From positions 334,755 to 398,754 of the forward strand of contig NZ_JAODIW010000010.1 of the NCBI RefSeq assembly GCF_026586625.1: a stretch of 64,000 nt of DNA, written 5' to 3'. The notes under the pieces are model-generated. The model saw nothing but the letters and a program-made list of their open reading frames with translations, made no database searches and had not been told where the DNA came from. Both the position numbers and the translations under genes were made by a program. Source of the stretch: Halobium salinum (GTDB lineage Archaea > Halobacteriota > Halobacteria > Halobacteriales > Haloferacaceae). Positions 1 to 64,000 of the stretch are shown here, piece by piece (positions within the stretch are counted from its first letter, which is position 1; each line of letters starts with the position of its first letter).

Positions 1-996
1 GCCGACGCTGACGATCCACCCCGGCACGTCGAAGCGGTACGGGTCGAGCCGCGGCTCGAACGCGCCCGGGTCGTCCGCGCGGTCGTGTTCCACGAGCCGG
101 ACGAGGTTGTCGGCGACGGTCTTCGCCTCGCGGATGGCGGCCGACGCGCTGGCGGGCACGGGCTGGCCGTCGGCGTCTATCGCCCGTGCTGCGTCGCCGA
201 CGGCGAACGTCTCCCGGCTCACTCGGAGGTCGCTCCGCACGTCGAGTCGGTCCCCGTCGGTCGCGTCGGAGCCGCGGATGCCGCCGGTCCACACCAACTG
301 GTCGTAGCCGAGGCGAGCGTCGCCGTCGTTCAGGACGACCTCGTCGTCGGTCGCCTCGGTGACGGCGGCGTCGGTCCGAATCTCGACGCCGCGCTCCTCC
401 AGTTGGTCGCGGACGGCCTCCCGGAAGTTCGCCGGGAAGTTCGAGGCGATTTCGGGGAGCTGTTCGACGAGGGTGACGTCGACCGCGTCGCGGGCACCCT
501 CCTCGACGGCGAGGGCGTGGAGCTCGCCGGCGACCTGCACGCCGGAGAGCCCGGCGCCGCCGACGACGGCGTGACCGCCGTCCTCGCACACGCCGAGAAA
601 GTCCTCTCGGATGCGCTCGGCGTGGGGGACTCGCTTCAGGGGGGTGCCCCGCTCCTCCAGGCCGGGGATGTCGTAGAAGGCCGTCTCCGAGCCGAGACAG
701 ATCGCGGCGTAGTCGTAGTCGAGGGTGCCGTCGGCGAGTTCGACGCGCCTCGCGCCGGGGTCGACGTCCTCGACGCGGGTCGTCCGGACGGTCGCGCGGT
801 CGAGCACCTCCTCGAGCGGGACGGTAATCGCCTCCAGCACGCTCGGCCGCCGGATGGCCCGGTGGAGTTCGTGTAGCAGGAGGTGCGCCGGGTCGTCGTC
901 GACGACGACGACCTCGACGTCGTCGGGGAGGTCGTCTTCGAGCGTTCGGGCCAGCGTCAGTCCGGCGTATCCGGCACCGAGTACGGCGACGCGCAT
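1..996 (-). CDS. FAD/NAD(P)-dependent NADH dehydrogenase-like oxidoreductase (3' end outside window)
   Basis: The gene reads leftwards from an ATG at 996. Its stop lies beyond position 1, so about 332 residues are visible. An N-terminal FAD-binding fold (VLGAGYAGLTLA, residues 4-15) is followed by a second dinucleotide fold (VVGGAGLSGVQVAGEL, near residue 140) of the kind that binds NAD(P)H, and by a late FAD-contacting motif (FAVGDAAR, near residue 263). This order is that of type II NADH:quinone oxidoreductases and their sulfide:quinone relatives, single-polypeptide membrane-associated enzymes that pass electrons to quinone without pumping protons. No redox-active CxxC pair is seen near the first fold, which argues against a disulfide reductase. 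The exact electron donor cannot be read from this fragment. Confidence 0.8.
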   Translation of the reverse strand, partial: MRVAVLGAGYAGLTLARTLEDDLPDDVEVVVVDDDPAHLLLHELHRAIRRPSVLEAITVPLEEVLDRATVRTTRVEDVDPGARRVELADGTLDYDYAAICLGSETAFYDIPGLEERGTPLKRVPHAERIREDFLGVCEDGGHAVVGGAGLSGVQVAGELHALAVEEGARDAVDVTLVEQLPEIASNFPANFREAVRDQLEERGVEIRTDAAVTEATDDEVVLNDGDARLGYDQLVWTGGIRGSDATDGDRLDVRSDLRVSRETFAVGDAARAIDADGQPVPASASAAIREAKTVADNLVRLVEHDRADDPGAFEPRLDPYRFDVPGWIVSVG

Positions 997-1250
997 GGTC
1001 GGGAGGTAGGACCGGGCGGGCTTGAGGGTGTGGGCTTCGGAAGGAGTGACGGAACGGGGCGAGCAGGCGACACGGCGACGGTCGAGACGTCGCGAGGGGA
1101 CGAATCTCGGCGACACGTCTCGCCAAGTGAGGAACCGCGGAGGGGTGTGTCGCGCAGTCGCGGACGCCTCCGAGGTCGCGGTCAGGTCAAGTCACGGACC
1201 GGAGTGGTCTCGCCCTCGTATAAGAGGGTTCGCGGCGCGGTGGCCGACGC

Positions 1251-2240
1251 TCAGAACAGATCTTCGGACTCGTCGAGCGTGCGGGCCGGGCCGCCGACCT
1301 TCCACACCTCGGTGTCGACGCCGCAGTCGGCGACGGCGGCCTCCACCTCGTCGACGTACTCGGCGCGGGTGTTGACGTAGACGCTGGCGCCGGTGTCGGT
1401 CGAGAAGTAGACGGGGACGCCCTCCTGGCGGAGTTCGCGGACCGTGTTGAAGATGGAAATCGTCTCGGGCTGCCAGTACACCCAGCCGGCGGGACCGGTC
1501 ATCGTCGTCGCCGCGAGCGACAGCGAGTCGTGCTCGGCGCACTCGAACACGCGGTCGAAGTCGTCCGCGCGGAGCGCGTCGCGCATCTCGACGAGCTGGT
1601 CGTGGATGTGCGCGAGACGGGCCTCGAACATGTGGCTGTCCGCGGCCTCCTCGTGGGCCTGCTCGGTCTCCTTGTACGACGGGACGAGTCCGGCGACGAT
1701 GCGCACGTCCTCGTGGAGCGAGTCGCCGGCGTCGAGCGCCTCGGAGCGACAGTCCTCGTCGTTGAGCCCCGTCGTGAGAACCGAGTACGCCCCCGTGACG
1801 GAGCGGGCCGCGGAGGAGGAACCCAGCCGGGCGATGGTGGACATCTCGGGACGGGTGAGTCCGAGGTCGGCGGCCGAACAGAGCGCGACGGCGGCGGCGG
1901 CGAACCCCGAGGAGGAGGAGCCGAAGCCGACGTTCGTCGGGAAGGAGTTCTCGCTCTCGAGCCGGACGCGGTGGTCGAAGTCGGCGACCTCCCGGACGCG
2001 GTCGACGACCGCTCGGATGCGCTCGGCACCGCGACCGTCGACCTCCTCGCCGTCGACGACGTACGCGTCCTCGCCCGCGTCGGGCCGGAACTCGACGGTC
2101 GTCGTCGTGTTCGACGGCGCGGTGCAGAGGCTGATGCTGTCGTGGTACGGGTAGCGGCGCTGCTCGTCGCGCATCCCGTGGTACTTCACGAGCCCCTGGA
2201 TGGGGTGGGCCCGCGCGGTCGCCTTCATGGACTCGGTCAT
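1251..2240 (-). CDS. mvaD: Phosphomevalonate (diphosphomevalonate-type) decarboxylase
   Basis: A 329-residue GHMP-superfamily protein. It begins with the mevalonate decarboxylase type N-terminus (AHPIQGLVKYHG, residues 11-22) and has the Gly/Ser-rich ATP-binding loop GFGSSSSGFAAAA near residues 103-115, followed by a second conserved LGSSSAARS stretch. In characterised haloarchaea the homologue decarboxylates mevalonate 5-phosphate to isopentenyl phosphate, which isopentenyl phosphate kinase then phosphorylates. The product feeds isoprenoid synthesis (ether lipids, dolichol, retinal, quinones). The choice between mono- and diphosphate substrate is taken from the family, not visible here. The ATG at 2240 has a TATA-like gcttaacc about 30 nt upstream, the usual haloarchaeal near-leaderless arrangement. 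Confidence 0.9.
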   Translation of the reverse strand: MTESMKATARAHPIQGLVKYHGMRDEQRRYPYHDSISLCTAPSNTTTTVEFRPDAGEDAYVVDGEEVDGRGAERIRAVVDRVREVADFDHRVRLESENSFPTNVGFGSSSSGFAAAAVALCSAADLGLTRPEMSTIARLGSSSAARSVTGAYSVLTTGLNDEDCRSEALDAGDSLHEDVRIVAGLVPSYKETEQAHEEAADSHMFEARLAHIHDQLVEMRDALRADDFDRVFECAEHDSLSLAATTMTGPAGWVYWQPETISIFNTVRELRQEGVPVYFSTDTGASVYVNTRAEYVDEVEAAVADCGVDTEVWKVGGPARTLDESEDLF

Positions 2241-2361
2241 GCGTTACCCCGCGCGGTGGTGGGGGTTAAGCGTCCCGGAAGCGTGTACCGAAAGCGTTAC
2301 CGGAAACAGGAGGTGCGTCTCGACGAGCGGTCGGTTCGCTTCGACCCGTGCCGAGCGTCTC

Positions 2362-2856
2362 TCACGCCGAAATCGGGCTGCCGAGCCGACGACGTGCGAC
2401 CCGAAAGACGAGAACCCCACAGAGCAGAGCACCGAGGCCGAACCACGCCAGCAGAGCGAGGGGACCGGGCTCGAGATGGCCACCCATCAGGAGAACCGCC
2501 GGAAAGAGGTTCGACACGAGCACGACCACTATCCCGAAGTCGACCCACCCCGCTCTCGTCTCCGGAAGAAGCGACATTCGATGACCAGAAACCTGAATGT
2601 AGATACCACCAGCCCACAGCGCAGCCGACGCGGCGAGGAGAGCCGAGCCGAGACCGCGCAAGTCCAAGAACCCCACTGCCGAGAACAGGAGTCCGATGGA
2701 GAGGTAGAACGCGACACCGTAGAGGGTCCTCACCGTCTTCGCTCCGGTCGACTCGGAACCGCGTCTCCAGAGAGAGACGAGAAGAACGGCGTACAGTCCG
2801 CCCAATCCGAGCATTCCGTACCGCACGCTCAGGACGGCGACGTCCCGTGAAATCAT
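2362..2856 (-). CDS. Hypothetical membrane protein, about five to six TM segments
   Basis: A 164-residue hydrophobic protein of unrecognised family. Helices are visible at YGMLGLGGLYAVLLVSLW, LYGVAFYLSIGLLFSAVGF, a GLGSALLAASAALWAGGIY stretch, VDFGIVVVLVSNLFPAVL and PLALLAWFGLGALLCGVLVF, ending in a short positive tail (RVARRRLGSP). It should therefore sit in the cytoplasmic membrane. The ATG at 2856 is preferred to a GTG 39 nt upstream because the A+T-rich ttatgaatatcatg lies about 30 nt before it, where a TATA box should be. The gene is divergent from the MOSC gene on the right and is followed by the mevalonate gene. No function is proposed. Confidence 0.6.
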   Translation of the reverse strand: MISRDVAVLSVRYGMLGLGGLYAVLLVSLWRRGSESTGAKTVRTLYGVAFYLSIGLLFSAVGFLDLRGLGSALLAASAALWAGGIYIQVSGHRMSLLPETRAGWVDFGIVVVLVSNLFPAVLLMGGHLEPGPLALLAWFGLGALLCGVLVFRVARRRLGSPISA

Positions 2857-2995
2857 CTCAGAAACCCCCCGTTCATGATATTCATAAGCCAACACATAGA
2901 TGATAAATCTTCCCGGGTGGTGATTCTACGACTAGTACGGGTGTGTACCGAACGGAGACGAACGGTTTTGCGCCGAGCGTACCTACCGACCGAGC

Positions 2996-3520
2996 ATGGA
3001 ACCAGGAGACGTCCTCGGCCGCGTGGAGACGATTTTCACCGCGCCGGAGGACTCGGCGCCGATGGAGTCCCACGACCGCGTCCGCGCCGTCGACGGCGGC
3101 ATCGATGGCGACCGCTACTGTACGGGTCGGGGGTACTACTCACCCTTCGACGTCTGTGAGGTGACGCTCGTCGAGGGTGAGGCCATCGACCACATCCGCG
3201 ACGAGTACGACATCGACATCACCGACGGCCGCCACCGACGCAACGTCGTCACCCGCGGCGTCGACGTTCACGACCTGCTCGGGGCGACGTTCCGCGTCGG
3301 CGACGCGGTCCTGCGCGGGACGCGACCGCGACCCCCCTGCGCGCACGTCGAGCAGGTCGCCGGCGAGGACGGCGTCGCCCGGGCGCTGAAAGGTGGTCGC
3401 GGCGGCGTCTGTGCGGAGGTCGTCGACCCCGGCGAGATGGCCGTCGGCGACGACGTGGTGCTCGTCGAACCCGACAGCCGGTCGATGGGGAAGAAAATCG
3501 TGGACCGACTGCGCGGGTGA
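2996..3520 (+). CDS. MOSC domain-containing protein
   Basis: A 174-residue single-domain protein. Its pattern matches MOSC (molybdenum cofactor sulfurase C-terminal) proteins: an early GDRY (residues 38-41) after DGGIDG, a mid-protein RRNVVTRGVDVHDLLG (near residues 80-95), the VGDAVLRGTRPRPPCAHVE segment carrying the conserved Cys of the domain, and a GGRGGVCAEVVDPGEMAVGDDV C-terminus. Stand-alone MOSC proteins are beta-barrel sulfur-carrier or pterin-cofactor-binding proteins that often act in reductive detoxification of N-hydroxylated compounds. The substrate is unknown here, and no molybdenum-cofactor gene is adjacent. It starts at the ATG at 2996, 139 bp from the divergent membrane-protein gene. 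Confidence 0.85.
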   Translation: MEPGDVLGRVETIFTAPEDSAPMESHDRVRAVDGGIDGDRYCTGRGYYSPFDVCEVTLVEGEAIDHIRDEYDIDITDGRHRRNVVTRGVDVHDLLGATFRVGDAVLRGTRPRPPCAHVEQVAGEDGVARALKGGRGGVCAEVVDPGEMAVGDDVVLVEPDSRSMGKKIVDRLRG

Positions 3521-3550
3521 CCAGGGGGGCCGCCCGCGTCTGGTGTCTCC

Positions 3551-4501
3551 CTACGGGAAGATACTCTCGGGCAGGTACGCCGACACCGTCCAGTTCGGCG
3601 CGTCGACGACCTCGCTTATCTTCAGGTCGACGGCGGCCGAACAGAGGATGTACGCCTCCCCGCGGGAGAGCCCCCGCTCCGATTCGAGGTGGTCTATCAT
3701 GTGCAACACGGCGAGCTTCGTCGCCTCCATCAGGTCGTCGGCGATGCCGGTCGTCCCGTACATCGGCTCGTCGCGGCCCGTCGGCGTGAACGGGCCTTCC
3801 GTCTCGAACTGCGGCTGGTCGATGTCGGCGTCCTTTCGCACGTCGAAGCGCGCCGTGACGAACATGGGCGCCTCGATTCCCGTGACACACACCTCGCCGT
3901 CGCCCTGTGCCGCGTGGCAGTCACCGGTCGAGAACAGCGCCCCCTCGACCTCGACGGGGAGGTACACCGTCGAGCCGGCGGTCATGTGCTTCACGTCCAT
4001 GTTGCCGCCGACGTTCCGGGGCGGCAGGGTGTCGTGCTCGCCCGGTTCGCCGGGTGCGACGCCGATGGTACCCGGGAACATCTCGATAGGGACCTCGATA
4101 CCGTCGACGAACGTCGCGACGCCGTCCTCGAACTCCCAGGCGTGATAGCCGGCGTCCTCGAACTCCTCGGGGAGCAGGCCGAGCCCCATCTCGCCGGGCA
4201 TGAACCCGGTGTACCCCCACCCTTTGTGCTCGAAGTCGAGCAGTTCGACGACGAGCGCGTCTCCCGGTTCCGCCCCTTCGACCGCCACCGGGCCGGTGAG
4301 CGGGTGGACCGGGTCGAAGCTCGCGTTCGCGAACTCCTCGACCGTGGAGTCGGGGCCGACCTGCCCGTTCAGCGCGTCGCGACACTCGAAGCGGACGACC
4401 TCGCCCGGTTCGACGGTCAGGACCGGGTCGAGCGAGTTGTCCCAGGCGTGGTGGACGTTCGCGTCGTCGTCGGTGAGTTCGTGGTCGTGGTTCGATGACA
4501 T
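3551..4501 (-). CDS. Acetamidase/formamidase family protein
   Basis: A 316-residue protein of the FmdA/AmdA family, which hydrolyses formamide or short amides to ammonia and the acid. Supporting segments are HHAWDNSLDPVLTVEPGE near the start, the PVHPLTGPVAVEGAEPGD core, FPGTIGVAPG, LPPRNVGGNMDVKHM, STGDCHAAQGDGEVCVTG (the conserved metal/substrate-site region) and SRGEAYILCSAAVDLKISE near the C-terminus. The open frame continues far upstream without a stop, but homology begins at MSSNHDHEL, so the ATG at 4501 is used. A ttatcac motif about 30 nt upstream could be the TATA element. It is convergent with the MOSC gene. The substrate (formamide versus acetamide) is not decidable from sequence. 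Confidence 0.87.
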   Translation of the reverse strand: MSSNHDHELTDDDANVHHAWDNSLDPVLTVEPGEVVRFECRDALNGQVGPDSTVEEFANASFDPVHPLTGPVAVEGAEPGDALVVELLDFEHKGWGYTGFMPGEMGLGLLPEEFEDAGYHAWEFEDGVATFVDGIEVPIEMFPGTIGVAPGEPGEHDTLPPRNVGGNMDVKHMTAGSTVYLPVEVEGALFSTGDCHAAQGDGEVCVTGIEAPMFVTARFDVRKDADIDQPQFETEGPFTPTGRDEPMYGTTGIADDLMEATKLAVLHMIDHLESERGLSRGEAYILCSAAVDLKISEVVDAPNWTVSAYLPESIFP

Positions 4502-4654
4502 ACGTTCGAGTAGTGTCACCACAGTTCGTGATAAATCCGGAGAAACCGGCGAAGGCGTGTCCCTCGGTCGCCACCGACGTGTCCCTGCCGGAGCCGGGCG
4601 TTCGAGGCGCACGGCCGCTTCGGGGTTATGTGGCGGGCGGCCCTCGCCCGTGAT

Positions 4655-5600
4655 ATGGACTACCGTGTCACGAGGCGGCGCGTCGTCGCGGGCGGTGCCG
4701 GGCTCGCGACTTCCCTCGCCGGGTGTCTCGGTCTCAGGTCCGGGGGCGGAGGCGGGTCGTCGGGGAACACCGAGGCGGCCACGACGGGCTCCGGGAGGGG
4801 ACGAACGGCGACACCGACCACGGACGCCACTGCGACGTCTCCCCGAGCGAGTGGACCGCCGACCGCCGACCACGCCCTCCCCGTCTCCTACGAGTTCGCC
4901 CGACTCGGAGACGAGGTCCGCTCCGGCGGCCCCGGGAAGGACGGTATCCCCGCGGTCGACGACCCGCGCTTCGAGTCCCGGGAGGCGGCCGCGGACCGGC
5001 TGGCCGAGGGGGATGTCGTCTTCGGCGTCGTCCACGACGGCGTGGCGAAGGCGTACCCCCAGTACGTCCTCGTCTGGCACGAAATCGTCAACGACCGCCT
5101 CGGCGACCAGCCGGTGAGCGTCACCTACTGCCCCCTGACGGGGACCGCGATGGGGTTCGACCGCGGGGGAACCACCTTCGGCGTCTCCGGTCGCCTGCTC
5201 AACAGCAACCTCGTCATGTACGACCGGGCGACCGACTCCCGTTGGCCCCAGATGCTCGGGACGGCGATTTCGGGCGCCTACGAGGGCGAGTCGCTGAACG
5301 AGTTCCGTCTCGTCTGGACGACGTGGGGCGAGTGGTCGCGCGCTCACCCCGACACGCTCGTTCTCACCGAGGACACCGGGTTCGCGCGGCGGTACGGGTC
5401 GGACCCCTACGGCCAGTACAACCCGGTCCACGGGTACTACGCCCGCGAGTCGACGCTGTTCCCCCCGCTGTCGAGCGACGGCCGTCGCCATCCGAAGGAC
5501 GTGGTGCTCGGGGTCCGAACCGCGAGCGGCGGTCCGGCGGCGTTCGCGAAGGAGGCGCTCCGCGAACGGAGCGTCCTCACCGCGACTCTGCCGAACCCGG
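4655..5600 (+). pseudogene. DUF3179 lipoprotein, 3' end lost at a deletion junction
   Basis: The frame opens at 4655 with a Tat/lipobox-like N-terminus ([10 protein letters not shown] then LAGCLGL), a low-complexity linker, and then an unmistakable DUF3179 domain: [68 protein letters not shown] and [11 protein letters not shown]. Family members normally continue for roughly another 80-100 residues. Here homology stops near position 5590, after a [10 protein letters not shown] segment, and the frame runs on through basic, Ser/Thr/Arg-rich sequence into the antisense of the next gene, ending only at 5968. The following bases in another frame are the remains of galactokinase, so a deletion appears to have joined two genes. 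A truncated exported protein could still be made, but the domain is incomplete. Confidence 0.72.
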
Positions 5601-5601
5601 T

Positions 5602-5820
5602 GCGGTCGACGCCGAGTGTGACACCGACCCGGTCGTCGCCACCGCGCCCGGCCGGGCGAACCTCGTCGGCGGGCACACGGACTACAACGAAGGGTTCGTC
5701 CTTTCGGTCGCTATCGACCGGCGGACGGCCGTCGACGGTCGGCGGCGCGACGAGGCGACCGGAATCGACCCGGACGTGTACGTGTGTGCGGTCGGTGACG
5801 GCGTGCGGGTCGAACCGTAG
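5602..5820 (+). pseudogene. galK: Galactokinase (galK) relic: N- and C-terminal ends joined by internal deletion
   Basis: In the frame starting at 5602 the translation contains the galactokinase signature region [20 protein letters not shown]. Normal enzymes have GRVNLIGEHTDYN, so the catalytic-site Glu is Gly here. About 15 residues later the text becomes [20 protein letters not shown] and stops at 5820, which resembles the extreme C-terminus of galactokinases (TGxxPxxYVCxxxDGxR). Only about 70 of an expected ~400 residues remain, so roughly 330 were lost in frame near 5737-5755, and the 5' end was lost at the DUF3179 junction. The neighbour is a sugar-acid dehydratase gene, consistent with a former sugar-metabolism cluster. 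The assignment rests on two short but distinctive motifs. Confidence 0.75.
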
Positions 5821-5871
5821 AAGGGAGGGAGAACGGAGACGGAAGCGACGACGGTCCCGATTCGACGGAGC

Positions 5872-7107
5872 TTACGCTTCGTCGAACACGTCGTCGATGG
5901 CGTGTTCCTGCACCGTGTCCATGTCGAGGGTCACACCGAGGCCGGGCTTCTCCGGAATCTCGATGTAGCCGTCCTCGATGACGTCCTCCTGGACCAGGTC
6001 CTCCCACCAGCCGAGCTGGTAGGAGTGGTACTCGACGGCCAGCGAGTTCGGAATTGCGGCGCCGACTTGGGCGCTCGCCATCGTCGCGACCGGCGAGGAG
6101 ACGTTGTGCATCGCGACGGGGACGTAGTAGGTGTCCGCCATGTCGGCGATCTTCTGGGTCTCGCGCATCCCGCCGACCTTCGGCATGTCGGGCGCGATGA
6201 TGTCGACGGACTGCTCCTCCAGCAGGCGGCGGTGGCCGTGCTTGCGGTAGACGTTCTCGCCGGCGGCGATGGGCGTGGTCGGGGCCGACTGCGTCACCTC
6301 GCGCTGGACGTCGTGGTTCTCCGGCGGAACGGGGTCCTCAAGCCACCACACGTCGTAGTCGGCGATTTCGGCGGCGAGGCGCTTCGCGCTCCCGGCGGTG
6401 AACGTCCAGTGACAGTCGAAGGAGACGTCGGCGCGGTCGCCGACGGCCTCGGTGACGGCCTCGACGATTTCGGCTTTGTGACGAATCTCCGAGTCACGCA
6501 GGTGGCGGTTCGCGCGGTCCTTCTCGTGACCCGAGGGCACGTCGAGGTCGAACTTCAGGGCGTCGTAGCCGAGCTCCTCGACCACACGCTCGGCCTCGTC
6601 GGCGCAGGCCTGCGGGTCGGCCTCGTCGGCGGTGTGACAGTCGCAGTAGACGCGCATCTCGTCGCGGTACTTCCCGCCGAGCAGCTGGTAGGCGGGGACC
6701 TCGAGAATCTTGCCGACGAGGTCGTGGAGCGCGATTTCGATGCCGGAGATGGCGGTGACGGTGACGCCGCCGATGGAGCCCTCGCCGGACATCTTCTGCA
6801 CGAGGTGTTCGAACAGCCGGTCGATGTCGAGGGGGTTCTCGCCGACGACGAACGGCTTCATGCGCTCGATGAGTTCGGGGACGCCCGCGCCCCAGTACGC
6901 CTCGCCGGTGCCGACGACGCCGGCGTCGGTGTAGACGCGGACGAGGGTCCACGGGAAGTTGCCGTCAACCATCGTCGTCTGCACGTCGGTGATCTCGACG
7001 TCGCGGCCGCCGCCACGCTTGGCGTTCAGCCCCATCGTCTCCGAAGAGAGGTTCCGCATCGTGTACTCCGCGTTCGGGTCGTGGAGCTCCGCGTAGTTTC
7101 GTACCAT
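5872..7107 (-). CDS. gnaD: D-gluconate dehydratase-type enolase-superfamily enzyme
   Basis: A 411-residue mandelate racemase/muconate lactonizing enzyme subgroup protein. It has an N-terminal capping domain (VEITDVQTTMVDGNFPWTLV) followed by a barrel with metal ligands in FDCHWTF (Asp), WLEDPVPPE (Glu) and GENVYRK (Glu), and a catalytic His in VAMHNVSSPVATMAS. The length and the N-terminus MVRNYAELHDPN resemble the haloarchaeal gluconate dehydratase, which turns gluconate into 2-keto-3-deoxygluconate in the semiphosphorylative Entner-Doudoroff route. Other aldonates remain possible. It reads convergently towards the galK relic, which suggests an older sugar cluster. The start is the ATG at 7107. 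Confidence 0.8.
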   Translation of the reverse strand: MVRNYAELHDPNAEYTMRNLSSETMGLNAKRGGGRDVEITDVQTTMVDGNFPWTLVRVYTDAGVVGTGEAYWGAGVPELIERMKPFVVGENPLDIDRLFEHLVQKMSGEGSIGGVTVTAISGIEIALHDLVGKILEVPAYQLLGGKYRDEMRVYCDCHTADEADPQACADEAERVVEELGYDALKFDLDVPSGHEKDRANRHLRDSEIRHKAEIVEAVTEAVGDRADVSFDCHWTFTAGSAKRLAAEIADYDVWWLEDPVPPENHDVQREVTQSAPTTPIAAGENVYRKHGHRRLLEEQSVDIIAPDMPKVGGMRETQKIADMADTYYVPVAMHNVSSPVATMASAQVGAAIPNSLAVEYHSYQLGWWEDLVQEDVIEDGYIEIPEKPGLGVTLDMDTVQEHAIDDVFDEA

Positions 7108-7202
7108 ATCCAGGAGTTACTCCCCTAGCGGTTAAAGTTTGAAAATCGGGCGAACCTCTCGGTCGGTCCGTGCGGCGCCGCCGCTCGCGTGACGGTGTCG
7201 TC

Positions 7203-7769
7203 TCAGCCCTCGTCGACCTCCGGCGGGGGCCCCTCGACGCCGAGCTCCCGGGTCCGGGTGACGTACGTGTGGACCGCCGCGGACGCGACGAGGAGGACGC
7301 CGGTGGTGAGCGCACCGACCGCGTCGGGAACGGCCCCGAACCCGAACACGTTCAGCAGCGTCGCCGTCGCGAACAGGGCGCCGAACGCCCCCAGCAGGAG
7401 GTAGTAGGTGCTCCACGGGATGTCGTTCCCGGGGACGACCTCGAGGTAGAGTCGCAAGTCGGCGAGGTCGCCCGTCGCGGAGACCAGTCCGCTCCGGGAG
7501 TCGTAGTCGACGAGGCCGTTCTCGTCCATCTTCGGGAGGTGGACCTGCTGGAGGGAGTTGTACACGCGTCGACGCTCCGCCGAACTGACCGCCTCGGGGT
7601 CCTTCTGGTACTCCCAGCCGGCGATGCGCCGGGCCATGTCCCCGATCTCCATCGACCCGTCCTGTTCCAGCGCGTGGACGACGAAGCGCCGACGCTGGTT
7701 GCTCAGTGTCTGGAACACCTCCTCCGTCTCGACCGCCCCCGAGGGACGGGCGGTCTGACTCTCAGCCAT
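7203..7769 (-). CDS. DUF7344-like winged-helix protein with two membrane helices
   Basis: A 188-residue protein whose N-terminal half is a winged-helix domain of the haloarchaeal DUF7344 kind: VFQTLSNQRRRFVVHALEQ, then MEIGDMARRIAGWEY, then RRRVYNSLQQVHLPKMDENG and VDYDSRSGLV. The C-terminal half holds two hydrophobic segments (YYLLLGAFGALFATATLLNVF and ALTTGVLLVASAAVHTYV). It probably acts as a membrane-tethered DNA-binding regulator; its target is unknown. The ATG at 7769 directly precedes the conserved domain. A second protein of the same architecture lies at 44167-44682. It stands alone, 95 bp from the gluconate dehydratase start. Confidence 0.72.
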   Translation of the reverse strand: MAESQTARPSGAVETEEVFQTLSNQRRRFVVHALEQDGSMEIGDMARRIAGWEYQKDPEAVSSAERRRVYNSLQQVHLPKMDENGLVDYDSRSGLVSATGDLADLRLYLEVVPGNDIPWSTYYLLLGAFGALFATATLLNVFGFGAVPDAVGALTTGVLLVASAAVHTYVTRTRELGVEGPPPEVDEG

Positions 7770-8010
7770 GTGGTCGGGAGTAGTTCGAACCCACGTATTA
7801 ATCTGTCGACAGGTCATTCTACGTGAAACTCTGTGAATTAAACTAGTGGGGTAGCTCGGCGCCCCCTTCTGTGGCAGCCAGAGCCTCGCCGTGGCGGTGT
7901 CGTGGCAGCCCGTGCGGGTTTCAGACCGAGCCAGAGCGACTTCTGGGACGGACCTGCGCGGTTCTGTCGGCTCATGAAGAAGTACCCTCCACCACTCGGG
8001 TCGAGTACAG

Positions 8011-9144
8011 ATGAAGCGACGTACCCTGCTCGGCACCCTCGCCGGAATCGGCACCGCAAGCGCAGTCGGCCTCGGCACGTTCACGCGGCGCGGCGCCGCG
8101 TCCGTGGAGACGAACTTCGCCGCCAACGCTGTCTCCCTGTCCAACGACACGGGCGACCTCTCGAAGCTGTTCATCACCCCGACGTTCCGCGTCGAGTGGT
8201 CCGGCTTCGACGAACCGGTCGGGAAGGTCCGCGTGCTCGTCGAGGCCCGAGCACCCGGCGCCGACGGCGACGCCGGCGAGTGGTCGCCCGTGCTCCGCGC
8301 CACGCCGTGGATCAACGGGAACACCGCGGGGACGGTGACCGAGTCAGCCGGACCCGCGACGACCGGGTTCTACGACACCGGGTCGGACGGCTGGGGCCCC
8401 ATCACGCTGTTCAACGAGTTCGGCAAACCCGACTACTCGCAGGTCCCCTCCTCCGAGCAGTACCTGGCCGGCACGAGCCTGGGCCAGGTCGACGAGGACG
8501 GTGACGGTCAGATTGCGGACGACCTCCCGGGCGCCGTCAACGGATACTACGGCGCGACCGGCGAGTCGGCCGTGTTCGACAACCCGACCGACGGCACCGA
8601 CCGCGTCACCGAGGTCGAGGTCCGATACACCGTGAGCCTCCACGAGATGTCGAACTACAGCCCGCTCGTCATGTACGAGGACGGCGACTTCGAGAGTCCG
8701 GCGAACGCCATCCCGTACGACGAACTGCAGGCGAACGCGAGCCACCCAGCGATTTCGGTCACGACGACGACGTTCGACGTGACGACCATCAACGAGGCGG
8801 CCGAGAGCGGCGTCACGGGGGAGACGAACGCCGGCGCGACCGGCGGCGGGAGCGCCGAAAACCTCCGGCTCGTCTGGTCGACCGGGAAGAGCAAGTGGCG
8901 CATCGACAACCTGAACGTCGACGGCTCCATCCAGTACACGCTCGTCAGCGCGGACGACCCGAGCGACCGGGTGACCGGCGTCGTCGAGGGCGGGCACTAC
9001 GGCTACCCGCACTCGGAGGTCGAGAACGGGACGAACCCCAACCGCGGTCCGAACGGCGCCGGCGAGTACGTCGACCTCGATGCCAGCACGGCCAAGCTCC
9101 TGGTCGACGGCGAGCAAGTCGACGTCATGGCACGCGGCAACTGA
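8011..9144 (+). CDS. Secreted/surface protein with Tat-like signal and GETNAGA motif
   Basis: A 377-residue protein beginning MKRRTLLGTLAGIGTASAVG, a twin-Arg-like signal with a hydrophobic core, then beta-rich acidic sequence. Visible details are an EF-hand/dockerin-like loop (DEDGDGQIADD, residues 161-171), N-glycosylation sequons (for example NDT and NAS), and GETNAGA at residues 270-276 leading into a distinct C-terminal block (ENLRLVWSTGKSKWRIDNLN). The family is not recognised. The signal resembles those of secreted haloarchaeal proteins, including SipW-type exported fibre proteins, but that is only a resemblance. The next gene, 49 bp downstream on the same strand, ends in the same motif and probably belongs to the same transcription unit. 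Confidence 0.65.
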   Translation: MKRRTLLGTLAGIGTASAVGLGTFTRRGAASVETNFAANAVSLSNDTGDLSKLFITPTFRVEWSGFDEPVGKVRVLVEARAPGADGDAGEWSPVLRATPWINGNTAGTVTESAGPATTGFYDTGSDGWGPITLFNEFGKPDYSQVPSSEQYLAGTSLGQVDEDGDGQIADDLPGAVNGYYGATGESAVFDNPTDGTDRVTEVEVRYTVSLHEMSNYSPLVMYEDGDFESPANAIPYDELQANASHPAISVTTTTFDVTTINEAAESGVTGETNAGATGGGSAENLRLVWSTGKSKWRIDNLNVDGSIQYTLVSADDPSDRVTGVVEGGHYGYPHSEVENGTNPNRGPNGAGEYVDLDASTAKLLVDGEQVDVMARGN

Positions 9145-9193
9145 GGCCGGGGATGTCCACGCTCGTACCACGACAGCCACGGGGCGCCAGTCG

Positions 9194-9787
9194 ATGATTT
9201 CGGCGGCGTGGGTGACGAAACGGAACGCCGTCGTCTTCCTGGTCGTCGGCGTCGCCGTGCTCGGTGCCGGGTTCGGGCTGTTCGGCCCGGCTATCCCCGG
9301 AGCCGATGACTCGCTCGGCGGCCCGCCATCGACTCAAGAAGACGGGTCCGACCGCTCCGCCGATTCGGACGGCGGTGCGGACGCGGCCGCGGACGGGTCG
9401 GCCGGGGGGACCGACGCGCCCGACAGCGAATCCGACGCGCCCGGCGCCGATGACGAGGCGGGGACCGGTGACGGGAGCGCCGAGTCGAACGCGGCCGGCG
9501 GCAACGGCGCGGCCAGCGAAGGCGAGAACGCGGACGGCTCCGAAAGGGACGACTCGGCCGCCCGTGACGACCGCGGGAGCGACGACCGCGGGGGCAACGA
9601 ACACCTCCGCGGCGACGGCGGTGTCGACGACGGCGCTGGTGACGACGACACGGAAGGCAGGTCCGACGGCGACGACAGAGCTGACGACGACGATAGAGCT
9701 GACGGCGACGAAGACGCGGACGGCGCCGCCTCCGGCGACGACGGCGAACTCGTCGTCACCGGCGAGACGAACGCCGGCGCGGAGTAG
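9194..9787 (+). CDS. Asp/Gly/Ser-rich anchored surface protein ending in GETNAGAE
   Basis: A 197-residue protein with one N-terminal membrane segment (NAVVFLVVGVAVLGAGFGLF, residues 10-29), followed by about 160 residues of low-complexity Asp, Gly, Ala and Ser, and a short C-terminus VVTGETNAGAE. The N-terminus could be a signal anchor, leaving an extremely acidic outer tail. The last seven residues match GETNAGA in the upstream gene, including 18 identical bases (8821-8838 and 9764-9781). The family is unknown. Its position 49 bp after another exported protein suggests a two-gene unit. The ATG at 9194 is used because the hydrophobic segment begins soon after it. Confidence 0.6.
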   Translation: MISAAWVTKRNAVVFLVVGVAVLGAGFGLFGPAIPGADDSLGGPPSTQEDGSDRSADSDGGADAAADGSAGGTDAPDSESDAPGADDEAGTGDGSAESNAAGGNGAASEGENADGSERDDSAARDDRGSDDRGGNEHLRGDGGVDDGAGDDDTEGRSDGDDRADDDDRADGDEDADGAASGDDGELVVTGETNAGAE

Positions 9788-9897
9788 TCCGAACGCCTGC
9801 GTCCCTCGTTCTCGCTCTCGTCCCGCTCCTTCCTTCCCGACTCTCCGGCGAGTGCGTTCCACGGCCCACATCACCGGCAGCAGCCGACCGCGGCTCT

Positions 9898-10254
9898 CTA
9901 CCCGAACAGGAGGCGGAGGTTGTACACCGTCGTGAACGCACCCGTCACCGCCAACCCGGCCGGCGGTCCGTAGTAGAGCAGACGGTCGCCGTCCTGTGCG
10001 GCGAGGAGGCTGACGACCAGGCAGAACAGAAACGCGGCGAGTTTCAGGCCGACGAGACCGGACTGTCCGAACGCGCCCACGGCGGCGGCGACGAGGGGGT
10101 TCCCTTCGGTGAGACGCGGGACGAACTCCATGAGCGCGATAGTCGTCACCATGTCGCCGACCCCGTAGGTCGCGAGCGCGAACGTCCAGAGGGTAGTGAA
10201 CTCCCCCTCCTCGTAGGGCGTGTCACGGAGGGAGAGCCACGCGGGGAGGTTCAT
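9898..10254 (-). CDS. Small membrane protein, DUF5658-like
   Basis: A 118-residue hydrophobic protein with about four helices: LWTFALATYGVGDMVTTIAL, PLVAAAVGAFGQSGLVGL, LAAFLFCLVVSLLA and LAVTGAFTTVYNLRLLFG. The GDMVTT-xxx-EGNPL-xxx-GLxxLKLAAF layout recalls haloarchaeal DUF5658-type proteins, whose function is not known. The ATG at 10254 is chosen over one at 10305 because the A+T-rich atattttgg at the latter looks like promoter sequence. It is divergent from the surface-protein pair's 3' side and shares a short intergenic gap with the HAD gene upstream. Confidence 0.55.
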   Translation of the reverse strand: MNLPAWLSLRDTPYEEGEFTTLWTFALATYGVGDMVTTIALMEFVPRLTEGNPLVAAAVGAFGQSGLVGLKLAAFLFCLVVSLLAAQDGDRLLYYGPPAGLAVTGAFTTVYNLRLLFG

Positions 10255-10311
10255 CTCCGAGTCCTGCGACCGGGTCGGTAAAGAGCCCCCGGTCCAAAAT
10301 ATCATAGATGA

Positions 10312-11568
10312 TTACGAGAGCTTCGAGAGCGAGTTCAACACGTAGGCGGTGCGGAGCACGTCCGCGGCCTCCCCGCGGTCGTAGACGAGTTCGTCGGTGG
10401 AGACGACGTGGTCCAGCACGTCCTCGGAGGCGTGCTCGGGCGCGGCGGCGATTCCCCGGTTCCCCTCGGCGGCCCAGCGCATCACCCGGAGGTCCGACTT
10501 GCTGTCGCCCATGACGAGCACGAACGGGTCGTCGACGCCGAGCACGTCGAGGGCGGCCTCCACGCCGACGACCTTGTTCAGCTCCAGCGACCCGACCTCG
10601 GCGGCGTCGGCGTGGTAGTACGCCACGTCGATGCGGTCGAGCAGGGAGTCGAGTTCGGCGGGCACCTGCTCGACCGTCGCGTCCGGAACGGCGCCTTCGG
10701 ACTCGAGGACCTCCCGCACCTCCGGGTCGGCGTCGGCGTAGTAGGCGCGGACGAGCGCCGTCGTGGACGGGTCGTCTTCCGCGACCGCGTCGCCGACGAC
10801 ACCCTCGACCGCCTCCGCGAGGAGGTCCATCAGATAGACGAGTCCGGCGTCGATAACCTCGGCCGCCCGCGGCGACCCCACGTCGAAGTTCGGCTTGAGC
10901 GTGACGTTGAACTCGTTGCCCTGCAGGTGGACGCTCCGGCGCAGGTCCTCCGGGGCATCCGGGAGGACGCGGGCACGAATCGCGTCGAACACGCCGCGCA
11001 CGTCCTCGTCGAGGTCCTCGTACAGCAGTTGTTTCGTGTCGGCGCCGTGGCCGGGTGTGAACACGCCCGTCCCGGCCTCGTAGACGATGCTCAGACTTCC
11101 GGAGTGGACGAGTTCGGAGCCGAGTCCCTGGATAGCGAACCCCTTGACGTTCTCCAGCGTCTGGCCGGTGCAGACGACGATGGGGACGCCCGCCTCGTGG
11201 AACTCCGTCATCGCGTGGAGCGTGTCGCGGGGAATTTCGTTGTCCGTTCCACCTGCCGAGCGCAGGGTCTCGTCCACGTCGAGCACGAGCGCGTTCACGT
11301 CCCGGCCGTACTTCGCGTAGAGGTCCTGTGCGGTGAACGCCGCCTCGCGGTCGGCTCTCGCGGCGATGTCGGCGAAGGTGCCGCCGTAGGCGAACTCGGC
11401 GCGAATCTCGTCCTTTCGCGACTCGAGTTCGTCGCTCGCGTCCTGCCAGTGGTCGAGCGCGACGCGTGAGTCCACCGGCGGGAAGAGGTCGACGAAGTCC
11501 TGCAGTTCGCGCAGGGCCTTGGTGTCGAACTCGTCGTAGAGGCGATAGAGAAGGTCGTAGCGTTCCAT
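10312..11568 (-). CDS. HAD-superfamily hydrolase with N-terminal helical extension
   Basis: A 418-residue protein. The first ~90 residues are helical, and HAD motif I (VLDVDETLR) lies near residue 95. Motif II is in VPIVVCTGQT, the motif III Lys is probably in ELNKVVGVEAAL, and motif IV is MGDSKSDLRVMRWA. The GDSKSDLRVM form and the long cap are like Cof/trehalose-phosphatase type HADs acting on phosphorylated sugars. Motif I reads DVDET rather than the commoner DxDGT. The substrate is unknown. It is transcribed in the same direction as the PQQ-type dehydrogenase gene at higher coordinates, with 84 bp between them. Confidence 0.75.
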   Translation of the reverse strand: MERYDLLYRLYDEFDTKALRELQDFVDLFPPVDSRVALDHWQDASDELESRKDEIRAEFAYGGTFADIAARADREAAFTAQDLYAKYGRDVNALVLDVDETLRSAGGTDNEIPRDTLHAMTEFHEAGVPIVVCTGQTLENVKGFAIQGLGSELVHSGSLSIVYEAGTGVFTPGHGADTKQLLYEDLDEDVRGVFDAIRARVLPDAPEDLRRSVHLQGNEFNVTLKPNFDVGSPRAAEVIDAGLVYLMDLLAEAVEGVVGDAVAEDDPSTTALVRAYYADADPEVREVLESEGAVPDATVEQVPAELDSLLDRIDVAYYHADAAEVGSLELNKVVGVEAALDVLGVDDPFVLVMGDSKSDLRVMRWAAEGNRGIAAAPEHASEDVLDHVVSTDELVYDRGEAADVLRTAYVLNSLSKLS

Positions 11569-11652
11569 GTCCAGTGGTCGGTGTGTGGGGTGATAACGGT
11601 GGGTGTCAGTGTCACGATTGTCCGCGGAGAGCCACCGAGGCTGCCGCGGGAT

Positions 11653-12819
11653 TCAGTCCGGGCGGAAGCGGAGAATCCGGTCGTCGGCGTCGACGGGAGT
11701 GCCCCGTCCATCCCGGTTGCTCGTCGTGACACAGAGGTCACCCGCGTGGTCGACGAAGACCGTGCGAAGGCGCCCGAACTCGCCCTCGAACAGGCGCTCC
11801 TGTTCGACGACCTCGCCCTGCCGGATGCGGACGCGGTGGAGATGCTCCCCGACGAGCGTCCCGAAGAAGAAGTCCCCCCGCCACGCCTCGATGGCGCCGT
11901 CTTCGGGGTAGAAGGCCGCACTCGCCGGGGCGACGGTTGACGCGTAGGTGACGAGGGGGTCGGTGAAGCGGTCGCCGTCGGTGCGACCCGTCACCTCGGG
12001 CCACCCGTAGTTGTTCCCGGCTTCGAGCACGTTCACCTCGTCGTCGTCCTCGGGGCCGTGTTCGGTGCTGTAGAGGGTGCCGTCGTCGAACGCGAGTCCC
12101 TGTGGGTTCCGGTGGCCGTAGCTGAACACCTCGTTGTCGAACGGGTTGTCCGGGTGTGGCTCGCCACTCAGTGTCAGCCTGAGCACCGTGCCGGCGAGCG
12201 ACGCCGTGTCCTGTGCCGACTCCTTCCGGTTCGCGTCACCGCAGGTGACGTACAGGGCGCCCTCGTCCTCGTTCACGAGCAACCGGCCGCCGTTGTGAAT
12301 CGACGCGCCGGGAATCCCCTCCAGTATCGGCGTCGCCCGCCACTCGGCGTCGAGTTCGTGGCGGACGATTCGATTGGCGACACCCGACGGTCCCTCGTAG
12401 GTCTGGTAGCTGTAGGCCGTCGGGTCGGTCGGATGGAACGCGAGGCCGAGCAGGCCGCCCTCCGAGCCGAAGAGGTTCCCGATGAGGTCCCCGCTCCCGC
12501 TCCTGAGTTCGGTGATGTCTTCGACGACGACCTCCGCCGGACCCTCGCCGCCGGGAAGCCGAACGACCTGCCCCGGCCGCGCCGTCAGGTAGAGGTCGCC
12601 GTCGTACCATCCGACGCCCCACGGCACTTCGAGCCCGGTAGCCAGCGTCTCGACGTCGACGTTCCTGTCGGTCCCGGTTCGGTTCGTTCCCCCGTCGGAC
12701 CCGCCGAACCGGTCCGCCGTCCGTACCAGACACCCGGTGAGACTCGCCACACCCGCACCGGCGAGGGCCAGATACCGTCGACGGCCGACCCGCCCACCGT
12801 CCGTCGTCGGCCTCGTCAT
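11653..12819 (-). CDS. PQQ-dependent sugar dehydrogenase-like lipoprotein
   Basis: A 388-residue protein with a Tat/lipobox N-terminus (RRRYLALAGAGVASLTGCL, lipobox Cys near residue 31), so it should be anchored outside the membrane. The body is the YliI/Asd/GdhB six-bladed propeller: LATGLEVPWGVGWY, GEGGLLGLAFHP-like LFGSEGGLLGLAFHP, SIHNGGRLLV, LYVTCGDAN, FSYGHRNPQGLAFD, STEHGPEDDDEVN, NYGWPEVTG and FFGTLVGEHLHRV. The catalytic His and quinone-binding Arg of the family lie within the IHNGG and GHRNPQG/EHGP segments. Relatives oxidise aldoses to lactones using pyrroloquinoline quinone. No PQQ synthesis gene is visible here, so the cofactor source is open. Confidence 0.82.
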   Translation of the reverse strand: MTRPTTDGGRVGRRRYLALAGAGVASLTGCLVRTADRFGGSDGGTNRTGTDRNVDVETLATGLEVPWGVGWYDGDLYLTARPGQVVRLPGGEGPAEVVVEDITELRSGSGDLIGNLFGSEGGLLGLAFHPTDPTAYSYQTYEGPSGVANRIVRHELDAEWRATPILEGIPGASIHNGGRLLVNEDEGALYVTCGDANRKESAQDTASLAGTVLRLTLSGEPHPDNPFDNEVFSYGHRNPQGLAFDDGTLYSTEHGPEDDDEVNVLEAGNNYGWPEVTGRTDGDRFTDPLVTYASTVAPASAAFYPEDGAIEAWRGDFFFGTLVGEHLHRVRIRQGEVVEQERLFEGEFGRLRTVFVDHAGDLCVTTSNRDGRGTPVDADDRILRFRPD

Positions 12820-13113
12820 CGTCGGTCCCTCCGTCGTTCTTTCCGTCGCCGGTCCCCGTCGTTTCCGCGTCTCAGACGGCGGCCGCCCGTCCCCTCACAT
12901 TCGGGGCTGTCCGGCAGATGGCTCCCGTTCACGAATCCGACGAAGGGTTCCTCGGCAAAGAGGATACCCCGGGGTGACCGGAAGTTCGACGGGGTGGGAG
13001 TCATCTCCCAGTTAAAAACACGTGAGGACGACGCGGGACCTTCTCGCTGGGGGTTCACGGGAGCGCTCGCCCGGGAACCGTCTCCCGGTTGCCCCGACGA
13101 GCGGGTCGGCCGT

Positions 13114-14415
13114 TCAGACCAGCGCCTTCTCCAACAGCTGCATCGGGTGGTGAATCTCGTATCCCGTCCCGTGTTCCATCTGCATCGCACACGTCGGGCA
13201 CTCGGTCATCCCGTCGGACCCCGACGCGTGCTCCATGTGCTCGAACATCTCCTCGCCGATCTTCATCGAGGTGTCGTACTTCTCCTCCTTCCAGCCGTAG
13301 GTGCCCGAGATGCCCGAACAGGACTCGCCGACGTCCTCGACCTCCACCCCATCGAGGTCGCGGAACAGTTCCACGGCCTGCCGGTCCAGCCCCTGATTGC
13401 GGGCGTGACACGGCGCGTGGTACGCGAGGTCGGGGTACTCCACGTCCGACTCCGCGACGGCGCCCTGCAGGTCCTCGTAGATGCGGAGGTACTCGACGGC
13501 CTCGTAGGTGCTCGCGGCGACTTCGGCGGTCCCCTCGAAGTCGAACAGTTCGGGGTACTCCTGTCGGAGCGCCATCGAACACGACGTACAGGTGCAGATG
13601 ATGTCGTACCCGTCGTCGACCAGGTCGCTGAACGTCCGGACGTTGAACTTCGCCGCGCGGCGGGCGTCGTCGAGCATCCCGTTCGCGAACATCGGCGTGC
13701 CCGAACAGCGCTGCTCGGGGACGATTATCTCGTAGCCGAAGGACTCGAACACGCGGACCATCGCCTTCGCCACCTCGGGGGTGTTGAAGTTCGAGTAGTC
13801 GCCGTGGAAGTACGCGACTCGCTTCTCCTCGCTCTCCACTTTGGCGCCGCCGCGCTCGTCCCACCACGACCGGAAGGTCTGTTCCGCGAAGGCGGGGAAC
13901 TCCCGCTCGCTCGTGATGCCGAGCACCTTCTCGTTGAATTTCTTGGTCACGCCGAGGCTCATCGCGAAGTTCGTCAGGCGCGGCACCTTCGACCCCAATC
14001 GAGCCAGCAGACCGTAGTTCGAGAGGATTCGATTGCGGATGTACTCCCGCGACAGTTTGTCCATCTGCTCGTCGACGTACTCCCCGCGTGCGGTGTTGTG
14101 CATCTGCGACAGGGGGACCGAGGAGGGACAGGCGTTGTCACAGCGCATGCAGTTCGAGCAGGACATGATGGAGTCGTCCACGCCCTCGTCCTCCTTGCGC
14201 TTCAGGCGCCACTGCTCGGGCCCCTGGAACTTCGGCCCGGGGAAGTCGTCGTCCACCTCCGCCACGGGACAGGAGGTGTCACAGGACGTGCACTTGTAAC
14301 AGTTGTCGGCGCCGGGGCGGAGGTCCATCTCCTCGGCCTCGCCGAACACGTCCACCGGTTCGAACTCGTCGTCGGCCGGCGTCGAGGTCGACGCCGGGTC
14401 GTGTGCATCACTCAT
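13114..14415 (-). CDS. glpC: Anaerobic-type glycerol-3-phosphate dehydrogenase subunit C
   Basis: A 433-residue iron-sulfur subunit. Two CxxCxxCxxxCP clusters near the N-terminus (CYKCTSCDTSCP and CSNCMRCDNACP) bind [4Fe-4S] centres. Two cysteine-rich CCG-type repeats follow (CTCTSCS with APCHARNQ, then CSGISGTYGW with ECPTCAMQM), as in HdrB/GlpC proteins. It passes electrons from the GlpAB flavoprotein to membrane quinone while glycerol-3-phosphate is oxidised to dihydroxyacetone phosphate. It is the last gene of the glpABC operon, 22 bp after glpB. The ATG at 14415 is chosen; an upstream in-frame extension overlaps glpB and lacks homology. Confidence 0.93.
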   Translation of the reverse strand: MSDAHDPASTSTPADDEFEPVDVFGEAEEMDLRPGADNCYKCTSCDTSCPVAEVDDDFPGPKFQGPEQWRLKRKEDEGVDDSIMSCSNCMRCDNACPSSVPLSQMHNTARGEYVDEQMDKLSREYIRNRILSNYGLLARLGSKVPRLTNFAMSLGVTKKFNEKVLGITSEREFPAFAEQTFRSWWDERGGAKVESEEKRVAYFHGDYSNFNTPEVAKAMVRVFESFGYEIIVPEQRCSGTPMFANGMLDDARRAAKFNVRTFSDLVDDGYDIICTCTSCSMALRQEYPELFDFEGTAEVAASTYEAVEYLRIYEDLQGAVAESDVEYPDLAYHAPCHARNQGLDRQAVELFRDLDGVEVEDVGESCSGISGTYGWKEEKYDTSMKIGEEMFEHMEHASGSDGMTECPTCAMQMEHGTGYEIHHPMQLLEKALV

Positions 14416-14437
14416 TGGGGTGCTGAATCTCGCTTCC

Positions 14438-15790
14438 TCATACGCTCTCGCCCGCGGTCCGGCCGGCGACGTGGCCCGTCGCGAGCGACACGCCGCTGCC
14501 CGATTTCTCCGCCGCGAAGTCGGCGCCGCCGAGGACACCCCCGGCCGCGCGCAGGTTCTCGAACTGTGCCTCGCCGTCCGCGGTCGTCGGTCGCAACTCC
14601 CCGTCCGGGACGACCCCGAACCGGGCGAACGGGTGGTCGCCGAAGGCGTCCGCGCGCGACCAGTCGTACCGGTCCTCGCTGTGGGGGACGTAACAGTCGA
14701 AGACGGGTTCCATCACCCGCTCGCGCGAGGAGGTGATACCCTTCCCGACCAGTCCGCCGGTCGCGAGCACGAACTGCTCGGCGTGGTACGGCACCCGGTT
14801 GTTCTTGTGGTCGACGAGCACCGCGTTGATGCGGACGCTCCCGGCGTCCTCGTCGGTCTCCTCGCCCTCGTAGTCGACGACCGGGTTGCCGGTCGTCATC
14901 CGCACGCCGGCCTCGTCGAGCGCCGCGTAGAGGCGGTCTTCGAGGCGCATCCCCGGGAGCGACGGCGGCCCCATCGGCACCTCGAACACGTCGACGCCGA
15001 GGCGGTCGGCGAGGTCCTCCCGCACGGTCGCGGGCTGCTCGTCGCCCAGGAGGGCGGGGAAGCCGACGCGTTCGGCGCCCGAGGACTCGACGTGGTCCTC
15101 GAGGCGGGAGACGAGTCGCCGTCGGGCGGCCTCCTCGTCTCGGTCCAGCGCCCGGGCGTAGCGCGTCACTTTCGCGTCCGCCCGGAACCGAATCGGGAAC
15201 CTGACCTGGACGCCCTCCACGTCGAAGGGGACGCCGGCGGCGCGGAGGTGCTGGGCCGCGAGCGGCGCGTCGAAGTCGGTCAACCCCTCGAAGCCGACGA
15301 GGAGCATCGACCGGTCGTCGCTGGCGACGCCCGCTGCCGCAGAGACGGGGTAGCGGGCGGTCGGCTTCACCGTCCCGCCGTGGGTGGGAAGAAGCGCGTT
15401 GGCGTCGGTGTGGCTCCCCACGTACAGGTCGCCGGCGACCTCGTCGAACAGGTCGAACGCTTCGCGGACGGCGTCGTCGCCGACGACCGAGTACGGGTGG
15501 TCGTCGGGGAGGACCGAAAGCGCGTCGTAGGGGTTCGCGACCGGTCCCGAGGAGCGACCGCCGGTGTCCGACCCGGAGCCGTCGGTGCCGCCCTCGACGT
15601 CCCCGCTCGTGTCGCCGTCGGTGCGCTCTGGGACGTACCCGAGCAGGTCGACGAGCCCCGAAGCCTGCCGAAACGTCGGCTTCCTGTAGGAGACCAGTCG
15701 AACCGAGGCGCCGGTCCGCGCCGCCGACAGCGCCGCCGTCGCGCCGGCCATCCCGCCGCCGACGACGAGCACGTCCTCACGAATCGGCAT
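14438..15790 (-). CDS. glpB: Glycerol-3-phosphate dehydrogenase subunit B
   Basis: A 450-residue flavoprotein subunit with an N-terminal FAD fold ([18 protein letters not shown], residues 7-24) and a [14 protein letters not shown] segment typical of GlpB. A Gly/Ser/Asp-rich insertion (residues ~60-85) separates the first and second parts. The C-terminus carries a second FAD-contact region ([12 protein letters not shown] and the [10 protein letters not shown] block, then [12 protein letters not shown]). It links the GlpA catalytic flavoprotein to the GlpC iron-sulfur subunit. Its start overlaps the end of glpA by 14 bp, so the two are translated from one message, as in the other haloarchaeal glpABC operons. 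Confidence 0.92.
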
Positions 15791-17567
15791 CGTCGACCTC
15801 CTCTCCGGCCTCGTCCCGAATCGGCCGACCGCCGTCCGCGGTGGCGTCCGTCCGCCCCGTATCGCCACCCTCGCCGGCGTCGACGTCGACGGCGTCGGGA
15901 CCGGCGTCGAAGGCGGCGTAGTCGACCGGGTCGTCCAGTCGCGCGGGGTCGCCGTCGGCGTTCATCGTCGTCGCGTGGAGCGCGTACTTCAGCATCGCCT
16001 GCGAGAGCTGTTCGCCCCACAGCGCGTGGCGTTCGCCCTTCCAGCGCTCGGCGTACAGCTCGTCGTACGCCTCGCGGACGACCGGCTCGTCGTAGTTCGG
16101 GTACAGTTCGGCGGCCATCCGCGAACAGCAGAACGCGCCCTGACAGTTGCCCATCGAGGCGCGGGTCCGGAGCCGAGCGGCGTTGAGGTCGGTGCCCGAG
16201 TCCGAGAGCGCGTCCGCGAACTCGGCGCGGGTGACGGCCTCGCAGTTGCAGACGACCGGGTTCGGCCCCTGCCAGTCGCCGAGCACGGACTCGGCCTTGG
16301 AGCCGAGGCGCTGGCTGCTGCGCCGACCGATGGGCGAGCGCAGACCGAAGGCGTCCATGTAGTCGTCGAGCACCGCCGCGTCTTCGCTTCCCGGCAGGGG
16401 TTCGTCGGCGGTTCGACAGTCGGCGTCGACGCCGAACAGTTCGCAGACGTGGTCGGATATCTTCTCGGCCATCAGGCGGTAGGTGGTGAACTTCCCGCCG
16501 ACGATGCTGGTCATCCCGGGCAGGTCGTCGCGCTCCCCGTGGTCGAGCAGGAAGAAGTCCCGCGTGATGTCCGTCGGGTCCGTCGTGCCGGTCCCCGGCG
16601 GCTCGTACAGCGGTCGGACGCCCCAGAACGACCGGATGGTGCGAGCGTCCTTCAACATGGGCACGAGTTCGGAGAGGGTGTCTATCATCAGGTCGACCTC
16701 CCACCCCTCCTCGGGGTAGTCCTCGGGGTCCTCGACCTCCTCGTCGGTCGTGCCGAGGATGCAGGCCGTCTCGTGTGGGACGATGATGTCGGCGTCGCCC
16801 TTCGGTCGACAGCGGTTGACGACGGTATCGACCTGCCGGCTGTTCATCACGACCATCACGCCCTTCGAGGGGCGTACTTCGACGTCGACGCCCGCGAGGT
16901 CGCCGACCTGCCCGGCCCACGCCCCGGTCGCGTTGACGACGTGGTCGGCGTACAGCTCCTCGGTCTCGCCGGGTTTGCCGTGGACGCGCGGGCCGGAGCC
17001 GGACTTGTGTTCGACCTCGACGCCGACGACCTCGCCGTCCTCGACGAGCACGTCGGTCACTTCCGAGTGCGTCTCGACCCGCGCCCCGTGTTCCTCCGCG
17101 CTCGCGGCGTTAGCGACACAGAGCCGGAAGGGGTCGACGGCGCCGTCCGGGACGCGGATGGCGCGTTTCACGTCCTTGGCGAGGTACGGCTCCATCTCGC
17201 GGGCCTCGCGGCCCGAGAGCACCTCGGCCGGGATACCACAGTCGCGACAGCCCTGTAGCTTCTCTTCGAAGTACGCGTCGTCGTCCTCGGCCTTCTGGAC
17301 GAACAGCCCGCCGGTCAGTTCGACGCAGTGACTGGCGATGCGCCGGAGGACGCGGTTCTCCTGGATACACTCCCGGGCGCTCGCCTTGTCGGAGACCGCG
17401 TATCGGCCGCCGCTGTGGAGCAGTCCGTGCATCCGCCCCGTCGTCCCGTGTGTCAGGTTTCCTTTCTCGACGAGCGTCACGTCGAACCCCCGCATCGCGA
17501 GGTCCCGGGCGACGCCACAGCCCGTCGAACCGCCCCCGAGCACGAGGACGGTCGGTGCGGTAGTCAT
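15777..17567 (-). CDS. glpA: Glycerol-3-phosphate dehydrogenase subunit A (catalytic)
   Basis: A 596-residue flavoprotein of the DAO/GlpA family. The FAD fold [20 protein letters not shown] starts at residue 7. [18 protein letters not shown] contains the conserved substrate-side residues, and [10 protein letters not shown] and [15 protein letters not shown] complete the oxidase core. A C-terminal BFD-like [2Fe-2S] domain is marked by VVCNCE (Cys440, Cys442) and NCQGAFCCS (Cys475, Cys480). It oxidises sn-glycerol-3-phosphate to dihydroxyacetone phosphate. It is the first gene of glpABC and divergent from glpK; the ATG at 17567 starts the conserved fold, although an upstream ATG exists in frame. 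Expression is probably glycerol-induced, by analogy with other haloarchaea. Confidence 0.94.
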
Positions 17568-17833
17568 CAGGTACGAGAGTCGAAGGGGGCTGGTCACTTC
17601 ACTTTACCTCCCCACTGGGGGTCGGCAGTAAATAACTAGTCAGTGCGTGTGAATGTTTTGCACGTTCGGGGCGTTCGCGGTCGACTTCGTCGTCGAGACA
17701 CGACAAATTTCGCCGGAGAACGGTCGGAAACCGTGAGTGACGAGTAAAGTTTATGATGGTTGTACATGCTCTTTACGCTAGCGGCGGGTCCATCGATAAA
17801 GAAGGGGCGCCGCCATCACGAGGTACACCAGAC
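17568..17833. promoter_or_regulatory. Divergent glpABC / glpK promoter region
   Basis: The 266 bp between the two glycerol operons is A+T-richer than its surroundings. On the glpA side, taaataa (17629-17635) reads as a TATA element in reverse, about 60 nt from the glpA start. On the glpK side, taaagtttat (17745-17754) and ctcttta (17769-17775) could be TATA elements, leaving a leader of about 50 nt before the ATG at 17834. A small ccccACTgggg inverted repeat is centred at 17615 between the glpA TATA and its start. A shared regulator binding here would explain coordinated control, but no known operator was recognised. Confidence 0.5.
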
Positions 17834-19378
<1,545 letters not shown>

Positions 19379-19380
19379 GG

Positions 19381-20487
19381 ATGTCGACGGTCGGTACGGT
19401 CGCGACGGTTCCGGTGCAGGTCGACATCGGCGCCCTCCTCGACCCGACCATGCTCCTGGCCGCCCTCGCGGGCGGGGCGTTCGGCGCCGCACTCGGCGCG
19501 CTGCCGGCGTTCATCTTCACCGGGTTCATGGTCGTCTACGGGCAGACCGCCGAGTACCTCAACCCGGACTCCGCCGCCATCACCGGCGCAATCGCGTTCG
19601 GTCCGGTGTTCTCGCCGGCCATCAGCTTCGCCGGTGGGGCGGCAGCGGCAGCGTACGCCGCCGACCGCGGCTACATGGACTTCGGCTTCGACTATCACGA
19701 GGCGAAGAACATCGCCGCCGCGCTCGGGACGCGCCCGGACGTGCTCGCCGTCGGCGCCGTCTTCGGCGTCTTCGGCTACTGGGTCCAGACGCTCTCGGCC
19801 CAACTCGCCCTCCCGTGGGACGGCATCGCGCTGGGGGTCACGCTCTCCGCGCTCGTCCACCGGGTCGCCTTCGGCTACGACATCGTCGGGAAGGCCCGTG
19901 GCGACGGCGTCTTCGACATGTCGCCGTTCGCCCGCGAGGAGATGCGGGTGCTGAGCGAACCCGCGACACAGAGCGACACCGAGCGCGAGTCGGCGACCGA
20001 CGGCGGAGCGGCCACCGCGAAGCAGCGCCTCGCGGTCGAGCCGTGGCTCCCCCACCAGTACGAGTGGAGCGGGGTCGCCGCCATCGGTCTGGTCGCCGGG
20101 ACGCTCGGAGCGTTCATCTGGGCCTCGACCGGGATGCCGTTCCTCGCGTTCGGTATCAGCGCCGCGAGTCTGGTGTTCCTCAACTGTGGGGTGGAGAAGA
20201 TTCCGGTGACCCACCACATCACCATCATGGGGAGCGCCGGCGCCTGGGCGTTCGTCGGCGGCGCGCCGCCGGAGACGGTCGGCGCGCTCGTCATCGTCGT
20301 CGGCGCGGTGTTCGGCCTCATCTCGGCGCTCGTCGGTGAGGCGTTCCAGCGGGTGTTCTACGCCCACGCCGACACCCACTGGGACCCGCCCGCCGCCGCC
20401 ATCGTGATTACGTCGTTCCTCATCGCGGTGCTGCACATCGTCGGAGTGCTCGCGGGGTCGGCCTACATGCCGACGCTCGGCCTCTGA
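19381..20487 (+). CDS. Polytopic membrane protein of the glp locus, candidate glycerol transporter
   Basis: A 368-residue membrane protein with about nine hydrophobic segments, including MLLAALAGGAFGAALGALPA, FIFTGFMVVYGQTAEY, ITGAIAFGPVFSPAISFAGG, FLAFGISAASLVFLNCGVEK and IVITSFLIAVLHIVGVLAG. A cytoplasmic or external acidic loop (residues ~180-225) splits the protein. It starts 2 bp after glpK, and a protein of this kind accompanies glpK in other haloarchaea, where it has been proposed as a glycerol uptake protein replacing GlpF. It has no aquaporin NPA motifs. The function is inferred from position only. Confidence 0.7.
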   Translation: MSTVGTVATVPVQVDIGALLDPTMLLAALAGGAFGAALGALPAFIFTGFMVVYGQTAEYLNPDSAAITGAIAFGPVFSPAISFAGGAAAAAYAADRGYMDFGFDYHEAKNIAAALGTRPDVLAVGAVFGVFGYWVQTLSAQLALPWDGIALGVTLSALVHRVAFGYDIVGKARGDGVFDMSPFAREEMRVLSEPATQSDTERESATDGGAATAKQRLAVEPWLPHQYEWSGVAAIGLVAGTLGAFIWASTGMPFLAFGISAASLVFLNCGVEKIPVTHHITIMGSAGAWAFVGGAPPETVGALVIVVGAVFGLISALVGEAFQRVFYAHADTHWDPPAAAIVITSFLIAVLHIVGVLAGSAYMPTLGL

Positions 20488-20533
20488 GGCGGCTCGCCAC
20501 CCCGCGCTCGCCCTCCCCACTGCCCATCGAACC

Positions 20534-21703
20534 ATGGACATCGACGAACGGATATCCAGGCGCCTGCGTACGGACACGGAGCCGCAGCTCGTCGTCGACT
20601 ACGAGGCCCTGAGTCCCGTCTCTCATCCGGCGGAGCCGACCGGGCGCGGTCCGGCGCTCGAACGCGTACTCGACCACCTCGACCCCGCGTTCGACGACCG
20701 GCTTCCGTCGAACGCCTACGTGTACGGGCCGAAGGGGTCGGGGAAGTCGGCGATTCTGAGCGCCCTGTTCTCGCGGTTGGTCGGGTTAGGAGCACGCTCG
20801 CGACGAACGATTCCGACGACGACGCGGAGCGCCCCGCCCCCGTCCGGCGTGGAGTTCGCCTACGTCGACGCCCGACGGGCGAAGAGCGACTTCGCGCTCT
20901 CGCACGCGCTGCTCGACGCGCTCGTCGACGAGCGCGTCCCGGAGCAGGGACTCGGGGTCGAGCACCTCCGTGAACGCCTCCGCGAGCGACTCGGCGACGA
21001 CCGACGCGTCGTCGTCGCGGTCGACCACTTGGGCGAACCCGAGACCCGGAGCGTCGCCGACGTCGCGGCGATGTTCGAACCCCTCTCGGCGTCGTGCTCG
21101 TGGGTCGGAGTCGGCCGTGCGGAGCCGAGCGCCGTCGACGCCGCGCCGACCGCCACGGTCGAACTGCCACCGTACCGGCCACACGGGCTCACCGACGTGC
21201 TCACCGCCCGCACGTCTCGGGGCCTCGCGCGCCACGGCATCTCCCACGAACGCATCCGTCGGGTCGCGGAGTGGGCCGACGGGGACGCCCACGACGCACT
21301 CGCGGCCGTGTTCGGTGCCGCCGACCGGGCGGCCACGGCCGGACGCGAGGCCGTCGACGACACCGACGTCGAGACCGGCATCGACGCCGTCCCGCGCCCC
21401 TGTGTCTCGCTCGGGCGCGTGTTCGCACTCCCGGCGAACCGCCGACAGGTGCTCGCCACGCTCGTCGAACTGAGCGACGAGCAGCGTCGGTCCGTGCGCG
21501 ACGCCGCGGGCGCCATCGCGGCCGCCGAGGGCGTCGACCTCTCGGAGGCGACCGTGACGCGCATCCTCTACGAACTCGCGGAGGTCGGCGTCGCAGAACG
21601 CGTGACGCAGGAACGCACCGGACAGGGTCGGCCACCGAGCCGGCTCGAACCGCGGTTCCCGACGGCGGTGTTCCGGCGGCTGTTCGCGCTCGGCGTGGAG
21701 TGA
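20534..21703 (+). CDS. Orc1/Cdc6-type AAA+ protein, divergent paralogue
   Basis: A 389-residue replication-initiator-like protein. It has the Orc1/Cdc6 layout: an N-terminal lead (PTGRGPALERVLDHLDPAF), Walker A GPKGSGKS (residues 65-72), a Walker B region VVVAVDHLG (Asp164), lid sequences (RIRRVAEWADGDAHDAL) and a C-terminal winged helix (EATVTRILYELAEVGVAERV then GRGRPP-like GQGRPPSRL). The acidic residue normally following the Walker B Asp is His165, so ATP hydrolysis may be impaired. Only 46 bp separate it from the glp membrane gene, and no origin-like repeats lie beside it, unlike the orc1 at 36254. It may be an accessory initiator or a regulator. Confidence 0.82.
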   Translation: MDIDERISRRLRTDTEPQLVVDYEALSPVSHPAEPTGRGPALERVLDHLDPAFDDRLPSNAYVYGPKGSGKSAILSALFSRLVGLGARSRRTIPTTTRSAPPPSGVEFAYVDARRAKSDFALSHALLDALVDERVPEQGLGVEHLRERLRERLGDDRRVVVAVDHLGEPETRSVADVAAMFEPLSASCSWVGVGRAEPSAVDAAPTATVELPPYRPHGLTDVLTARTSRGLARHGISHERIRRVAEWADGDAHDALAAVFGAADRAATAGREAVDDTDVETGIDAVPRPCVSLGRVFALPANRRQVLATLVELSDEQRRSVRDAAGAIAAAEGVDLSEATVTRILYELAEVGVAERVTQERTGQGRPPSRLEPRFPTAVFRRLFALGVE

Positions 21704-21777
21704 GCGCCGGGCCCCACAGTCTGGCTGGGTCACACCCTATCGAACGCCTTTTGGTCCGCTCGGGAGTGGTCCCGAGT

Positions 21778-23346
21778 ATGATCGTGCTTGGCCTCGACGG
21801 GGCGACGTTCTCGCTGATACGTCCCTGGGCCGACGCCGGCGAACTCCCCGCCTTCGCCCGGCTGTTCGAGGAGAGCGTCAGCGGCCCGCTCGAGAGCACC
21901 GTCCCCGAAGTCACCGTCCCCGCGTGGCCCGCCTTCGCCACCGGTCGCGAACCGTCGGTACTCGACATGTACGGGTTCACGCACTTCAACCGCGACACGA
22001 AGGAGCTGGACCTGAGCCACGACGAGTTCGTCCCCGGGAAGATGTGGGACGCGGTCTCCGACCAGGGCGGGCGCTGTGTCGTGTTCAACATCCCCGGCTC
22101 GTACCCGTGGCAGGCCATCGACGGGACCATCGTCGCCGCCGCTCCTGAGTACAAAGACTCTTACTCGCATCCGCCGGAGGCGTGGGACGAGCTACAGGAC
22201 GTGGTCGGGGAGTACAAACTCCGCAACGACGAGCGCCCCGGCTCCCGCGAGTACGTCGACCTGTCGCTCTCGCTGGTGGACAAGCGCTTCGACGGGTTCG
22301 AACACTTCGTTCGAAAGGAGGAGCCGGAGCTCGCGGTCGGCCTGATTCGGGCGACCGACCGGGTCGCCCACCACTACTGGGGACCGGACGACACGCCGCC
22401 GGCGTCGACGGAGAACGCCATCTTCGAGGTGTACCAGCGCGTCGACGAGCGCCTCGGCGAGTTCCTCGACGCTCACGGGGACGAGGACGTACTCCTGATG
22501 AGCGACCACGGCTTCGAGAAGGTCCGCCGGAAGTTCGCGCCCAACCGCGCCCTGCAGGACGCCGGCCTCGTCTCGCTCTCCGACGGCGGCGGCGACAACA
22601 CGAAGGCCTTGCTGGGGAAGGCTCGACTGGCCGCCCGAGAGGCGCTCTACCGAACCGGCCTGCTCACCGCGGTGCGCCAACTCGTCCCGGAGAGCGCGTT
22701 GACCGGGATTCCCGACGGCTCGGCGCTCGGGCTGGACAACGCCATCAACCTCGGGCGCGTCGACTGGGCGCGGACGCGAGCCGTCGCCGACATCGGCCAG
22801 AAGTCGACGCTCGTGTACACCTTCGCCGACGACCCCGACGAGATAGCCGCGGTCTGTGACGAGGCCGAGTCGGCCCTCCGCGAGGCGGCCGAGTCGGTCG
22901 GCCTCGACGTGCGCTTCGACCGGCTGCGTCGAGGGGGTCCACACACCCCCGACCTGACGATGGTCATCGAGACGCCGCGGGTACACGCCTCCTCGCGACT
23001 GGACGTGGACGACCTGCTGTTCGACGCCGACACGTCGGGCCACGCTCGCGACGGCATCCTCTTCGCCCGCGGCCCGTCGTTCCGCGACGGGACGGTCGAG
23101 GGCGCAAGCCTGACCGACCTCGCGCCGACCATCCTCCACGCGCTGGGGTACGAGATTCCGGCGAGCGCGGCCGGCCGCGTGCTCGACGTGTTCGACACGG
23201 GGAGCGACCCCGCCAACCGCGAGCCTGCGTACTACGACTTCGTCGGCGGCGACGCGGTAACGGGCGCAGAGGGCGGCGTCTCCGGCGACGAGGACCGCGA
23301 GGACGAGGTGAAAGACCGCCTGCGCGAACTCGGGTATCTGGAGTAA
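21778..23346 (+). CDS. Alkaline-phosphatase-superfamily phosphodiesterase/nucleotide pyrophosphatase
   Basis: A 522-residue type I phosphodiesterase/nucleotide pyrophosphatase-like enzyme. It begins with the metal-binding IVLGLDGATFSLI. A catalytic Thr or Ser is likely in STVPEVTVPAWPAFATG, and the second metal-site motifs are RATDRVAHHYWG and LLMSDHGFEKV, with a late TDLAPTILHALG. Proteins of this type are common in haloarchaeal glycosylation islands, but their substrate there is not known. It begins an array of four same-strand genes ending at 29267 that includes a flippase and the oligosaccharyltransferase AglB. It starts at the ATG at 21778; the frame extends upstream antisense to nothing useful. 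Confidence 0.8.
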   Translation: MIVLGLDGATFSLIRPWADAGELPAFARLFEESVSGPLESTVPEVTVPAWPAFATGREPSVLDMYGFTHFNRDTKELDLSHDEFVPGKMWDAVSDQGGRCVVFNIPGSYPWQAIDGTIVAAAPEYKDSYSHPPEAWDELQDVVGEYKLRNDERPGSREYVDLSLSLVDKRFDGFEHFVRKEEPELAVGLIRATDRVAHHYWGPDDTPPASTENAIFEVYQRVDERLGEFLDAHGDEDVLLMSDHGFEKVRRKFAPNRALQDAGLVSLSDGGGDNTKALLGKARLAAREALYRTGLLTAVRQLVPESALTGIPDGSALGLDNAINLGRVDWARTRAVADIGQKSTLVYTFADDPDEIAAVCDEAESALREAAESVGLDVRFDRLRRGGPHTPDLTMVIETPRVHASSRLDVDDLLFDADTSGHARDGILFARGPSFRDGTVEGASLTDLAPTILHALGYEIPASAAGRVLDVFDTGSDPANREPAYYDFVGGDAVTGAEGGVSGDEDREDEVKDRLRELGYLE

Positions 23347-23397
23347 CTCGTCGACGATGGCGGGCGTCTGGAGTGACTCGTCGATGGGGGGTCACGC

Positions 23398-24870
23398 GTG
23401 AAAGTCGGCGCCGAGGTGTCGAAGCGGTTCGTCACCAACGTCGGCGGCACCCTCGCCGGGTTCGTCGGGACGGCCGTCATCGGCTACACGCTCGGCGAGG
23501 AGGGGCTCGGGAGCTACGCCATCTTCCTCTCGCTACAGATGCTGCTCGCGGCCGCCGTCTCCTTCGGCCTCTACAACACGGTGACGAAGCTGGTGAGCGC
23601 AGGCGGGAACCGGGCGCGCCACTACACCAGTGGCGTCCTGTTCGTGCTCGGGGGGACGGCCGTCTCGGCGGTCGTCGCCGTCACGCTCCGCGGACGCATC
23701 GACCGCGTCATCGGCGTCGACGGAGCGCTGTTGCTCCCGCTCGGTGTGCTCACGTACGGCCTCTTCCGTCTCACCGGCGCCTTTCTCGAAGGGGAGGGTC
23801 GAGTCGCGCTCGCGGGGCTCGTCGAGAACAGTCGCTACCTCGTCATCGTCGCGATTCAGCTCGTCCTGCTGCTGGGACTGGAGTGGGGCGTCCGGGGTCT
23901 CATCTGGGGGCTCGTCGCCGGACAGTTCGTCACCTTCCTCGTCGCGTACGCCTACGCTCGGGTGGTGCCGGCCCGGCCCTCGCGGGCGCTGTTCTCCGAG
24001 TTCGTCGACTTCTCGAAGTTCGCGTACCTCCAGACGATGAGCAGCCAGCTGTTCAAACACGCCGACTACGTCCTGCTCGGCGCGTTCGTCGGCCCGGGTG
24101 CGGCGGGCATCTACAAGGTGTCGTTCACGGTGACGGAGGCGGCGATGCTGTTCTCGGCGGCGCTCTCCCGGGTGTCGTTCCCGGAGTTCTCCCGGCTCAC
24201 CGCCGAGGAGCGCGCCGAGAAGGTCAGGAACCTGTTGGGGAAAGCCACGTCGTACGCCGGCCTGTTCGCGCTCCCCGCGCTGGCGGGCGGCGCCGTCGTC
24301 GGCAACGACCTGCTCGCGACGCTGTTCGGTGTCGACCCGGGAACGGTCGTCCTCCCCGTGCTCGGGACGGTCGGACAGGGGAACGTCCTCGTCGTCCTGC
24401 TCGCACTCGCGAACCTGGCGAACGGCTTTCGCTCGTCATTCGAGTCGTACTTCCTCGGCACCGACCGTCCGCAGGTGGCCGCCGCGAGCTCCGTCCTGCT
24501 CATCCTCGTCTACGGCGCCGTCTTCTACCCGCTGGTGCGAGCGTTCGACGCGGCGGGGCTGGCGGTGACGACGACGCTCGCCTTCGCTGTCAGCGTCGCG
24601 TACCTGGTTCACCGGCTCGACTACCCCATTCCCGGCGAGGCGCTCCGGGACATCGCCACGCAGGTCGCGGCGGCGCTCGTGATGGCGGTGGTCGTCGTGG
24701 TGGTGACAGGACTGCTGGGTGGGGCGGCCGGCCCGGTCCGGCTGGCGGCCGTGTTGACCGTCGGCGCGGCGACTTATTTCGCGTCGCTCGTCACGCTCAA
24801 CGAACGCATCCGGAACGACGCCGTCTGGGTGTTACGGGACCTCGCGGCGGAGCGCGGCGGCGGGAGTTGA
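23398..24870 (+). CDS. Polysaccharide/lipid-linked oligosaccharide flippase (MATE/MOP-like)
   Basis: A 490-residue polytopic membrane protein with about 12-14 helices, of the Wzx/polysaccharide biosynthesis transporter type: GLGSYAIFLSLQMLLAAAVSFGL, GLYNTVTKLVSAG, FLEGEGRVALAGLVENSRYL, FAYLQTMSSQLFKHADYVLL, GAAGIYKVSFTVTEAAMLFSA and SSFESYFLGTDRPQVAA match the family's conserved stretches. It is expected to move a lipid-linked glycan across the membrane, the role suggested for AglR in haloarchaeal N-glycosylation. It uses a GTG start at 23398. A small direct repeat copied from the previous gene's stop region lies just upstream. AglB follows 49 bp downstream. Confidence 0.83.
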   Translation: MKVGAEVSKRFVTNVGGTLAGFVGTAVIGYTLGEEGLGSYAIFLSLQMLLAAAVSFGLYNTVTKLVSAGGNRARHYTSGVLFVLGGTAVSAVVAVTLRGRIDRVIGVDGALLLPLGVLTYGLFRLTGAFLEGEGRVALAGLVENSRYLVIVAIQLVLLLGLEWGVRGLIWGLVAGQFVTFLVAYAYARVVPARPSRALFSEFVDFSKFAYLQTMSSQLFKHADYVLLGAFVGPGAAGIYKVSFTVTEAAMLFSAALSRVSFPEFSRLTAEERAEKVRNLLGKATSYAGLFALPALAGGAVVGNDLLATLFGVDPGTVVLPVLGTVGQGNVLVVLLALANLANGFRSSFESYFLGTDRPQVAAASSVLLILVYGAVFYPLVRAFDAAGLAVTTTLAFAVSVAYLVHRLDYPIPGEALRDIATQVAAALVMAVVVVVVTGLLGGAAGPVRLAAVLTVGAATYFASLVTLNERIRNDAVWVLRDLAAERGGGS

Positions 24871-24919
24871 GGCCTCCGAATCACAAGGCTTATTCGCCGG
24901 ATAACAGTTGTTCCGCCCA

Positions 24920-27900
24920 ATGAGTCTGCGCACAGAGAGCGACGGGGAGGTCGGCTACGCCGACCGCACCCTGGACTATCTCGAACGCCGCCCCTACGTC
25001 CCCGTGGGGCTCGCCATGACGGCGATCATGGCCGTCATGCTCTGGATTCGGCTCCTGCCGTACGACCGGTTCGTCCGTGCCGACGGCGAGGTGCTGTTCT
25101 CCGGTAACGACGCCTGGTATCACCTCCGAGAAGTGAGCTACACCGTCCGGAACTGGCCGTCGACGATTCCGTTCGACCCGTGGACCTACTTCCCCTACGG
25201 GACGAGCACGGGCCAGTTCGGGACGCTGTACGACCAGCTCGTCGCGACGGCCGCCCTCGTCGTGGGTCTCGGGAGTCCGAACCCGGAGCTCGTCGCGAAG
25301 ACCCTGCTCGTCGCACCCGCCGTCTTCGGCGCGCTCACCGCGATTCCGGTGTACTTCCTCGGGAAACGTCTGGGTGGCCGCGCGGCCGGGCTGTTCGGCG
25401 CCGCCATCCTGATGCTCCTTCCGGGTACGTTCCTCCAGCGCACCCTCGTGGGCGTCTCCGACCACAACGGGGTCGAGCCGTTCTTCCAGGCGCTGGCCGT
25501 GCTCGCACTCGTCGTCGCCTTCGCGGTGGCCGAGCGCGAGAAGCCGGTCTGGGAGCTCGTCCAGGCCCGGGAGGTCGACTCGCTCCGCCGGCCGCTCCTC
25601 TTCGCGGCGCTCGCCGGCGTCGCCGTCGCGATGTACATGTGGGTGTGGCCGCCGGGTCTCCTGCTCATCGTCATCACGGGCATCTTCCTCCTGCTGAAGA
25701 TGACGAGCGACGTGGTCGGCGGCGACACGCCGGAGCCCGTCGGCATCGTCGGCGCCGTCGCGATGACCGTGACGGGGCTCCTCCTGCTCGTGCCGATCGA
25801 GACGCTGAACCCGTCGCCGACGCGGTTTTCGATTCTCCAGCCGTTGCTCGCCTTCGCCGTCGCCTTCGGGGCCGTCTTCCTCGCCGCGCTCGCCCGGTTC
25901 TTCGAGGGCCGCGACACCGAGACGACGTACTACCCCGCCGCGGTGTTCGGCATCCTGTTCGTCCTCGCCGGCCTGCTCGCGGTCGTCACGCCGGAGTTCT
26001 TCAGTCTGCTCCTGAACAACCTCCTGCGCATCGTCGGGTTCAGCGCCAACGCGGCGACCCGCACCATCGCCGAGGCCCGACCGTTCCTCGACCCCAACCG
26101 GCTCCAGCGCTTCGGCAACATCTCCCGGACGGAGATGATCTATCGCGAGTACGGGATGGCCTTCTTCACCGCCGCGCTGGCGGCCATCTGGCTCGTGATT
26201 CGGCCGCTGGTCCGCGACGGCGAGACCCGCGAGTACACGTACGTCGGCGCCGGGCTCGCGACCGTTCTCCTCATCTTCCTCGCGCCCGGCCTGCTCTCGG
26301 CGATCGCCGGCGTCGTCGGCGGCGACCCCCAGGTGCTCGGCCTCGCCATCGTGACGGCGCTGCTCGTCGGCGCGGTCGTGCTCGCGCGGTACGACGCCGA
26401 GGTCCTGTTCGTCGTCGTCTGGGCGGGCTTCATCACCGCCGCCGCGTTCACGCAGGTGCGGTTCAACTACTACCTCGCCGTCGTCGTCGCCGTGCTGAAC
26501 GCGTTCCTGCTCGGCGAACTCCTCCGCGTGCTGGACCTGACGGGCTCGGTCGCCCGCGCCCGGGACAACGCCGACGCGCTGAAGGCGGTCGCCGTGGTCG
26601 TCGTCCTCGTCGTCGCGCTCGTCCCCGGCATGGCGGTGTCGCTCGCCGCGAGCGGCTCCGGCGGCGGGGGCCAGGGGATGCAGCTCACCACTCCGGCCCA
26701 CCAGACGGCGAAGTTCCACGGCCCCGGCGCGGTCACGCAGTGGGACGGCTCGCTGGACTGGATGAGCAACAACACGCCCGCCGTCGGTGAGTACGGCGGC
26801 GCCGACAACGCCGGCGAGTTGGACTACTACGGCACCTACCAGGAGCCCGCCGACGGTAACTACGACTACCCGGACGGCGCCTACGGCGTGATGTCCTGGT
26901 GGGACTACGGCCATTGGATCACCGTCGAGGGCGACCGCATCCCGAACGCCAACCCGTTCCAGCAGGGCGCGGTGCAGGCCGCGAACTACCTGCTCGCCCC
27001 GAGCGAGTCCCAGGCCGAGGACGTGCTCCGGAGCTACGAGAACGACGCGGAGGGCGAGGGCAACCAGACGCGGCTGGTGATGGTCGACTGGCAGATGACG
27101 ACCGTCGGCCAGAAGTTCGGCGCGCCCATCGTCTTCTACGACGCCGAGGAGAACGTCGGCGCCAACGACTTCTACTACCCCGTGCTGCGTCAGAACCAGC
27201 AGGGCGGCGCCTCCTTCGGCTTCTGGATGCACAAACAGCGCTACTACGACAGCCAGATGGTCCGGCTGTATCAGTACCACGGGAGCGCGATGGAGCCCCA
27301 GCCCATCGTCGTCGACTGGGAGACCCAGACGTTCCAGGGCCAGAGCTACCGCGTGCTCCCGGCCGGAAACGGGAGCCAGCCGGTGCGGACGTTCGACAAC
27401 ATGAGCGCGGCACGGGCCTACGTCGAGCAGGACGGCAGCGCGCAGGTCGGCGGCTTCGGGCCGTACCCCGAGGAGCGCGTCCCGGCGCTCGAACACTACC
27501 GGCTGGTGAAGTCGAGCGAGTCGACCGCGTACGACTCACGAGGATTCGTCAATAGCCTGGTCGGGGTGCAGCGGTCGCTCGGGCTTCCGTTCCAGCCCCA
27601 GCTGTTCACCCAGACGACGCCGAGTTGGGTGAAGACGTTCGAACGCGTCCCCGGCGCGACGGTCGAGGGGAGCGGCGCCCCGGCCAACGCGACGGTGACC
27701 GCGACGGTGCAGATGAACGTGCCGTCGTCGAACTCCACGTTCACCTACCGCCAGCAGACGCAGGCGGACGCACAGGGGAACTTCGAGTTCACGCTCCCGT
27801 ACTCCACGACGGGCTACGACCAGTACGGTACGGAGGAGGGGTACACGAACACGAGCGTGCGGGCGACGGGCCCGTACTTCGTCGCCTCCGAGCCGACCGT

Positions 27901-28252
27901 CAACGAGAGCGGCTACGGCGTCCGCTACGCCTCGAACGCGAGCGTCCCCGAGGGCCAGGTCGTCGGAGCCGAGGACGGGCCGGTGACGGTCGAACTCGAA
28001 CGTGACACCCGCCCGCCGGCGAACGCCGGCAACGGCTCCGCCGGGAACGCGAGCGCGGGTAACGCGACTGCGGGCGGCGCCGGGAACGCCTCGACCGGGA
28101 ACGTCACCGAGGCGGCGACGAACGGCTCGAACGCGTCAAGCTTGGACGGAGGCGCGGTGACGACCGGCGAGTCGAGTTCCGCCGGAACGACTGGCTTCGT
28201 CTCCGTCCTCACCGCTGGACTGGCCGTGCTGAGCACGGTCTGGGTGGTCTGA
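24920..28252 (+). CDS. aglB: Dolichyl-phosphate-oligosaccharide protein glycosyltransferase (archaeal OST)
   Basis: A 1110-residue STT3-family enzyme. It has about 13 N-terminal membrane helices, an external-loop acidic motif (GNDAWYHLREV, Asp64), a second one in GVSDHNGVEPFFQ, and the hallmark WWDYG (residues 660-664) in the large extracellular domain. The C-terminal region is Ala/Gly/Asn-rich with many sequons, and the last segment (GFVSVLTAGLAVLSTVWVV) is a possible C-terminal helix. AglB transfers a lipid-linked glycan to Asn in Asn-X-Ser/Thr of S-layer and other surface proteins. The ATG at 24920 follows an A+T-rich tract ending ataacagttg. It lies 49 bp after a flippase and 4 bp before a DUF368 gene. 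Confidence 0.95.
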   Translation: MSLRTESDGEVGYADRTLDYLERRPYVPVGLAMTAIMAVMLWIRLLPYDRFVRADGEVLFSGNDAWYHLREVSYTVRNWPSTIPFDPWTYFPYGTSTGQFGTLYDQLVATAALVVGLGSPNPELVAKTLLVAPAVFGALTAIPVYFLGKRLGGRAAGLFGAAILMLLPGTFLQRTLVGVSDHNGVEPFFQALAVLALVVAFAVAEREKPVWELVQAREVDSLRRPLLFAALAGVAVAMYMWVWPPGLLLIVITGIFLLLKMTSDVVGGDTPEPVGIVGAVAMTVTGLLLLVPIETLNPSPTRFSILQPLLAFAVAFGAVFLAALARFFEGRDTETTYYPAAVFGILFVLAGLLAVVTPEFFSLLLNNLLRIVGFSANAATRTIAEARPFLDPNRLQRFGNISRTEMIYREYGMAFFTAALAAIWLVIRPLVRDGETREYTYVGAGLATVLLIFLAPGLLSAIAGVVGGDPQVLGLAIVTALLVGAVVLARYDAEVLFVVVWAGFITAAAFTQVRFNYYLAVVVAVLNAFLLGELLRVLDLTGSVARARDNADALKAVAVVVVLVVALVPGMAVSLAASGSGGGGQGMQLTTPAHQTAKFHGPGAVTQWDGSLDWMSNNTPAVGEYGGADNAGELDYYGTYQEPADGNYDYPDGAYGVMSWWDYGHWITVEGDRIPNANPFQQGAVQAANYLLAPSESQAEDVLRSYENDAEGEGNQTRLVMVDWQMTTVGQKFGAPIVFYDAEENVGANDFYYPVLRQNQQGGASFGFWMHKQRYYDSQMVRLYQYHGSAMEPQPIVVDWETQTFQGQSYRVLPAGNGSQPVRTFDNMSAARAYVEQDGSAQVGGFGPYPEERVPALEHYRLVKSSESTAYDSRGFVNSLVGVQRSLGLPFQPQLFTQTTPSWVKTFERVPGATVEGSGAPANATVTATVQMNVPSSNSTFTYRQQTQADAQGNFEFTLPYSTTGYDQYGTEEGYTNTSVRATGPYFVASEPTVNESGYGVRYASNASVPEGQVVGAEDGPVTVELERDTRPPANAGNGSAGNASAGNATAGGAGNASTGNVTEAATNGSNASSLDGGAVTTGESSSAGTTGFVSVLTAGLAVLSTVWVV

Positions 28253-28256
28253 GCCG

Positions 28257-29267
28257 ATGGCCGTCGACCTCCGCTCGTGGCTCGTCGTGTACGCCAAGGG
28301 GTTCTGCATGGGCGCCGCCGACGCCGTCCCCGGCGTCTCCGGCGGCACCATCGCCCTCATCACGGGCATCTACGAGCGGCTGATCGACGCCATCACCGCG
28401 GTCGACGCCGACAACGTTCGGCGGTTCCTGGGCGGGCTCACCTCGGACCGAGACGAGGCGCTGGCCGCGCTCCGGGAGATGGACGTGCTCTTCCTCCTCG
28501 TGCTCGGTTCCGGGCTCGTCACGGCGGTCGTCGCCATCGCGAGCACCCTCGAGCACGCGGTGGAGACCGCGCCGGTCCCGACGTTCGGCTTCTTCTTCGG
28601 CCTCATCGCCGCGAGCGCCGCGGTGCTGGTCGGCGAGGTGTCGGTCGGGACCGCCCGCCGAAAGCTCGCCGCCGTAGTAGGGTTCCTACTGGCGTTCGTC
28701 GTCAGCGGGGCCGCGGAGACGCTCATCCCGGAAGGGAGCGTCGTCGTGGTGTTCTTCGCCGGGATGATAGCCATCAGCGCGATGATTCTCCCCGGTATCT
28801 CGGGGTCACTGCTGCTCCTGATTCTCGGGCAGTACACGTTCCTCACCGGGTCGCTCAGCGCGTTCAAGGACGGCGTGTTCGGTCTCCTGCTCGGAACGAA
28901 CGGCCTCGACGCGCTGACCGAGAGCGGCGCCGTCGTGGTGTCGTTCCTCGTGGGAGCGGTCATCGGCCTGCTGACCATCTCCCGCGTCGTCGACTGGGCG
29001 CTGGAACACTACCGTGACGCGACGTTTACGTTCCTCATCTTCCTCATCGTCGGCGCGCTGCGGGCGCCGGTGGTCCAGACGAGCACCCGACTCGCCGAGC
29101 AGGGTCGCGTCTGGAGCCTCGACCTCGTCGGGGTGTTCGCCGGTGCGGCCGTCGTCGGCGCCGTCGCCATCGTCCTCGTCGACCGCTACGCCGGGGACAT
29201 CGACCTCGGCGAGGACGAGTCGGACCCGGAGATGGACCCGGAGGACGTCGCGTCGGGCGACGACTGA
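28257..29267 (+). CDS. DUF368 membrane protein, probable polyprenyl-phosphate carrier translocase
   Basis: A 336-residue protein with about nine helices. The DUF368 signature is clear: KGFCMGAADAVPGVSGGTIAL (residues ~15-34), FGFFFGLIAASAAVLVGE, FFAGMIAISAMILPGISGS and a LLLLILGQYTFLTGSL helix. The two VPGVSGG/LPGISGS segments are an internal duplication. DUF368 members in bacteria (PopT) have been shown to translocate undecaprenyl phosphate for reuse. The gene starts 4 bp after aglB, so it is almost certainly co-transcribed. Here it could recycle dolichyl phosphate released by AglB. That role is an inference by family and position. The C-terminus is acidic (GEDESDPEMDPEDV). Confidence 0.88.
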   Translation: MAVDLRSWLVVYAKGFCMGAADAVPGVSGGTIALITGIYERLIDAITAVDADNVRRFLGGLTSDRDEALAALREMDVLFLLVLGSGLVTAVVAIASTLEHAVETAPVPTFGFFFGLIAASAAVLVGEVSVGTARRKLAAVVGFLLAFVVSGAAETLIPEGSVVVVFFAGMIAISAMILPGISGSLLLLILGQYTFLTGSLSAFKDGVFGLLLGTNGLDALTESGAVVVSFLVGAVIGLLTISRVVDWALEHYRDATFTFLIFLIVGALRAPVVQTSTRLAEQGRVWSLDLVGVFAGAAVVGAVAIVLVDRYAGDIDLGEDESDPEMDPEDVASGDD

Positions 29268-29392
29268 TTCGGTCGGGAAAGCGGACTCGAAAACAGTTCT
29301 ATCGACGCGTCCCGCTCGACTCGTCTCTTCCCTCTCTATCCCGCTCTTCGGAACCGGTGGTTCTCGAACCTTCGTTTCCGACCCTTGTCTCC

Positions 29393-29472
29393 GGGCCTTC
29401 GCTCCCGGTCTTCGTTTCGGGCCTTCGCTCCCGGTCCTCGTTTCGGGCCTTCGCTTCCGACCCCTCGGTTTC
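29393..29472. repeat. Three 26-bp degenerate tandem units after the DUF368 gene
   Basis: Three head-to-tail copies of a unit beginning gggccttcgctcccggtc lie at 29393-29418, 29419-29444 and 29445-29472. The first two differ by one base, and the third is more diverged and two bases longer. They sit in the noncoding stretch between the DUF368 stop and the small zinc-ribbon gene that reads towards it. No coding frame continues through them. They look like local slippage or unequal-exchange products. Confidence 0.75.
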
Positions 29473-29499
29473 GTGCCTCGCTCTCGAAGCGCTCCGTCC

Positions 29500-29655
29500 T
29501 CACTCGCGCGGGACCGCGATGTTCCGTACTTCGCCCCCACACGATTCGCACTCGGTGCGGGAGTCCACGCTCGTCTCTCGCTCGCCACAGTCGTAACACT
29601 CGTAGTACCCTCGCTTCGGACTGTACGGGTCTACCGTCGTGTTGTTGATTGCCAC
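29500..29655 (-). CDS. Small rubrerythrin-like zinc-ribbon protein, 51 aa
   Basis: A 51-residue protein starting at a GTG (29655): AINNTTVDPYSPKRGYYEC, then YDCGERETSVD, then TECESCGGEVRNIAVPRE. Two CxxC pairs (CYDC, CESC) form a zinc ribbon of the kind NCBI calls rubrerythrin-like in haloarchaea. Four Cys and little else conserved suggest a structural zinc site, with DNA, RNA or protein binding. The function is unknown. The degenerate tandem repeats 28 bp beyond its stop are noncoding. The short length is normal for this family. Confidence 0.75.
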   Translation of the reverse strand: MAINNTTVDPYSPKRGYYECYDCGERETSVDSRTECESCGGEVRNIAVPRE

Positions 29656-29863
29656 GGTAGCTTTCGGCGTGCTTTGGTGGTTAAGGGTTATCCTGAGAGT
29701 ACCTATGTCTACACTAGGCCATAATACGCATAGATATTAACGTTCGTCCACTTTTGCGCCAATCGGCGGTTCTTCGTGCCTGCCAGGTGGTTCTCCGCGG
29801 CCGCCAAGTGGGTCCTCGTGCCCGTCGGGAACCTCACGACGTCCTCGCTCTGCCGTCCGTACG

Positions 29864-30424
29864 CTACTCCACGCGTCGAGCGACCGTGACGAACGTCTCT
29901 CGGCGGGATTCCGCGGCCTCGACGGCGAGCCCGGCGTCGGTCTGCATCGAGACGGCGTCGCCGAGGTCGTAGCGTTCCTCGCGGGGTGGACCGTCCTCGC
30001 CGTCGCCCGAGGCGCTCCAGTCGACGGTGACGAGTCGACCGCCCGGTCGGAGGATACCCCGGACGGTCGACAGCGACTCGGCGGTTGCGTACTCGTGGAA
30101 CGTCATCGTCGAGAACGCGGAGTCGAGGCTCGCGTCGTCGAACGGGAGGTCTGCCACGTCGGCGGTGACCGTCTCGACGTTCTCCGGCAGGCCCTTCTCG
30201 CGGTACAGGTCGTGCATCTCCGCCTGGACGTCGACCGCGTAGCAGGTCGCGACGAACGGGGCCACGTCGTCGGTGTAGAACCCGGTTCCGGAGCCGAGGT
30301 CCGCGACGACGGCATCGGAGTGGACCGCGAGCAGCGAGAGCAGTTCCTCCCGGGAGCAGTACCGGTACCGAAAGGGGTCTTCCAGCGCGTCGGCGCGGTC
30401 GACGTCGAAGGTGTGAAATCCCAT
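29864..30424 (-). CDS. Class I SAM-dependent methyltransferase
   Basis: A 186-residue methyltransferase. Motif I is VVADLGSGTGFYTDDVAP (residues ~38-55), followed by the acidic motif II (CYAVDVQAEMHDLY), LPFDDASLDSAFSTMTFHEY (motif IV region) and RGILRPGGRLVTVDW (motif VI). The substrate is not identifiable; it resembles UbiE/Methyltransf_11 small-molecule methyltransferases. The ATG at 30424 is preceded by gctatatcc, a TATA-like element, about 25-30 nt upstream. It is divergent from the HEWD gene, and the intergenic space contains a run of ggttcggtcc repeats. Confidence 0.85.
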   Translation of the reverse strand: MGFHTFDVDRADALEDPFRYRYCSREELLSLLAVHSDAVVADLGSGTGFYTDDVAPFVATCYAVDVQAEMHDLYREKGLPENVETVTADVADLPFDDASLDSAFSTMTFHEYATAESLSTVRGILRPGGRLVTVDWSASGDGEDGPPREERYDLGDAVSMQTDAGLAVEAAESRRETFVTVARRVE

Positions 30425-30465
30425 GACGGGTGGTGGACCCGGAGCGGGATATAGCTGTACGGGGC

Positions 30466-30526
30466 GGTTCGGTCCGGTCCGGTTCGGTCCGGTTCGGTTC
30501 GGCCCGATTCAGTTCGTCCGGTTCAG
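30466..30526. repeat. Short tandem ggttcggtcc-type repeat tract
   Basis: About six overlapping variants of a 10-bp ggttcggtcc unit (ggttcggtcc, ggtcc, ggttcggtcc, ggttcggttcggcccg, gttcgtccggttcag) fill this stretch between the divergent methyltransferase promoter and the HEWD gene. The tract has no coding frame of interest. It resembles the other small intergenic repeat tracts in this window and could vary in length between strains. Confidence 0.7.
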
Positions 30527-30641
30527 TCGAGTTGAGAACCCGGAGCAGGGGTCCGGAGTCCCGGAACAGAGGGCCGAAGTAGGAGCGCCTCGACCGACTC
30601 CGGGGAACAGCGTTATATCGGTGGCGAACGCTCCCACGCCC

Positions 30642-30854
30642 ATGAGTGACCCCGACCCCGAACTCCGGCGCCCGACCGACCGGACGTGCGAGCGCTGTGG
30701 CCGCGAAGAGATGTGGCGCGACGGGAGCTGGCGCGTCGCCGAGGTCGACGGCGAACGCCGCGTGGGGAGCGTCTACTGCGTCCACGAGTGGGACATCAAC
30801 GGGACGTTCGTCCCGTTCGACGACGGCTCCGGACGGCCGGCCGGGTCGGCCTGA
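30642..30854 (+). CDS. HEWD-family small zinc-binding protein
   Basis: A 70-residue protein with a CxxC pair (RTCERCGREEMWRDGSWRV), a later isolated Cys (VYCVHEWDINGTFVPF) and the HEWD motif that names this haloarchaeal family. One Cys plus the His of HEWD may complete a zinc site with the CxxC. It begins at the ATG at 30642 about 25 nt after a TATA-like gttatatcgg. The cutA gene follows 24 bp later, so the two may be co-transcribed. The function is unknown. Confidence 0.75.
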   Translation: MSDPDPELRRPTDRTCERCGREEMWRDGSWRVAEVDGERRVGSVYCVHEWDINGTFVPFDDGSGRPAGSA

Positions 30855-30878
30855 CGCCGAGAGACCCCTGGACCACGC

Positions 30879-31310
30879 GTGCCGACCGTCTACATCACCG
30901 CGCCGCCCGAGGCGGCCGACGACATCGCGCGAACGCTCGTCGAGGAGCGACTGGCAGCCTGCGTCAACCGGGTGGACTGTCGCTCCGTCTATCGCTGGGA
31001 GGGAAGCGTCCACGACGACGAGGAGGTAATCCTCCTCGCGAAGACGACCGCCGAGGGGTACGAGGCGCTCTCGGTGCGCGTCGTCGAACTCCATCCCTAC
31101 GACGTCCCCTGTATCGAGCGGTTCGACGAGGACGACGTACTACCCGCGTACCGGGAGTGGCGTGACACGGCCGTCGAAGACGAATCCGGCGACGGCGTCG
31201 GCGACGGCCGGACCAGCGACGGCCGGACCAACGACGCCGACAGGACCGGCGACGACGGTGTTGGCGACGACGACGGTGTTGGCGACGACGACAGAGCCGG
31301 CGGCGTCTGA
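30879..31310 (+). CDS. cutA: CutA1-like divalent-cation-tolerance protein with repeat-derived tail
   Basis: A 143-residue protein. The first ~105 residues are a normal CutA1 domain: TVYITAPPEAADDIARTLVEE, LAACVNRVDCRSVYRWEG, EVILLAKTTAEGYEALS and VVELHPYDVPCIERFD. CutA forms trimers and is linked to tolerance of copper and other divalent ions, but its biochemical role is unsettled. The C-terminal ~35 residues are an Asp/Gly-rich tail made of near repeats (SDGRTNDADRTGDD, VGDDDGVGDDD) coded by tandemly repeated bases. It uses a GTG start at 30879, 24 bp after the HEWD gene. Confidence 0.85.
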   Translation: MPTVYITAPPEAADDIARTLVEERLAACVNRVDCRSVYRWEGSVHDDEEVILLAKTTAEGYEALSVRVVELHPYDVPCIERFDEDDVLPAYREWRDTAVEDESGDGVGDGRTSDGRTNDADRTGDDGVGDDDGVGDDDRAGGV

Positions 31311-31328
31311 CTCGGCTCCCGGCTCCGG

Positions 31329-32039
31329 TTAGCGCTCGGTGGATTCGACCCGGTCGAGCACCGCCTGGCCCCCCTCGAGGTCGGCGAGCGCCGCGAGCGT
31401 GCCGTCCATGTGAGCGTCGTCGAGCACCGTGTCGGCCGACTCCTTCGCGCGCTCGTCGGCGTTAGAGACGGCGTAGGAGGTCCCGACGACCTCGAACGTC
31501 GTCACGTCGTTCTCGCTGTCGCCGATGGCGACGAACTCCCGGACGTCCAGTCCGAGCACCTCGGCGGCGGTGGTGAGGCCGTCACCCTTCGAGACGCCGG
31601 GCGTCTTCACGTGGTAGGCGTAGCCGGTGTCGTACACCTCCAGCCCATGGTCGGCCGCGACCTCCCGGAGGAGGGTTTCGTCGCCGTCGACGTGGACCGC
31701 TACCTCCGTCTCGCGCCAGCGGTTCACCGTGTCGGCGGCGCCCCACCCGAGCGCCCCCCCGCGCGATTTGTACTCCTCGACCGCCGAGCGAGCGCGCTCG
31801 CGGTCGCCGGTGTAGGTGAGTTGGTCGTCGACGAGCACGACCCCGCCGTTCTCGGCGACGGCTCGCTCCGGAATGCCGAGGAAGTGACAAAGCGAGACGG
31901 GGTAAGGAAACGCCTTTCCCGTGGTGAGGACGACCGGGGCGTCCCATTCGGGCAGCACCTCGAACACCCGCGGGTCGACCCCGTCGCCGTGCGGTCGGGT
32001 GAGCGTACCGTCGATGTCGAGCGCGAGCGGAGGTGTCAC
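31329..32039 (-). CDS. HAD-IIB phosphatase, phosphoglycolate-phosphatase-like
   Basis: A 236-residue HAD enzyme starting at a GTG (32039). Motif I is LALDIDGTLTRP (residues 5-16), motif II is APVVLTTGKAFPYPV, the motif III Lys is in KTPGVSKGDGL, and motif IV is FVAIGDSENDVTTF. The size and the VSKGxGL, then GDSxND order are those of archaeal phosphoglycolate phosphatases of the Cof/SPP group. It probably acts on 2-phosphoglycolate, although sucrose- or mannosyl-phosphate phosphatases share the fold. The cutA stop lies 19 bp beyond its own stop, so the two genes are convergent. Confidence 0.8.
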   Translation of the reverse strand: MTPPLALDIDGTLTRPHGDGVDPRVFEVLPEWDAPVVLTTGKAFPYPVSLCHFLGIPERAVAENGGVVLVDDQLTYTGDRERARSAVEEYKSRGGALGWGAADTVNRWRETEVAVHVDGDETLLREVAADHGLEVYDTGYAYHVKTPGVSKGDGLTTAAEVLGLDVREFVAIGDSENDVTTFEVVGTSYAVSNADERAKESADTVLDDAHMDGTLAALADLEGGQAVLDRVESTER

Positions 32040-32111
32040 ACCGCTGCCTTGGGCGAGACGCGTGAAAAGTCCAGCCGCCGCCGAGCGGAGAGTCCGGGGT
32101 GGCCGCGGAGT

Positions 32112-32175
32112 CGTGTGGCCGTAGGGTCGCGTGCCCGCGGAGACGTGTGGCCGTAGGGTCGTGTGCCCGCGGAGA
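32112..32175. repeat. Two 32-bp tandem repeat units between two HAD genes
   Basis: Two adjacent copies (32112-32143 and 32144-32175) of a unit beginning cgtgtggccgtagggtcg differ by a single base, and partial copies flank them. They fall in the 209-bp gap between the HAD-IIA gene's stop side and the phosphoglycolate-phosphatase-like gene start. No frame through them looks coding. The near-identity of the two units points to recent duplication. Confidence 0.8.
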
Positions 32176-32248
32176 CGTGTGATGTCCGGGCTGTCGGCCG
32201 CCGGATGACGTGCCGGTGGTCGTCAGCCGTCGTCAGTCGCTCCGTGAA

Positions 32249-33124
32249 TCACTCCTCCTCGAAGACGCGCTCGACCTCGGCGAAGGAGTCGAGCACGTAG
32301 TCCGGTTCCACGTCGGCGGCGTCGAGCGCCGCCTCGAGTTCCGTCTCGCGGACGATTCCCGTCAGGACGAGCGCCGTCGTCATCCCGGCCCGGGCGCCGA
32401 GCGCGATGTCGGTGTCGAGTCGGTCACCGACGACGAGACACTCGTCGGCCGGAACGCCGAGACGGGAGAGGGCCATGTCACGGGCGTAGTCGGAGGGCTT
32501 CCCGAGGACGATGTCGGGCTCTCGTTCGGCGACACCGGCGACGGCCCGGACGATGGCGCCGGATCCGGGGACGGGTCGGTCCGCCCCGGGAATCGTCACG
32601 TCCGGGTCGGTGCCGACGAAGGCGACGTCGTCGGCTCCGGCGTCCCCCGTCGCTTCGGTGGCGGACGAGGCTGTCTCGTCACCGACCGACGGCACCTCGG
32701 CTCGGCCGCCCGAGAGCGCCCAGAGGGCGTCGGTGAGTCGGTCGTAGTCGAATCCCCGGTCGACGCTGACGACGACAGTCTCCGCGGCGTCGGGTTCGTC
32801 GACCACGCGGAGCCCGGCGTCTGCCAACTGCTCTCGGAGCCCCGACTCGCCGACGAGGAACACCGCCTCGTCGGGTCGGTGCTCGGCGAGGTACGAGACC
32901 GTCACCGTCCCGGAGGTGAGCACCTCGTCGGGGTCTACGTCGAACCCGGCGTTGGCGAAACGCTCGGCGTATGCGGTCGGCTTCTTCGTCGGGTTGTTCG
33001 AGCAGAACAGCCGCCGGACGCCCCTGTCCGCGAGCGCGGTTGACCCAACGTCGGCGCCGGGAATTGGGTCGCTACCCCGGAGAATCGTCCCGTCTACGTC
33101 GAGGATGGCACCGGTAATCGGCAT
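32249..33124 (-). CDS. HAD-IIA phosphatase (NagD/p-nitrophenylphosphatase type)
   Basis: A 291-residue NagD-type HAD. Motif I is GAILDVDGTILRG (residues 5-17), motif II is LFCSNNPTKKPTAYAERF, and motifs III and IV are IVLGKPSDYARD and VVGDRLDTDIALGARAGMTTALVLTG. The C2-type cap lies between. The family dephosphorylates small sugar or nucleotide phosphates; the substrate is not clear. An Ala/Ser-rich acidic insert (ATEATGDAGADD, near residue 155) is a lineage-specific addition. It starts at the ATG at 33124 and diverges from the small membrane-protein gene. Confidence 0.82.
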   Translation of the reverse strand: MPITGAILDVDGTILRGSDPIPGADVGSTALADRGVRRLFCSNNPTKKPTAYAERFANAGFDVDPDEVLTSGTVTVSYLAEHRPDEAVFLVGESGLREQLADAGLRVVDEPDAAETVVVSVDRGFDYDRLTDALWALSGGRAEVPSVGDETASSATEATGDAGADDVAFVGTDPDVTIPGADRPVPGSGAIVRAVAGVAEREPDIVLGKPSDYARDMALSRLGVPADECLVVGDRLDTDIALGARAGMTTALVLTGIVRETELEAALDAADVEPDYVLDSFAEVERVFEEE

Positions 33125-33206
33125 ACCCCGGGATAGGGTGGGGCCACGATTGAACGCTTTGTGTGTAGTGGTAACGTTAAACACACCAGGTGACGTAGAG
33201 ACCACC

Positions 33207-33560
33207 ATGGTCGAACCACCGTCTCCGGGGACCGGTGGAGGTCGGCGAGCCGACGGTAGCGGTTCCGATGCGACCGGTGGTGTCGGCACCGGTGAGGTCG
33301 GTGTCGGCGAAGTAGACGGCGTCGTCAGGCTCGATGGAGTCGGTACCGTCGGCCACTGTGCCTGTGGCGTCGTCGGGCTCGTACTGACGCTGCTCGCGCT
33401 GTTCGTCGGCTACGCTACCGTCGTCACCGTCTCCGAGGCTGTCCCGCTCCTGTCGACGACGTTCATCGTGTTCGCGACCGTGTTCGTCTGGGTCGCCCTC
33501 TGGCTGGCGCTGGACGCGGCGCTCGTCCGTGTCCGGCGACCGGGCCGACCGGTCGCGTAG
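33207..33560 (+). CDS. Hypothetical two-helix membrane protein
   Basis: A 117-residue protein with a Gly/Asp/Val-rich hydrophilic N-terminus and two adjacent hydrophobic helices (CACGVVGLVLTLLALFVGYAT and LSTTFIVFATVFVWVALWLAL), ending in a basic tail RVRRPGRPVA. The family is not recognised. The ATG at 33207 is chosen because gtggtaacgttaaacac about 30 nt upstream could be the TATA region. The next ~330 bp are noncoding and contain two sets of tandem repeats. Confidence 0.5.
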   Translation: MVEPPSPGTGGGRRADGSGSDATGGVGTGEVGVGEVDGVVRLDGVGTVGHCACGVVGLVLTLLALFVGYATVVTVSEAVPLLSTTFIVFATVFVWVALWLALDAALVRVRRPGRPVA

Positions 33561-33700
33561 CGGCGGTTTGCCCATCGAGACCGCCGGTCTGTCGGTATCG
33601 GCTGATTTCTCGACGTCGATAGGTCTCTCGACATCGGTCGACCGACGCCGGTTGGCCGCCGTCCGAACCGTTCGAGCGAGAGCGCTGTCCTGTCCGGTAG

Positions 33701-33760
33701 AGGCAGAGGAAGCGAGCGGGAGGCAGAGGAAGCGAGCGGGAGGCAGAGGGAGCGAGAGAG
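33701..33760. repeat. Three 20-bp tandem units upstream of GTP cyclohydrolase III gene
   Basis: The unit aggcagaggaagcgagcggg occurs twice without any difference (33701-33720, 33721-33740) and a third time with four changes (33741-33760). It is followed directly by a second, longer tandem repeat. The whole 33561-33887 gap contains no gene that can be supported. The repeats lie 130-190 bp before a GTG-started gene and are purine-rich on the top strand. Confidence 0.85.
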
Positions 33761-33773
33761 TGAAGTCGAATCT

Positions 33774-33837
33774 GAGGAGGAGTGGGACAAAAGTAAACGA
33801 AGTCGAGGAGGAGTGGGACAGAAGTGAACCGGAAGTC
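33774..33837. repeat. Two ~32-bp tandem units upstream of GTP cyclohydrolase III gene
   Basis: Two copies of gaggaggagtgggacaaaag... lie at 33774-33804 and 33805-33837; the second is two bases longer and has a few substitutions. This pair directly follows the 20-bp repeats at 33701-33760, so about 140 bp of the leader region of the next gene is repeat-derived. The acaaaagtaaac portion is the A+T-richest sequence here and may supply promoter function, which is only an inference. Confidence 0.75.
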
Positions 33838-33887
33838 AGGAGCTGAAACCAACAGAACGATTACCTCACCCTCCTCAGTTCGACGTA

Positions 33888-34664
33888 GTGACCGCGACGC
33901 AGCTCACCCAGGTGCAGATCGACAACTACGGGCCGTGGACGGTGACGCCGGAGCCTCGTCGGGAGATGGACCTCCAGACGCTCCAGTCCCGGCTGTTCGC
34001 CGACGTGGCCCAGTTCGTCGGGAGCCGCGACGGCTACGTGTTCTTCACTCGCGCGGACAACATGGTGGCCGTGACCAACGGACTCGACCGCGAGGACCAC
34101 GCGCTGCTCCAGGAGTCGGTGCGCAACCGCTACCCGGTGACGGTGAGCCTCGGAACCGGCGTCGACCCGGTACCGGCGACGGCGCTGGAGACGGCGAGCC
34201 GGGGCCTCCAGAACGCCGGAAGCGCACAGGACGGCGAGCGTACGGAAGTGCTCACCGGCGAGTTCCTGACGGAGTCCTCACCCGCCGACCTGCAGATTTC
34301 TCACTTCGACGTCAACGACGCGACCACGAAGTACACCGACCGCCTCAACGAGTTCGACACGTTTGTCGAGATCGAACAGGGGTACGCCTCGCTGATGCGT
34401 CACCTCCGGGAGGACCACGGCGGCCTCTCCTTCTTCGTCGGCGGCGACAACATCATCGCCGTGACGCCGAGCCTCGACGAAGCCGACTACCGTGCGGCCA
34501 TCGACCACGTCGAGCGCGACGCCGGCGTCTCGTTGAAGGTCGGCGTCGGCGAGGCGGTCTCGGCCCACGAGGCTGGCATGGCGGCGAAGCACGCGCTCGA
34601 AACCTGTCGGTACGACGGAACCGCAGTCGAGTTCGCCTCGGACGCCCACACCGCGACGGAGTGA
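33888..34664 (+). CDS. gch3: GTP cyclohydrolase III (GTP cyclohydrolase IIa)
   Basis: A 258-residue archaeal-type enzyme that opens GTP to 2-amino-5-formylamino-6-ribosylamino-pyrimidinone phosphate, the first step of archaeal riboflavin/F420 (deazaflavin) synthesis. The two halves resemble nucleotide-cyclase palm folds: QLTQVQIDNYGPWTVTPEPRRE and ADVAQFVGSRDGYVFFTRADNM in the first, then HLREDHGGLSFFVGGDNIIAV and SLKVGVGEAVSAHEAGMAAKHALE in the second. The start is a GTG at 33888, which gives the conserved N-terminus. Tandem repeats lie just upstream and downstream of the gene. Confidence 0.9.
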   Translation: MTATQLTQVQIDNYGPWTVTPEPRREMDLQTLQSRLFADVAQFVGSRDGYVFFTRADNMVAVTNGLDREDHALLQESVRNRYPVTVSLGTGVDPVPATALETASRGLQNAGSAQDGERTEVLTGEFLTESSPADLQISHFDVNDATTKYTDRLNEFDTFVEIEQGYASLMRHLREDHGGLSFFVGGDNIIAVTPSLDEADYRAAIDHVERDAGVSLKVGVGEAVSAHEAGMAAKHALETCRYDGTAVEFASDAHTATE

Positions 34665-34684
34665 GTCGTCGCGCAGGTGGTCGT

Positions 34685-34738
34685 CGGTATCGTGGTTCGG
34701 ACGGTGGTTGGCATCGCCGGTATCGTGGTTCGGACGGT
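34685..34738. repeat. Degenerate ~33-bp tandem repeat downstream of gch3
   Basis: A 21-bp core, cggtatcgtggttcggacgg plus t, occurs at 34685-34705 and 34718-34738, and weaker versions of ggtcgtcgg/ggtggttgg continue to about 34800. The tract starts 20 bp after the gch3 stop. The rest of the 308-bp gap to the next gene holds a promoter-like gctttattc (34936-34944) and a short ttgcaacgggtgcaaccgt stretch, but no gene. Confidence 0.7.
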
Positions 34739-34972
34739 CGTCGGCGCCGTCGGCATGGCGTTGGGACGGTCGTCAGCATGGTGGCTTGGACTGTCGTCAG
34801 CCCGGTCGACGAGAGTAACCGGGTCGACCCGCATCACGAAACGCCCAGTTTAACTGACGTGACCGTCGGGGAGTCCGACCCCAACGGGTGACCGGGTTTT
34901 TGCAACGGGTGCAACCGTCTGCAACGGCGATACGGCTTTATTCTCTCCGCGGGTGGACGCTCAATCTGTACC

Positions 34973-35137
34973 ATGAGCATCATCGACCGAGCGAAATCGA
35001 TCGTGAGCGGTAGTCAGGACGACACCTTCCGGTACCAATGCACCTCGTGCATGGAGATATTCGACTCCGAGGAGGCCCACATGGGCAAGGTCTCTTGCCC
35101 GCAGTGTGGTGATCGGAACGTTCGCGACTTCGCGTGA
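34973..35137 (+). CDS. Small zinc-ribbon protein, 54 aa
   Basis: A 54-residue protein: a helical N-terminus (MSIIDRAKSIVSGSQDD), then two CxxC pairs (YQCTSCMEIFD and VSCPQCGDRNVRDFA) forming a zinc ribbon. The start at 34973 follows a TATA-like gctttattc about 30 nt upstream, consistent with a leaderless transcript. Four-Cys zinc-ribbon microproteins of this size are frequent in haloarchaea and several affect growth or biofilm traits; this particular one is not recognised. It borders the replication origin region. Confidence 0.75.
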   Translation: MSIIDRAKSIVSGSQDDTFRYQCTSCMEIFDSEEAHMGKVSCPQCGDRNVRDFA

Positions 35138-35377
35138 GCGCTCCGGCCCCACACAGCCTCCCTCGACTCTCGTCGACACCCCCGACGCCGCGTAGTCACT
35201 ACGGCCTCCCACGGGCACTATCGCTCCCGAGGTCTCGGTCCGCGTTCAGCGCACCTCTTTCTGCCATCACTTGAGAGTCCGTGACACGTCGAGTGCCGCT
35301 CGCGGTTCTCCGATGCATCGAACCCCCACACCTGTCGAGACGCGAGTCGGTCGACCGACGAGGCGGTGGGAGTCGCT

Positions 35378-35400
35378 CACACCCCACGTTTCCGTCGTTA
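35378..35400 (-). repeat. Origin recognition box-like element A
   Basis: The bottom strand reads taacgacggaaacgtggggtgtg, matching the other boxes through the ACGACGGAAAC core and the following G-run. It is the leftmost and is inverted relative to boxes C, D and E. Confidence 0.75.
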
Positions 35401-35632
35401 CTGCGGCGGGTGAGCCGTCGGTCCGCCACGGCCGGTCGATGGTCAACCCCAGATTGTCGCTTCTCACTCACCGGGTACCTTTTGCTTCCCACTCACCGGG
35501 CACCTATTCTATCTACCTCGTCCATTCCTAACCCAATCGCTCCCCCTCACCCTACCTCACCCTCCTTGCTCCTGCTCTCCGTTTGCTTCCACCCTCGGTT
35601 TGCTTCCACTCGCCGATTGCTGTCCCGTATAA

Positions 35633-35659
35633 CCACCCACCCCCCGTGTTTCCAACGTT
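35633..35659 (-). repeat. Origin recognition box-like element B
   Basis: The bottom strand reads aacgttggaaacacgggg followed by ggtgggtgg. It has the longest G-run of the set and a TTGGAAAC core rather than GACGGAAAC. It faces box C across about 150 bp. Confidence 0.8.
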
Positions 35660-35810
35660 CTCGCGTGGGAGGGGGAGGGGGTCGAACGCCGTGCAACTCG
35701 TTCGCCGAAACGAACGAAGAAGTTCTCGGATTACCCCCGATACTCCGGGTATAGGGCCGTTACTCCCCGTACAATCCATCTGTGCCTCGGTTGGGAACCG
35801 GACGCCGGAA

Positions 35811-35835
35811 ACGACGGAAACACGGGGTGGGTGTG
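35811..35835 (+). repeat. Origin recognition box-like element C
   Basis: The top strand reads acgacggaaacacggggtgg followed by gtgtg. A preceding gccggaaac suggests a degenerate extra half-site. It is 32 bp from box D in the same orientation. Confidence 0.8.
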
Positions 35836-35867
35836 TTCGTTCTCTCTAGCCCCTCACTCGTATTCAG

Positions 35868-35893
35868 TTACGACGGAAACGCGGGGTGGGGGA
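35868..35893 (+). repeat. Origin recognition box-like element D
   Basis: The top strand reads ttacgacggaaacgcggggt followed by ggggga. It differs from box C at one core position (g for a after GGAAAC). Confidence 0.8.
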
Positions 35894-36186
35894 GTCGAAT
35901 AGGCTGTGAAGCGTGGAGTCGTTTCACCCAGTTTAGTTCGGACTCTCTCGTCGTCGACTCCGCTACGTCGCTCCAGCCTTCCGGAAGAAGACAAACGAGT
36001 GAGTGAGAGAATAGGGAGAACAGAGAGGTGGTAATGATGTCTGCGAGAGAGAGAGAGAAACGGAGAGAGAGTAAAATAGAGCAGCGATACGAAACCGAGG
36101 AGAGCTCGGTCGAACGGCGGAAGCTCGGCTATCCGCGTGCGAGTCCGAACAGACCTTATCGGACTTCTTTCGACGACTCGGGAGGA

Positions 36187-36211
36187 ATTACGACGGAAAG
36201 ACGGTGCGTGG
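36187..36211 (+). repeat. Degenerate origin recognition box-like element E
   Basis: The top strand reads attacgacggaaagacggtg followed by cgtgg. It keeps ATTACGACGGAAA like box D, but the core C is g and the G-run is broken. It lies 43 bp before the orc1 start, where Orc1 binding could also influence its own promoter. Confidence 0.6.
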
Positions 36212-36253
36212 ATACCACCGGGCTTTTGTACCCTCTTCTCGGTACACTGAACA

Positions 36254-37546
36254 ATGCATCCTCCGGAGGGGACGGGTTCACTCTCTCCGTCTCTTTACAC
36301 CGACGGCGGACAGGATATCGCACGGGAGATATTCGAGCAGGAAGACCACATCTTCGCGGACAAGGACCTGCTCAACGTCGACCACGTCCCGAGCGCCGAG
36401 CGCATCGTCGGTCGCGACGACGAGATTCGAAAACTCGCCGAAGAGCTCCGGAGTGCAGTCGACGGCCACTCCCCGGAAAACGTCATCATCTACGGAAAGA
36501 CCGGGACGGGAAAGTCACTCGTCGCGAAGCACGTCAGCACCAGCGCGCAGGGACTGGCGAAGGAGGGCGTGAGCATCGGGACGGCCTACATCGACTGCTC
36601 GACGGACAACACCGAGACACAGGCCATCTCCACGCTCGCCCGCGAGTTCAACGAACCCGAGCGGACGGACGTCGACGTGCCGGAGACCGGACTCGCCACC
36701 GCCGTCTACTACAAGCGACTCTGGGCAGTTCTCGATATCCTCTACGACGTGGTCATCGTCGTCCTCGACGAGGCCGACATGATGGCCAGCGACGACCTGC
36801 TGATGAAGCTCTCGCGGGCCGGCGAGACGGGCAACACCGACGCCCATATCGGGGTCATCGCCGTCTCGAACAAGGTCGAGTGGGCCGACGACCTCAACGA
36901 GCGCGTCAAGTCCAGCCTCCAACCCAAAGAGCTCGCCTTCCAGCCGTACGACGCCACTCAGCTCCGCGAAATCATGGAGAATCGCCGCGACGCCTTCGAG
37001 GACGGCGTGCTCTCGGAGGACGTCATCCCGCTCTGTGCCGCCTTCGCCGCACAGGACTTCGGGGACGCTCGGAAGGCTATCGACATCCTCCGGCACTCCG
37101 GGCAGCTCGCGTACCGGCAGAGCGACGAACAGGTCGTCGAGTCACACGTCCGGGAGGCCCGCACCGAGGCCGAGAAGGACCGCTTCAAGGAACTCATCGA
37201 AGGGCATCCTCAGCAGGCGAAGGCCATCCTCCTCGCGCTCTCGTTGCTCTCCGCGAACTCCGAGAAAGACGAGTTCCAGTCGCAACTCGTCTACCGCCAG
37301 TACACCAACATCGCGGAGAAGATCGACATGGACTCCCTCTCCGACAGACGGTTCCGTGACATCCTGAAGGAGCAGGCGTTCCTCGACATCATCGACGTGT
37401 GGAAGGAGAACCTCGGTCGCTCGGGCGGTATCAACCTCTACTGTCGGCTCATCGAGAACCCCGAAATCGTCGTGGAGATCATCAGCGGAGACCCACGGTT
37501 CGAAGGGCTGTCGCTGGTGAATGCGGCGACTCCGTCGGAGAACTGA
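36254..37546 (+). CDS. orc1: Origin recognition/replication initiation protein Orc1/Cdc6
   Basis: A 430-residue initiator. The sequence includes RIVGRDDEIRKLAEELR, Walker A IIYGKTGTGKSLVAKHV (residues 81-88 GKTGTGKS), Walker B IVVLDEADMM (Asp172, Glu173), the sensor region IAVSNKVEWADDLNERVKSS with its Arg, sensor-2 GDARKAIDILRHSGQLA, and a C-terminal winged helix (TNIAEKIDMDSLSDRRFRDIL). It is the canonical form, in contrast to the paralogue at 20534. A TATA-like gcttttgtacc sits about 30 nt before the ATG. It is placed directly beside the origin boxes, as in other haloarchaea, so it very likely binds and fires this origin. Confidence 0.95.
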   Translation: MHPPEGTGSLSPSLYTDGGQDIAREIFEQEDHIFADKDLLNVDHVPSAERIVGRDDEIRKLAEELRSAVDGHSPENVIIYGKTGTGKSLVAKHVSTSAQGLAKEGVSIGTAYIDCSTDNTETQAISTLAREFNEPERTDVDVPETGLATAVYYKRLWAVLDILYDVVIVVLDEADMMASDDLLMKLSRAGETGNTDAHIGVIAVSNKVEWADDLNERVKSSLQPKELAFQPYDATQLREIMENRRDAFEDGVLSEDVIPLCAAFAAQDFGDARKAIDILRHSGQLAYRQSDEQVVESHVREARTEAEKDRFKELIEGHPQQAKAILLALSLLSANSEKDEFQSQLVYRQYTNIAEKIDMDSLSDRRFRDILKEQAFLDIIDVWKENLGRSGGINLYCRLIENPEIVVEIISGDPRFEGLSLVNAATPSEN

Positions 37547-37708
37547 CGACCGCAATTTTCTCGTTCGGGCAGGAGAATTGTGAACCACGGTCGCTCCGCT
37601 CGCTTCACTCGGTCCTCCCCGATTCAACTTCTCCTCGGCATAAGGAACACATCGGACTCAAAGGGGACGAACACACGAGGTGCTCGTCGTTGAGGTCCGA
37701 TGAGGAAG

Positions 37709-37882
37709 TGGGGTCGGAGGGATTTGAACCCCCGATCGACTGATATCTCCGGTACGCCTCGGAACTCCAGAGGGTCGTCAACACGACCGATGATCAGTCG
37801 GTCGCTCGGTATATCAGTCTGGAGTGTCGTCCCGGGCGTTGCCTCTGGAGTCAGTCGCCATGCCGGGCTTGGCCACGACCCC
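37709..37882 (-). tRNA. tRNA-Trp (CCA) with a 100-nt intron
   Basis: Read on the bottom strand, exon 1 (37845-37882) begins ggggtcgtggccaagcccgg and ends in actgactccag, holding the anticodon CCA in the loop CTCCAGA. Exon 2 (37709-37744) begins atcagtcgatcgggggttca and ends cgacccca; the final A is the discriminator, and CCA is not encoded. The acceptor stem GGGGTCG/CGACCCC, anticodon stem ACTGA/TCAGT and T arm GGGGG-TTCAAAT-CCCTC all pair. The intron (37745-37844) interrupts after position 37, as in other haloarchaeal tRNA-Trp genes, and contains TCTGGAGT, complementary to the anticodon loop. Exon boundaries were placed by hand and could shift by a base. Confidence 0.92.
37745..37844 (-). 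ncRNA. tRNA-Trp intron, candidate guide RNA
   Basis: In characterised haloarchaea the tRNA-Trp intron is spliced at a bulge-helix-bulge and acts as a box C/D guide for 2'-O-methylation of the same tRNA. Here it carries TCTGGAGT (complement at 37764-37771), perfectly complementary to the exon sequence ACTCCAGA, and a second copy of ACTCCAGA itself (37818-37825). CTGA and TGAT-type motifs resembling D and C boxes are also visible, but full boxes were not assigned with certainty. Confidence 0.55.
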
Positions 37883-37927
37883 TCGCCTTTGCGTACGGCG
37901 ATTCCCCCTAAAGGGATTTCGGTTCGG

Positions 37928-38149
37928 CTATCTGTCGTCTGCGGCCCAGTCGCAGTCCTGACACTTGTACCCCGTCACGAACTCGGTGACGCTCGGCATG
38001 TATCCCACCGAGATGACGTTCCCACCACACTCCGGACACTCCCGGTCGGCGTCCTCGATGGGTTCGGCGTCCATGACGTCCTCGCCCTCGATAAGTTCCG
38101 CCAGCCGTTTCGGCGTCACCATCCGCCCCTGCACGACGCGGTTCTCCAT
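37928..38149 (-). CDS. DUF5795-like zinc-ribbon protein, 73 aa
   Basis: A 73-residue protein: ENRVVQGRMVTPKRLAELI, then EDVMDAEPIEDADRECPECG, then VGYMPSVTEFVTGYKCQDCD near the end. Two CxxC pairs form a zinc ribbon. It matches the conserved haloarchaeal DUF5795 type as far as I can judge. The function is unknown. The ATG at 38149 is preferred to a start 24 nt upstream because the conserved sequence begins there. It lies 45 bp from the tRNA gene, which is transcribed from the same strand. Confidence 0.7.
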   Translation of the reverse strand: MENRVVQGRMVTPKRLAELIEGEDVMDAEPIEDADRECPECGGNVISVGYMPSVTEFVTGYKCQDCDWAADDR

Positions 38150-38308
38150 ACCGGCCGGTCTCCCGGGAGCCACCTAAGCCCTCTGACCTCGACGTCGCCG
38201 AGCGAACGTACGGTGGGCTATGTCGAGTCGGCCACCGGCCGGCACCTCCAAGTGGGGGACGAGTACGGCCGCCACCCACAAGGCCTTCTCCGTCGTCGTC
38301 TCGGGTGT

Positions 38309-38866
38309 ATGGTGGACGTACTCGGTCACCTCGGAATGGCGATGCTCTGGCTCGCACCGGCGTGGTTCATCCTCGACCGCGAGAAGACCGCCGCCCTGTT
38401 CGTCGGAGTCGGCCTCTGGTTCGGGATGTTACCCGACGTCGACCTCGTGTTGAGCAATATCGCCCCGTTGGGGGTGAAACACCACGGCGTCTTCCACACC
38501 GTCCTAGTCGTCACGATACTGGCCGCGGTCATCGGCCCGCTGGTCGGAATCGCCCTGAAGAAGGCGCTCGGTGACTCCGACTGGTTCTCCGACCAGGCCG
38601 CGAACAACGCCACCGGGTTCGGCTTCGTGATGGTGTGGGTCGCCGGCGTCGCTCACGTCTTCGCCGACATGCTGTCGGCACCCGACATCGCGGACTCCGT
38701 TGAGCCGCTCTGGCCGCTCTACCAGCAGTCGTTCGGCATCGACGTCGTCTGGTACAACAATCCGTGGGCCAACTGGGGGCTGTTCATCGGCGGCATCCTC
38801 CTCAACGTCGCGCTGTGGGCGTGGGTGCGCCGGTCGGACCGGACGAACGGTCGGGCGACGGCCTGA
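38309..38866 (+). CDS. DUF457/YdjM-type metal-dependent hydrolase-like membrane protein
   Basis: A 185-residue membrane protein with four or five helices (GHLGMAMLWLAPAWFIL, AALFVGVGLWFGMLPDVDLVL, a VFHTVLVVTILAAVIGPLVGI stretch, GFVMVWVAGVAHVFADML and WGLFIGGILLNVALWAW). The HLGMAML His, LPDVD, HHGVFHT and GVAHVFADM residues are the putative metal ligands of the YdjM/LexA-regulated inner-membrane hydrolase family. The biochemical function is not established. The ATG at 38309 precedes the first conserved His. Confidence 0.75.
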   Translation: MVDVLGHLGMAMLWLAPAWFILDREKTAALFVGVGLWFGMLPDVDLVLSNIAPLGVKHHGVFHTVLVVTILAAVIGPLVGIALKKALGDSDWFSDQAANNATGFGFVMVWVAGVAHVFADMLSAPDIADSVEPLWPLYQQSFGIDVVWYNNPWANWGLFIGGILLNVALWAWVRRSDRTNGRATA

Positions 38867-38946
38867 ACGGCGGCAGAACCCGAAAGGGTCACCACGAACT
38901 TCCCCGACCGGCGAGCGTCCAGCCCGTATCGAGGAGCGACACGAGT

Positions 38947-39021
38947 CCCGGAAGACGGTGCAGGTTTCGGAGGACGGCGCGAGCTCGGAAGACGGCGTAG
39001 GTTTCGGAAGACGGGGGGCGG
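38947..39021. repeat. Four ~18-bp degenerate tandem units
   Basis: Variants of (t/c)tcggaagacggcgtagg follow each other (cccggaagacggtgcagg, tttcggaggacggcgcgag, ctcggaagacggcgtagg, tttcggaagacggggggcgg). The tract lies between the DUF457-like gene and the DUF5794-like gene that reads towards it, with no coding frame of note. Confidence 0.65.
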
Positions 39022-39101
39022 TCCCGAAAAGTGGCAGGGACTTCAGGGGTGACGGGGAGTCGGAAGACCGACCAGTGGTCGCTACGGCGTCGGCGGCTCT
39101 C

Positions 39102-40100
39102 TCAGAGCCACGGCGCCCGTGACCCGTCGGTGGAATCGTCGCGCTCCTCGGAGTCCGGCGCGTCGCCGCCGAGATAGCCGAGAGCAGTCTCTCCGCCCTC
39201 GGCATCGACGTTCTCGTCGGCATCGACGTCCTCGTCGGCATCGACGTCCTCGTCGACGTCGTCGCCGTCCGACGAACCGTCACTCGCCGCTCCCGCCACG
39301 GTCTCGGAGCTGGAGGACGACCCCTCGTCGGGCACGGAGTCGACGTCGACGCCCGCCGACCCCGGGTCGTAGGCGAACACCGCGGTGACGCCCAGCACCC
39401 CCAGCGCGATGGGGGCGTCCTTCGGGACGCCCGGGACCTGTAGCACGGAGAGCGCGAGCATGCCGAGCGCGACAGCGCTCCCGAAGCGGAACAGGTCGAT
39501 GTCGACCGCACCGCGCAGGCGCGGGGCCGCGAGCGCGACCGCGAGCGCGAACAGGAGCCCGACGCCGACGGCGGCGACCGCGTTACGGACGTTGCGAATC
39601 GCCTCGGCGTCCAGCGTCGTCACGAGCTGCGCACCGCTCGGCTCGAAGCTGGCGACCAGACCGAACACGATGACGAGACCCGGGCTCGGGAGGTACTCCC
39701 CGACCTTCGCGCTCGCGGTTTTCGCGGCGATGGTCAGGATGACCAGCCCCGCGAAGCGCTGGAAGATATCGAAGCTGAGCACGCTCGCGAGCGTCTCCGC
39801 CAGCGCGGCCTCGACCGCCGCGACCGGGAGCAACACCGCTCCCAGCAGGAGCACGGCGGTCGCCTGCTCGCGAGGCGTCCCGTCCATCTCGGCGAGGATG
39901 ACCGCCATCGTGGCCGAGCCGCCGAACACGAGCAGACCCGTCTCCAAGATGTCGACGGGGGAGCTCAGCGCGCCGGCGATGATGAGCGCCGGGAGAATGC
40001 CGTCGACGAGCGGGAGCCCCATCACCGTGGCCAGCAGGCGCGTGGCGCCGCCGACCTGCCGCTCCAGACGGAGCGCGACCGGATGTTGTGAGACGCTCAT
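39102..40100 (-). CDS. DUF5794-like membrane protein with acidic repeat tail
   Basis: A 332-residue protein with about eight hydrophobic segments, for example GLPLVDGILPALIIAGAL, ILETGLLVFGGSATMAVIL, FQRFAGLVILTIAAKTASA, LVIVFGLVASFEPSGAQLV and VGVGLLFALAVALAAPRL. It matches the haloarchaeal DUF5794 type, of unknown function. The C-terminal 80 residues are acidic, with VDADEDVDADENVDAE repeats coded by repeated bases, so the tail may vary in length. It starts at the ATG at 40100. The 627-bp gap to the guaB start carries promoter-like sequence for both directions. Confidence 0.65.
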   Translation of the reverse strand: MSVSQHPVALRLERQVGGATRLLATVMGLPLVDGILPALIIAGALSSPVDILETGLLVFGGSATMAVILAEMDGTPREQATAVLLLGAVLLPVAAVEAALAETLASVLSFDIFQRFAGLVILTIAAKTASAKVGEYLPSPGLVIVFGLVASFEPSGAQLVTTLDAEAIRNVRNAVAAVGVGLLFALAVALAAPRLRGAVDIDLFRFGSAVALGMLALSVLQVPGVPKDAPIALGVLGVTAVFAYDPGSAGVDVDSVPDEGSSSSSETVAGAASDGSSDGDDVDEDVDADEDVDADENVDAEGGETALGYLGGDAPDSEERDDSTDGSRAPWL

Positions 40101-40366
40101 TCGGCCCGACGATAGCGGCCGTCACCGTCGGCCGAACGGCGATACGAGTACGACCCGTCCGACCCGGCGTGGGCTCCGATTCCGCTCTGCCGCGACCGGT
40201 TCGGTCGCGGACGGACGGACGGAGCGAGCCAGTCGGTCGCGCCGACGAAATCGCCAAACTCCGATTTGAATGTCCGCATCGCTGTAAAGAGGATGCCGTT
40301 GCCAGAGGCGGGGGTCGGCTGGCCGGCAGTACGCGATGCGATGGGACTGTCGGAGTCCATACCTCA

Positions 40367-40398
40367 ACACAACGGCGTTCGGATATTAAACGTTGTGT
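40367..40398. promoter_or_regulatory. Inverted repeat acacaacg-N16-cgttgtgt around an A+T-rich core
   Basis: Arms at 40367-40374 and 40391-40398 are perfect complements, and the spacer contains ggatattaaa, a TATA-like core readable on either strand. This is the shape of an operator overlapping a promoter. The target gene could be the DUF5794-like gene (268 bp away) or an unannotated transcript; guaB has its own nearer TATA-like element. Confidence 0.4.
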
Positions 40399-40696
40399 GG
40401 GACGCGACCGCACGTGGCATCCAGTTCGACACCGAGAGTTTTATACTCAGCTTGGGACCGACGCGCGCTCGGGTTACCAGCCGAGGAATCGTCAGTTCGT
40501 GCGCCTCGTCGCGTGAATCTCCCGACAACGACCGTGATGGTTTCCGACGGTATCCCCGGGGACGTGCCCGATGCCCTGGCGGAGGCCGACACCGCGAGCA
40601 CGCAGCTTTCGCCGACCGAGGACGACAGAATGCACGAACGCGCACAACTACTGCGTCCGGTATGCGACCCCTCGACACGTCCGTGCGTTCTCGCAA

Positions 40697-40708
40697 GGCT
40701 TTTTGCGA
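40697..40708 (+). promoter_or_regulatory. Probable guaB TATA element
   Basis: The tract aggctttttgcg lies 20-30 nt before the guaB ATG, the spacing expected for a leaderless haloarchaeal transcript. Confidence 0.5.
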
Positions 40709-40727
40709 CGCTACAGCGACGCACTAC

Positions 40728-42227
40728 ATGGCGAACGACGACACCACCGGTCCTTTCTCGGAGAAACTTCGCGTCCCGGAAGCGCTCACGTTCGACGACG
40801 TGCTCCTCCGTCCCAAAGAGAGCCGCGTCGAACCCGACGACGCCGACGTCTCCACGCGCGTCTCGAAGAACGTCTCGCTCACCATTCCCGTCCTCTCGGC
40901 GGCGATGGACACCGTCACGACGAGCGACATGGCCATCGGGATGGCCCGCGAGGGCGGCCTGGGCGTCCTCCACCGAAACATGGACGTTGAGACGATGGTC
41001 GAGGAACTCCGCCGCGTGAAACGCGCCGACGAACTCGTCATCCCCCGGGACGAGGTCGTCACCGCGTCGCCAGACCAGACCGTCCGCGACGTGGACGAAC
41101 TGATGGAGGCCGCCGGCGTCTCCGGGGCGCCAGTCGTCGACGACGACGACGCCGTCCTCGGCATCATCTCCGGCACCGACATCCGTCCGTACCTCGAAGT
41201 CGGCGAATCCGACGAGGTCCGAGAGGCCATGACGGACAAGGTCATCACGGCCGGAGAGGACGTGACCGCCCGCGACGCCCTCGAACTGATGTACGAGCAC
41301 AAGATAGAACGGGTCCCCATCGTCGACGCCGAGAGCCGACTCGTCGGGCTCGTGACGATGCAGGGCATCCTCCAGCGTCGCGAACACGAGAACGCCGCCC
41401 GCGACGAGGTGGGGCGACTTCGTGTCGGGGCCGCCGTCGGACCGTTCGAGGAGGAGCGGGCCGTCGCCGCCGACGAGGCCGGCGCGGACGTCCTGTTCAT
41501 CGACTGCGCGCACGCCCACAACCTCAACGTCATGGACTCCGCGCGCGCCATCAAGGGGTCCGTCGAGTCGGACGTGGTCGTCGGCAACGTCGGCACGCGC
41601 GAGGCCGCCGAGGCCTGTGTCGACTTCGCCGACGGTATCAAGGTCGGCATCGGCCCCGGCTCCATCTGCACCACCCGCGTCGTCTCCGGGGCGGGGATGC
41701 CACAGATCACGGCGGTCGCACAGGTCGCCGACGTGGCCGCACGCGAGAACGTGCCCGTCATCGCCGACGGCGGCATCCGCTACTCCGGCGACGCCATCAA
41801 GGCCATCGCCGCCGGCGCCGACGCCGTCATGCTCGGCTCCTACTTCGCCGGCACCGACGAGGCGCCCGGCCGCGTCATCACGATGAACGGGAAGAAGTAC
41901 AAACAGTACCGCGGGATGGGCTCCGTCGGCGCGATGCGCTCGGGCGGCGGCGACCGCTACCTGAAGGACGTCGACGAGGACGAAGACGAAGAGTTCGTCC
42001 CCGAGGGCGTCGAGGCCGCGACGCCGTACAAGGGGTCGCTCGCCTCCGAACTCCACCAGCTCGTCGGTGGGATGCGCTCCGGTATGGGGTACGTCGGCGC
42101 CGAATCCCTCCCCGACTTCAAGGAGCGCGCGGAGTTCGTCCGCATCTCGTCGGCGGGCCAGACGGAGGGCCACCCCCACGACGTGATGATTACCGACGAG
42201 GCGCCGAACTACAGTCCGCAGAACTGA
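40728..42227 (+). CDS. guaB: Inosine-5'-monophosphate dehydrogenase
   Basis: A 499-residue IMPDH that oxidises IMP to XMP with NAD, the committed step of guanine nucleotide synthesis. Features in order: LTFDDVLLRPKESRVEPDDAD, a PVLSAAMDTVT segment, two CBS domains (residues ~100-215), GPGSICTTRVVSGAGMPQ with the catalytic Cys314, IADGGIRYSGDAIKAIAAGA, and the flap region KKYKQYRGMGSVGAM. The ATG at 40728 gives the family N-terminus; the frame extends upstream but without homology. Length and motifs are intact. It is followed by a 247-bp gap and the HalX regulator. Confidence 0.96.
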   Translation: MANDDTTGPFSEKLRVPEALTFDDVLLRPKESRVEPDDADVSTRVSKNVSLTIPVLSAAMDTVTTSDMAIGMAREGGLGVLHRNMDVETMVEELRRVKRADELVIPRDEVVTASPDQTVRDVDELMEAAGVSGAPVVDDDDAVLGIISGTDIRPYLEVGESDEVREAMTDKVITAGEDVTARDALELMYEHKIERVPIVDAESRLVGLVTMQGILQRREHENAARDEVGRLRVGAAVGPFEEERAVAADEAGADVLFIDCAHAHNLNVMDSARAIKGSVESDVVVGNVGTREAAEACVDFADGIKVGIGPGSICTTRVVSGAGMPQITAVAQVADVAARENVPVIADGGIRYSGDAIKAIAAGADAVMLGSYFAGTDEAPGRVITMNGKKYKQYRGMGSVGAMRSGGGDRYLKDVDEDEDEEFVPEGVEAATPYKGSLASELHQLVGGMRSGMGYVGAESLPDFKERAEFVRISSAGQTEGHPHDVMITDEAPNYSPQN

Positions 42228-42474
42228 ACGCCGGTCGTGCCGGGTGTCGACTCACCGCCCCCGACGCAGCGACTCTGACCCACCCACCCCGCTCACGGAC
42301 CTCGCCCTCGGACGACTCGGCCTTCGTCGGACACCCGTCTGACGGGACCCCCGACACCCGACCGGGAGCGGCCGTCGGGGTTCTTCACCAACGGTCAGCA
42401 AGAGGAATTTTCATATACCCCGAACGACCATTGCCTCCAGTGAGTGTTCCCCGAGCACCACCACACCACAGACA

Positions 42475-43188
42475 ATGACTGACGATGCGCCGCTCGTTCT
42501 CGTCGTAGAAGACGAGCCAGACTTGGCGGATTTGTACGCCACGTGGCTCAGGAACGAGTACCGCGTCCGCACTGCCTACGGTGGTCGGGAGGCGCTCGAG
42601 AGCCTCGACGACGAGGTCAGTGTCGTGTTGCTTGACCGACGGATGCCGGACCTCTCCGGCGACGAGGTGCTGACGGCCATCCGCGAGCGCGGCATCGACT
42701 GTCGCGTCGCGATGGTGACCGCCGTCGAACCCGACTTCGACATCATCGCGATGGGGTTCGACGACTACCTCGTCAAGCCCGTCACGAAGGAGGCCCTCGG
42801 CGAGACGGTGTCGGCGCTGCTCACCCGTAGCGCCTACGACGAGGGCGTCCGCGAGATGTTCTCCCTCGCCTCCAAGAAGGCGGTGCTGGAGTCCGAGAAG
42901 GGTGGTGCGGAACTCCAGGGAAGCGAGGAGTACGGTGAACTCGACGCGCGGCTCGCAGAACTCGGCGGCGAACTGGACGAGACGGTCGGTCCGCTCGACG
43001 ACCACGACTCGTTCGTCGACCTGATGCGCGACATCGAGCGCGACGAGGCGGACGACCCGTTCGACGACGTCGACGCCGACGCGGACGGTCCTGCCGGTGC
43101 CGACGCGAACAACGCCGACGCCATCGACAGCGACACGCTCGAAGCGGAAGAAGACGACGCCGAACGAGGCGACGCTCGGGACGACTGA
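42475..43188 (+). CDS. Response regulator with HalX domain
   Basis: A 237-residue protein. The N-terminal receiver domain (residues 7-120) has the acidic pocket VVEDEPD, the phosphoacceptor Asp in VLLDRRMPDLSGDE, the Thr/Ser switch in AMVTAVEP and the Lys in YLVKPVTKE. A HalX domain follows (SAYDEGVREMFSLASKKAVLE and ARLAELGGELDE, a coiled coil), then an acidic tail. HalX regulators are typical of haloarchaea; partner kinase and output are unknown. A TATA-like tttcatata (42409-42417) lies about 60 nt upstream. The gene stands alone. Confidence 0.88.
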   Translation: MTDDAPLVLVVEDEPDLADLYATWLRNEYRVRTAYGGREALESLDDEVSVVLLDRRMPDLSGDEVLTAIRERGIDCRVAMVTAVEPDFDIIAMGFDDYLVKPVTKEALGETVSALLTRSAYDEGVREMFSLASKKAVLESEKGGAELQGSEEYGELDARLAELGGELDETVGPLDDHDSFVDLMRDIERDEADDPFDDVDADADGPAGADANNADAIDSDTLEAEEDDAERGDARDD

Positions 43189-43363
43189 CTCCGACGTTCC
43201 CGACCGCACACCGCTCCCGGTTCCCGGCTCTCGCTTCGCTGTCCAAATCCACCGTTTCGAGCAGTAGCAGGCTCGACCCAGGTCGCCCCCACTCAGGCTC
43301 CCCCGTCCATCGGTCTCAGAGCCGACCGTCACGACCGGCGGCGCTCACCCGTGTCTCCGAAAC

Positions 43364-43996
43364 CTATCGTCGACCGTACCCCCAGGACTCCAGCGTCTCG
43401 ACCACGTCGTCCGCGTTCCGGAGTCCGACCGTGAGGAGGGCCTCCCGCACGTCGAGTGCCATCAGGTCGTCGCGGTCGAAGCGCTCGCTCAGCCGGCGTT
43501 CGAGCGTCTCGACTGCCGCGTCCGTCTCCGGGCGGACGTACACCGGGAGCGCGTCCCGGTCGGCCTTCACCGTCTGTCGTGCGAAGATGTACGGGAGCGC
43601 GTCCGCGTCGCGGCCGCCGTCGCCGTCCCGCTCGACACTGTCGCCGTCATCGGGGTCGTCGGTCACCGCCAGGTCCTCGAGCAGGTTTCCGGTTCCGTCC
43701 TCCTCCCCTCCCGCTCCGGCATCGCCCCGTCGGGCGTCGGTTCGTCCGTCCTCGGCGTTTCCGGCGTCGGTTCGTCCGTCCTCGTGCTGTCTGGCGTCGG
43801 GGTGCCCCGCGTCGTCGACCCCGTCGCTGGTGTCGACCACTCCTCCGTCGGTCCGTTCGTTCACCTGGTGTCGCCCCTCGGCCCGTCCCGACGGGGCCGC
43901 CCGGTCGTCGGCCCTCGTGGGGTGTCCATCGGCGCGTTCCGAGGTCCCCTCCGACTCCGGGTCGGCACCGGCGCGGTCCGTGTCACCTGGGTGCAT
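43364..43996 (-). CDS. Hypothetical protein: disordered acidic N-terminus, conserved ~75-residue C-terminal domain
   Basis: A 210-residue protein. Residues 1-130 are a low-complexity Asp/Gly/Arg/Glu mix with near-repeats (EDGRTDAGNAEDGRTDARR). The C-terminal 75 residues are ordered: LPYIFARQTVKADRDALPVY, RPETDAAVETLERRLSERFD, then DREALLTVGLRNADDVVETL-like helices ending SWGYGRR. The LPYIF(A/R)R opening and helical run resemble small conserved haloarchaeal domains seen beside partition proteins, but no confident family name is offered. The ATG at 43996 is the first that gives a continuous frame; a shorter start is possible. Confidence 0.55.
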   Translation of the reverse strand: MHPGDTDRAGADPESEGTSERADGHPTRADDRAAPSGRAEGRHQVNERTDGGVVDTSDGVDDAGHPDARQHEDGRTDAGNAEDGRTDARRGDAGAGGEEDGTGNLLEDLAVTDDPDDGDSVERDGDGGRDADALPYIFARQTVKADRDALPVYVRPETDAAVETLERRLSERFDRDDLMALDVREALLTVGLRNADDVVETLESWGYGRR

Positions 43997-44166
43997 CCCA
44001 CGGTGGTTGCGTCCTCCCGGACATAAACCTCCGTCAGACGTCTGGCGTCGGCCGATGGACACGCTCCGATTCGCGCGAACAGTTACGCGCTCCGAACGGT
44101 TTATGACCCTACCACTCCAATCTCTGACACAGTAGTGCCTCGCCGACGTCGTCGGCGATTTCTCGG

Positions 44167-44682
44167 ATGTCGAACCAAGAGACTGTCGAACCGGGTGGAG
44201 ACGGACATCTCTCGATGGACGACCTGTTCGCCGTGCTGAAAAACGACCGCCGCCGCGAGACGGTGCGGTTCGTCGCCGGACGCGAGGGACCGACCCCGCT
44301 CGCCGACATCGCCACGCACGTCGCGGAGGGGTCGGCCTCGGAGAGCGCGAGCTATCGGAGCGCGTACGTGTCGCTCCAGCAGAGCCACCTCCCGTTGCTG
44401 GTCGAGTACGGGGTCGTCGAGTACGACCCCGAGGAGAAACTCGTCTCGCGAGGTCCGACGTTCGAATCGGTGGTCGACTACCTCGCCGAGTCGCCGACGG
44501 GCGACGACGGAGGGTGGCGCCTCGACCTCGGGGTCGCCGGGACCGGGCTGACGTTGCTGGTCGTCGACCAGTTCGGGGTGGTCGGGCTCGGGGAGACGGG
44601 TACCGTCGCCGTCGCGGTGTCGACACTCGCAGCTCTCTGTGCGCTCAACGTCGGTCGACTCCTCGGATGGGTCGACCGGTGA
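44167..44682 (+). CDS. DUF7344-like winged-helix protein with two membrane helices
   Basis: A 171-residue protein of the same architecture as the one at 7203-7769. The winged helix is LFAVLKNDRRRETVRFVAG, ADIATHVAEG, ASYRSAYVSLQQSHLPLLVE and GVVEYDPEEKLV. Two hydrophobic segments follow (LGVAGTGLTLLVVDQFGVVG and VAVAVSTLAALCALNVGRLL). A membrane-linked regulator is likely; the target is unknown. The stop codon region is repeated in the tandem units that follow. Confidence 0.7.
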   Translation: MSNQETVEPGGDGHLSMDDLFAVLKNDRRRETVRFVAGREGPTPLADIATHVAEGSASESASYRSAYVSLQQSHLPLLVEYGVVEYDPEEKLVSRGPTFESVVDYLAESPTGDDGGWRLDLGVAGTGLTLLVVDQFGVVGLGETGTVAVAVSTLAALCALNVGRLLGWVDR

Positions 44683-44780
44683 CGGCCGAGTCCGACCGGT
44701 GGGGTAGCGGTCGAGTCCGACCGGTGGGCTGACGGTCGAATCCGAACGAGGGGATGACGGTCGAACTCGGCTCGTGGGGG
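44681..44780. repeat. Four ~25-bp degenerate tandem units starting at a stop codon
   Basis: Units of the form tgacggtcgaatccgaacgaggggga follow one another (gacggccgagtccgaccggtgggg, tagcggtcgagtccgaccggtgggc, tgacggtcgaatccgaacgagggga, tgacggtcgaactcggctcgtggggg). The first begins at the TGA of the preceding gene, so later units carry copies of the same stop. No coding frame passes through the set. Confidence 0.7.
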
Positions 44781-44891
44781 TCACCGTCCGACCCGCGGGA
44801 TGACCGCCCGGCTGAACCGACCGGTCAGTTCGGCGGATGACTCCGTGGACACCCTCCCGTCGCCGGAAGGCCGCCAGCCACCTCCGGGGAG

Positions 44892-46046
44892 TTACGTACC
44901 CTTTCCGAGGAGCTCACGCGCGACGATGTTCTTCTGGACTTCGGTCGTCCCCTCGTAAATCTGGGTAATCTTCGAGTCGCGGTAGAGCCGGCCGACGTCG
45001 AAGTCGTCGACGTAGCCGGCGCCGCCGTGAATCTGGACGGCCTCGTCGGCGCAGTCGGTGGCGACCCGCGAGGCGAACTCCTTGGCCATCGACGCCAGTG
45101 CGGTGAGGTCGTCCTCCGCGTGGTCGACGCTCCAGGCGGACTTGTACGTCAGTTGGCGGGCCGCCTCCGTCCGGGTGTGCATGTCCGCGAGCTTGTGCTG
45201 AATCGCCTGGAAGTCCGAGATGGAGCGGCCGAACTGTTCACGCTCCTCGGCGTAGGAGAGGGCGCGCTCGTTCGCGCCCTTCGCGATGCCGACCGCCTGC
45301 GCCGCCACCGACGTTCGGGTCTCGTCGAAGAACTGCATCAGTTGGAGGAAGCCCATCCCGCGCTGGCCGACGAGGTTCCCCTCCGGCACGCGCACGTCGT
45401 CGAACAGCAGTTCGGCGGTGTCGGAGGCGCGGATACCCAGCTTTCCGGTTATCTTCTCGGCGCTGAACCCGTCGCGGTCGGCCTCGACGACGATCTGCGA
45501 GAAGCCGGCGTAGCGGTCGTCCACCTCGGGGTCGGTCTCGCACATGACGACGAAGTAGTCGCCGACGCTCCCGTTGGTTATCCACATCTTGTTCCCGTTG
45601 AGCACCCACTCGTCGCCGTCCTTCTCGGCGGTCGTGTCGATGGAGGTCACGTCGGACCCGGCCTGGGGCTCGCTGATGGCGGCGCCCATCACCGACTCCC
45701 CGTCCGTGATGGGCGGGAGGAAGCGCTCCTTCTGCTCGTCGGTGCCGAACTCGAGCAGCGCCTCGGCGCCGAAGCCGGCGCTCGTGATACAGAGGCCGAT
45801 GCCGGGGTCGACCGCGAACAGCTCCTCCGTGATGAGCGCCATCTCCAGTGTGGAGTAGCCGGCGCCGCCGTACTCGACGGGGAAGTGCGCCCCGGGCAGG
45901 CCCATCTCGGTCGCCTTCTCCATCACCTCGTAGGGGTACTTCTCCTCGCGGTCGTACTCGGCCGCGAGCGGGGCGATCTCGTTCTCGGCGAACCGGCGGA
46001 CCTCCTCGACGACCGCGCGCTGCTCCTCGGAGAGTGCGTAGTCCAT
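44892..46046 (-). CDS. Acyl-CoA dehydrogenase
   Basis: A 384-residue FAD-dependent acyl-CoA dehydrogenase catalysing alpha,beta-oxidation of an acyl-CoA in fatty acid or amino acid breakdown. Segments: the N-terminal helical domain (LSEEQRAVVEEVRRFAENEI), GGAGYSTLEMALITEEL, the FAD/substrate strand AISEPQAGSDVTSIDT, KMWITNGSVGDYFVVM, the C-terminal helical domain with RTSVAAQAVGIAKGANERAL, and QIHGGAGYVDDFDVGRLYRD followed by KITQIYEGTTEVQKNIVAREL. The catalytic Glu is that of IYEGTTE. Chain specificity is not readable. An ATG at 46046 is used; a GTG six nt upstream is also possible. Confidence 0.92.
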   Translation of the reverse strand: MDYALSEEQRAVVEEVRRFAENEIAPLAAEYDREEKYPYEVMEKATEMGLPGAHFPVEYGGAGYSTLEMALITEELFAVDPGIGLCITSAGFGAEALLEFGTDEQKERFLPPITDGESVMGAAISEPQAGSDVTSIDTTAEKDGDEWVLNGNKMWITNGSVGDYFVVMCETDPEVDDRYAGFSQIVVEADRDGFSAEKITGKLGIRASDTAELLFDDVRVPEGNLVGQRGMGFLQLMQFFDETRTSVAAQAVGIAKGANERALSYAEEREQFGRSISDFQAIQHKLADMHTRTEAARQLTYKSAWSVDHAEDDLTALASMAKEFASRVATDCADEAVQIHGGAGYVDDFDVGRLYRDSKITQIYEGTTEVQKNIVARELLGKGT

Positions 46047-46303
46047 GCGCACACGTCACGAACTATCGTGATAACCGTTTTCACACTCGCGACAACGGGG
46101 ACGCAGTGGTCGCGCAGCGACGAGCGCCGCCACCATCCCGTACGCTACCACACATCGCTCTGCTCACGCTCTCGGCACAGATTGCCGATTTCGGCCGCAA
46201 ACCAATACTCTACCCCCGAAGCCCGATGATAAAATCCAGGGAATCAGAGAACGACGGCCAGTAAACCAGTACTTACACTTTTCGCCGACGGATGTGGCAT
46301 TCA

Positions 46304-47590
46304 ATGTCATCCGTAGAGGCGAGCAAGAACCGGTGGCTGATCGCACTGTCCGCCGTCGCGATCCACCTCTCCATCGGGAGCATTTACGCGTACAGTATCT
46401 ACCAGATTCCGTTGAACGAGAGCCAGGGGTGGAGCACGTCGAGTGTCACCCTCGCGTTCTCCATCGCCGTCTTCGTCCTCGGTATCACGGCGGCGTTCCT
46501 CGGGAAGTACGTCGAGGAGTACGGTCCCCGGGTGGCCGGACTCGCCGCCGCGGTGCTGTACGGGCTCGGGATGGTCGGCTCCGGACTCAGCGTCCAACTC
46601 GGGAGCCTCCCCCTCTTTCTCGCCACCTTCGGCGTCGTCGGCGGGATGGGTATCGGTCTGGGATACATCTCCCCCATCGGCACCCTCGTCGAGTGGTTCC
46701 CCGACCGCCGCGGGATGGCGACGGGCCTCGCCGTCATGGGCTTCGGCGCCGGCGCACTGCTGACCGGTCCGCTCGGCAACTTCCTCATCCAGGGGTACGG
46801 CGTGGCGACGACGTTCTTCGCCCTCGGTGCCCTCTACTTCGTGCTGATGGCGGCCGGCGCGAGCTATCTCAAGAAACCCCCGGAGGGGTGGCTCCCGTCC
46901 GGGATGGAAGGCGAGGAGAACGCCCAGGAGAAGGCAAAGAGCGCGCTGTCGGGACTCAACAACCTCTCGGCCGTGGAGGCGCGCACCTCTCCGCGATTCT
47001 GGATGGTGTGGCTCATCATCTTCATCAACGTCTCCGCGGGCATCATGCTGCTCGCGTTCGCCTCGCCGATGCTCCAGCAGATCGCCGGCGCGAGCGCCAC
47101 GACGGCCGCGTTCATCACCGGCTACATCGGTATCTTCAACGGCGGCGGTCGAATCGCCTGGTCGACGCTCTCGGACTACATCGGCCGGACGACCACCTAT
47201 GCGGCGTTCATGGTCATCCAGATCGCAGCGTTCTTCGTGATGCCCGCGCTCACCGGCGTCTGGATTCTGGCCGGCGCCATCTTCCTCGTCATCACCTGTT
47301 ACGGCGGCGGGTTCGCCTGCCTCCCGGCGTACCTCAGTGACCTCTTCGGCACCGAAGACGTGAGCGCGATTCACGGGTACGCTCTGACGGCGTGGAGCGT
47401 CGCCGGCGTCGCCGGTCCGCAGCTCGCGTCGTTCGTCCTCGAGTCGACGGGGAACTACACGACCGCGCTGTACGTGGTCAACGCCGCTCTCGTGGTCGGA
47501 CTCGTGACGGTGCTCGTGCTCCGCTGGCGCATCGGGAAGCTTCAGGACGAGGGCGCCGCACGGGAAGCGGGCGCGGCGGCGAGCAACTGA
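46304..47590 (+). CDS. OFA-family MFS transporter (oxalate/formate antiporter-like)
   Basis: A 428-residue transporter with 12 helices. OFA-family features are the short N-terminus followed by HLSIGSIYAYSIYQIPL, GMGIGLGYISPIGTLVEWFP with DRRGMATGLAVMGFGAGAL, a central cytoplasmic loop (GEENAQEKAKSALSGLNNLS), and GYIGIFNGGGRIAWSTLSDY with IGRTTTYAAF. It probably exchanges small monocarboxylates or dicarboxylates; the substrate is not decidable. An ATG four codons earlier (46292) is equally possible. A TATA-like acttacacttttcg lies just upstream. Confidence 0.85.
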   Translation: MSSVEASKNRWLIALSAVAIHLSIGSIYAYSIYQIPLNESQGWSTSSVTLAFSIAVFVLGITAAFLGKYVEEYGPRVAGLAAAVLYGLGMVGSGLSVQLGSLPLFLATFGVVGGMGIGLGYISPIGTLVEWFPDRRGMATGLAVMGFGAGALLTGPLGNFLIQGYGVATTFFALGALYFVLMAAGASYLKKPPEGWLPSGMEGEENAQEKAKSALSGLNNLSAVEARTSPRFWMVWLIIFINVSAGIMLLAFASPMLQQIAGASATTAAFITGYIGIFNGGGRIAWSTLSDYIGRTTTYAAFMVIQIAAFFVMPALTGVWILAGAIFLVITCYGGGFACLPAYLSDLFGTEDVSAIHGYALTAWSVAGVAGPQLASFVLESTGNYTTALYVVNAALVVGLVTVLVLRWRIGKLQDEGAAREAGAAASN

Positions 47591-47728
47591 CGACTGCTGC
47601 CGACTTCGGCCCCGCTACTTCTCGGAGACCCCGGCGACTTCGCGTCGTCTCTGACGATGCCCCCAGGCGTGAGCCCGGGTGTCGACCCTGTGTCCCAGGT
47701 ATCACCGGAGGAGAGACCGCTCGTTCGC

Positions 47729-48256
47729 CTACTCGACCGTCTCCTCGGCGCCAACATCCCCGGCGGCCGCCCTCCGAGTGCGTCCGTCGGGCGAGAGTCC
47801 GAGCCGTCGCTCGTGCTCGCGCATCGGCACCATCTTCGCGAACTTTCCGATTCCGATGGGCGGGACGTTTCGGAAAAACGTCTCGAAGGAGTCCCCGTCG
47901 ACGACGTAGAGCTCCGCCCAGAACCCCAGCCCGCCGTCCGGGTCCGCCTCCTCGTTGTACCACTTCCACGCGGGAAGGTGCGACCCGTTCGGGTCGGTCG
48001 CGAACCGCTGGAGGTCCTCCAGCGACCGCCAGTACTGCATCGCGGCCCCCTTTCGGAGTCCGAGGAAAATCGGCGTGTACCCGAGGAAGCCGCTGTCCGG
48101 GTCCGCCTCCAACTCCCTGAACATCTTCGCGACCTTCCAGTTCGCCACGAGCCAGTGTGGGAGCGCCCGGAGTTTGTTGAGCCGCATCCCGTTGATGTAG
48201 ATAACGAACCCGTCGTCCATCTCGGCGGCCATCCGTTCGCGGAAAATCTGAACCAT
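47729..48256 (-). CDS. DUF4188 family protein
   Basis: A 175-residue protein with the DUF4188 features FVIYINGMRLNKLRALPHW, VAKMFRELEADPDSGFLGY and MQYWRSLEDLQRFATDPNG, then LPAWKWYNEEADPDGGLGFW with ELYVV. DUF4188 resembles monooxygenase-like dimeric alpha/beta barrels related to heme-degrading or antibiotic-biosynthesis monooxygenases, but its function is not established. It ends in a divergent charged tail. The ATG at 48256 is supported by the tagaacggc spacing. Confidence 0.85.
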   Translation of the reverse strand: MVQIFRERMAAEMDDGFVIYINGMRLNKLRALPHWLVANWKVAKMFRELEADPDSGFLGYTPIFLGLRKGAAMQYWRSLEDLQRFATDPNGSHLPAWKWYNEEADPDGGLGFWAELYVVDGDSFETFFRNVPPIGIGKFAKMVPMREHERRLGLSPDGRTRRAAAGDVGAEETVE

Positions 48257-48346
48257 CAGCCGTTCTATACGGCTCCGCGGAGCATAAGCCGGACAGTCGG
48301 GGTTGTCGCGAGGCGAGACCGACGAATCCGTATCGTCACCGACGGT

Positions 48347-49501
48347 TTACAGCCGTCCTGCCCACTCCTCGCGGTAGAACGTCTCGATGCGGTCCATCGC
48401 GGTCTTGAGCTGGCTCATCCCGGTCGCGTAGGAGATACGCAGGTGCCCCTCGCCGCCCTCGCCGAACACGCTCCCGGGGACGACCGCCACCTCCTGTGCC
48501 TCCAACAGTTCCTCGGCGAACTGCTCGTCGTCGCCGCCGCAGCGGGGGAACGCGTAGAACGCACCCCGTGCCTCGAAGCAGTCCATTCCCATCTCGCGGA
48601 AGCGGGAGATGACGAACCGCCTGCGGCGGTCGTACTCCCGGCGCATCGAGTCAACCTCGTCGTCACAGCTCCGGAGCGCCTCGACGGCGGCGTACTGGGC
48701 CGTCGTCGGCGCAGACAGCATGGCGTACTGGTGGATGCGGTTCATCGCGTCGGTGGCGTCGGCCGGCGCCAGCGTGTACCCCAGGCGGAGTCCCGTCATC
48801 GCGTACGCCTTCGAGAACCCGTTGATGACGACCGTCCGCTCGCGCATCCCCGGCAGGGTGGCGATGGACGTGTGCTCGCCCTCGTACGTGAGCGCGGCGT
48901 AAATCTCGTCCGAGATGACGGTGAGGTCGTGCTCCCGGGCGAAGGCGGCCACCTCCGCCAGCTCCGCCTCGCTCATCGTCGCGCCCGTCGGGTTGTTCGG
49001 GAAACAGAGGACGAGCGCGTCGGCGTCGGCGGCGCCCGCCGACTCGAGCCCCTCGCGCGTGAGCGCGAAGTCGTCCGCCTGGTGGGTCGGCACCGGAAGG
49101 GATTCGCCGCCGGCGAAGGTGATACCGGGGACGTAGGAGATGTACGCCGGTTGGGGGACGGCGACGACGTCGCCGGGGTCGACGAACGCCCGCATCGCCA
49201 CGTCGACGGCCTCGCTCGCGCCGGTCGTGACGAGTATCTCGCTGTCGGGGTCGTACTCCAGGTCCCACTGCTCGACGTGGCGCGCGATGGCCTCGCGCAG
49301 TTCCGCCCGGCCCCGGTTGGAGGTGTAGGAAGTCTTCCCCCGCTCGAGCGAGTCGATGGCGGCGGTCCGTGCGGCCCACGGGGCGGAGAAGTCCGGCTCC
49401 CCCACGCCGAGCGAGACGACCTCCTCTTTCTCCTCGGCCAGTTCGAAGAACTTCCGGATGCCCGAGGGCGGCACCTGCTGGACGCGCTCGGCGGGCCTCA
49501 T
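48347..49501 (-). CDS. PLP-dependent aminotransferase (class I/II, aspartate/aromatic type)
   Basis: A 384-residue aminotransferase. Segments in order: VVSLGVGEPDFSAPW, TSYTSNRGRAELREAIARH, VTTGASEAVDVAMRAFVDPG, FPNNPTGATMSEAELAEVA, VISDEIYAALTYEG, and the PLP-lysine region VINGFSKAYAMTGLRLGY (Lys231). The Arg of GHLRISYA near the C-terminus binds the substrate carboxylate. It probably transfers amino groups between an amino acid and 2-oxoglutarate; specificity is uncertain. Its start overlaps the stop of the Lrp-type gene by 4 bp (49498-49501), a translationally coupled pair. Confidence 0.9.
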   Translation of the reverse strand: MRPAERVQQVPPSGIRKFFELAEEKEEVVSLGVGEPDFSAPWAARTAAIDSLERGKTSYTSNRGRAELREAIARHVEQWDLEYDPDSEILVTTGASEAVDVAMRAFVDPGDVVAVPQPAYISYVPGITFAGGESLPVPTHQADDFALTREGLESAGAADADALVLCFPNNPTGATMSEAELAEVAAFAREHDLTVISDEIYAALTYEGEHTSIATLPGMRERTVVINGFSKAYAMTGLRLGYTLAPADATDAMNRIHQYAMLSAPTTAQYAAVEALRSCDDEVDSMRREYDRRRRFVISRFREMGMDCFEARGAFYAFPRCGGDDEQFAEELLEAQEVAVVPGSVFGEGGEGHLRISYATGMSQLKTAMDRIETFYREEWAGRL

Positions 49502-49986
49502 GGCGAGACGGAGAGGCGGTCGTCCTCGTCGCGGTCGCCGAACTCGATGCCGCCCTCTTTGTACGTATCCATCACGAAGTGAGTGATGGTCCGCGTCACC
49601 TCCGGGATGGGGGCGATCTGCTCGGCGACGAACGCCGACACGTCGTGCATCGAGTCGCCTTCGACGTCGACGGCGAAGTCGTAGTCCCCGCTCACGAGCC
49701 GAAGCGCCCGCACCTGGGGAAACTTCGCGATACGCCCCGCGATGTCCTCGTAGGAGGTCTCCCGGTCGAGGTCCACGTCGAGTTCGACTTCCGCCTGCAC
49801 GTGGTGTTCGTCCACCCGACTCCAGTCGACGACCGCCTGGTACCCGCGGACCGCACCCTGGCGTTCGAGGTCGGCGATGACCTCCTCGACCGTCGCCTCG
49901 TCGGTCCCCAACTGACGGGCCAGGTCGGCCGTGTCCTCGCGGGCGTTCGTCAACAACGACTCCAACAGTTCCCGTCGTTCGTCCAT
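49498..49986 (-). CDS. Lrp/AsnC-family transcriptional regulator
   Basis: A 162-residue regulator: an N-terminal winged helix (RELLESLLTNAREDTADLARQL, DEATVEEVIADLERQGAVRG) and a C-terminal RAM effector-binding domain (VQAEVELDVDLDRETSYEDIA, VRALRLVSGDYDFAVDVEG). It lies directly upstream of the aminotransferase and overlaps it by ATGA, so it probably controls amino acid transamination, including its own operon. The effector is unknown. The start is the ATG at 49986. Confidence 0.9.
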   Translation of the reverse strand: MDERRELLESLLTNAREDTADLARQLGTDEATVEEVIADLERQGAVRGYQAVVDWSRVDEHHVQAEVELDVDLDRETSYEDIAGRIAKFPQVRALRLVSGDYDFAVDVEGDSMHDVSAFVAEQIAPIPEVTRTITHFVMDTYKEGGIEFGDRDEDDRLSVSP

Positions 49987-50142
49987 ACACTCCCGTGTCC
50001 ACCGAGGCCGAATAGCGTTTCCCCCGCCGCAATAAACTACGGAGAGCGATACGCAATCGCCGAGTCCCAGCCCATCGATTCGGTCACCGGAGTCCCTCGG
50101 ACCGTGAGTCCTTTCACTGGCGAGACCGATCGATAGACGAGT

Positions 50143-52659
50143 ATGGGGACCGAACACGGACGGGAGCGGGGTCCAGACGCGACGCTCGCCGCCGTCCTCG
50201 AGGCGACCGGGGAGCCGACGGTGCTGTACGGCGCCGACGGACGTACCGTGTTCGTCAACGAGGCGCTGGTCGAGGCGTTCCGCGTCGAGCGCTCCCGGGT
50301 CGTCGGCCGCAGTCCGGAGGCGCTCCGGGACGCAGTCGAGCAGGAGTCCGTGACGGCCGAGCGTCCCGGTGACCGTCCGATGCTCGCGGTCGACTGCGAC
50401 GGGGACCGACGGTGGTACGAACGGCGGAGTCGCCCCGTCAGGTCGGGTCGGTACGACGGTGGTACGCTGGAACGCTTCGTCGAGGTCACCGACAGTCGCC
50501 GTCGGGAGGTGGAGATTCGCGAGCTGTACGAGATTACCTCGAGTGCCGACCTCTCGTTCGACGAGAAGGTGAACCGGCTGCTCGACGTGGGTCGGGAGCG
50601 TCTCGGCCTCGACGTCGGCTTCCTCTCGCGCATCAGGGACGGACAGCTCCACGTCACCCACGCCCGAGGGTCACACGAACTGCTCCAGCCGGGGAGCGTC
50701 TCGGACCTCACCGAGACGTACTGTCGCCGGACGGTCGAGAGCGACAGCTCCCTCGTGGTGGACGACTGTCGCGACGCCGGCTGGGCGTCCGACCCGGCCT
50801 ACGAGAAGTACGGCCTCGAGTGTTACGTGGGCGTGGAGCTCCAGGTGAACGGCGACCTGTACGGGACGTTCTGCTTCGCCGACCGCACCGCGAAGGACGC
50901 TACCTTCAGCGAGGCCGAGCGGACGTTCGTCGAGCTGATGGGTTCGTGGGTCGGCAACGCCCTCGAGCGGCGCCACCGCGAGCGGCAGTTGGGCGCGTTG
51001 GACGAGAACTCGCGAGCGATGCTCGAAGCGGCCGACCGGGAGGCCGTCTGTGACATCGCGGTCCGTGCGGCGGAGTCGGACCTCGACGTCCCGGTCGTCG
51101 CCGTGTCGCTACTCGACGACGACGGGGTCCTCTCCCCGGTGGCACAGACGGCCGCCGCCGCGGAGAGCCGCGAGGGGAGCCGGACGCTCCCGGGCGGCAC
51201 AGACCACGAGTGGCAGGCGTTCGCCGAGAACCAGCTTCAGGTCGTCGACCTCCCCGCCGACGCCGACATCGCCAGCGGGCTCGTCGTCCCGCTCGGTCGA
51301 CAGGGGGTGCTCGTCGTCGGCGCCGAGTCGCCGGACGCCTTCAGCGAGGTCGACGTCGACATCGCACGCGCGCTCGGCGCGAGCACGCAGGCGGCGCTCG
51401 ACCGGACGAGTCGCGAGCGCGCCCTGCGCGAGCGAGAGGAGACCCTCGCCGAGCAGAACGAACAGCTCGAACGCCTCAACCGTGTGAACGACGTGATTCG
51501 GACCATCGACCGGTCGCTCGTCAGGGCATCGACCCGGGAGGCCGTCGAGCGCGCGGTCTGTGAGGAACTCGCCGACACCGGGCCGTACCGGGCCGCGTGG
51601 ATATCCGAGTCCGGACCGCTCGACGAGGGAGCCACGCTCAGCCAGCGCACCGAGTCGGACGCGGGGTTCCTCGACGACCTCCGACACGCGAGCGACGAGC
51701 TGTCGGCGTCGTTCCCGCCGCTCGTGGCCGCCCGCAGCCGCGAGGTACAGGTCGTCGACGACGTACTGGAGGACCCGCCGCTGACGGCGTGGCGCCAACG
51801 GGCGATGCGGCGTGGCTACCGCTCGCTGGTGTCGCTCCCCCTCTCGTACGACGACACCCGATACGGCGTGTTGACGGTGTTCTCCGAGCGGCCGGGGGTG
51901 TTCGGCGACCTCGAACGGGAGGTGTTGGTCGAACTCGGTGACACCATCGCCTACGCCATCGACGCGGTCGAGCGCAAGCACGCGCTGGTCAGCGACGACG
52001 CCGTCGAGCTCGACCTGCGAGTCACCGACCCCGCGGTGCTCGGCGTTCGCCTCACTGCGGAGACCGACGCGACGCTCGCGCTGGAGAGCGTCACCGAGGG
52101 TGATGGCACCGACGGGTCGGTCGGGCTCCTCCTCTCGGTGACCGGGCCGTCGCCCGGCACCGTCGAACCGGCGCTGCGGTCGGCCCTGTTCGCCGACGAC
52201 CTCTCCCTCCTGAGCGAATCCGACGGCCGACTCCTCTATCGCTGTCGGGGCGCCGACCGCTCCGTCGTCTCGACGCTCCGCGAGCACGGCGCCGTGTTGC
52301 GGTCGCTCGACGCCGTCGACGGGGTCGCGACGCTCTCGGTGGAGATTCCGTACGACGCCGACGTCCGCGCGTTCGTCGAGATGATGCGCGCGAAGTATCC
52401 GGCGACCGAGCTGGTCGCAAAGCGGCAGGTGACGCGACGGCCCCGGGCGGGCGCCGAACTCCGAACCGAGTTCGAGTCCCGGCTGACGAGCCGCCAACAG
52501 GAGGTACTCCGACTCGCGTTCTACGCCGGGGTGTTCGACGACCCGCGAACCTGCTCCATCACCGACCTCGCCGGGCGGCTGGAGGTCTCACAGCCCACCG
52601 TCAGCCGGCACCTGCGTAAGGGTCAGCGCGAACTGCTGTCGCTGGTGCTGGAGGAGTAG
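50143..52659 (+). CDS. Bat-like multi-GAF sensor/transcriptional regulator (HTH_10)
   Basis: An 838-residue protein. An N-terminal PAS-like domain (PTVLYGADGRTVFVNEALVE) precedes at least two GAF domains (residues ~125-290, with GFLSRIRDG and YVGVELQVNGDLYGTFCF; and ~460-620, with GPYRAAWISES and YRSLVSLPLSYDDTRYGVL), separated by a coiled coil (RALREREETLAEQNEQLERL). A bacterio-opsin-activator domain (residues ~640-760) and a C-terminal HTH_10 (LTSRQQEVLRLAFYAGVFDD, LEVSQPTVSRHLRKGQREL) follow. It should sense light, oxygen or a small ligand and regulate transcription. No opsin gene is adjacent. It starts at the ATG at 50143. Confidence 0.88.
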   Translation: MGTEHGRERGPDATLAAVLEATGEPTVLYGADGRTVFVNEALVEAFRVERSRVVGRSPEALRDAVEQESVTAERPGDRPMLAVDCDGDRRWYERRSRPVRSGRYDGGTLERFVEVTDSRRREVEIRELYEITSSADLSFDEKVNRLLDVGRERLGLDVGFLSRIRDGQLHVTHARGSHELLQPGSVSDLTETYCRRTVESDSSLVVDDCRDAGWASDPAYEKYGLECYVGVELQVNGDLYGTFCFADRTAKDATFSEAERTFVELMGSWVGNALERRHRERQLGALDENSRAMLEAADREAVCDIAVRAAESDLDVPVVAVSLLDDDGVLSPVAQTAAAAESREGSRTLPGGTDHEWQAFAENQLQVVDLPADADIASGLVVPLGRQGVLVVGAESPDAFSEVDVDIARALGASTQAALDRTSRERALREREETLAEQNEQLERLNRVNDVIRTIDRSLVRASTREAVERAVCEELADTGPYRAAWISESGPLDEGATLSQRTESDAGFLDDLRHASDELSASFPPLVAARSREVQVVDDVLEDPPLTAWRQRAMRRGYRSLVSLPLSYDDTRYGVLTVFSERPGVFGDLEREVLVELGDTIAYAIDAVERKHALVSDDAVELDLRVTDPAVLGVRLTAETDATLALESVTEGDGTDGSVGLLLSVTGPSPGTVEPALRSALFADDLSLLSESDGRLLYRCRGADRSVVSTLREHGAVLRSLDAVDGVATLSVEIPYDADVRAFVEMMRAKYPATELVAKRQVTRRPRAGAELRTEFESRLTSRQQEVLRLAFYAGVFDDPRTCSITDLAGRLEVSQPTVSRHLRKGQRELLSLVLEE

Positions 52660-53086
52660 CGAGGGTCCGACGACGCGACGGATGGGCGGGCGCCCGTAAC
52701 GAGGAGTGCGACCGCTCGGCGGATAGCTCAGTAGAGGCAGACCGTGATTCGGGGGGCTCCCCTCCTCTGTCGGCTGCCGGAATGCCGCGGTCGTCACCCA
52801 GTGGTTGTGTTGAAAGGGCTGGAACCGCGTCCGTTTCGAGGGCCGGACCGATGTTGTGGCTTGACGGTATCAGTATACGGGTACTCCGACGAAGGGTGCA
52901 TCATGATGCACTCGCCGCAATCGGCCTCGGTCTTCACGTGCGCTCGTCGACACCAGTCCGTCCACGCTGGCCGACAGAGGTCGGTCGGACACACCGACGC
53001 GTGCTGTGGCGACGTGGCACGTGTCGTGCGGGCACGGGGTCGAAACGTATCGAATCGCTTTACCGGTCGGGCGCCGCCCACGGGAT
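52660..53086. other. 427-bp gap with a 16-bp palindrome, no gene
   Basis: Between the Bat-like gene and the EamA-like gene no coding frame is convincing. The stretch contains tgacggtatcagtatacggg (52862-52881) and a perfect palindrome at 52896-52911. A D-arm-like gatagctcagtagaggcag (52722-52740) was examined and rejected as a tRNA. Confidence 0.5.
52896..52911. promoter_or_regulatory. Perfect 16-bp palindrome gtgcatcatgatgcac
   Basis: The sequence gtgcatcatgatgcac is its own reverse complement over 16 bases. It is 176 bp before the next gene and about 20 bp after an A+T-rich gtatcagtatac. Palindromes of this length are typical of dimeric regulator operators. Confidence 0.5.
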
Positions 53087-53524
53087 ATGAACTACCTCCT
53101 CTGGTCGCTGGTGGCGGTGGCGGCCTACACGTTCGTCGCGCCGCTGATGAGCGTCGCTACGACCGGCGACGTGAAGATGCCGAGCGACGTGGGTGCCCTG
53201 CTCGCCAACACCATCCTCGTCGTCGCCACGGCGGGCGTCATCGTCTTCGGCAACGGGAACTTCGTGGGGTACGTCGGCGAGTACCTCACCCACCCGAAGG
53301 CACCGTACGTGTACGCCGCCGGGGTCTGTCTCGCCATCGGCATCCTCGCCTACTACCGGGCACTGGCGCTGGGACCGGTGAGCATCGTCGCTCCCGTCTT
53401 CGGGATGTTCCTCGTCACCAGCTCCGTCATCGGCATCCTCTTCCTCGACGAGGCGTTCACCGCCCGGAAGGCCCTCGGCATCGGCTTCGCGGTCGTCGCG
53501 GTGTACCTCGTCAGCGTCGAGTAG
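53087..53524 (+). CDS. Half-size EamA-like membrane protein
   Basis: A 145-residue protein with four or five helices (LLWSLVAVAAYTFVAPLMS, LLANTILVVATAGVIVFG, YVYAAGVCLAIGILAYYRAL, LGPVSIVAPVFGMFLVTSS and ARKALGIGFAVVAVYLVSV). The RALALGPVSIVAPV, then GILFLDEAFTARKALGIGF pattern is that of one EamA domain. Full-size EamA transporters carry two such domains, so this one may dimerise. The substrate is unknown. It begins at the ATG at 53087. Confidence 0.78.
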   Translation: MNYLLWSLVAVAAYTFVAPLMSVATTGDVKMPSDVGALLANTILVVATAGVIVFGNGNFVGYVGEYLTHPKAPYVYAAGVCLAIGILAYYRALALGPVSIVAPVFGMFLVTSSVIGILFLDEAFTARKALGIGFAVVAVYLVSVE

Positions 53525-53602
53525 CGCGGGGGCCGCCGTCGACCTGCCGACCGCCACCGCCACCGACGAACGCTTTTGCCCGTCTCGTTCCTACGGGCGA
53601 CC

Positions 53603-54184
53603 ATGGTGCTCACCGAATCCGAGGACGACCTCGAACGCGGCGACGAGGCGCCCGACTTCGAACTCCCCGGCACCGACGGCGAGACGTACACGCTCGACTC
53701 CTTCGCCGACGACGAGGCCCTGCTGGTGGTGTTCACCTGCAACCACTGCCCGTACGCCAAGGCGAAGATGCCCCTGCTCAACGACCTCGCGGCCGAGTAC
53801 GACGACGTGGCCGTCGTCGGTATCAACCCGAACGACGCCGTGGAGTACCCCGAGGACTCCTTCGAGGCCATGCAGGAGTGGGTCGGAGACGGCCGGGTCG
53901 CCTACGACGCTTACTTGCGCGACGAGTCCCAGTCCGTGGCCCAGGCGTACGGTGCGGTCTGCACGCCCGACCCGTTCCTCTTCCGGCGCGAGGACGAGGG
54001 AGCGGGCGACGGGGCCGGCGCGACCTGGACGCTCGCGTACCACGGTCGCCTCGACGACGCGCCGAACCCGGACGACGAGCCCGAGCGACTCGTGATTCGG
54101 GAGGCCATCGACGCGGTGCTCGCGGGTGAGGAGGTCACGGTCGAGGAGGTCCCCTCGCGGGGCTGTTCCATCAAGTGGACGTGA
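53603..54184 (+). CDS. Thioredoxin-fold (AhpC/TSA-redoxin type) protein
   Basis: A 193-residue protein: GDEAPDFELPGTDGETYTLD, LVVFTCNHCPYAKAKMPLLN, DDVAVVGINPNDAVEYPEDS and AQAYGAVCTPDPFLFR. The CNHCPY motif replaces the CGPC of thioredoxin and sits where the peroxiredoxin/TlpA Cys lies, so it is probably a redox-active or thiol-peroxidase-like protein. A C-terminal strand and helix follow (LVIREAIDAVLAGEEVTVEE). The ATG at 53603 is used. It stands alone, convergent with the TrmB-like gene. Confidence 0.87.
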   Translation: MVLTESEDDLERGDEAPDFELPGTDGETYTLDSFADDEALLVVFTCNHCPYAKAKMPLLNDLAAEYDDVAVVGINPNDAVEYPEDSFEAMQEWVGDGRVAYDAYLRDESQSVAQAYGAVCTPDPFLFRREDEGAGDGAGATWTLAYHGRLDDAPNPDDEPERLVIREAIDAVLAGEEVTVEEVPSRGCSIKWT

Positions 54185-54214
54185 CCTGCGGCCCGCCTCC
54201 GAGGCCGCGACACC

Positions 54215-55303
54215 TCACTCCGAGCCGTCGTACAGCGTGATGGACACCGCCCCGTACCCCTCGTAGAACGGGCGGAGGCTCCCGTCGTCGCTCCCGGTCG
54301 CGACCCGGCCGTCGGGGGTGTCGAACACCAGGCTGTTCTCGATGGGAAACTCGTTGGTCGGCTCGCCGACGAGGCTCTGTCGCACGTCGACGACCGGGAC
54401 GCGCTCGTAGGTCGTCGTCTCCGACTCCTCGGCGCCGACCGCTCTGACGGTCACGTCGGCGAGGAGGTCGCGACCGGCGGCCCGGTGGAGCGCCGCGTCG
54501 GTGACGGCGGTCCGGACGTGGTCGTACGTCGCCGGCAGGGGCTCGGGGTCGGCGACGTGTCGGACCGTCCCCATCGGCCAGAAGTTGCTGACGGCGTTGC
54601 CGAAGAACGCCCCCGCGATGTCGCGCTGGGAGAACACGAGCGCGTAGGCGGTCCCGTGTCGCCCCGAGAGGATGCTGTGAGCGCCCATCACTCCGGTGTG
54701 CTCGTCGGCGACGACCGTGACGGGCGGCGTCGCGTCCCACGTCTTCACGACGGTCGCGTATCGGTCCCAGTCGGTCTCCTCGTCCCTCGCTACCGAAGAC
54801 TCGACCGGCGCGACGAGTTGGAGGTAGACGGTCACCCCCCGTGCCGTCGCCTCGGCGAGCGCCTCCCGGACGTGCTCGAACTCGGTCGCCGGGAGCGTCA
54901 GCAGGACCTCCCGCCGCGCCCCCTCGACCGCCCGGACGACCCGCTTGCGGACGGTCGCGCGCGAGTGGACGACTTCGACGGTCGGCTCCCCGGCCGCCGA
55001 CTCCCGAAACAGCTCCTCGACCGCCTCGCTCATCCGGTCGAGTCGCTCGTCGAACCCCGAGAGCGCCTCCTCCGGTGGCCGCGCCCGGAGCCGCGTCGGA
55101 CTCGTCGTCTCGTCGACCGTGACGAGTCCCCGCGCCGCGAGTTCGGTCGCGACCTCGTACACGTACCCCTGTGACACCCCGGCGGCCCGCGACACCTCGC
55201 CCGTCGTCGCCTCGCCCGCCCGGAGGACGGCGAGGTACGTCTCGGCCTCCTTCTCGGAGAGGCCGAACGCGACGAGACCCTCGCGGAGCGCGTCTGCAGA
55301 CAT
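54215..55303 (-). CDS. TrmB-family sugar-responsive transcriptional regulator
   Basis: A 362-residue protein with an N-terminal TrmB winged helix (LVAFGLSEKEAETYLAVLRA, TGEVSRAAGVSQGYVYEVA), a linker coiled coil, and the C-terminal sugar-binding region (VTVYLQLVAPVESSV, VVADEHTGVMGAHSIL, GAFFGNAVSNFWPMG). TrmB regulators repress or activate sugar uptake and metabolism genes. The divergent MFS gene is the likely target through the 60-bp shared intergenic stretch. The start is the ATG at 55303. Confidence 0.87.
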   Translation of the reverse strand: MSADALREGLVAFGLSEKEAETYLAVLRAGEATTGEVSRAAGVSQGYVYEVATELAARGLVTVDETTSPTRLRARPPEEALSGFDERLDRMSEAVEELFRESAAGEPTVEVVHSRATVRKRVVRAVEGARREVLLTLPATEFEHVREALAEATARGVTVYLQLVAPVESSVARDEETDWDRYATVVKTWDATPPVTVVADEHTGVMGAHSILSGRHGTAYALVFSQRDIAGAFFGNAVSNFWPMGTVRHVADPEPLPATYDHVRTAVTDAALHRAAGRDLLADVTVRAVGAEESETTTYERVPVVDVRQSLVGEPTNEFPIENSLVFDTPDGRVATGSDDGSLRPFYEGYGAVSITLYDGSE

Positions 55304-55363
55304 GGAAGAGGATTATACTACTATCTACAAAATATTTTTCCGACGGAGCGTCGTGGTCGGCGC
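55304..55363. promoter_or_regulatory. A+T-rich divergent promoter between trmB-like and MFS genes
   Basis: This 60-bp stretch includes attatactactatctacaa and aaatattttt. Read rightwards, aaaatattttt lies about 25-35 nt before the MFS ATG. Read leftwards it is about 30-40 nt before the TrmB start. One site could therefore control both genes. No known TrmB operator was recognised with certainty. Confidence 0.5.
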
Positions 55364-56569
55364 ATGGAGACGGTCACCGAGAACGAGTCGGTCCGCGAGT
55401 CCGACAGCCGCCGCTGGTGGACGCTCGCCATCTTCGGGTTCGTGGCGCTCGAAGGGGCGACGCTGCAGATTCAGGGCGCGGTGCTCCCGTCGCTCCGAGG
55501 GAGTTTCGGGGCGCCGGAGTGGCAGTTGGGGCTCGTCGCCCCCGCGATGACCGTCGGCTCGATGGTGTTCGTCGCGCTGGTCGGGGCGGTAGCCGGTCGG
55601 GTGAACACCCGTAAGCTCCTCCTGCTCGGCACCGTCGGTACCGGAATCGGCGTGTTCACCATGGGACTCGCGCCCTCTTTCGGCGTCTTCCTGGGCGTCT
55701 TGGTCCTCCGCGGCGCGTTCGCCGGCGTCGGGCGGGGGAGCGACCGACCGCTGTTGAGCCACCTCTACCCCAGCCGCCGCGGTCGGCTGTTCGGCTACTA
55801 CGACATGATGTGGGCGGTCGGTGCGGCCGCCGGACCGCTCCTCGTCGCCGCCGCGCTCCGGGTCGGCGACTGGCGGCTGGCGTACTACGTGGCCGGCGCG
55901 GCCTTCCTCCCGGTCGCCCTCCTCGTCTGGTACCTCCCGGACCCGTCGGTCGGCGGCGGCGACGACCCGCTGACGCTGGGGGAACTGCGGCGCATCGGTC
56001 GGAGCCCCGCAGTGCTGGTGATGGCGGCCGGCATCCTGCTGTCGACCGGCGTCGAGGGGGGCCTGTTCACCTGGCTCACCACGTACGCGCAGGGCCGCCT
56101 CGCCGATGGGTTGGTGACGCTCTCGCTGAGCGTGCTGCTGGTCGCGTACGTCCCGGGTCGATTCCTCGCGGGCACCCTCTCGGAACGGTTCGGCTACGTG
56201 CCGCTGACGCTCGGGTTGGGGACGTGCTGTCTGCTCTCGGCCGGCTACACCTTCTTCCTCGCGTCGGGACTCGCGATTCTGCTGGGGGTGTTCTGTATCG
56301 GACTCTCGCTCTCGGGACTGTACCCGACGCTGCTGGCGTACGCGACGGAGAGCGCGCCCGAACACAGCGCCCCGGTCAACGCCCTCGGACTGGTCGTCTC
56401 CTCGGTCGGCATCGCGGGCACGCCGGCGCTCATGGGGTTCGTCGTCGACGGTTCGGGTGCCGCGGCGGCGATGCGTCTGCTTCTCCTCCCGCTCGTCGGC
56501 TTGGTCGTCGTCGCCGCAGTCGCGTGGGTCCGGGTCGGGACCGCCGACACGGCGTCGGCGACCGGATGA
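55364..56569 (+). CDS. MFS transporter
   Basis: A 401-residue major facilitator protein with about 12 helices (RWWTLAIFGFVALEGATLQI, PAMTVGSMVFVALVGAVAGR, LFGYYDMMWAVGAAAGPLL, LADGLVTLSLSVLLVAYV, SGLAILLGVFCIGLSLSGLY). The GRGSDRPLLSHLYPSRRGRL segment contains an MFS loop 2-3 motif. Position opposite a TrmB regulator suggests a sugar or sugar-derivative substrate, which sequence does not prove. It starts at the ATG at 55364. Confidence 0.85.
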   Translation: METVTENESVRESDSRRWWTLAIFGFVALEGATLQIQGAVLPSLRGSFGAPEWQLGLVAPAMTVGSMVFVALVGAVAGRVNTRKLLLLGTVGTGIGVFTMGLAPSFGVFLGVLVLRGAFAGVGRGSDRPLLSHLYPSRRGRLFGYYDMMWAVGAAAGPLLVAAALRVGDWRLAYYVAGAAFLPVALLVWYLPDPSVGGGDDPLTLGELRRIGRSPAVLVMAAGILLSTGVEGGLFTWLTTYAQGRLADGLVTLSLSVLLVAYVPGRFLAGTLSERFGYVPLTLGLGTCCLLSAGYTFFLASGLAILLGVFCIGLSLSGLYPTLLAYATESAPEHSAPVNALGLVVSSVGIAGTPALMGFVVDGSGAAAAMRLLLLPLVGLVVVAAVAWVRVGTADTASATG

Positions 56570-56633
56570 CTCCGGTGTCCCGACTGGCTCCGAACCCCGC
56601 CCTTTTTGAGCGGGCCACCCCTCTCACCGGGCA

Positions 56634-56828
56634 ATGAAGGAGTCGCTGATGGACATCATCGTCTGTCCCGTGGACAAACACGACCTCGAACTGGCGGTCG
56701 ACGAGGAGGAGGCCGACGAGATAGTCTCCGGGACGCTGACCTGCACCGAGTGCGGCGAGACCTACCCCATCGAGGACGGCATCCCGAACCTCCTGCCCCC
56801 GGACATGCGCGACGAAGTCGAAGCCTGA
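56634..56828 (+). CDS. Trm112-family methyltransferase-activating zinc protein
   Basis: A 64-residue protein with CPVDKHDLELAV near the N-terminus, LTCTECGETYPIEDGIPNLL and a short acidic end. The C-x-D..CTEC zinc-ribbon pattern and the Y-x-I-xx-GIPNLLP segment are those of Trm112, which activates several methyltransferases acting on tRNA, rRNA and translation factors. The partner is unknown. The ATG at 56634 follows a gagcgggccacccct leader. Confidence 0.82.
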   Translation: MKESLMDIIVCPVDKHDLELAVDEEEADEIVSGTLTCTECGETYPIEDGIPNLLPPDMRDEVEA

Positions 56829-56881
56829 ACCGGTCGACACGCGTCCTGACGGCGGTCTGAGATGCTCACGACCGACGCCCT

Positions 56882-56905
56882 GCGGGGCTTGTATTCGGGC
56901 CCCGC
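56882..56905. terminator. GC-rich hairpin after the Trm112-like gene
   Basis: The arms gcggggc (56882-56888) and gccccgc (56899-56905) pair perfectly around ttgtattcgg. A tttcctgaacctttttcg tract follows about 20 nt later. The hairpin lies between the Trm112-like stop and the next gene's start and could end transcription or shape the leader. Confidence 0.35.
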
Positions 56906-56957
56906 CGGTCTGCGCCTTTCCTGAACCTTTTTCGTCCGGGGGAGAGAGCGGACAGGC

Positions 56958-57554
56958 GTGTCCGAACCGCTCTCCGTCGCGCTCAACCGCGACCGACTCC
57001 ACGACATCGACGTGAGGGAGCGGTACGCAGCGGGCGGTCCGTTCGTCGTCGAACTCACGAACCACGGCGAGGCGATGCACGTCCACTTGCACCTCGACGA
57101 CCGGCTCTCCGAGGTCGCCGAACTCGCCGCCAACAATCACTACGTCGAGGAGGGCGACACCGTCACCGTCGAGGTCGGCGCGAACCCCCGCTCGGAACCG
57201 CTCACCGGGAAGCTGAAGGTCGTCACCGGCTACGGCGCGCAGACGGCGTACGTCGACGTGACCGTCGAAGAGCACGCTCCGAGCAAGTCACCCATCGAGG
57301 TCGACGAGGACCTCGCCCGACCACAGCGCCGCACGCAGTCAACCAGGAACCGGAGCAGAAACAGGAACGGGAGCGGCCTCGACGGACTCCGCGAGGAGTA
57401 CGCCGGCGGCACCCTCGCCGTCGCCGGGGTCGGCGTACTCCTCCTGCTCGCGCTCCTCGGCGTCGGACTGGTGGTCGACGGGGCGCTCGTCCTCGTCGCC
57501 GTCGGGATGGTCGTCGGTGCACTGCTCGTCGCCGCGGCCGTGATGTTGCGATAA
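56958..57554 (+). CDS. DUF7524-like protein with a C-terminal membrane pair
   Basis: A 198-residue protein starting at a GTG (56958). Residues 1-105 form a beta-rich domain (LSVALNRDRLHDIDVRERY, GGPFVVELTNHGEAMHVHLH, GDTVTVEVGANPRSEPLTGK), followed by a basic linker (RTQSTRNRSRNRNGSG) and two hydrophobic segments (TLAVAGVGVLLLLALLGVGL and ALVLVAVGMVVGALLVAAA). It matches a conserved haloarchaeal hypothetical type I would call DUF7524-like. Function and ligand are unknown. Confidence 0.6.
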   Translation: MSEPLSVALNRDRLHDIDVRERYAAGGPFVVELTNHGEAMHVHLHLDDRLSEVAELAANNHYVEEGDTVTVEVGANPRSEPLTGKLKVVTGYGAQTAYVDVTVEEHAPSKSPIEVDEDLARPQRRTQSTRNRSRNRNGSGLDGLREEYAGGTLAVAGVGVLLLLALLGVGLVVDGALVLVAVGMVVGALLVAAAVMLR

Positions 57555-57720
57555 TCGGCTGTCGATTTCGGTGTCGGTCCGGCCGGCTCCGCCCTCGGTC
57601 TCCGACTATCGCTCGTGGAGTCGCATACGGAAGGGCCTCACTCCGCCGGTTGGTCCGTCGGTCGTCGCTACTCCACGCTCGGCGAGTCGCCGGAAGAACG
57701 GGAACGAGGCCTGCGAACCG

Positions 57721-58857
57721 CTACTCTCTCTCGGTCGCGACGCCCGCCAAGTTGCCGTCCTCGTCGAACAGCTTCTCGCGCAGGTATCTGGTCCGGTAGC
57801 GATTCGCGCCCTCGTACACGTCGGCCTCGCGGATTTCGTCGACTCGGTTGTCGGCGACGGCGTCGACGAGTTCCTCCAACTGCTCCTTCTCGCTCGGCGT
57901 GAGCTCGAACTCGTAGCTGTGGGACTCCTCGCGCTCGAGGGTGGTCCACTTGCGGGCGGCGGCGACGACAAGCGAACACGGCTCGCGGCACGGGAACAGG
58001 CCGTCCCCGCGAGGGACGTCTATCTCGTCGTCCTCGTCGTGGTCCCACTGCCGGCGCTTGAGACACTGGGAGTCGACACAGCAGGTGGCGGCGATGCGCT
58101 CGACCGCCTCCGCGTCGAGTTCGTCGATGACGTCGTAGATGCCGGTCTGGCGCTCCGCGGTCTCCTCCCAGTGGGTCACGTCGAGGGCCCCCTCGCGTTC
58201 GCGGTACCAGTTCGCGACGGTGGCGGGATAGAACGCGTCGACGCACTCGTAGAGGTCGCGACCGTCGAGGTCGGTGAAGGCCCAGCCGCGCTGGAGCGAC
58301 GGGGCGGTCTTCAGCGGTCGGTAGCGTCCCTTCGGGTCGTACTTCGCGACCTCCCGGGCGTCGAGCGGGCTCTCGTGTACGTCGAGGTCGTCGAGTGGGG
58401 CTCCCTCGTCGTCGACGTGGCGCACCTCGTAGCGCCTGTGGCCGCGGTCGCCGACGGTCGTGCGAACCAGCAGTTGGCCCCACTCGCGGCTCGTGCCGGC
58501 GGCGAGGCGCTCGTATCGGTCCTCGACGCCGAGACCGGACTCGTCGCGCATGTCGCTCGGCGCGCCCTCGAGCCAGCGCAGGAACGCCCGCCGCGGGGTG
58601 CCGTGGCCCTCGACGACGCGCTCCCAGTAGTACCAGTTCGAGACGTACCGCGGGGCCGACTCGGCGGCCTCCCTGAACGCCTCCGCGTCGAGTTTGGTGT
58701 GCTCGCCGGCGGGCGAGCCGAACGCGTAGGCGTCGGGGTCGCGGTCGTAGTCCTCGCGGCCGTAGTGGGCGTAGAGGCCGTCGAACTGCACGCCCTCTTC
58801 CGCTGCCGATTTCAGCGCCGCGAACTGTTCGTCGTCCACCTCGGCCAGTTCGGCCAT
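57721..58857 (-). CDS. DR2241-family iron-sulfur protein of the cobalamin locus
   Basis: A 378-residue protein with CCVDSQCLKRRQWD and LFPCREPCSLVVAAARKW segments whose cysteines suit a [4Fe-4S] site, between an N-terminal region (FDGLYAHYGREDYDRDPDAY, AFREAAESAPRYVSNWYYW) and a helical C-terminus. This is the DR2241-type family. It starts one base after the cbiX stop (TGA-G-ATG), so the two genes are translationally coupled and probably act together on siroheme/cobalamin intermediates. The reaction is not known. A GTG at 58866 is a possible alternative start. Confidence 0.78.
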   Translation of the reverse strand: MAELAEVDDEQFAALKSAAEEGVQFDGLYAHYGREDYDRDPDAYAFGSPAGEHTKLDAEAFREAAESAPRYVSNWYYWERVVEGHGTPRRAFLRWLEGAPSDMRDESGLGVEDRYERLAAGTSREWGQLLVRTTVGDRGHRRYEVRHVDDEGAPLDDLDVHESPLDAREVAKYDPKGRYRPLKTAPSLQRGWAFTDLDGRDLYECVDAFYPATVANWYREREGALDVTHWEETAERQTGIYDVIDELDAEAVERIAATCCVDSQCLKRRQWDHDEDDEIDVPRGDGLFPCREPCSLVVAAARKWTTLEREESHSYEFELTPSEKEQLEELVDAVADNRVDEIREADVYEGANRYRTRYLREKLFDEDGNLAGVATERE

Positions 58858-58858
58858 C

Positions 58859-59755
58859 TCAGTCACCCGCCGCCGAGGAGCCGCTCGCGGCCGCCTCCGT
58901 CTTCCGCGTCCGCTCGCGGACGACTTCGACCGCGTCTCCCACGTCGGCGCCGGCGTCGCGGGCGCGCTCGAGGATGACGTCGGCCATCAGGGGCTCCGTC
59001 CCGACCGCGCCGGCGTACCAGATGCGGTGGCCGTCGACCTCGGCGGGCACGTCGTACCCCTTCCGGTAGTCGTCGGTGAGGCCCATGTCCTCGGGGATGT
59101 CCTCCTGGGTGTGGTAGCCGTCGGCGACGAACAGCGGGACGACGACCACGTCCTCGCTCTCGAAGTAGTCGGCCACGTCGTCGACCTCGGGCTCCTCGTC
59201 CATGTACAGCGCCTGCACCTCGTCGAAGCGGCCTCGCTCGCGGACGCGCTCGGCGTGGTACTCGATGGCCTTCGCGCTGTTCTCGTTTCGCTCCGTGCCG
59301 TGGCCGACGACGGCGAGGCCGAACCCGTCGCCGACGTTGGGGTCGCCGGTGATGGACTCGGCGCGGCGGACGATGACGTCGGTCATGGAGTCGTGGGTGC
59401 CGACGGGGCCGCAGTAGTGGACCCGCTGGCCGGTGTCGGCGGCGGTGTAGACGGCGTGGTCCGCGCTCGTTCCGTCGGAGTCCCAGTCGGCTACGTCCCA
59501 CCCGTCCAGACGGAGTTCGCGGGGGATGACCTCCTCGGTGAAGTACCCCTCGCTGACGAAGAAGGGAACGACGTACACGTCGTCGCTCTCGACCGTGCGG
59601 AGCACCTCCCGGAGGCTCGGCTCCTCCTTCCAGAACCCGGTCTTCACCTCGTCGAACGCGCCGACCGCGCGGACGGTGTCCGCGTGCTCGTAGGTCGGCG
59701 TCGAGGAGTCGGGGTTGAGATGCGACCCGTGCGCCACGATGACGAGCGCTTGCAT
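58859..59755 (-). CDS. cbiX: Sirohydrochlorin cobaltochelatase, two-domain CbiX
   Basis: A 298-residue long-form CbiX made of two similar halves. The N-half has VIVAHGSHLNPDSSTPTYEH and VVPFFVSEGYFTEEVIPREL. The C-half repeats the layout with AVVGHGTERNENSAKAIEY and VVPLFVADGYHTQEDIPEDM. The conserved His residues of HGSH and GHGT are metal-insertion ligands. It inserts Co2+ into sirohydrochlorin in the oxygen-independent (early-cobalt) cobalamin route. A Gly/Ser/Ala tail follows. It is upstream of and coupled to the DR2241-type gene. The ATG at 59755 is used. Confidence 0.92.
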   Translation of the reverse strand: MQALVIVAHGSHLNPDSSTPTYEHADTVRAVGAFDEVKTGFWKEEPSLREVLRTVESDDVYVVPFFVSEGYFTEEVIPRELRLDGWDVADWDSDGTSADHAVYTAADTGQRVHYCGPVGTHDSMTDVIVRRAESITGDPNVGDGFGLAVVGHGTERNENSAKAIEYHAERVRERGRFDEVQALYMDEEPEVDDVADYFESEDVVVVPLFVADGYHTQEDIPEDMGLTDDYRKGYDVPAEVDGHRIWYAGAVGTEPLMADVILERARDAGADVGDAVEVVRERTRKTEAAASGSSAAGD

Positions 59756-59895
59756 GGTCGAATCCACGGACTCCGTCGGCTTAGTGACTTCGCAAGCGGC
59801 CGTCGACGGGCGGGTCGCTACGCCGCGACTCCGCCGCGCGACCCCTCGCTCGCCTGCGAGAAGAGTTTTCGGCGGGCCCCCCGACAACCGAGGCG

Positions 59896-61272
59896 ATGCG
59901 ACTCCTGCAGGTGCTCGTCCCGGGGGAGAAACGGGACGCCGTCGACACCGAACTCGCCGACCTCGGCGCCAACACGGTCGCGGTCGAAGAGGCCGACGGA
60001 CGGGGTATCGTCCTCTACGTCCCTGTCCCCATGGAGGGGGTCGACGAGGTGCTCGACCGGCTGGGGAGCGCGGGGCTCGGCGACGACGACTACACCGTCA
60101 TCACGGCCGTCGAGTCGGCGGCCGCCGGTGCGGGAATCGACGCGCTCCGGGAGGAGTTCGAAGAGGGGCCCCACGGGAAGTCCGGGCTCTCCCACGCGGA
60201 GATGGAGGCCCGAGCCGAGGACCTCACGCCCGCCCGGCCGACGTTCGTCGCGCTCAGCGCCCTGAGCGCGCTCGTCGCCGTCGCCGGACTGCTCATCGAG
60301 TCGGCAATCGTCATCGTCGGCGCGATGGTCATCGCGCCGTTCGCGGGGGCGACGCTGTCGGCGAGCGTCGGCGTCGTGGTCGGCGACCGGGAGACCGCCG
60401 TCGACAGCGTCGTCTCGCAGGCGCTCGGGCTGACCGTCGCGACGGTCGCGGCCGTCGGGACGACGCTCCTCCTCCGATGGCTCGGCTTCGTCCCGACGAT
60501 GCTCGCGGTGTCGAGCAACTCGCAGGTCGGGTCGTTCATCACCCCGAACCTGCTCGCGGTGGTCATCGCGCTCTGTGCCGGCGCCGCCGGCGCGCTCGCC
60601 CTCGTCACCGACCTCCCCGTCTCCATCGCTGGCGTCGCCGTCGCGGCGGCGCTCGTCCCGTCCGCCGGGGCGCTCGGCATCGGCCTCGCGTTCGGCGCCC
60701 CCCACGTCGCCATCGGGGCGCTCGTCCTGCTGTTCGTCAACATCGTCGCCATCAACCTCACCACGTACGGGACGCTCGCGGCGCTCGGCTACCGGCCCTC
60801 GACGCTCGACTCCGGCGGCGGGTTCTCCCTCGCCTCCCTCTCCCCGTTCACCCTCCGCGGCGGCGCGACGGCGGCGCTCGTCGTCACCTTCCTCGTCGTG
60901 ACCGTCCTCACCGGGTTCGCGACGTACCAGCACCTCGCGTTCGTCCGCGCGGCCAACGACGAGGTGGAGAACACCCTCGAAGGGTCACAGTACGAGGAGC
61001 TCGAACTCGTCGGCGTCACGGCCAGCTACAACGGTCAGGGGCTGTTCGACGAGCCCGAGGCGGTGACGGTGACGCTCGGCCGCACGACCGACAGCGACTA
61101 CAGCGACCTCGCGACGACGCTCCAGCGGCGCATCACCGACCGGGCCGACCAGCCGGTCGTGGTACGGGTGCAGTTCGTCGACTACGAGGAGGCGGGGCCG
61201 ACCGAACAGCGGTCGATGCGGACGGCGTCGCGAACCGGTGCACGGCCGACGGTCGTACTGGCAGGCGCTTGA
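59896..61272 (+). CDS. DUF389 (TIGR00341-type) membrane protein
   Basis: A 458-residue protein. A soluble N-terminal part (RLLQVLVPGEKRDAVDTELAD) is followed by six or more helices: FVALSALSALVAVAGLLIES, AIVIVGAMVIAPFAGATLSA, LTVATVAAVGTTLLLRWLGF, LLAVVIALCAGAAGALALVT, LPVSIAGVAVAAALVPSAGA and ALVLLFVNIVAINLTTYGTL. MVIAPFAGATLSASVGV is the DUF389 signature. A C-terminal external domain follows. The function is unknown. It begins at the ATG at 59896, divergent from cbiX. Confidence 0.88.
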   Translation: MRLLQVLVPGEKRDAVDTELADLGANTVAVEEADGRGIVLYVPVPMEGVDEVLDRLGSAGLGDDDYTVITAVESAAAGAGIDALREEFEEGPHGKSGLSHAEMEARAEDLTPARPTFVALSALSALVAVAGLLIESAIVIVGAMVIAPFAGATLSASVGVVVGDRETAVDSVVSQALGLTVATVAAVGTTLLLRWLGFVPTMLAVSSNSQVGSFITPNLLAVVIALCAGAAGALALVTDLPVSIAGVAVAAALVPSAGALGIGLAFGAPHVAIGALVLLFVNIVAINLTTYGTLAALGYRPSTLDSGGGFSLASLSPFTLRGGATAALVVTFLVVTVLTGFATYQHLAFVRAANDEVENTLEGSQYEELELVGVTASYNGQGLFDEPEAVTVTLGRTTDSDYSDLATTLQRRITDRADQPVVVRVQFVDYEEAGPTEQRSMRTASRTGARPTVVLAGA

Positions 61273-61338
61273 CCCCAGTCGACGGTCACACTGCCGGAGC
61301 CCGGGGTCGGGTCTCCGGCCGCATCCACGGTCGCCTAA

Positions 61339-61587
61339 TTACGCCTCGACGCAGACGCCGACGCGGTCGAGACAGACCGTCCGGGTCCGCCCGGCCCGGC
61401 GCCGACCGTCCACGACCAGTACCGTCGCGGCGGCGGTGAGGGTCGCGGCGACGACGACGGCCGCGACGAGCAGGGGGTACGAGACCGCCAGCAGGACTGC
61501 GTTGACGGCGGCGAACAGCAGCGTCCACGCGAGAACGGTCTCTCGAAAGCTGTGCACGGTGCCGGTGGGCGTGTCGGGTCCTCGCAT
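61339..61587 (-). CDS. Hypothetical two-helix membrane protein, 82 aa
   Basis: An 82-residue protein with two adjacent hydrophobic segments (TVLAWTLLFAAVNAVLLAVSY and LLVAAVVVAATLTAAATVLVV) and a basic, Cys-containing tail (GRRRAGRTRTVCLDRVGVCV). The family is unknown. The ATG at 61587 is preferred to a TTG nine bases upstream. It is convergent with the DUF389 gene. Confidence 0.5.
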   Translation of the reverse strand: MRGPDTPTGTVHSFRETVLAWTLLFAAVNAVLLAVSYPLLVAAVVVAATLTAAATVLVVDGRRRAGRTRTVCLDRVGVCVEA

Positions 61588-61802
61588 CCCGGGCAACTAG
61601 TGGGGTCGACACCGGATAATAGTAATCTGAATGATGTTTCTGTTCGGCGCGTTACTGAAATCCGGTTCAGTCAGCACCGATGGTGGTGGGCCACCGCCGA
61701 CGGCACCGCGTCGACGCCATCTGCTGTCCCCGCCGACACCGCGTCACCGACCCTACTGCGCCCTCCGGCGCACTTTTGGTCGACGGCGGCGACCTCCCGG
61801 CC

Positions 61803-62381
61803 ATGTCTCTGGCAAGCGAGACGCGACGGGCCGTTCGGGAGCGGCCGTTCCTGCTCGCGGGGCTCCGCGCCGGCGTGGTCAACTTCACCGCGGCCGCCGA
61901 CTTCCTCGACCTCGACGGCGACCGCGAGGCGGTCGCGACGGCGCTCCGGCGGTACGCCGAGGAGCTCCCCGGCTACGACGACGAGTCGCGAGCGGCGCGC
62001 GTGACGATGCAGAGCGGGGTCGCGGTCGTCGCCGAGGGTGGCGACGGGCCGGGCGGGAGCAGGCGGAACGCGGCCCACGCCGACGGCGCGGCGGGCGACC
62101 CGCACGAGGCGGACCCGCTCCTCGCCGTCGGCGGCGCCGGACTCGTCTCCGACGGCGGGTCGGCGACGGCGGTCGTCGCGACTGGCTCACCCGAAGCCGT
62201 CGACGCCGCGGCCCTCGGAGCGGTGCTCTCGCGGCTCGAAACCGCGGGCGTCGGCGTCGACGCGGCGGCGGCGTGCGGCGGCACGCTCCTCGTCGTCGTC
62301 GACCGCCGGGAGGGCGCCACGGCGCTTCGGACGGTAGAGGCGGCCCTCGACGCAGTGCCGGCGCCCGTCGCCGACGCGTAG
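61803..62381 (+). CDS. Hypothetical haloarchaeal protein, DUF7523-like
   Basis: A 192-residue soluble acidic protein: SLASETRRAVRERPFLLAGL, AGVVNFTAAADFLDLDGDRE, ALRRYAEELPGYDD, then a low-complexity insert (GGDGPGGSRRNAAHADGAAG) and a VGGAGLVSDGGSATAVVATG, DAAALGAVLSRLETAGVGVD core. It resembles the conserved DUF7523 type, often in haloarchaea; the function is unknown. The N-terminal portion reads like a winged helix. It starts at the ATG at 61803 and precedes the PH-domain gene by 51 bp. Confidence 0.6.
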   Translation: MSLASETRRAVRERPFLLAGLRAGVVNFTAAADFLDLDGDREAVATALRRYAEELPGYDDESRAARVTMQSGVAVVAEGGDGPGGSRRNAAHADGAAGDPHEADPLLAVGGAGLVSDGGSATAVVATGSPEAVDAAALGAVLSRLETAGVGVDAAAACGGTLLVVVDRREGATALRTVEAALDAVPAPVADA

Positions 62382-62432
62382 CCCGGCCTCGCCAGCGCCA
62401 ACCAATAAGCCGCTCCGCGGCGAAGGACGGGT

Positions 62433-62984
62433 ATGTCCGGTTCGACGGAGACGACCGCACGGGAGGCTGGAACCCGCCACTCGTCGGTCCCCGACTGGGT
62501 TCACCTCGGTGAGGGCGAGCGGGTGGTCTGGCACGGCCGACCGAGCATCCGGGCGGTGTTCCCGGCGTTTCTCCCCGGTACCGCCGTGTTTCTCGCCGGC
62601 ATCGCGCTCATCCTCGTCCCGGATTTCGCGGCCGCCGCGCCGCCGTGGCTGGTCCCGCTCGGCGCGGTCGTCGTGCTCGCCGGCCTCGGCCTCGCGCTGC
62701 TCAGATACGTCCGCTGGCAGTACGTCCACTACGTCGTCACGACCAACGAGGTGTACAAGAAGCGCGGGCTGGTGAGCCGAGAGGTCGAGCAGCTCCGGCT
62801 CGTCCGCGTCGAGAACGTCTCCCACTCGCAGTCGGGCCTCCAGCGCGTGCTGGGGTACGGCGACGTGGTGATATCCACGGAGGGGAGTTCGAGCGAGTTC
62901 GTCCTCGACGACGTGCCGAACCCGACGGAGGTCCACAAGCGGCTGAGCGCCCAGTTCGACGGGATGAACCGAGGGTCGACGTAG
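62433..62984 (+). CDS. Bacterial-type PH-domain membrane protein (YdbT-like)
   Basis: A 183-residue protein. HLGEGERVVWHGRPSIRAVF is a bPH2 entry motif, followed by two helices (LPGTAVFLAGIALILVPDF and PLGAVVVLAGLGLALLRYV) and the PH domain (YVVTTNEVYKKRGLVSREVE, RLVRVENVSHSQSGLQRVLG, GDVVISTEGSSSEFVLDDVP). Such proteins are membrane-tethered and of unknown function, often linked to envelope stress or export. It starts at the ATG at 62433. Confidence 0.85.
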   Translation: MSGSTETTAREAGTRHSSVPDWVHLGEGERVVWHGRPSIRAVFPAFLPGTAVFLAGIALILVPDFAAAAPPWLVPLGAVVVLAGLGLALLRYVRWQYVHYVVTTNEVYKKRGLVSREVEQLRLVRVENVSHSQSGLQRVLGYGDVVISTEGSSSEFVLDDVPNPTEVHKRLSAQFDGMNRGST

Positions 62985-62997
62985 CGAGGCGGCCCCC

Positions 62998-63192
62998 TCA
63001 CTCCGCCCGCGTCCGCTGGTAGAGTGTCCATCCGACGGCGAGGGCGGCACAGCCGACGCCGATGGCGATTGGAATGGGGTCGTCGGTCGCGCCGAACTCC
63101 CAGCCGAGGACCGTCGTTCCGACGAGGGCGACGAGCGCGACCGCCGCCGCGAGGTACCGGAGGGACCGGGGAGACGAGGAGCGTCCGGGCAC
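62998..63192 (-). CDS. Hypothetical two-helix membrane protein, 64 aa
   Basis: A 64-residue protein with two hydrophobic segments (YLAAAVALVALVGTTVLGW and PIPIAIGVGCAALAVGWTLY). The GTG at 63192 is chosen because an A+T-rich aatctttttgc lies about 30 nt upstream, matching a haloarchaeal TATA. A longer frame from an ATG at 63291 exists but would place the TATA inside the coding sequence. The family is unknown. It converges with the PH-domain gene. Confidence 0.5.
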   Translation of the reverse strand: MPGRSSSPRSLRYLAAAVALVALVGTTVLGWEFGATDDPIPIAIGVGCAALAVGWTLYQRTRAE

Positions 63193-63311
63193 GGACAGCG
63201 GGACGGGGGCCGGGAGCAAAAAGATTCGTCCGGTCCGACCGTCCACGGGGCGTCGGTTTCGACTCGGCACGGACGACTCGTGTGCTAGCACGATTCTGTA
63301 AGGCCTTTAGG

Positions 63312-63330
63312 CGCCGGCCGTGAACCGGCG
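63312..63330 (+). promoter_or_regulatory. 6-bp perfect hairpin directly before cysS start
   Basis: The arms cgccgg (63312-63317) and ccggcg (63325-63330) pair around ccgtgaa, ending four bases before the cysS ATG at 63335. A TATA-like ctttag lies about 30 nt before the ATG, so the hairpin would be at or near the transcript's 5' end, if the gene is not leaderless. Confidence 0.35.
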
Positions 63331-63334
63331 GTCG

Positions 63335-64000
63335 ATGACGCTGTCCGTGACCAACACGCTGACGGGCGACCGCGAGCCGTTCGATGTCGACGACGAGGAG
63401 GTCCTCTTGTACGTCTGCGGCCTGACGGTCTCGGACGACGCCCACCTCGGTCACGCCCGGGTGTGGGTCCACGCGGACGTGATTCACCGCTGGCTCGACC
63501 ACGAGGGGTACGACGTGCGCCACGTCGAGAACGTCACCGACGTGAACGAGAAGATCGCCGCCCGGGTCGGCGAGGGGGACCTCGGCGACGACGAGGCCGC
63601 GGTGGCGGAGCACTTCTCGGCCTCCGTGCTCGCCGACATGCGCGGGCTCAACCTCGAACGCGCCGAGGTGTACCCCCGGGTCTCCGAGCACGTCCCCGAG
63701 ATTATCGACCTCGTCGAGACGCTAGTCGAGCAGGGGTACGCCTACGAGTCCAACGGGTCGGTGTACTTCGACGTGACCGAGTTCGAGGAGTACGGCAAAC
63801 TGTCGAACCAGGACCTCGACGAACTCGAGTCGCAGGGCGACCCCGACGAGCGGAGCGAGAAGCGCAACCCCGCGGACTTCGCGCTGTGGAAGGCCGGCCC
63901 CGTCTCGACGGCCGACTTGGCCGAACATCGAACCCCCGACCTCGACCCCCTCGACGAACCTGCGGGCCAGACGTGGGAGTCGCCGTGGGGGGAGGGGCGC
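63335..64000 (+). CDS. cysS: Cysteinyl-tRNA synthetase (3' end outside window)
   Basis: The first 222 codons of CysRS, which attaches Cys to tRNA-Cys. The N-terminus SVTNTLTGDREPFDVDDEE, the zinc-Cys LYVCGLTVSD segment (the family usually has CGPTVYD), the HIGH motif as AHLGHARVW, and DVIHRWLDHEGYDVRHVENV with TDVNEKIAARV are all present. The frame DFALWKAGPVSTA near the end is the conserved CysRS segment before the KMSKS half, which lies outside. It starts at the ATG at 63335. The sequence is intact in the visible part. Confidence 0.95.
   Translation, partial: MTLSVTNTLTGDREPFDVDDEEVLLYVCGLTVSDDAHLGHARVWVHADVIHRWLDHEGYDVRHVENVTDVNEKIAARVGEGDLGDDEAAVAEHFSASVLADMRGLNLERAEVYPRVSEHVPEIIDLVETLVEQGYAYESNGSVYFDVTEFEEYGKLSNQDLDELESQGDPDERSEKRNPADFALWKAGPVSTADLAEHRTPDLDPLDEPAGQTWESPWGEGR

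Follow-up and report, generated by a model that had tools for sequence, protein, structure and literature searches.

In haloarchaea, the oligosaccharyltransferase gene aglB and a gene for a DUF368 membrane protein form a conserved pair, and this pair is a strong candidate for the missing carrier-recycling step of the group. We characterised the pair in a 64,000-nucleotide stretch of the Halobium salinum genome, referred to here as the window, and surveyed its conservation in related genomes. It is likely that the aglB-DUF368 unit covers both glycan transfer and dolichyl-phosphate return in haloarchaeal N-glycosylation. In the papers on archaeal N-glycosylation that we consulted, no protein is assigned to bringing spent dolichyl phosphate back to the cytoplasmic face, and the pair singles out one candidate gene in nearly all haloarchaea. 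Because this gene is also present in a tractable model organism, the proposal can be tested directly by gene deletion. If the proposal is true, a bacterial carrier-recycling family extends to a second domain of life and to a different glycan pathway.

The pair and the gene preceding it are arranged in the window as follows.

23398 to 24870, forward strand: gene for a MOP-type (Wzx/MurJ-like) flippase, with matches to PF13440, PF01943 and PF03023
24920 to 28252, forward strand: aglB, archaeal oligosaccharyltransferase (STT3 family, long type), 1110 aa, intact
28253 to 28256: gap of 4 nt between the aglB stop and the DUF368 ATG (TGA-GCCG-ATG)
28257 to 29267, forward strand: gene for a DUF368/PF04018 (VCA0040-PopT family) membrane protein, 336 aa, intact; proposed dolichyl-phosphate importer

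The aglB reading frame opens with ATG at 24920, and its stop codon ends at 28252. Its product scored 914.6 bits against TIGR04154 (cut-off 450), matched the domains PF02516 (STT3), PF22627 and PF18079, and carries the catalytic WWDYG motif at residue 660. GC content at the third codon position was 0.94 in aglB and 0.93 in the DUF368 gene, values typical of real haloarchaeal genes. An earlier, sequence-only reading of this DNA had placed the two genes four bases apart, and positions 28253-28256 are indeed the only bases separating the two reading frames. That reading had overlooked the MOP-type flippase gene, which ends 49 bp 5' of aglB on the same strand; its product may be the outward flippase for lipid-linked glycan in H. 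salinum.

The DUF368 assignment, with the two signature motifs intact, was likewise borne out. The window protein scored 219.7 bits against PF04018, for which the gathering cut-off is 26, with VPGVSGG at residues 24-30 and LPGISGS at residues 178-184. When it was aligned with 13 sampled bacterial and archaeal DUF368 sequences (n = 14), 35 columns were invariant, and the residues kept by the window protein include D22 and both PG(V/I)SG motifs. This is the sole DUF368 gene of the H. salinum genome. The best NCBIfam match was the polyprenyl-phosphate transporter model NF052564, at 191.7 bits against a cut-off of 400, and the PopT-type model NF052563, which has the same cut-off, gave 96.9 bits. 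The remaining archaeal DUF368 members tested, haloarchaeal and non-haloarchaeal, likewise fell under the equivalog cut-offs of both models. Since both cut-offs were missed, we file the window protein as a PF04018 member and not as an equivalog. An AlphaFold2 model had a pLDDT of 91.6 and a pTM of 0.85, indicating a confident predicted fold. A sequence search of the PDB with the window protein gave no match at E values up to 1, and a Foldseek search of solved structures with the model gave none at E ≤ 0.001.

Two bacterial members of the same Pfam family serve as points of comparison. VCA0040 of Vibrio cholerae (NF052564 type) represents the closer of the two NCBI transporter models, and the window protein shares the columns that are invariant across the 14 sequences, Vibrio relatives included. 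VCA0040, however, works in a bacterial setting of peptidoglycan and undecaprenyl phosphate, whereas the haloarchaeal protein pairs with AglB and stays well under the model cut-off. PopT (NF052563 type) is a proposed polyprenyl-phosphate transporter; it handles a bacterial carrier, and its model matches the window protein less well.

To assess how general the pairing is, 195 genomes from one order of haloarchaea were searched for the DUF368 and AglB families. DUF368 was found in 189 of the 195 genomes and AglB in 190. Adjacency was scored when DUF368 lay directly 3' of AglB on the same strand, with the two profile matches under 1.5 kb apart. This arrangement was present in 140 of the 187 genomes with coordinates for both genes, compared with approximately 0.04 genomes expected under random placement, and it spans 47 of 65 genera and 14 of 15 families. 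The sequence-only reading had held that its proposal would fall if adjacency were not conserved in related genera; most genera keep the pair. Three further genomes had AglB and DUF368 2-3 kb apart. One genome of 98% completeness (G011) contained AglB with DUF368 undetected, and another of 97% (G065) contained DUF368 with AglB undetected.

Junctions were examined in related loci by locating the reading frames by motif. Of the 37 readable junctions with AglB directly upstream, 28 had a stop-to-start distance of -4 to +9 nt. Such short or overlapping junctions suggest that aglB and DUF368 are translationally coupled in haloarchaea. The genomic layout also has the features expected of an operon, with both genes on the same strand, a gap sized for a single transcript and conservation across genera. 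A fusion of AglB and DUF368 was considered where the DUF368 frame continued a long way 5' without a stop (in G029, for example, over 1066 aa) and was ruled out by frame arithmetic.

In some genomes (e.g. G024, G078 and G143), DUF368 was present in two copies or there was a further, weakly matching AglB-like protein of approximately 800 aa; the stretch examined around the second DUF368 of G024 contained no AglB match. In Haladaptatus pallidirubidus (L161), the DUF368 gene is on plasmid unnamed6, with no AglB match in the stretch examined. The gene was split over two frames in G156 (contig C21, 182593-183356), where it adjoins aglB, and in Halobellus rufus (L104). These split frames reflect either decay or sequencing error.

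The genus containing Haloferax mucosum showed a variation on this arrangement. All 15 of its genomes carry both genes, which were directly adjacent in six, separated by 1.8-2.6 kb in eight, and on different contigs in one, at a contig end. The gap is filled by an AglM-like UDP-glucose dehydrogenase gene on the opposite strand. We presume, from these congeneric genomes and general knowledge, that the locus tag between aglB and the DUF368 gene of H. volcanii is probably aglM, also on the opposite strand. Haloferax was considered as a lineage that had lost adjacency and was rejected as such, as its genes were adjacent or no more than 2.6 kb apart in the sampled genomes, with the contig-end genome unjudgeable. 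In H. volcanii, aglF, aglI, aglG and aglB are HVO_RS12035, HVO_RS12040, HVO_RS12045 and HVO_RS12050 (PMC7749143, PMC5131992), and the DUF368 gene HVO_RS12060 partly rescues V. cholerae lacking VCA0040 (Sit et al. 2022, PMC9876793). An archaeal DUF368 protein with published functional evidence is therefore encoded two locus tags past aglB. By locus tag it occupies the aglB neighbourhood, as the window gene does, although the window gene adjoins aglB directly. Our search of the literature on HVO_1532 and haloarchaeal DUF368 found no connection to AglB; most subscription journals were outside its reach.

Outside haloarchaea, DUF368 was patchy. It occurred in approximately 34 of approximately 205 non-haloarchaeal Halobacteriota genomes, and all 34 of these also had an STT3 gene. 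None of the listed coordinates in these 34 genomes placed DUF368 beside AglB/STT3. The finding therefore concerns haloarchaea, and as most other Halobacteriota are without DUF368, the protein is not a universal archaeal solution. In the closest non-haloarchaeal case (L225-L228, family f36), DUF368 was approximately 13-15 kb from the STT3 gene and not adjacent to it, perhaps within one larger glycan region.

A tree of 84 archaeal DUF368 proteins, with adjacency labels assigned automatically, placed the haloarchaeal proteins in one clade apart from the other archaeal members (support 100/100). The adjacency label changed 4 times on this tree compared with 27.4 times when shuffled, a count that includes at least one adjacent row (L032) scored as non-adjacent. 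The main non-adjacent group, from families f4, f7 and f9, formed a single nested clade, so that separation appears to be derived. This pattern suggests that the pairing is old and was lost a few times; the branches are long, and details of the tree are therefore unsure. Adjacency was lost in all sampled members of three genera of family f4 (g31, g42 and g51) and in most of family f7. Linkage is therefore not required. The relocated DUF368 genes had no consistent partner among their neighbours.

Surroundings of the pair were compared in 41 loci, one per genus. Because every locus had been picked as adjacent, this sample informs on what surrounds the pair and not on how frequent the pair is. The most common immediate upstream neighbour was a glycosyltransferase cluster (18 of 40 loci), and a flippase held this position in 5 of 40. 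The upstream neighbour was on the opposite strand in 24 of 40 loci. The cluster to which the window flippase belongs preceded the pair in 17 of 41 loci. Downstream, even the most common immediate cluster was present in just 5 of 35. The flanks thus vary on both sides, and the conserved unit is the aglB-DUF368 pair. Genes resembling anaerobic glycerol-3-phosphate dehydrogenase, named from sequence, were seen 3' of DUF368 in many loci (L192 among them). A GlpA-like gene persists beside DUF368 in L104 and L224, where AglB is not nearby, as if aglB had left and DUF368 had stayed.

The constancy of the pair within changing flanks bears on an alternative explanation, in which the genes form an old operon with no pathway-specific link and DUF368 is a general polyprenyl-phosphate factor, or an envelope or salt-adaptation factor, serving all surface glycans. 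DUF368 persists in lineages where aglB no longer adjoins it, extra copies lie away from AglB in some genomes, and Sit et al. tied the family to sodium and alkaline stress (PMC9876793), all of which would suit a general factor. We nevertheless regard this explanation as unlikely, since a pair that stays intact while both flanks change, with overlap or near overlap in most loci, would be hard to keep over such a long time without selection.

The recycling reading of DUF368 is the best available, and would make aglB and DUF368 a two-gene transcription unit for consecutive steps of the lipid-carrier cycle in haloarchaeal N-glycosylation. H. volcanii assembles its glycans on dolichol phosphate and flips them, and AglB then carries out the transfer (PMC3871713). 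AglB would move the glycan from its dolichyl-phosphate carrier onto protein on the outer side of the cell, and the freed dolichyl phosphate would stay behind in the outer leaflet. The DUF368 protein would then bring this carrier back to the inner leaflet for reloading by cytoplasmic glycosyltransferases, and in H. salinum the upstream MOP-type flippase may supply the outward step. Because AglB uses a monophosphate carrier, the lipid that it releases should already be of the kind that PopT is presumed to take, with no pyrophosphatase needed in between. DUF368 proteins take part in the recycling of undecaprenyl phosphate, a substrate of this chemical type, in bacteria, and in bacterial DUF368 mutants undecaprenyl phosphate builds up in the outer leaflet (PMC12826051). 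We infer co-transcription of the pair and, for DUF368, transport, its substrate and direction, and a place as the main route in vivo.

The sequence-only reading had proposed the pair as a candidate for carrier recycling. Its candidacy is supported by the adjacency across genera and by the overlapping or near-overlapping genes; its reach is narrower than archaea as a whole, and its general idea was already in print. Sit et al. 2022 noted that DUF368 is enriched in Halobacteria, mentioned dolichol phosphate and reported sodium dependence (PMC9876793). They thus partly anticipated a recycling role for DUF368 in general; the present analysis adds the conserved link between DUF368 and AglB. In a more specific form of the proposal, AglB and DUF368 would act as a physical unit, with AglB handing the freed dolichyl phosphate straight to a dedicated return transporter, maybe driven by the sodium gradient. 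Direct handover would be in keeping with translational coupling and with a pair that persists amid changing neighbours, but we consider this form rather improbable.

The DedA/UptA family (PF09335) is a separate Pfam family that, like DUF368, has been assigned to polyprenyl-phosphate recycling. DedA was found in 57 of 60 relatives and in five copies in H. salinum, making redundancy with DUF368 likely, and the two families are partly redundant in V. cholerae (PMC9876793). DedA might therefore do most of the dolichyl-phosphate recycling, leaving DUF368 as a minor, condition-dependent backup. This division of labour appears quite improbable, as DUF368 is retained in nearly all surveyed haloarchaeal genomes and was the only one of the two found locked to aglB, in a linkage survey that was systematic for DUF368 only. 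That DUF368 instead moves the loaded carrier outward, as the lipid-linked-glycan flippase, is very improbable: it adjoins an enzyme that uses lipid-linked glycan, and translocation of that glycan has been described as unknown, with AglR involved (PMC4335974), but the outer-leaflet accumulation of undecaprenyl phosphate in bacterial mutants (PMC12826051) and the MOP-type flippase, of a known outward class, directly 5' of the pair in the window both argue against it.

A gene for a type I phosphodiesterase of the alkaline-phosphatase superfamily lies 5' of the flippase gene in the window (21778-23346, forward strand). Related sulfatase/phosphodiesterase clusters recur 5' of aglB in many haloarchaea, one (c5) in 16 of 41 loci and another (c15) in 5 of 41.
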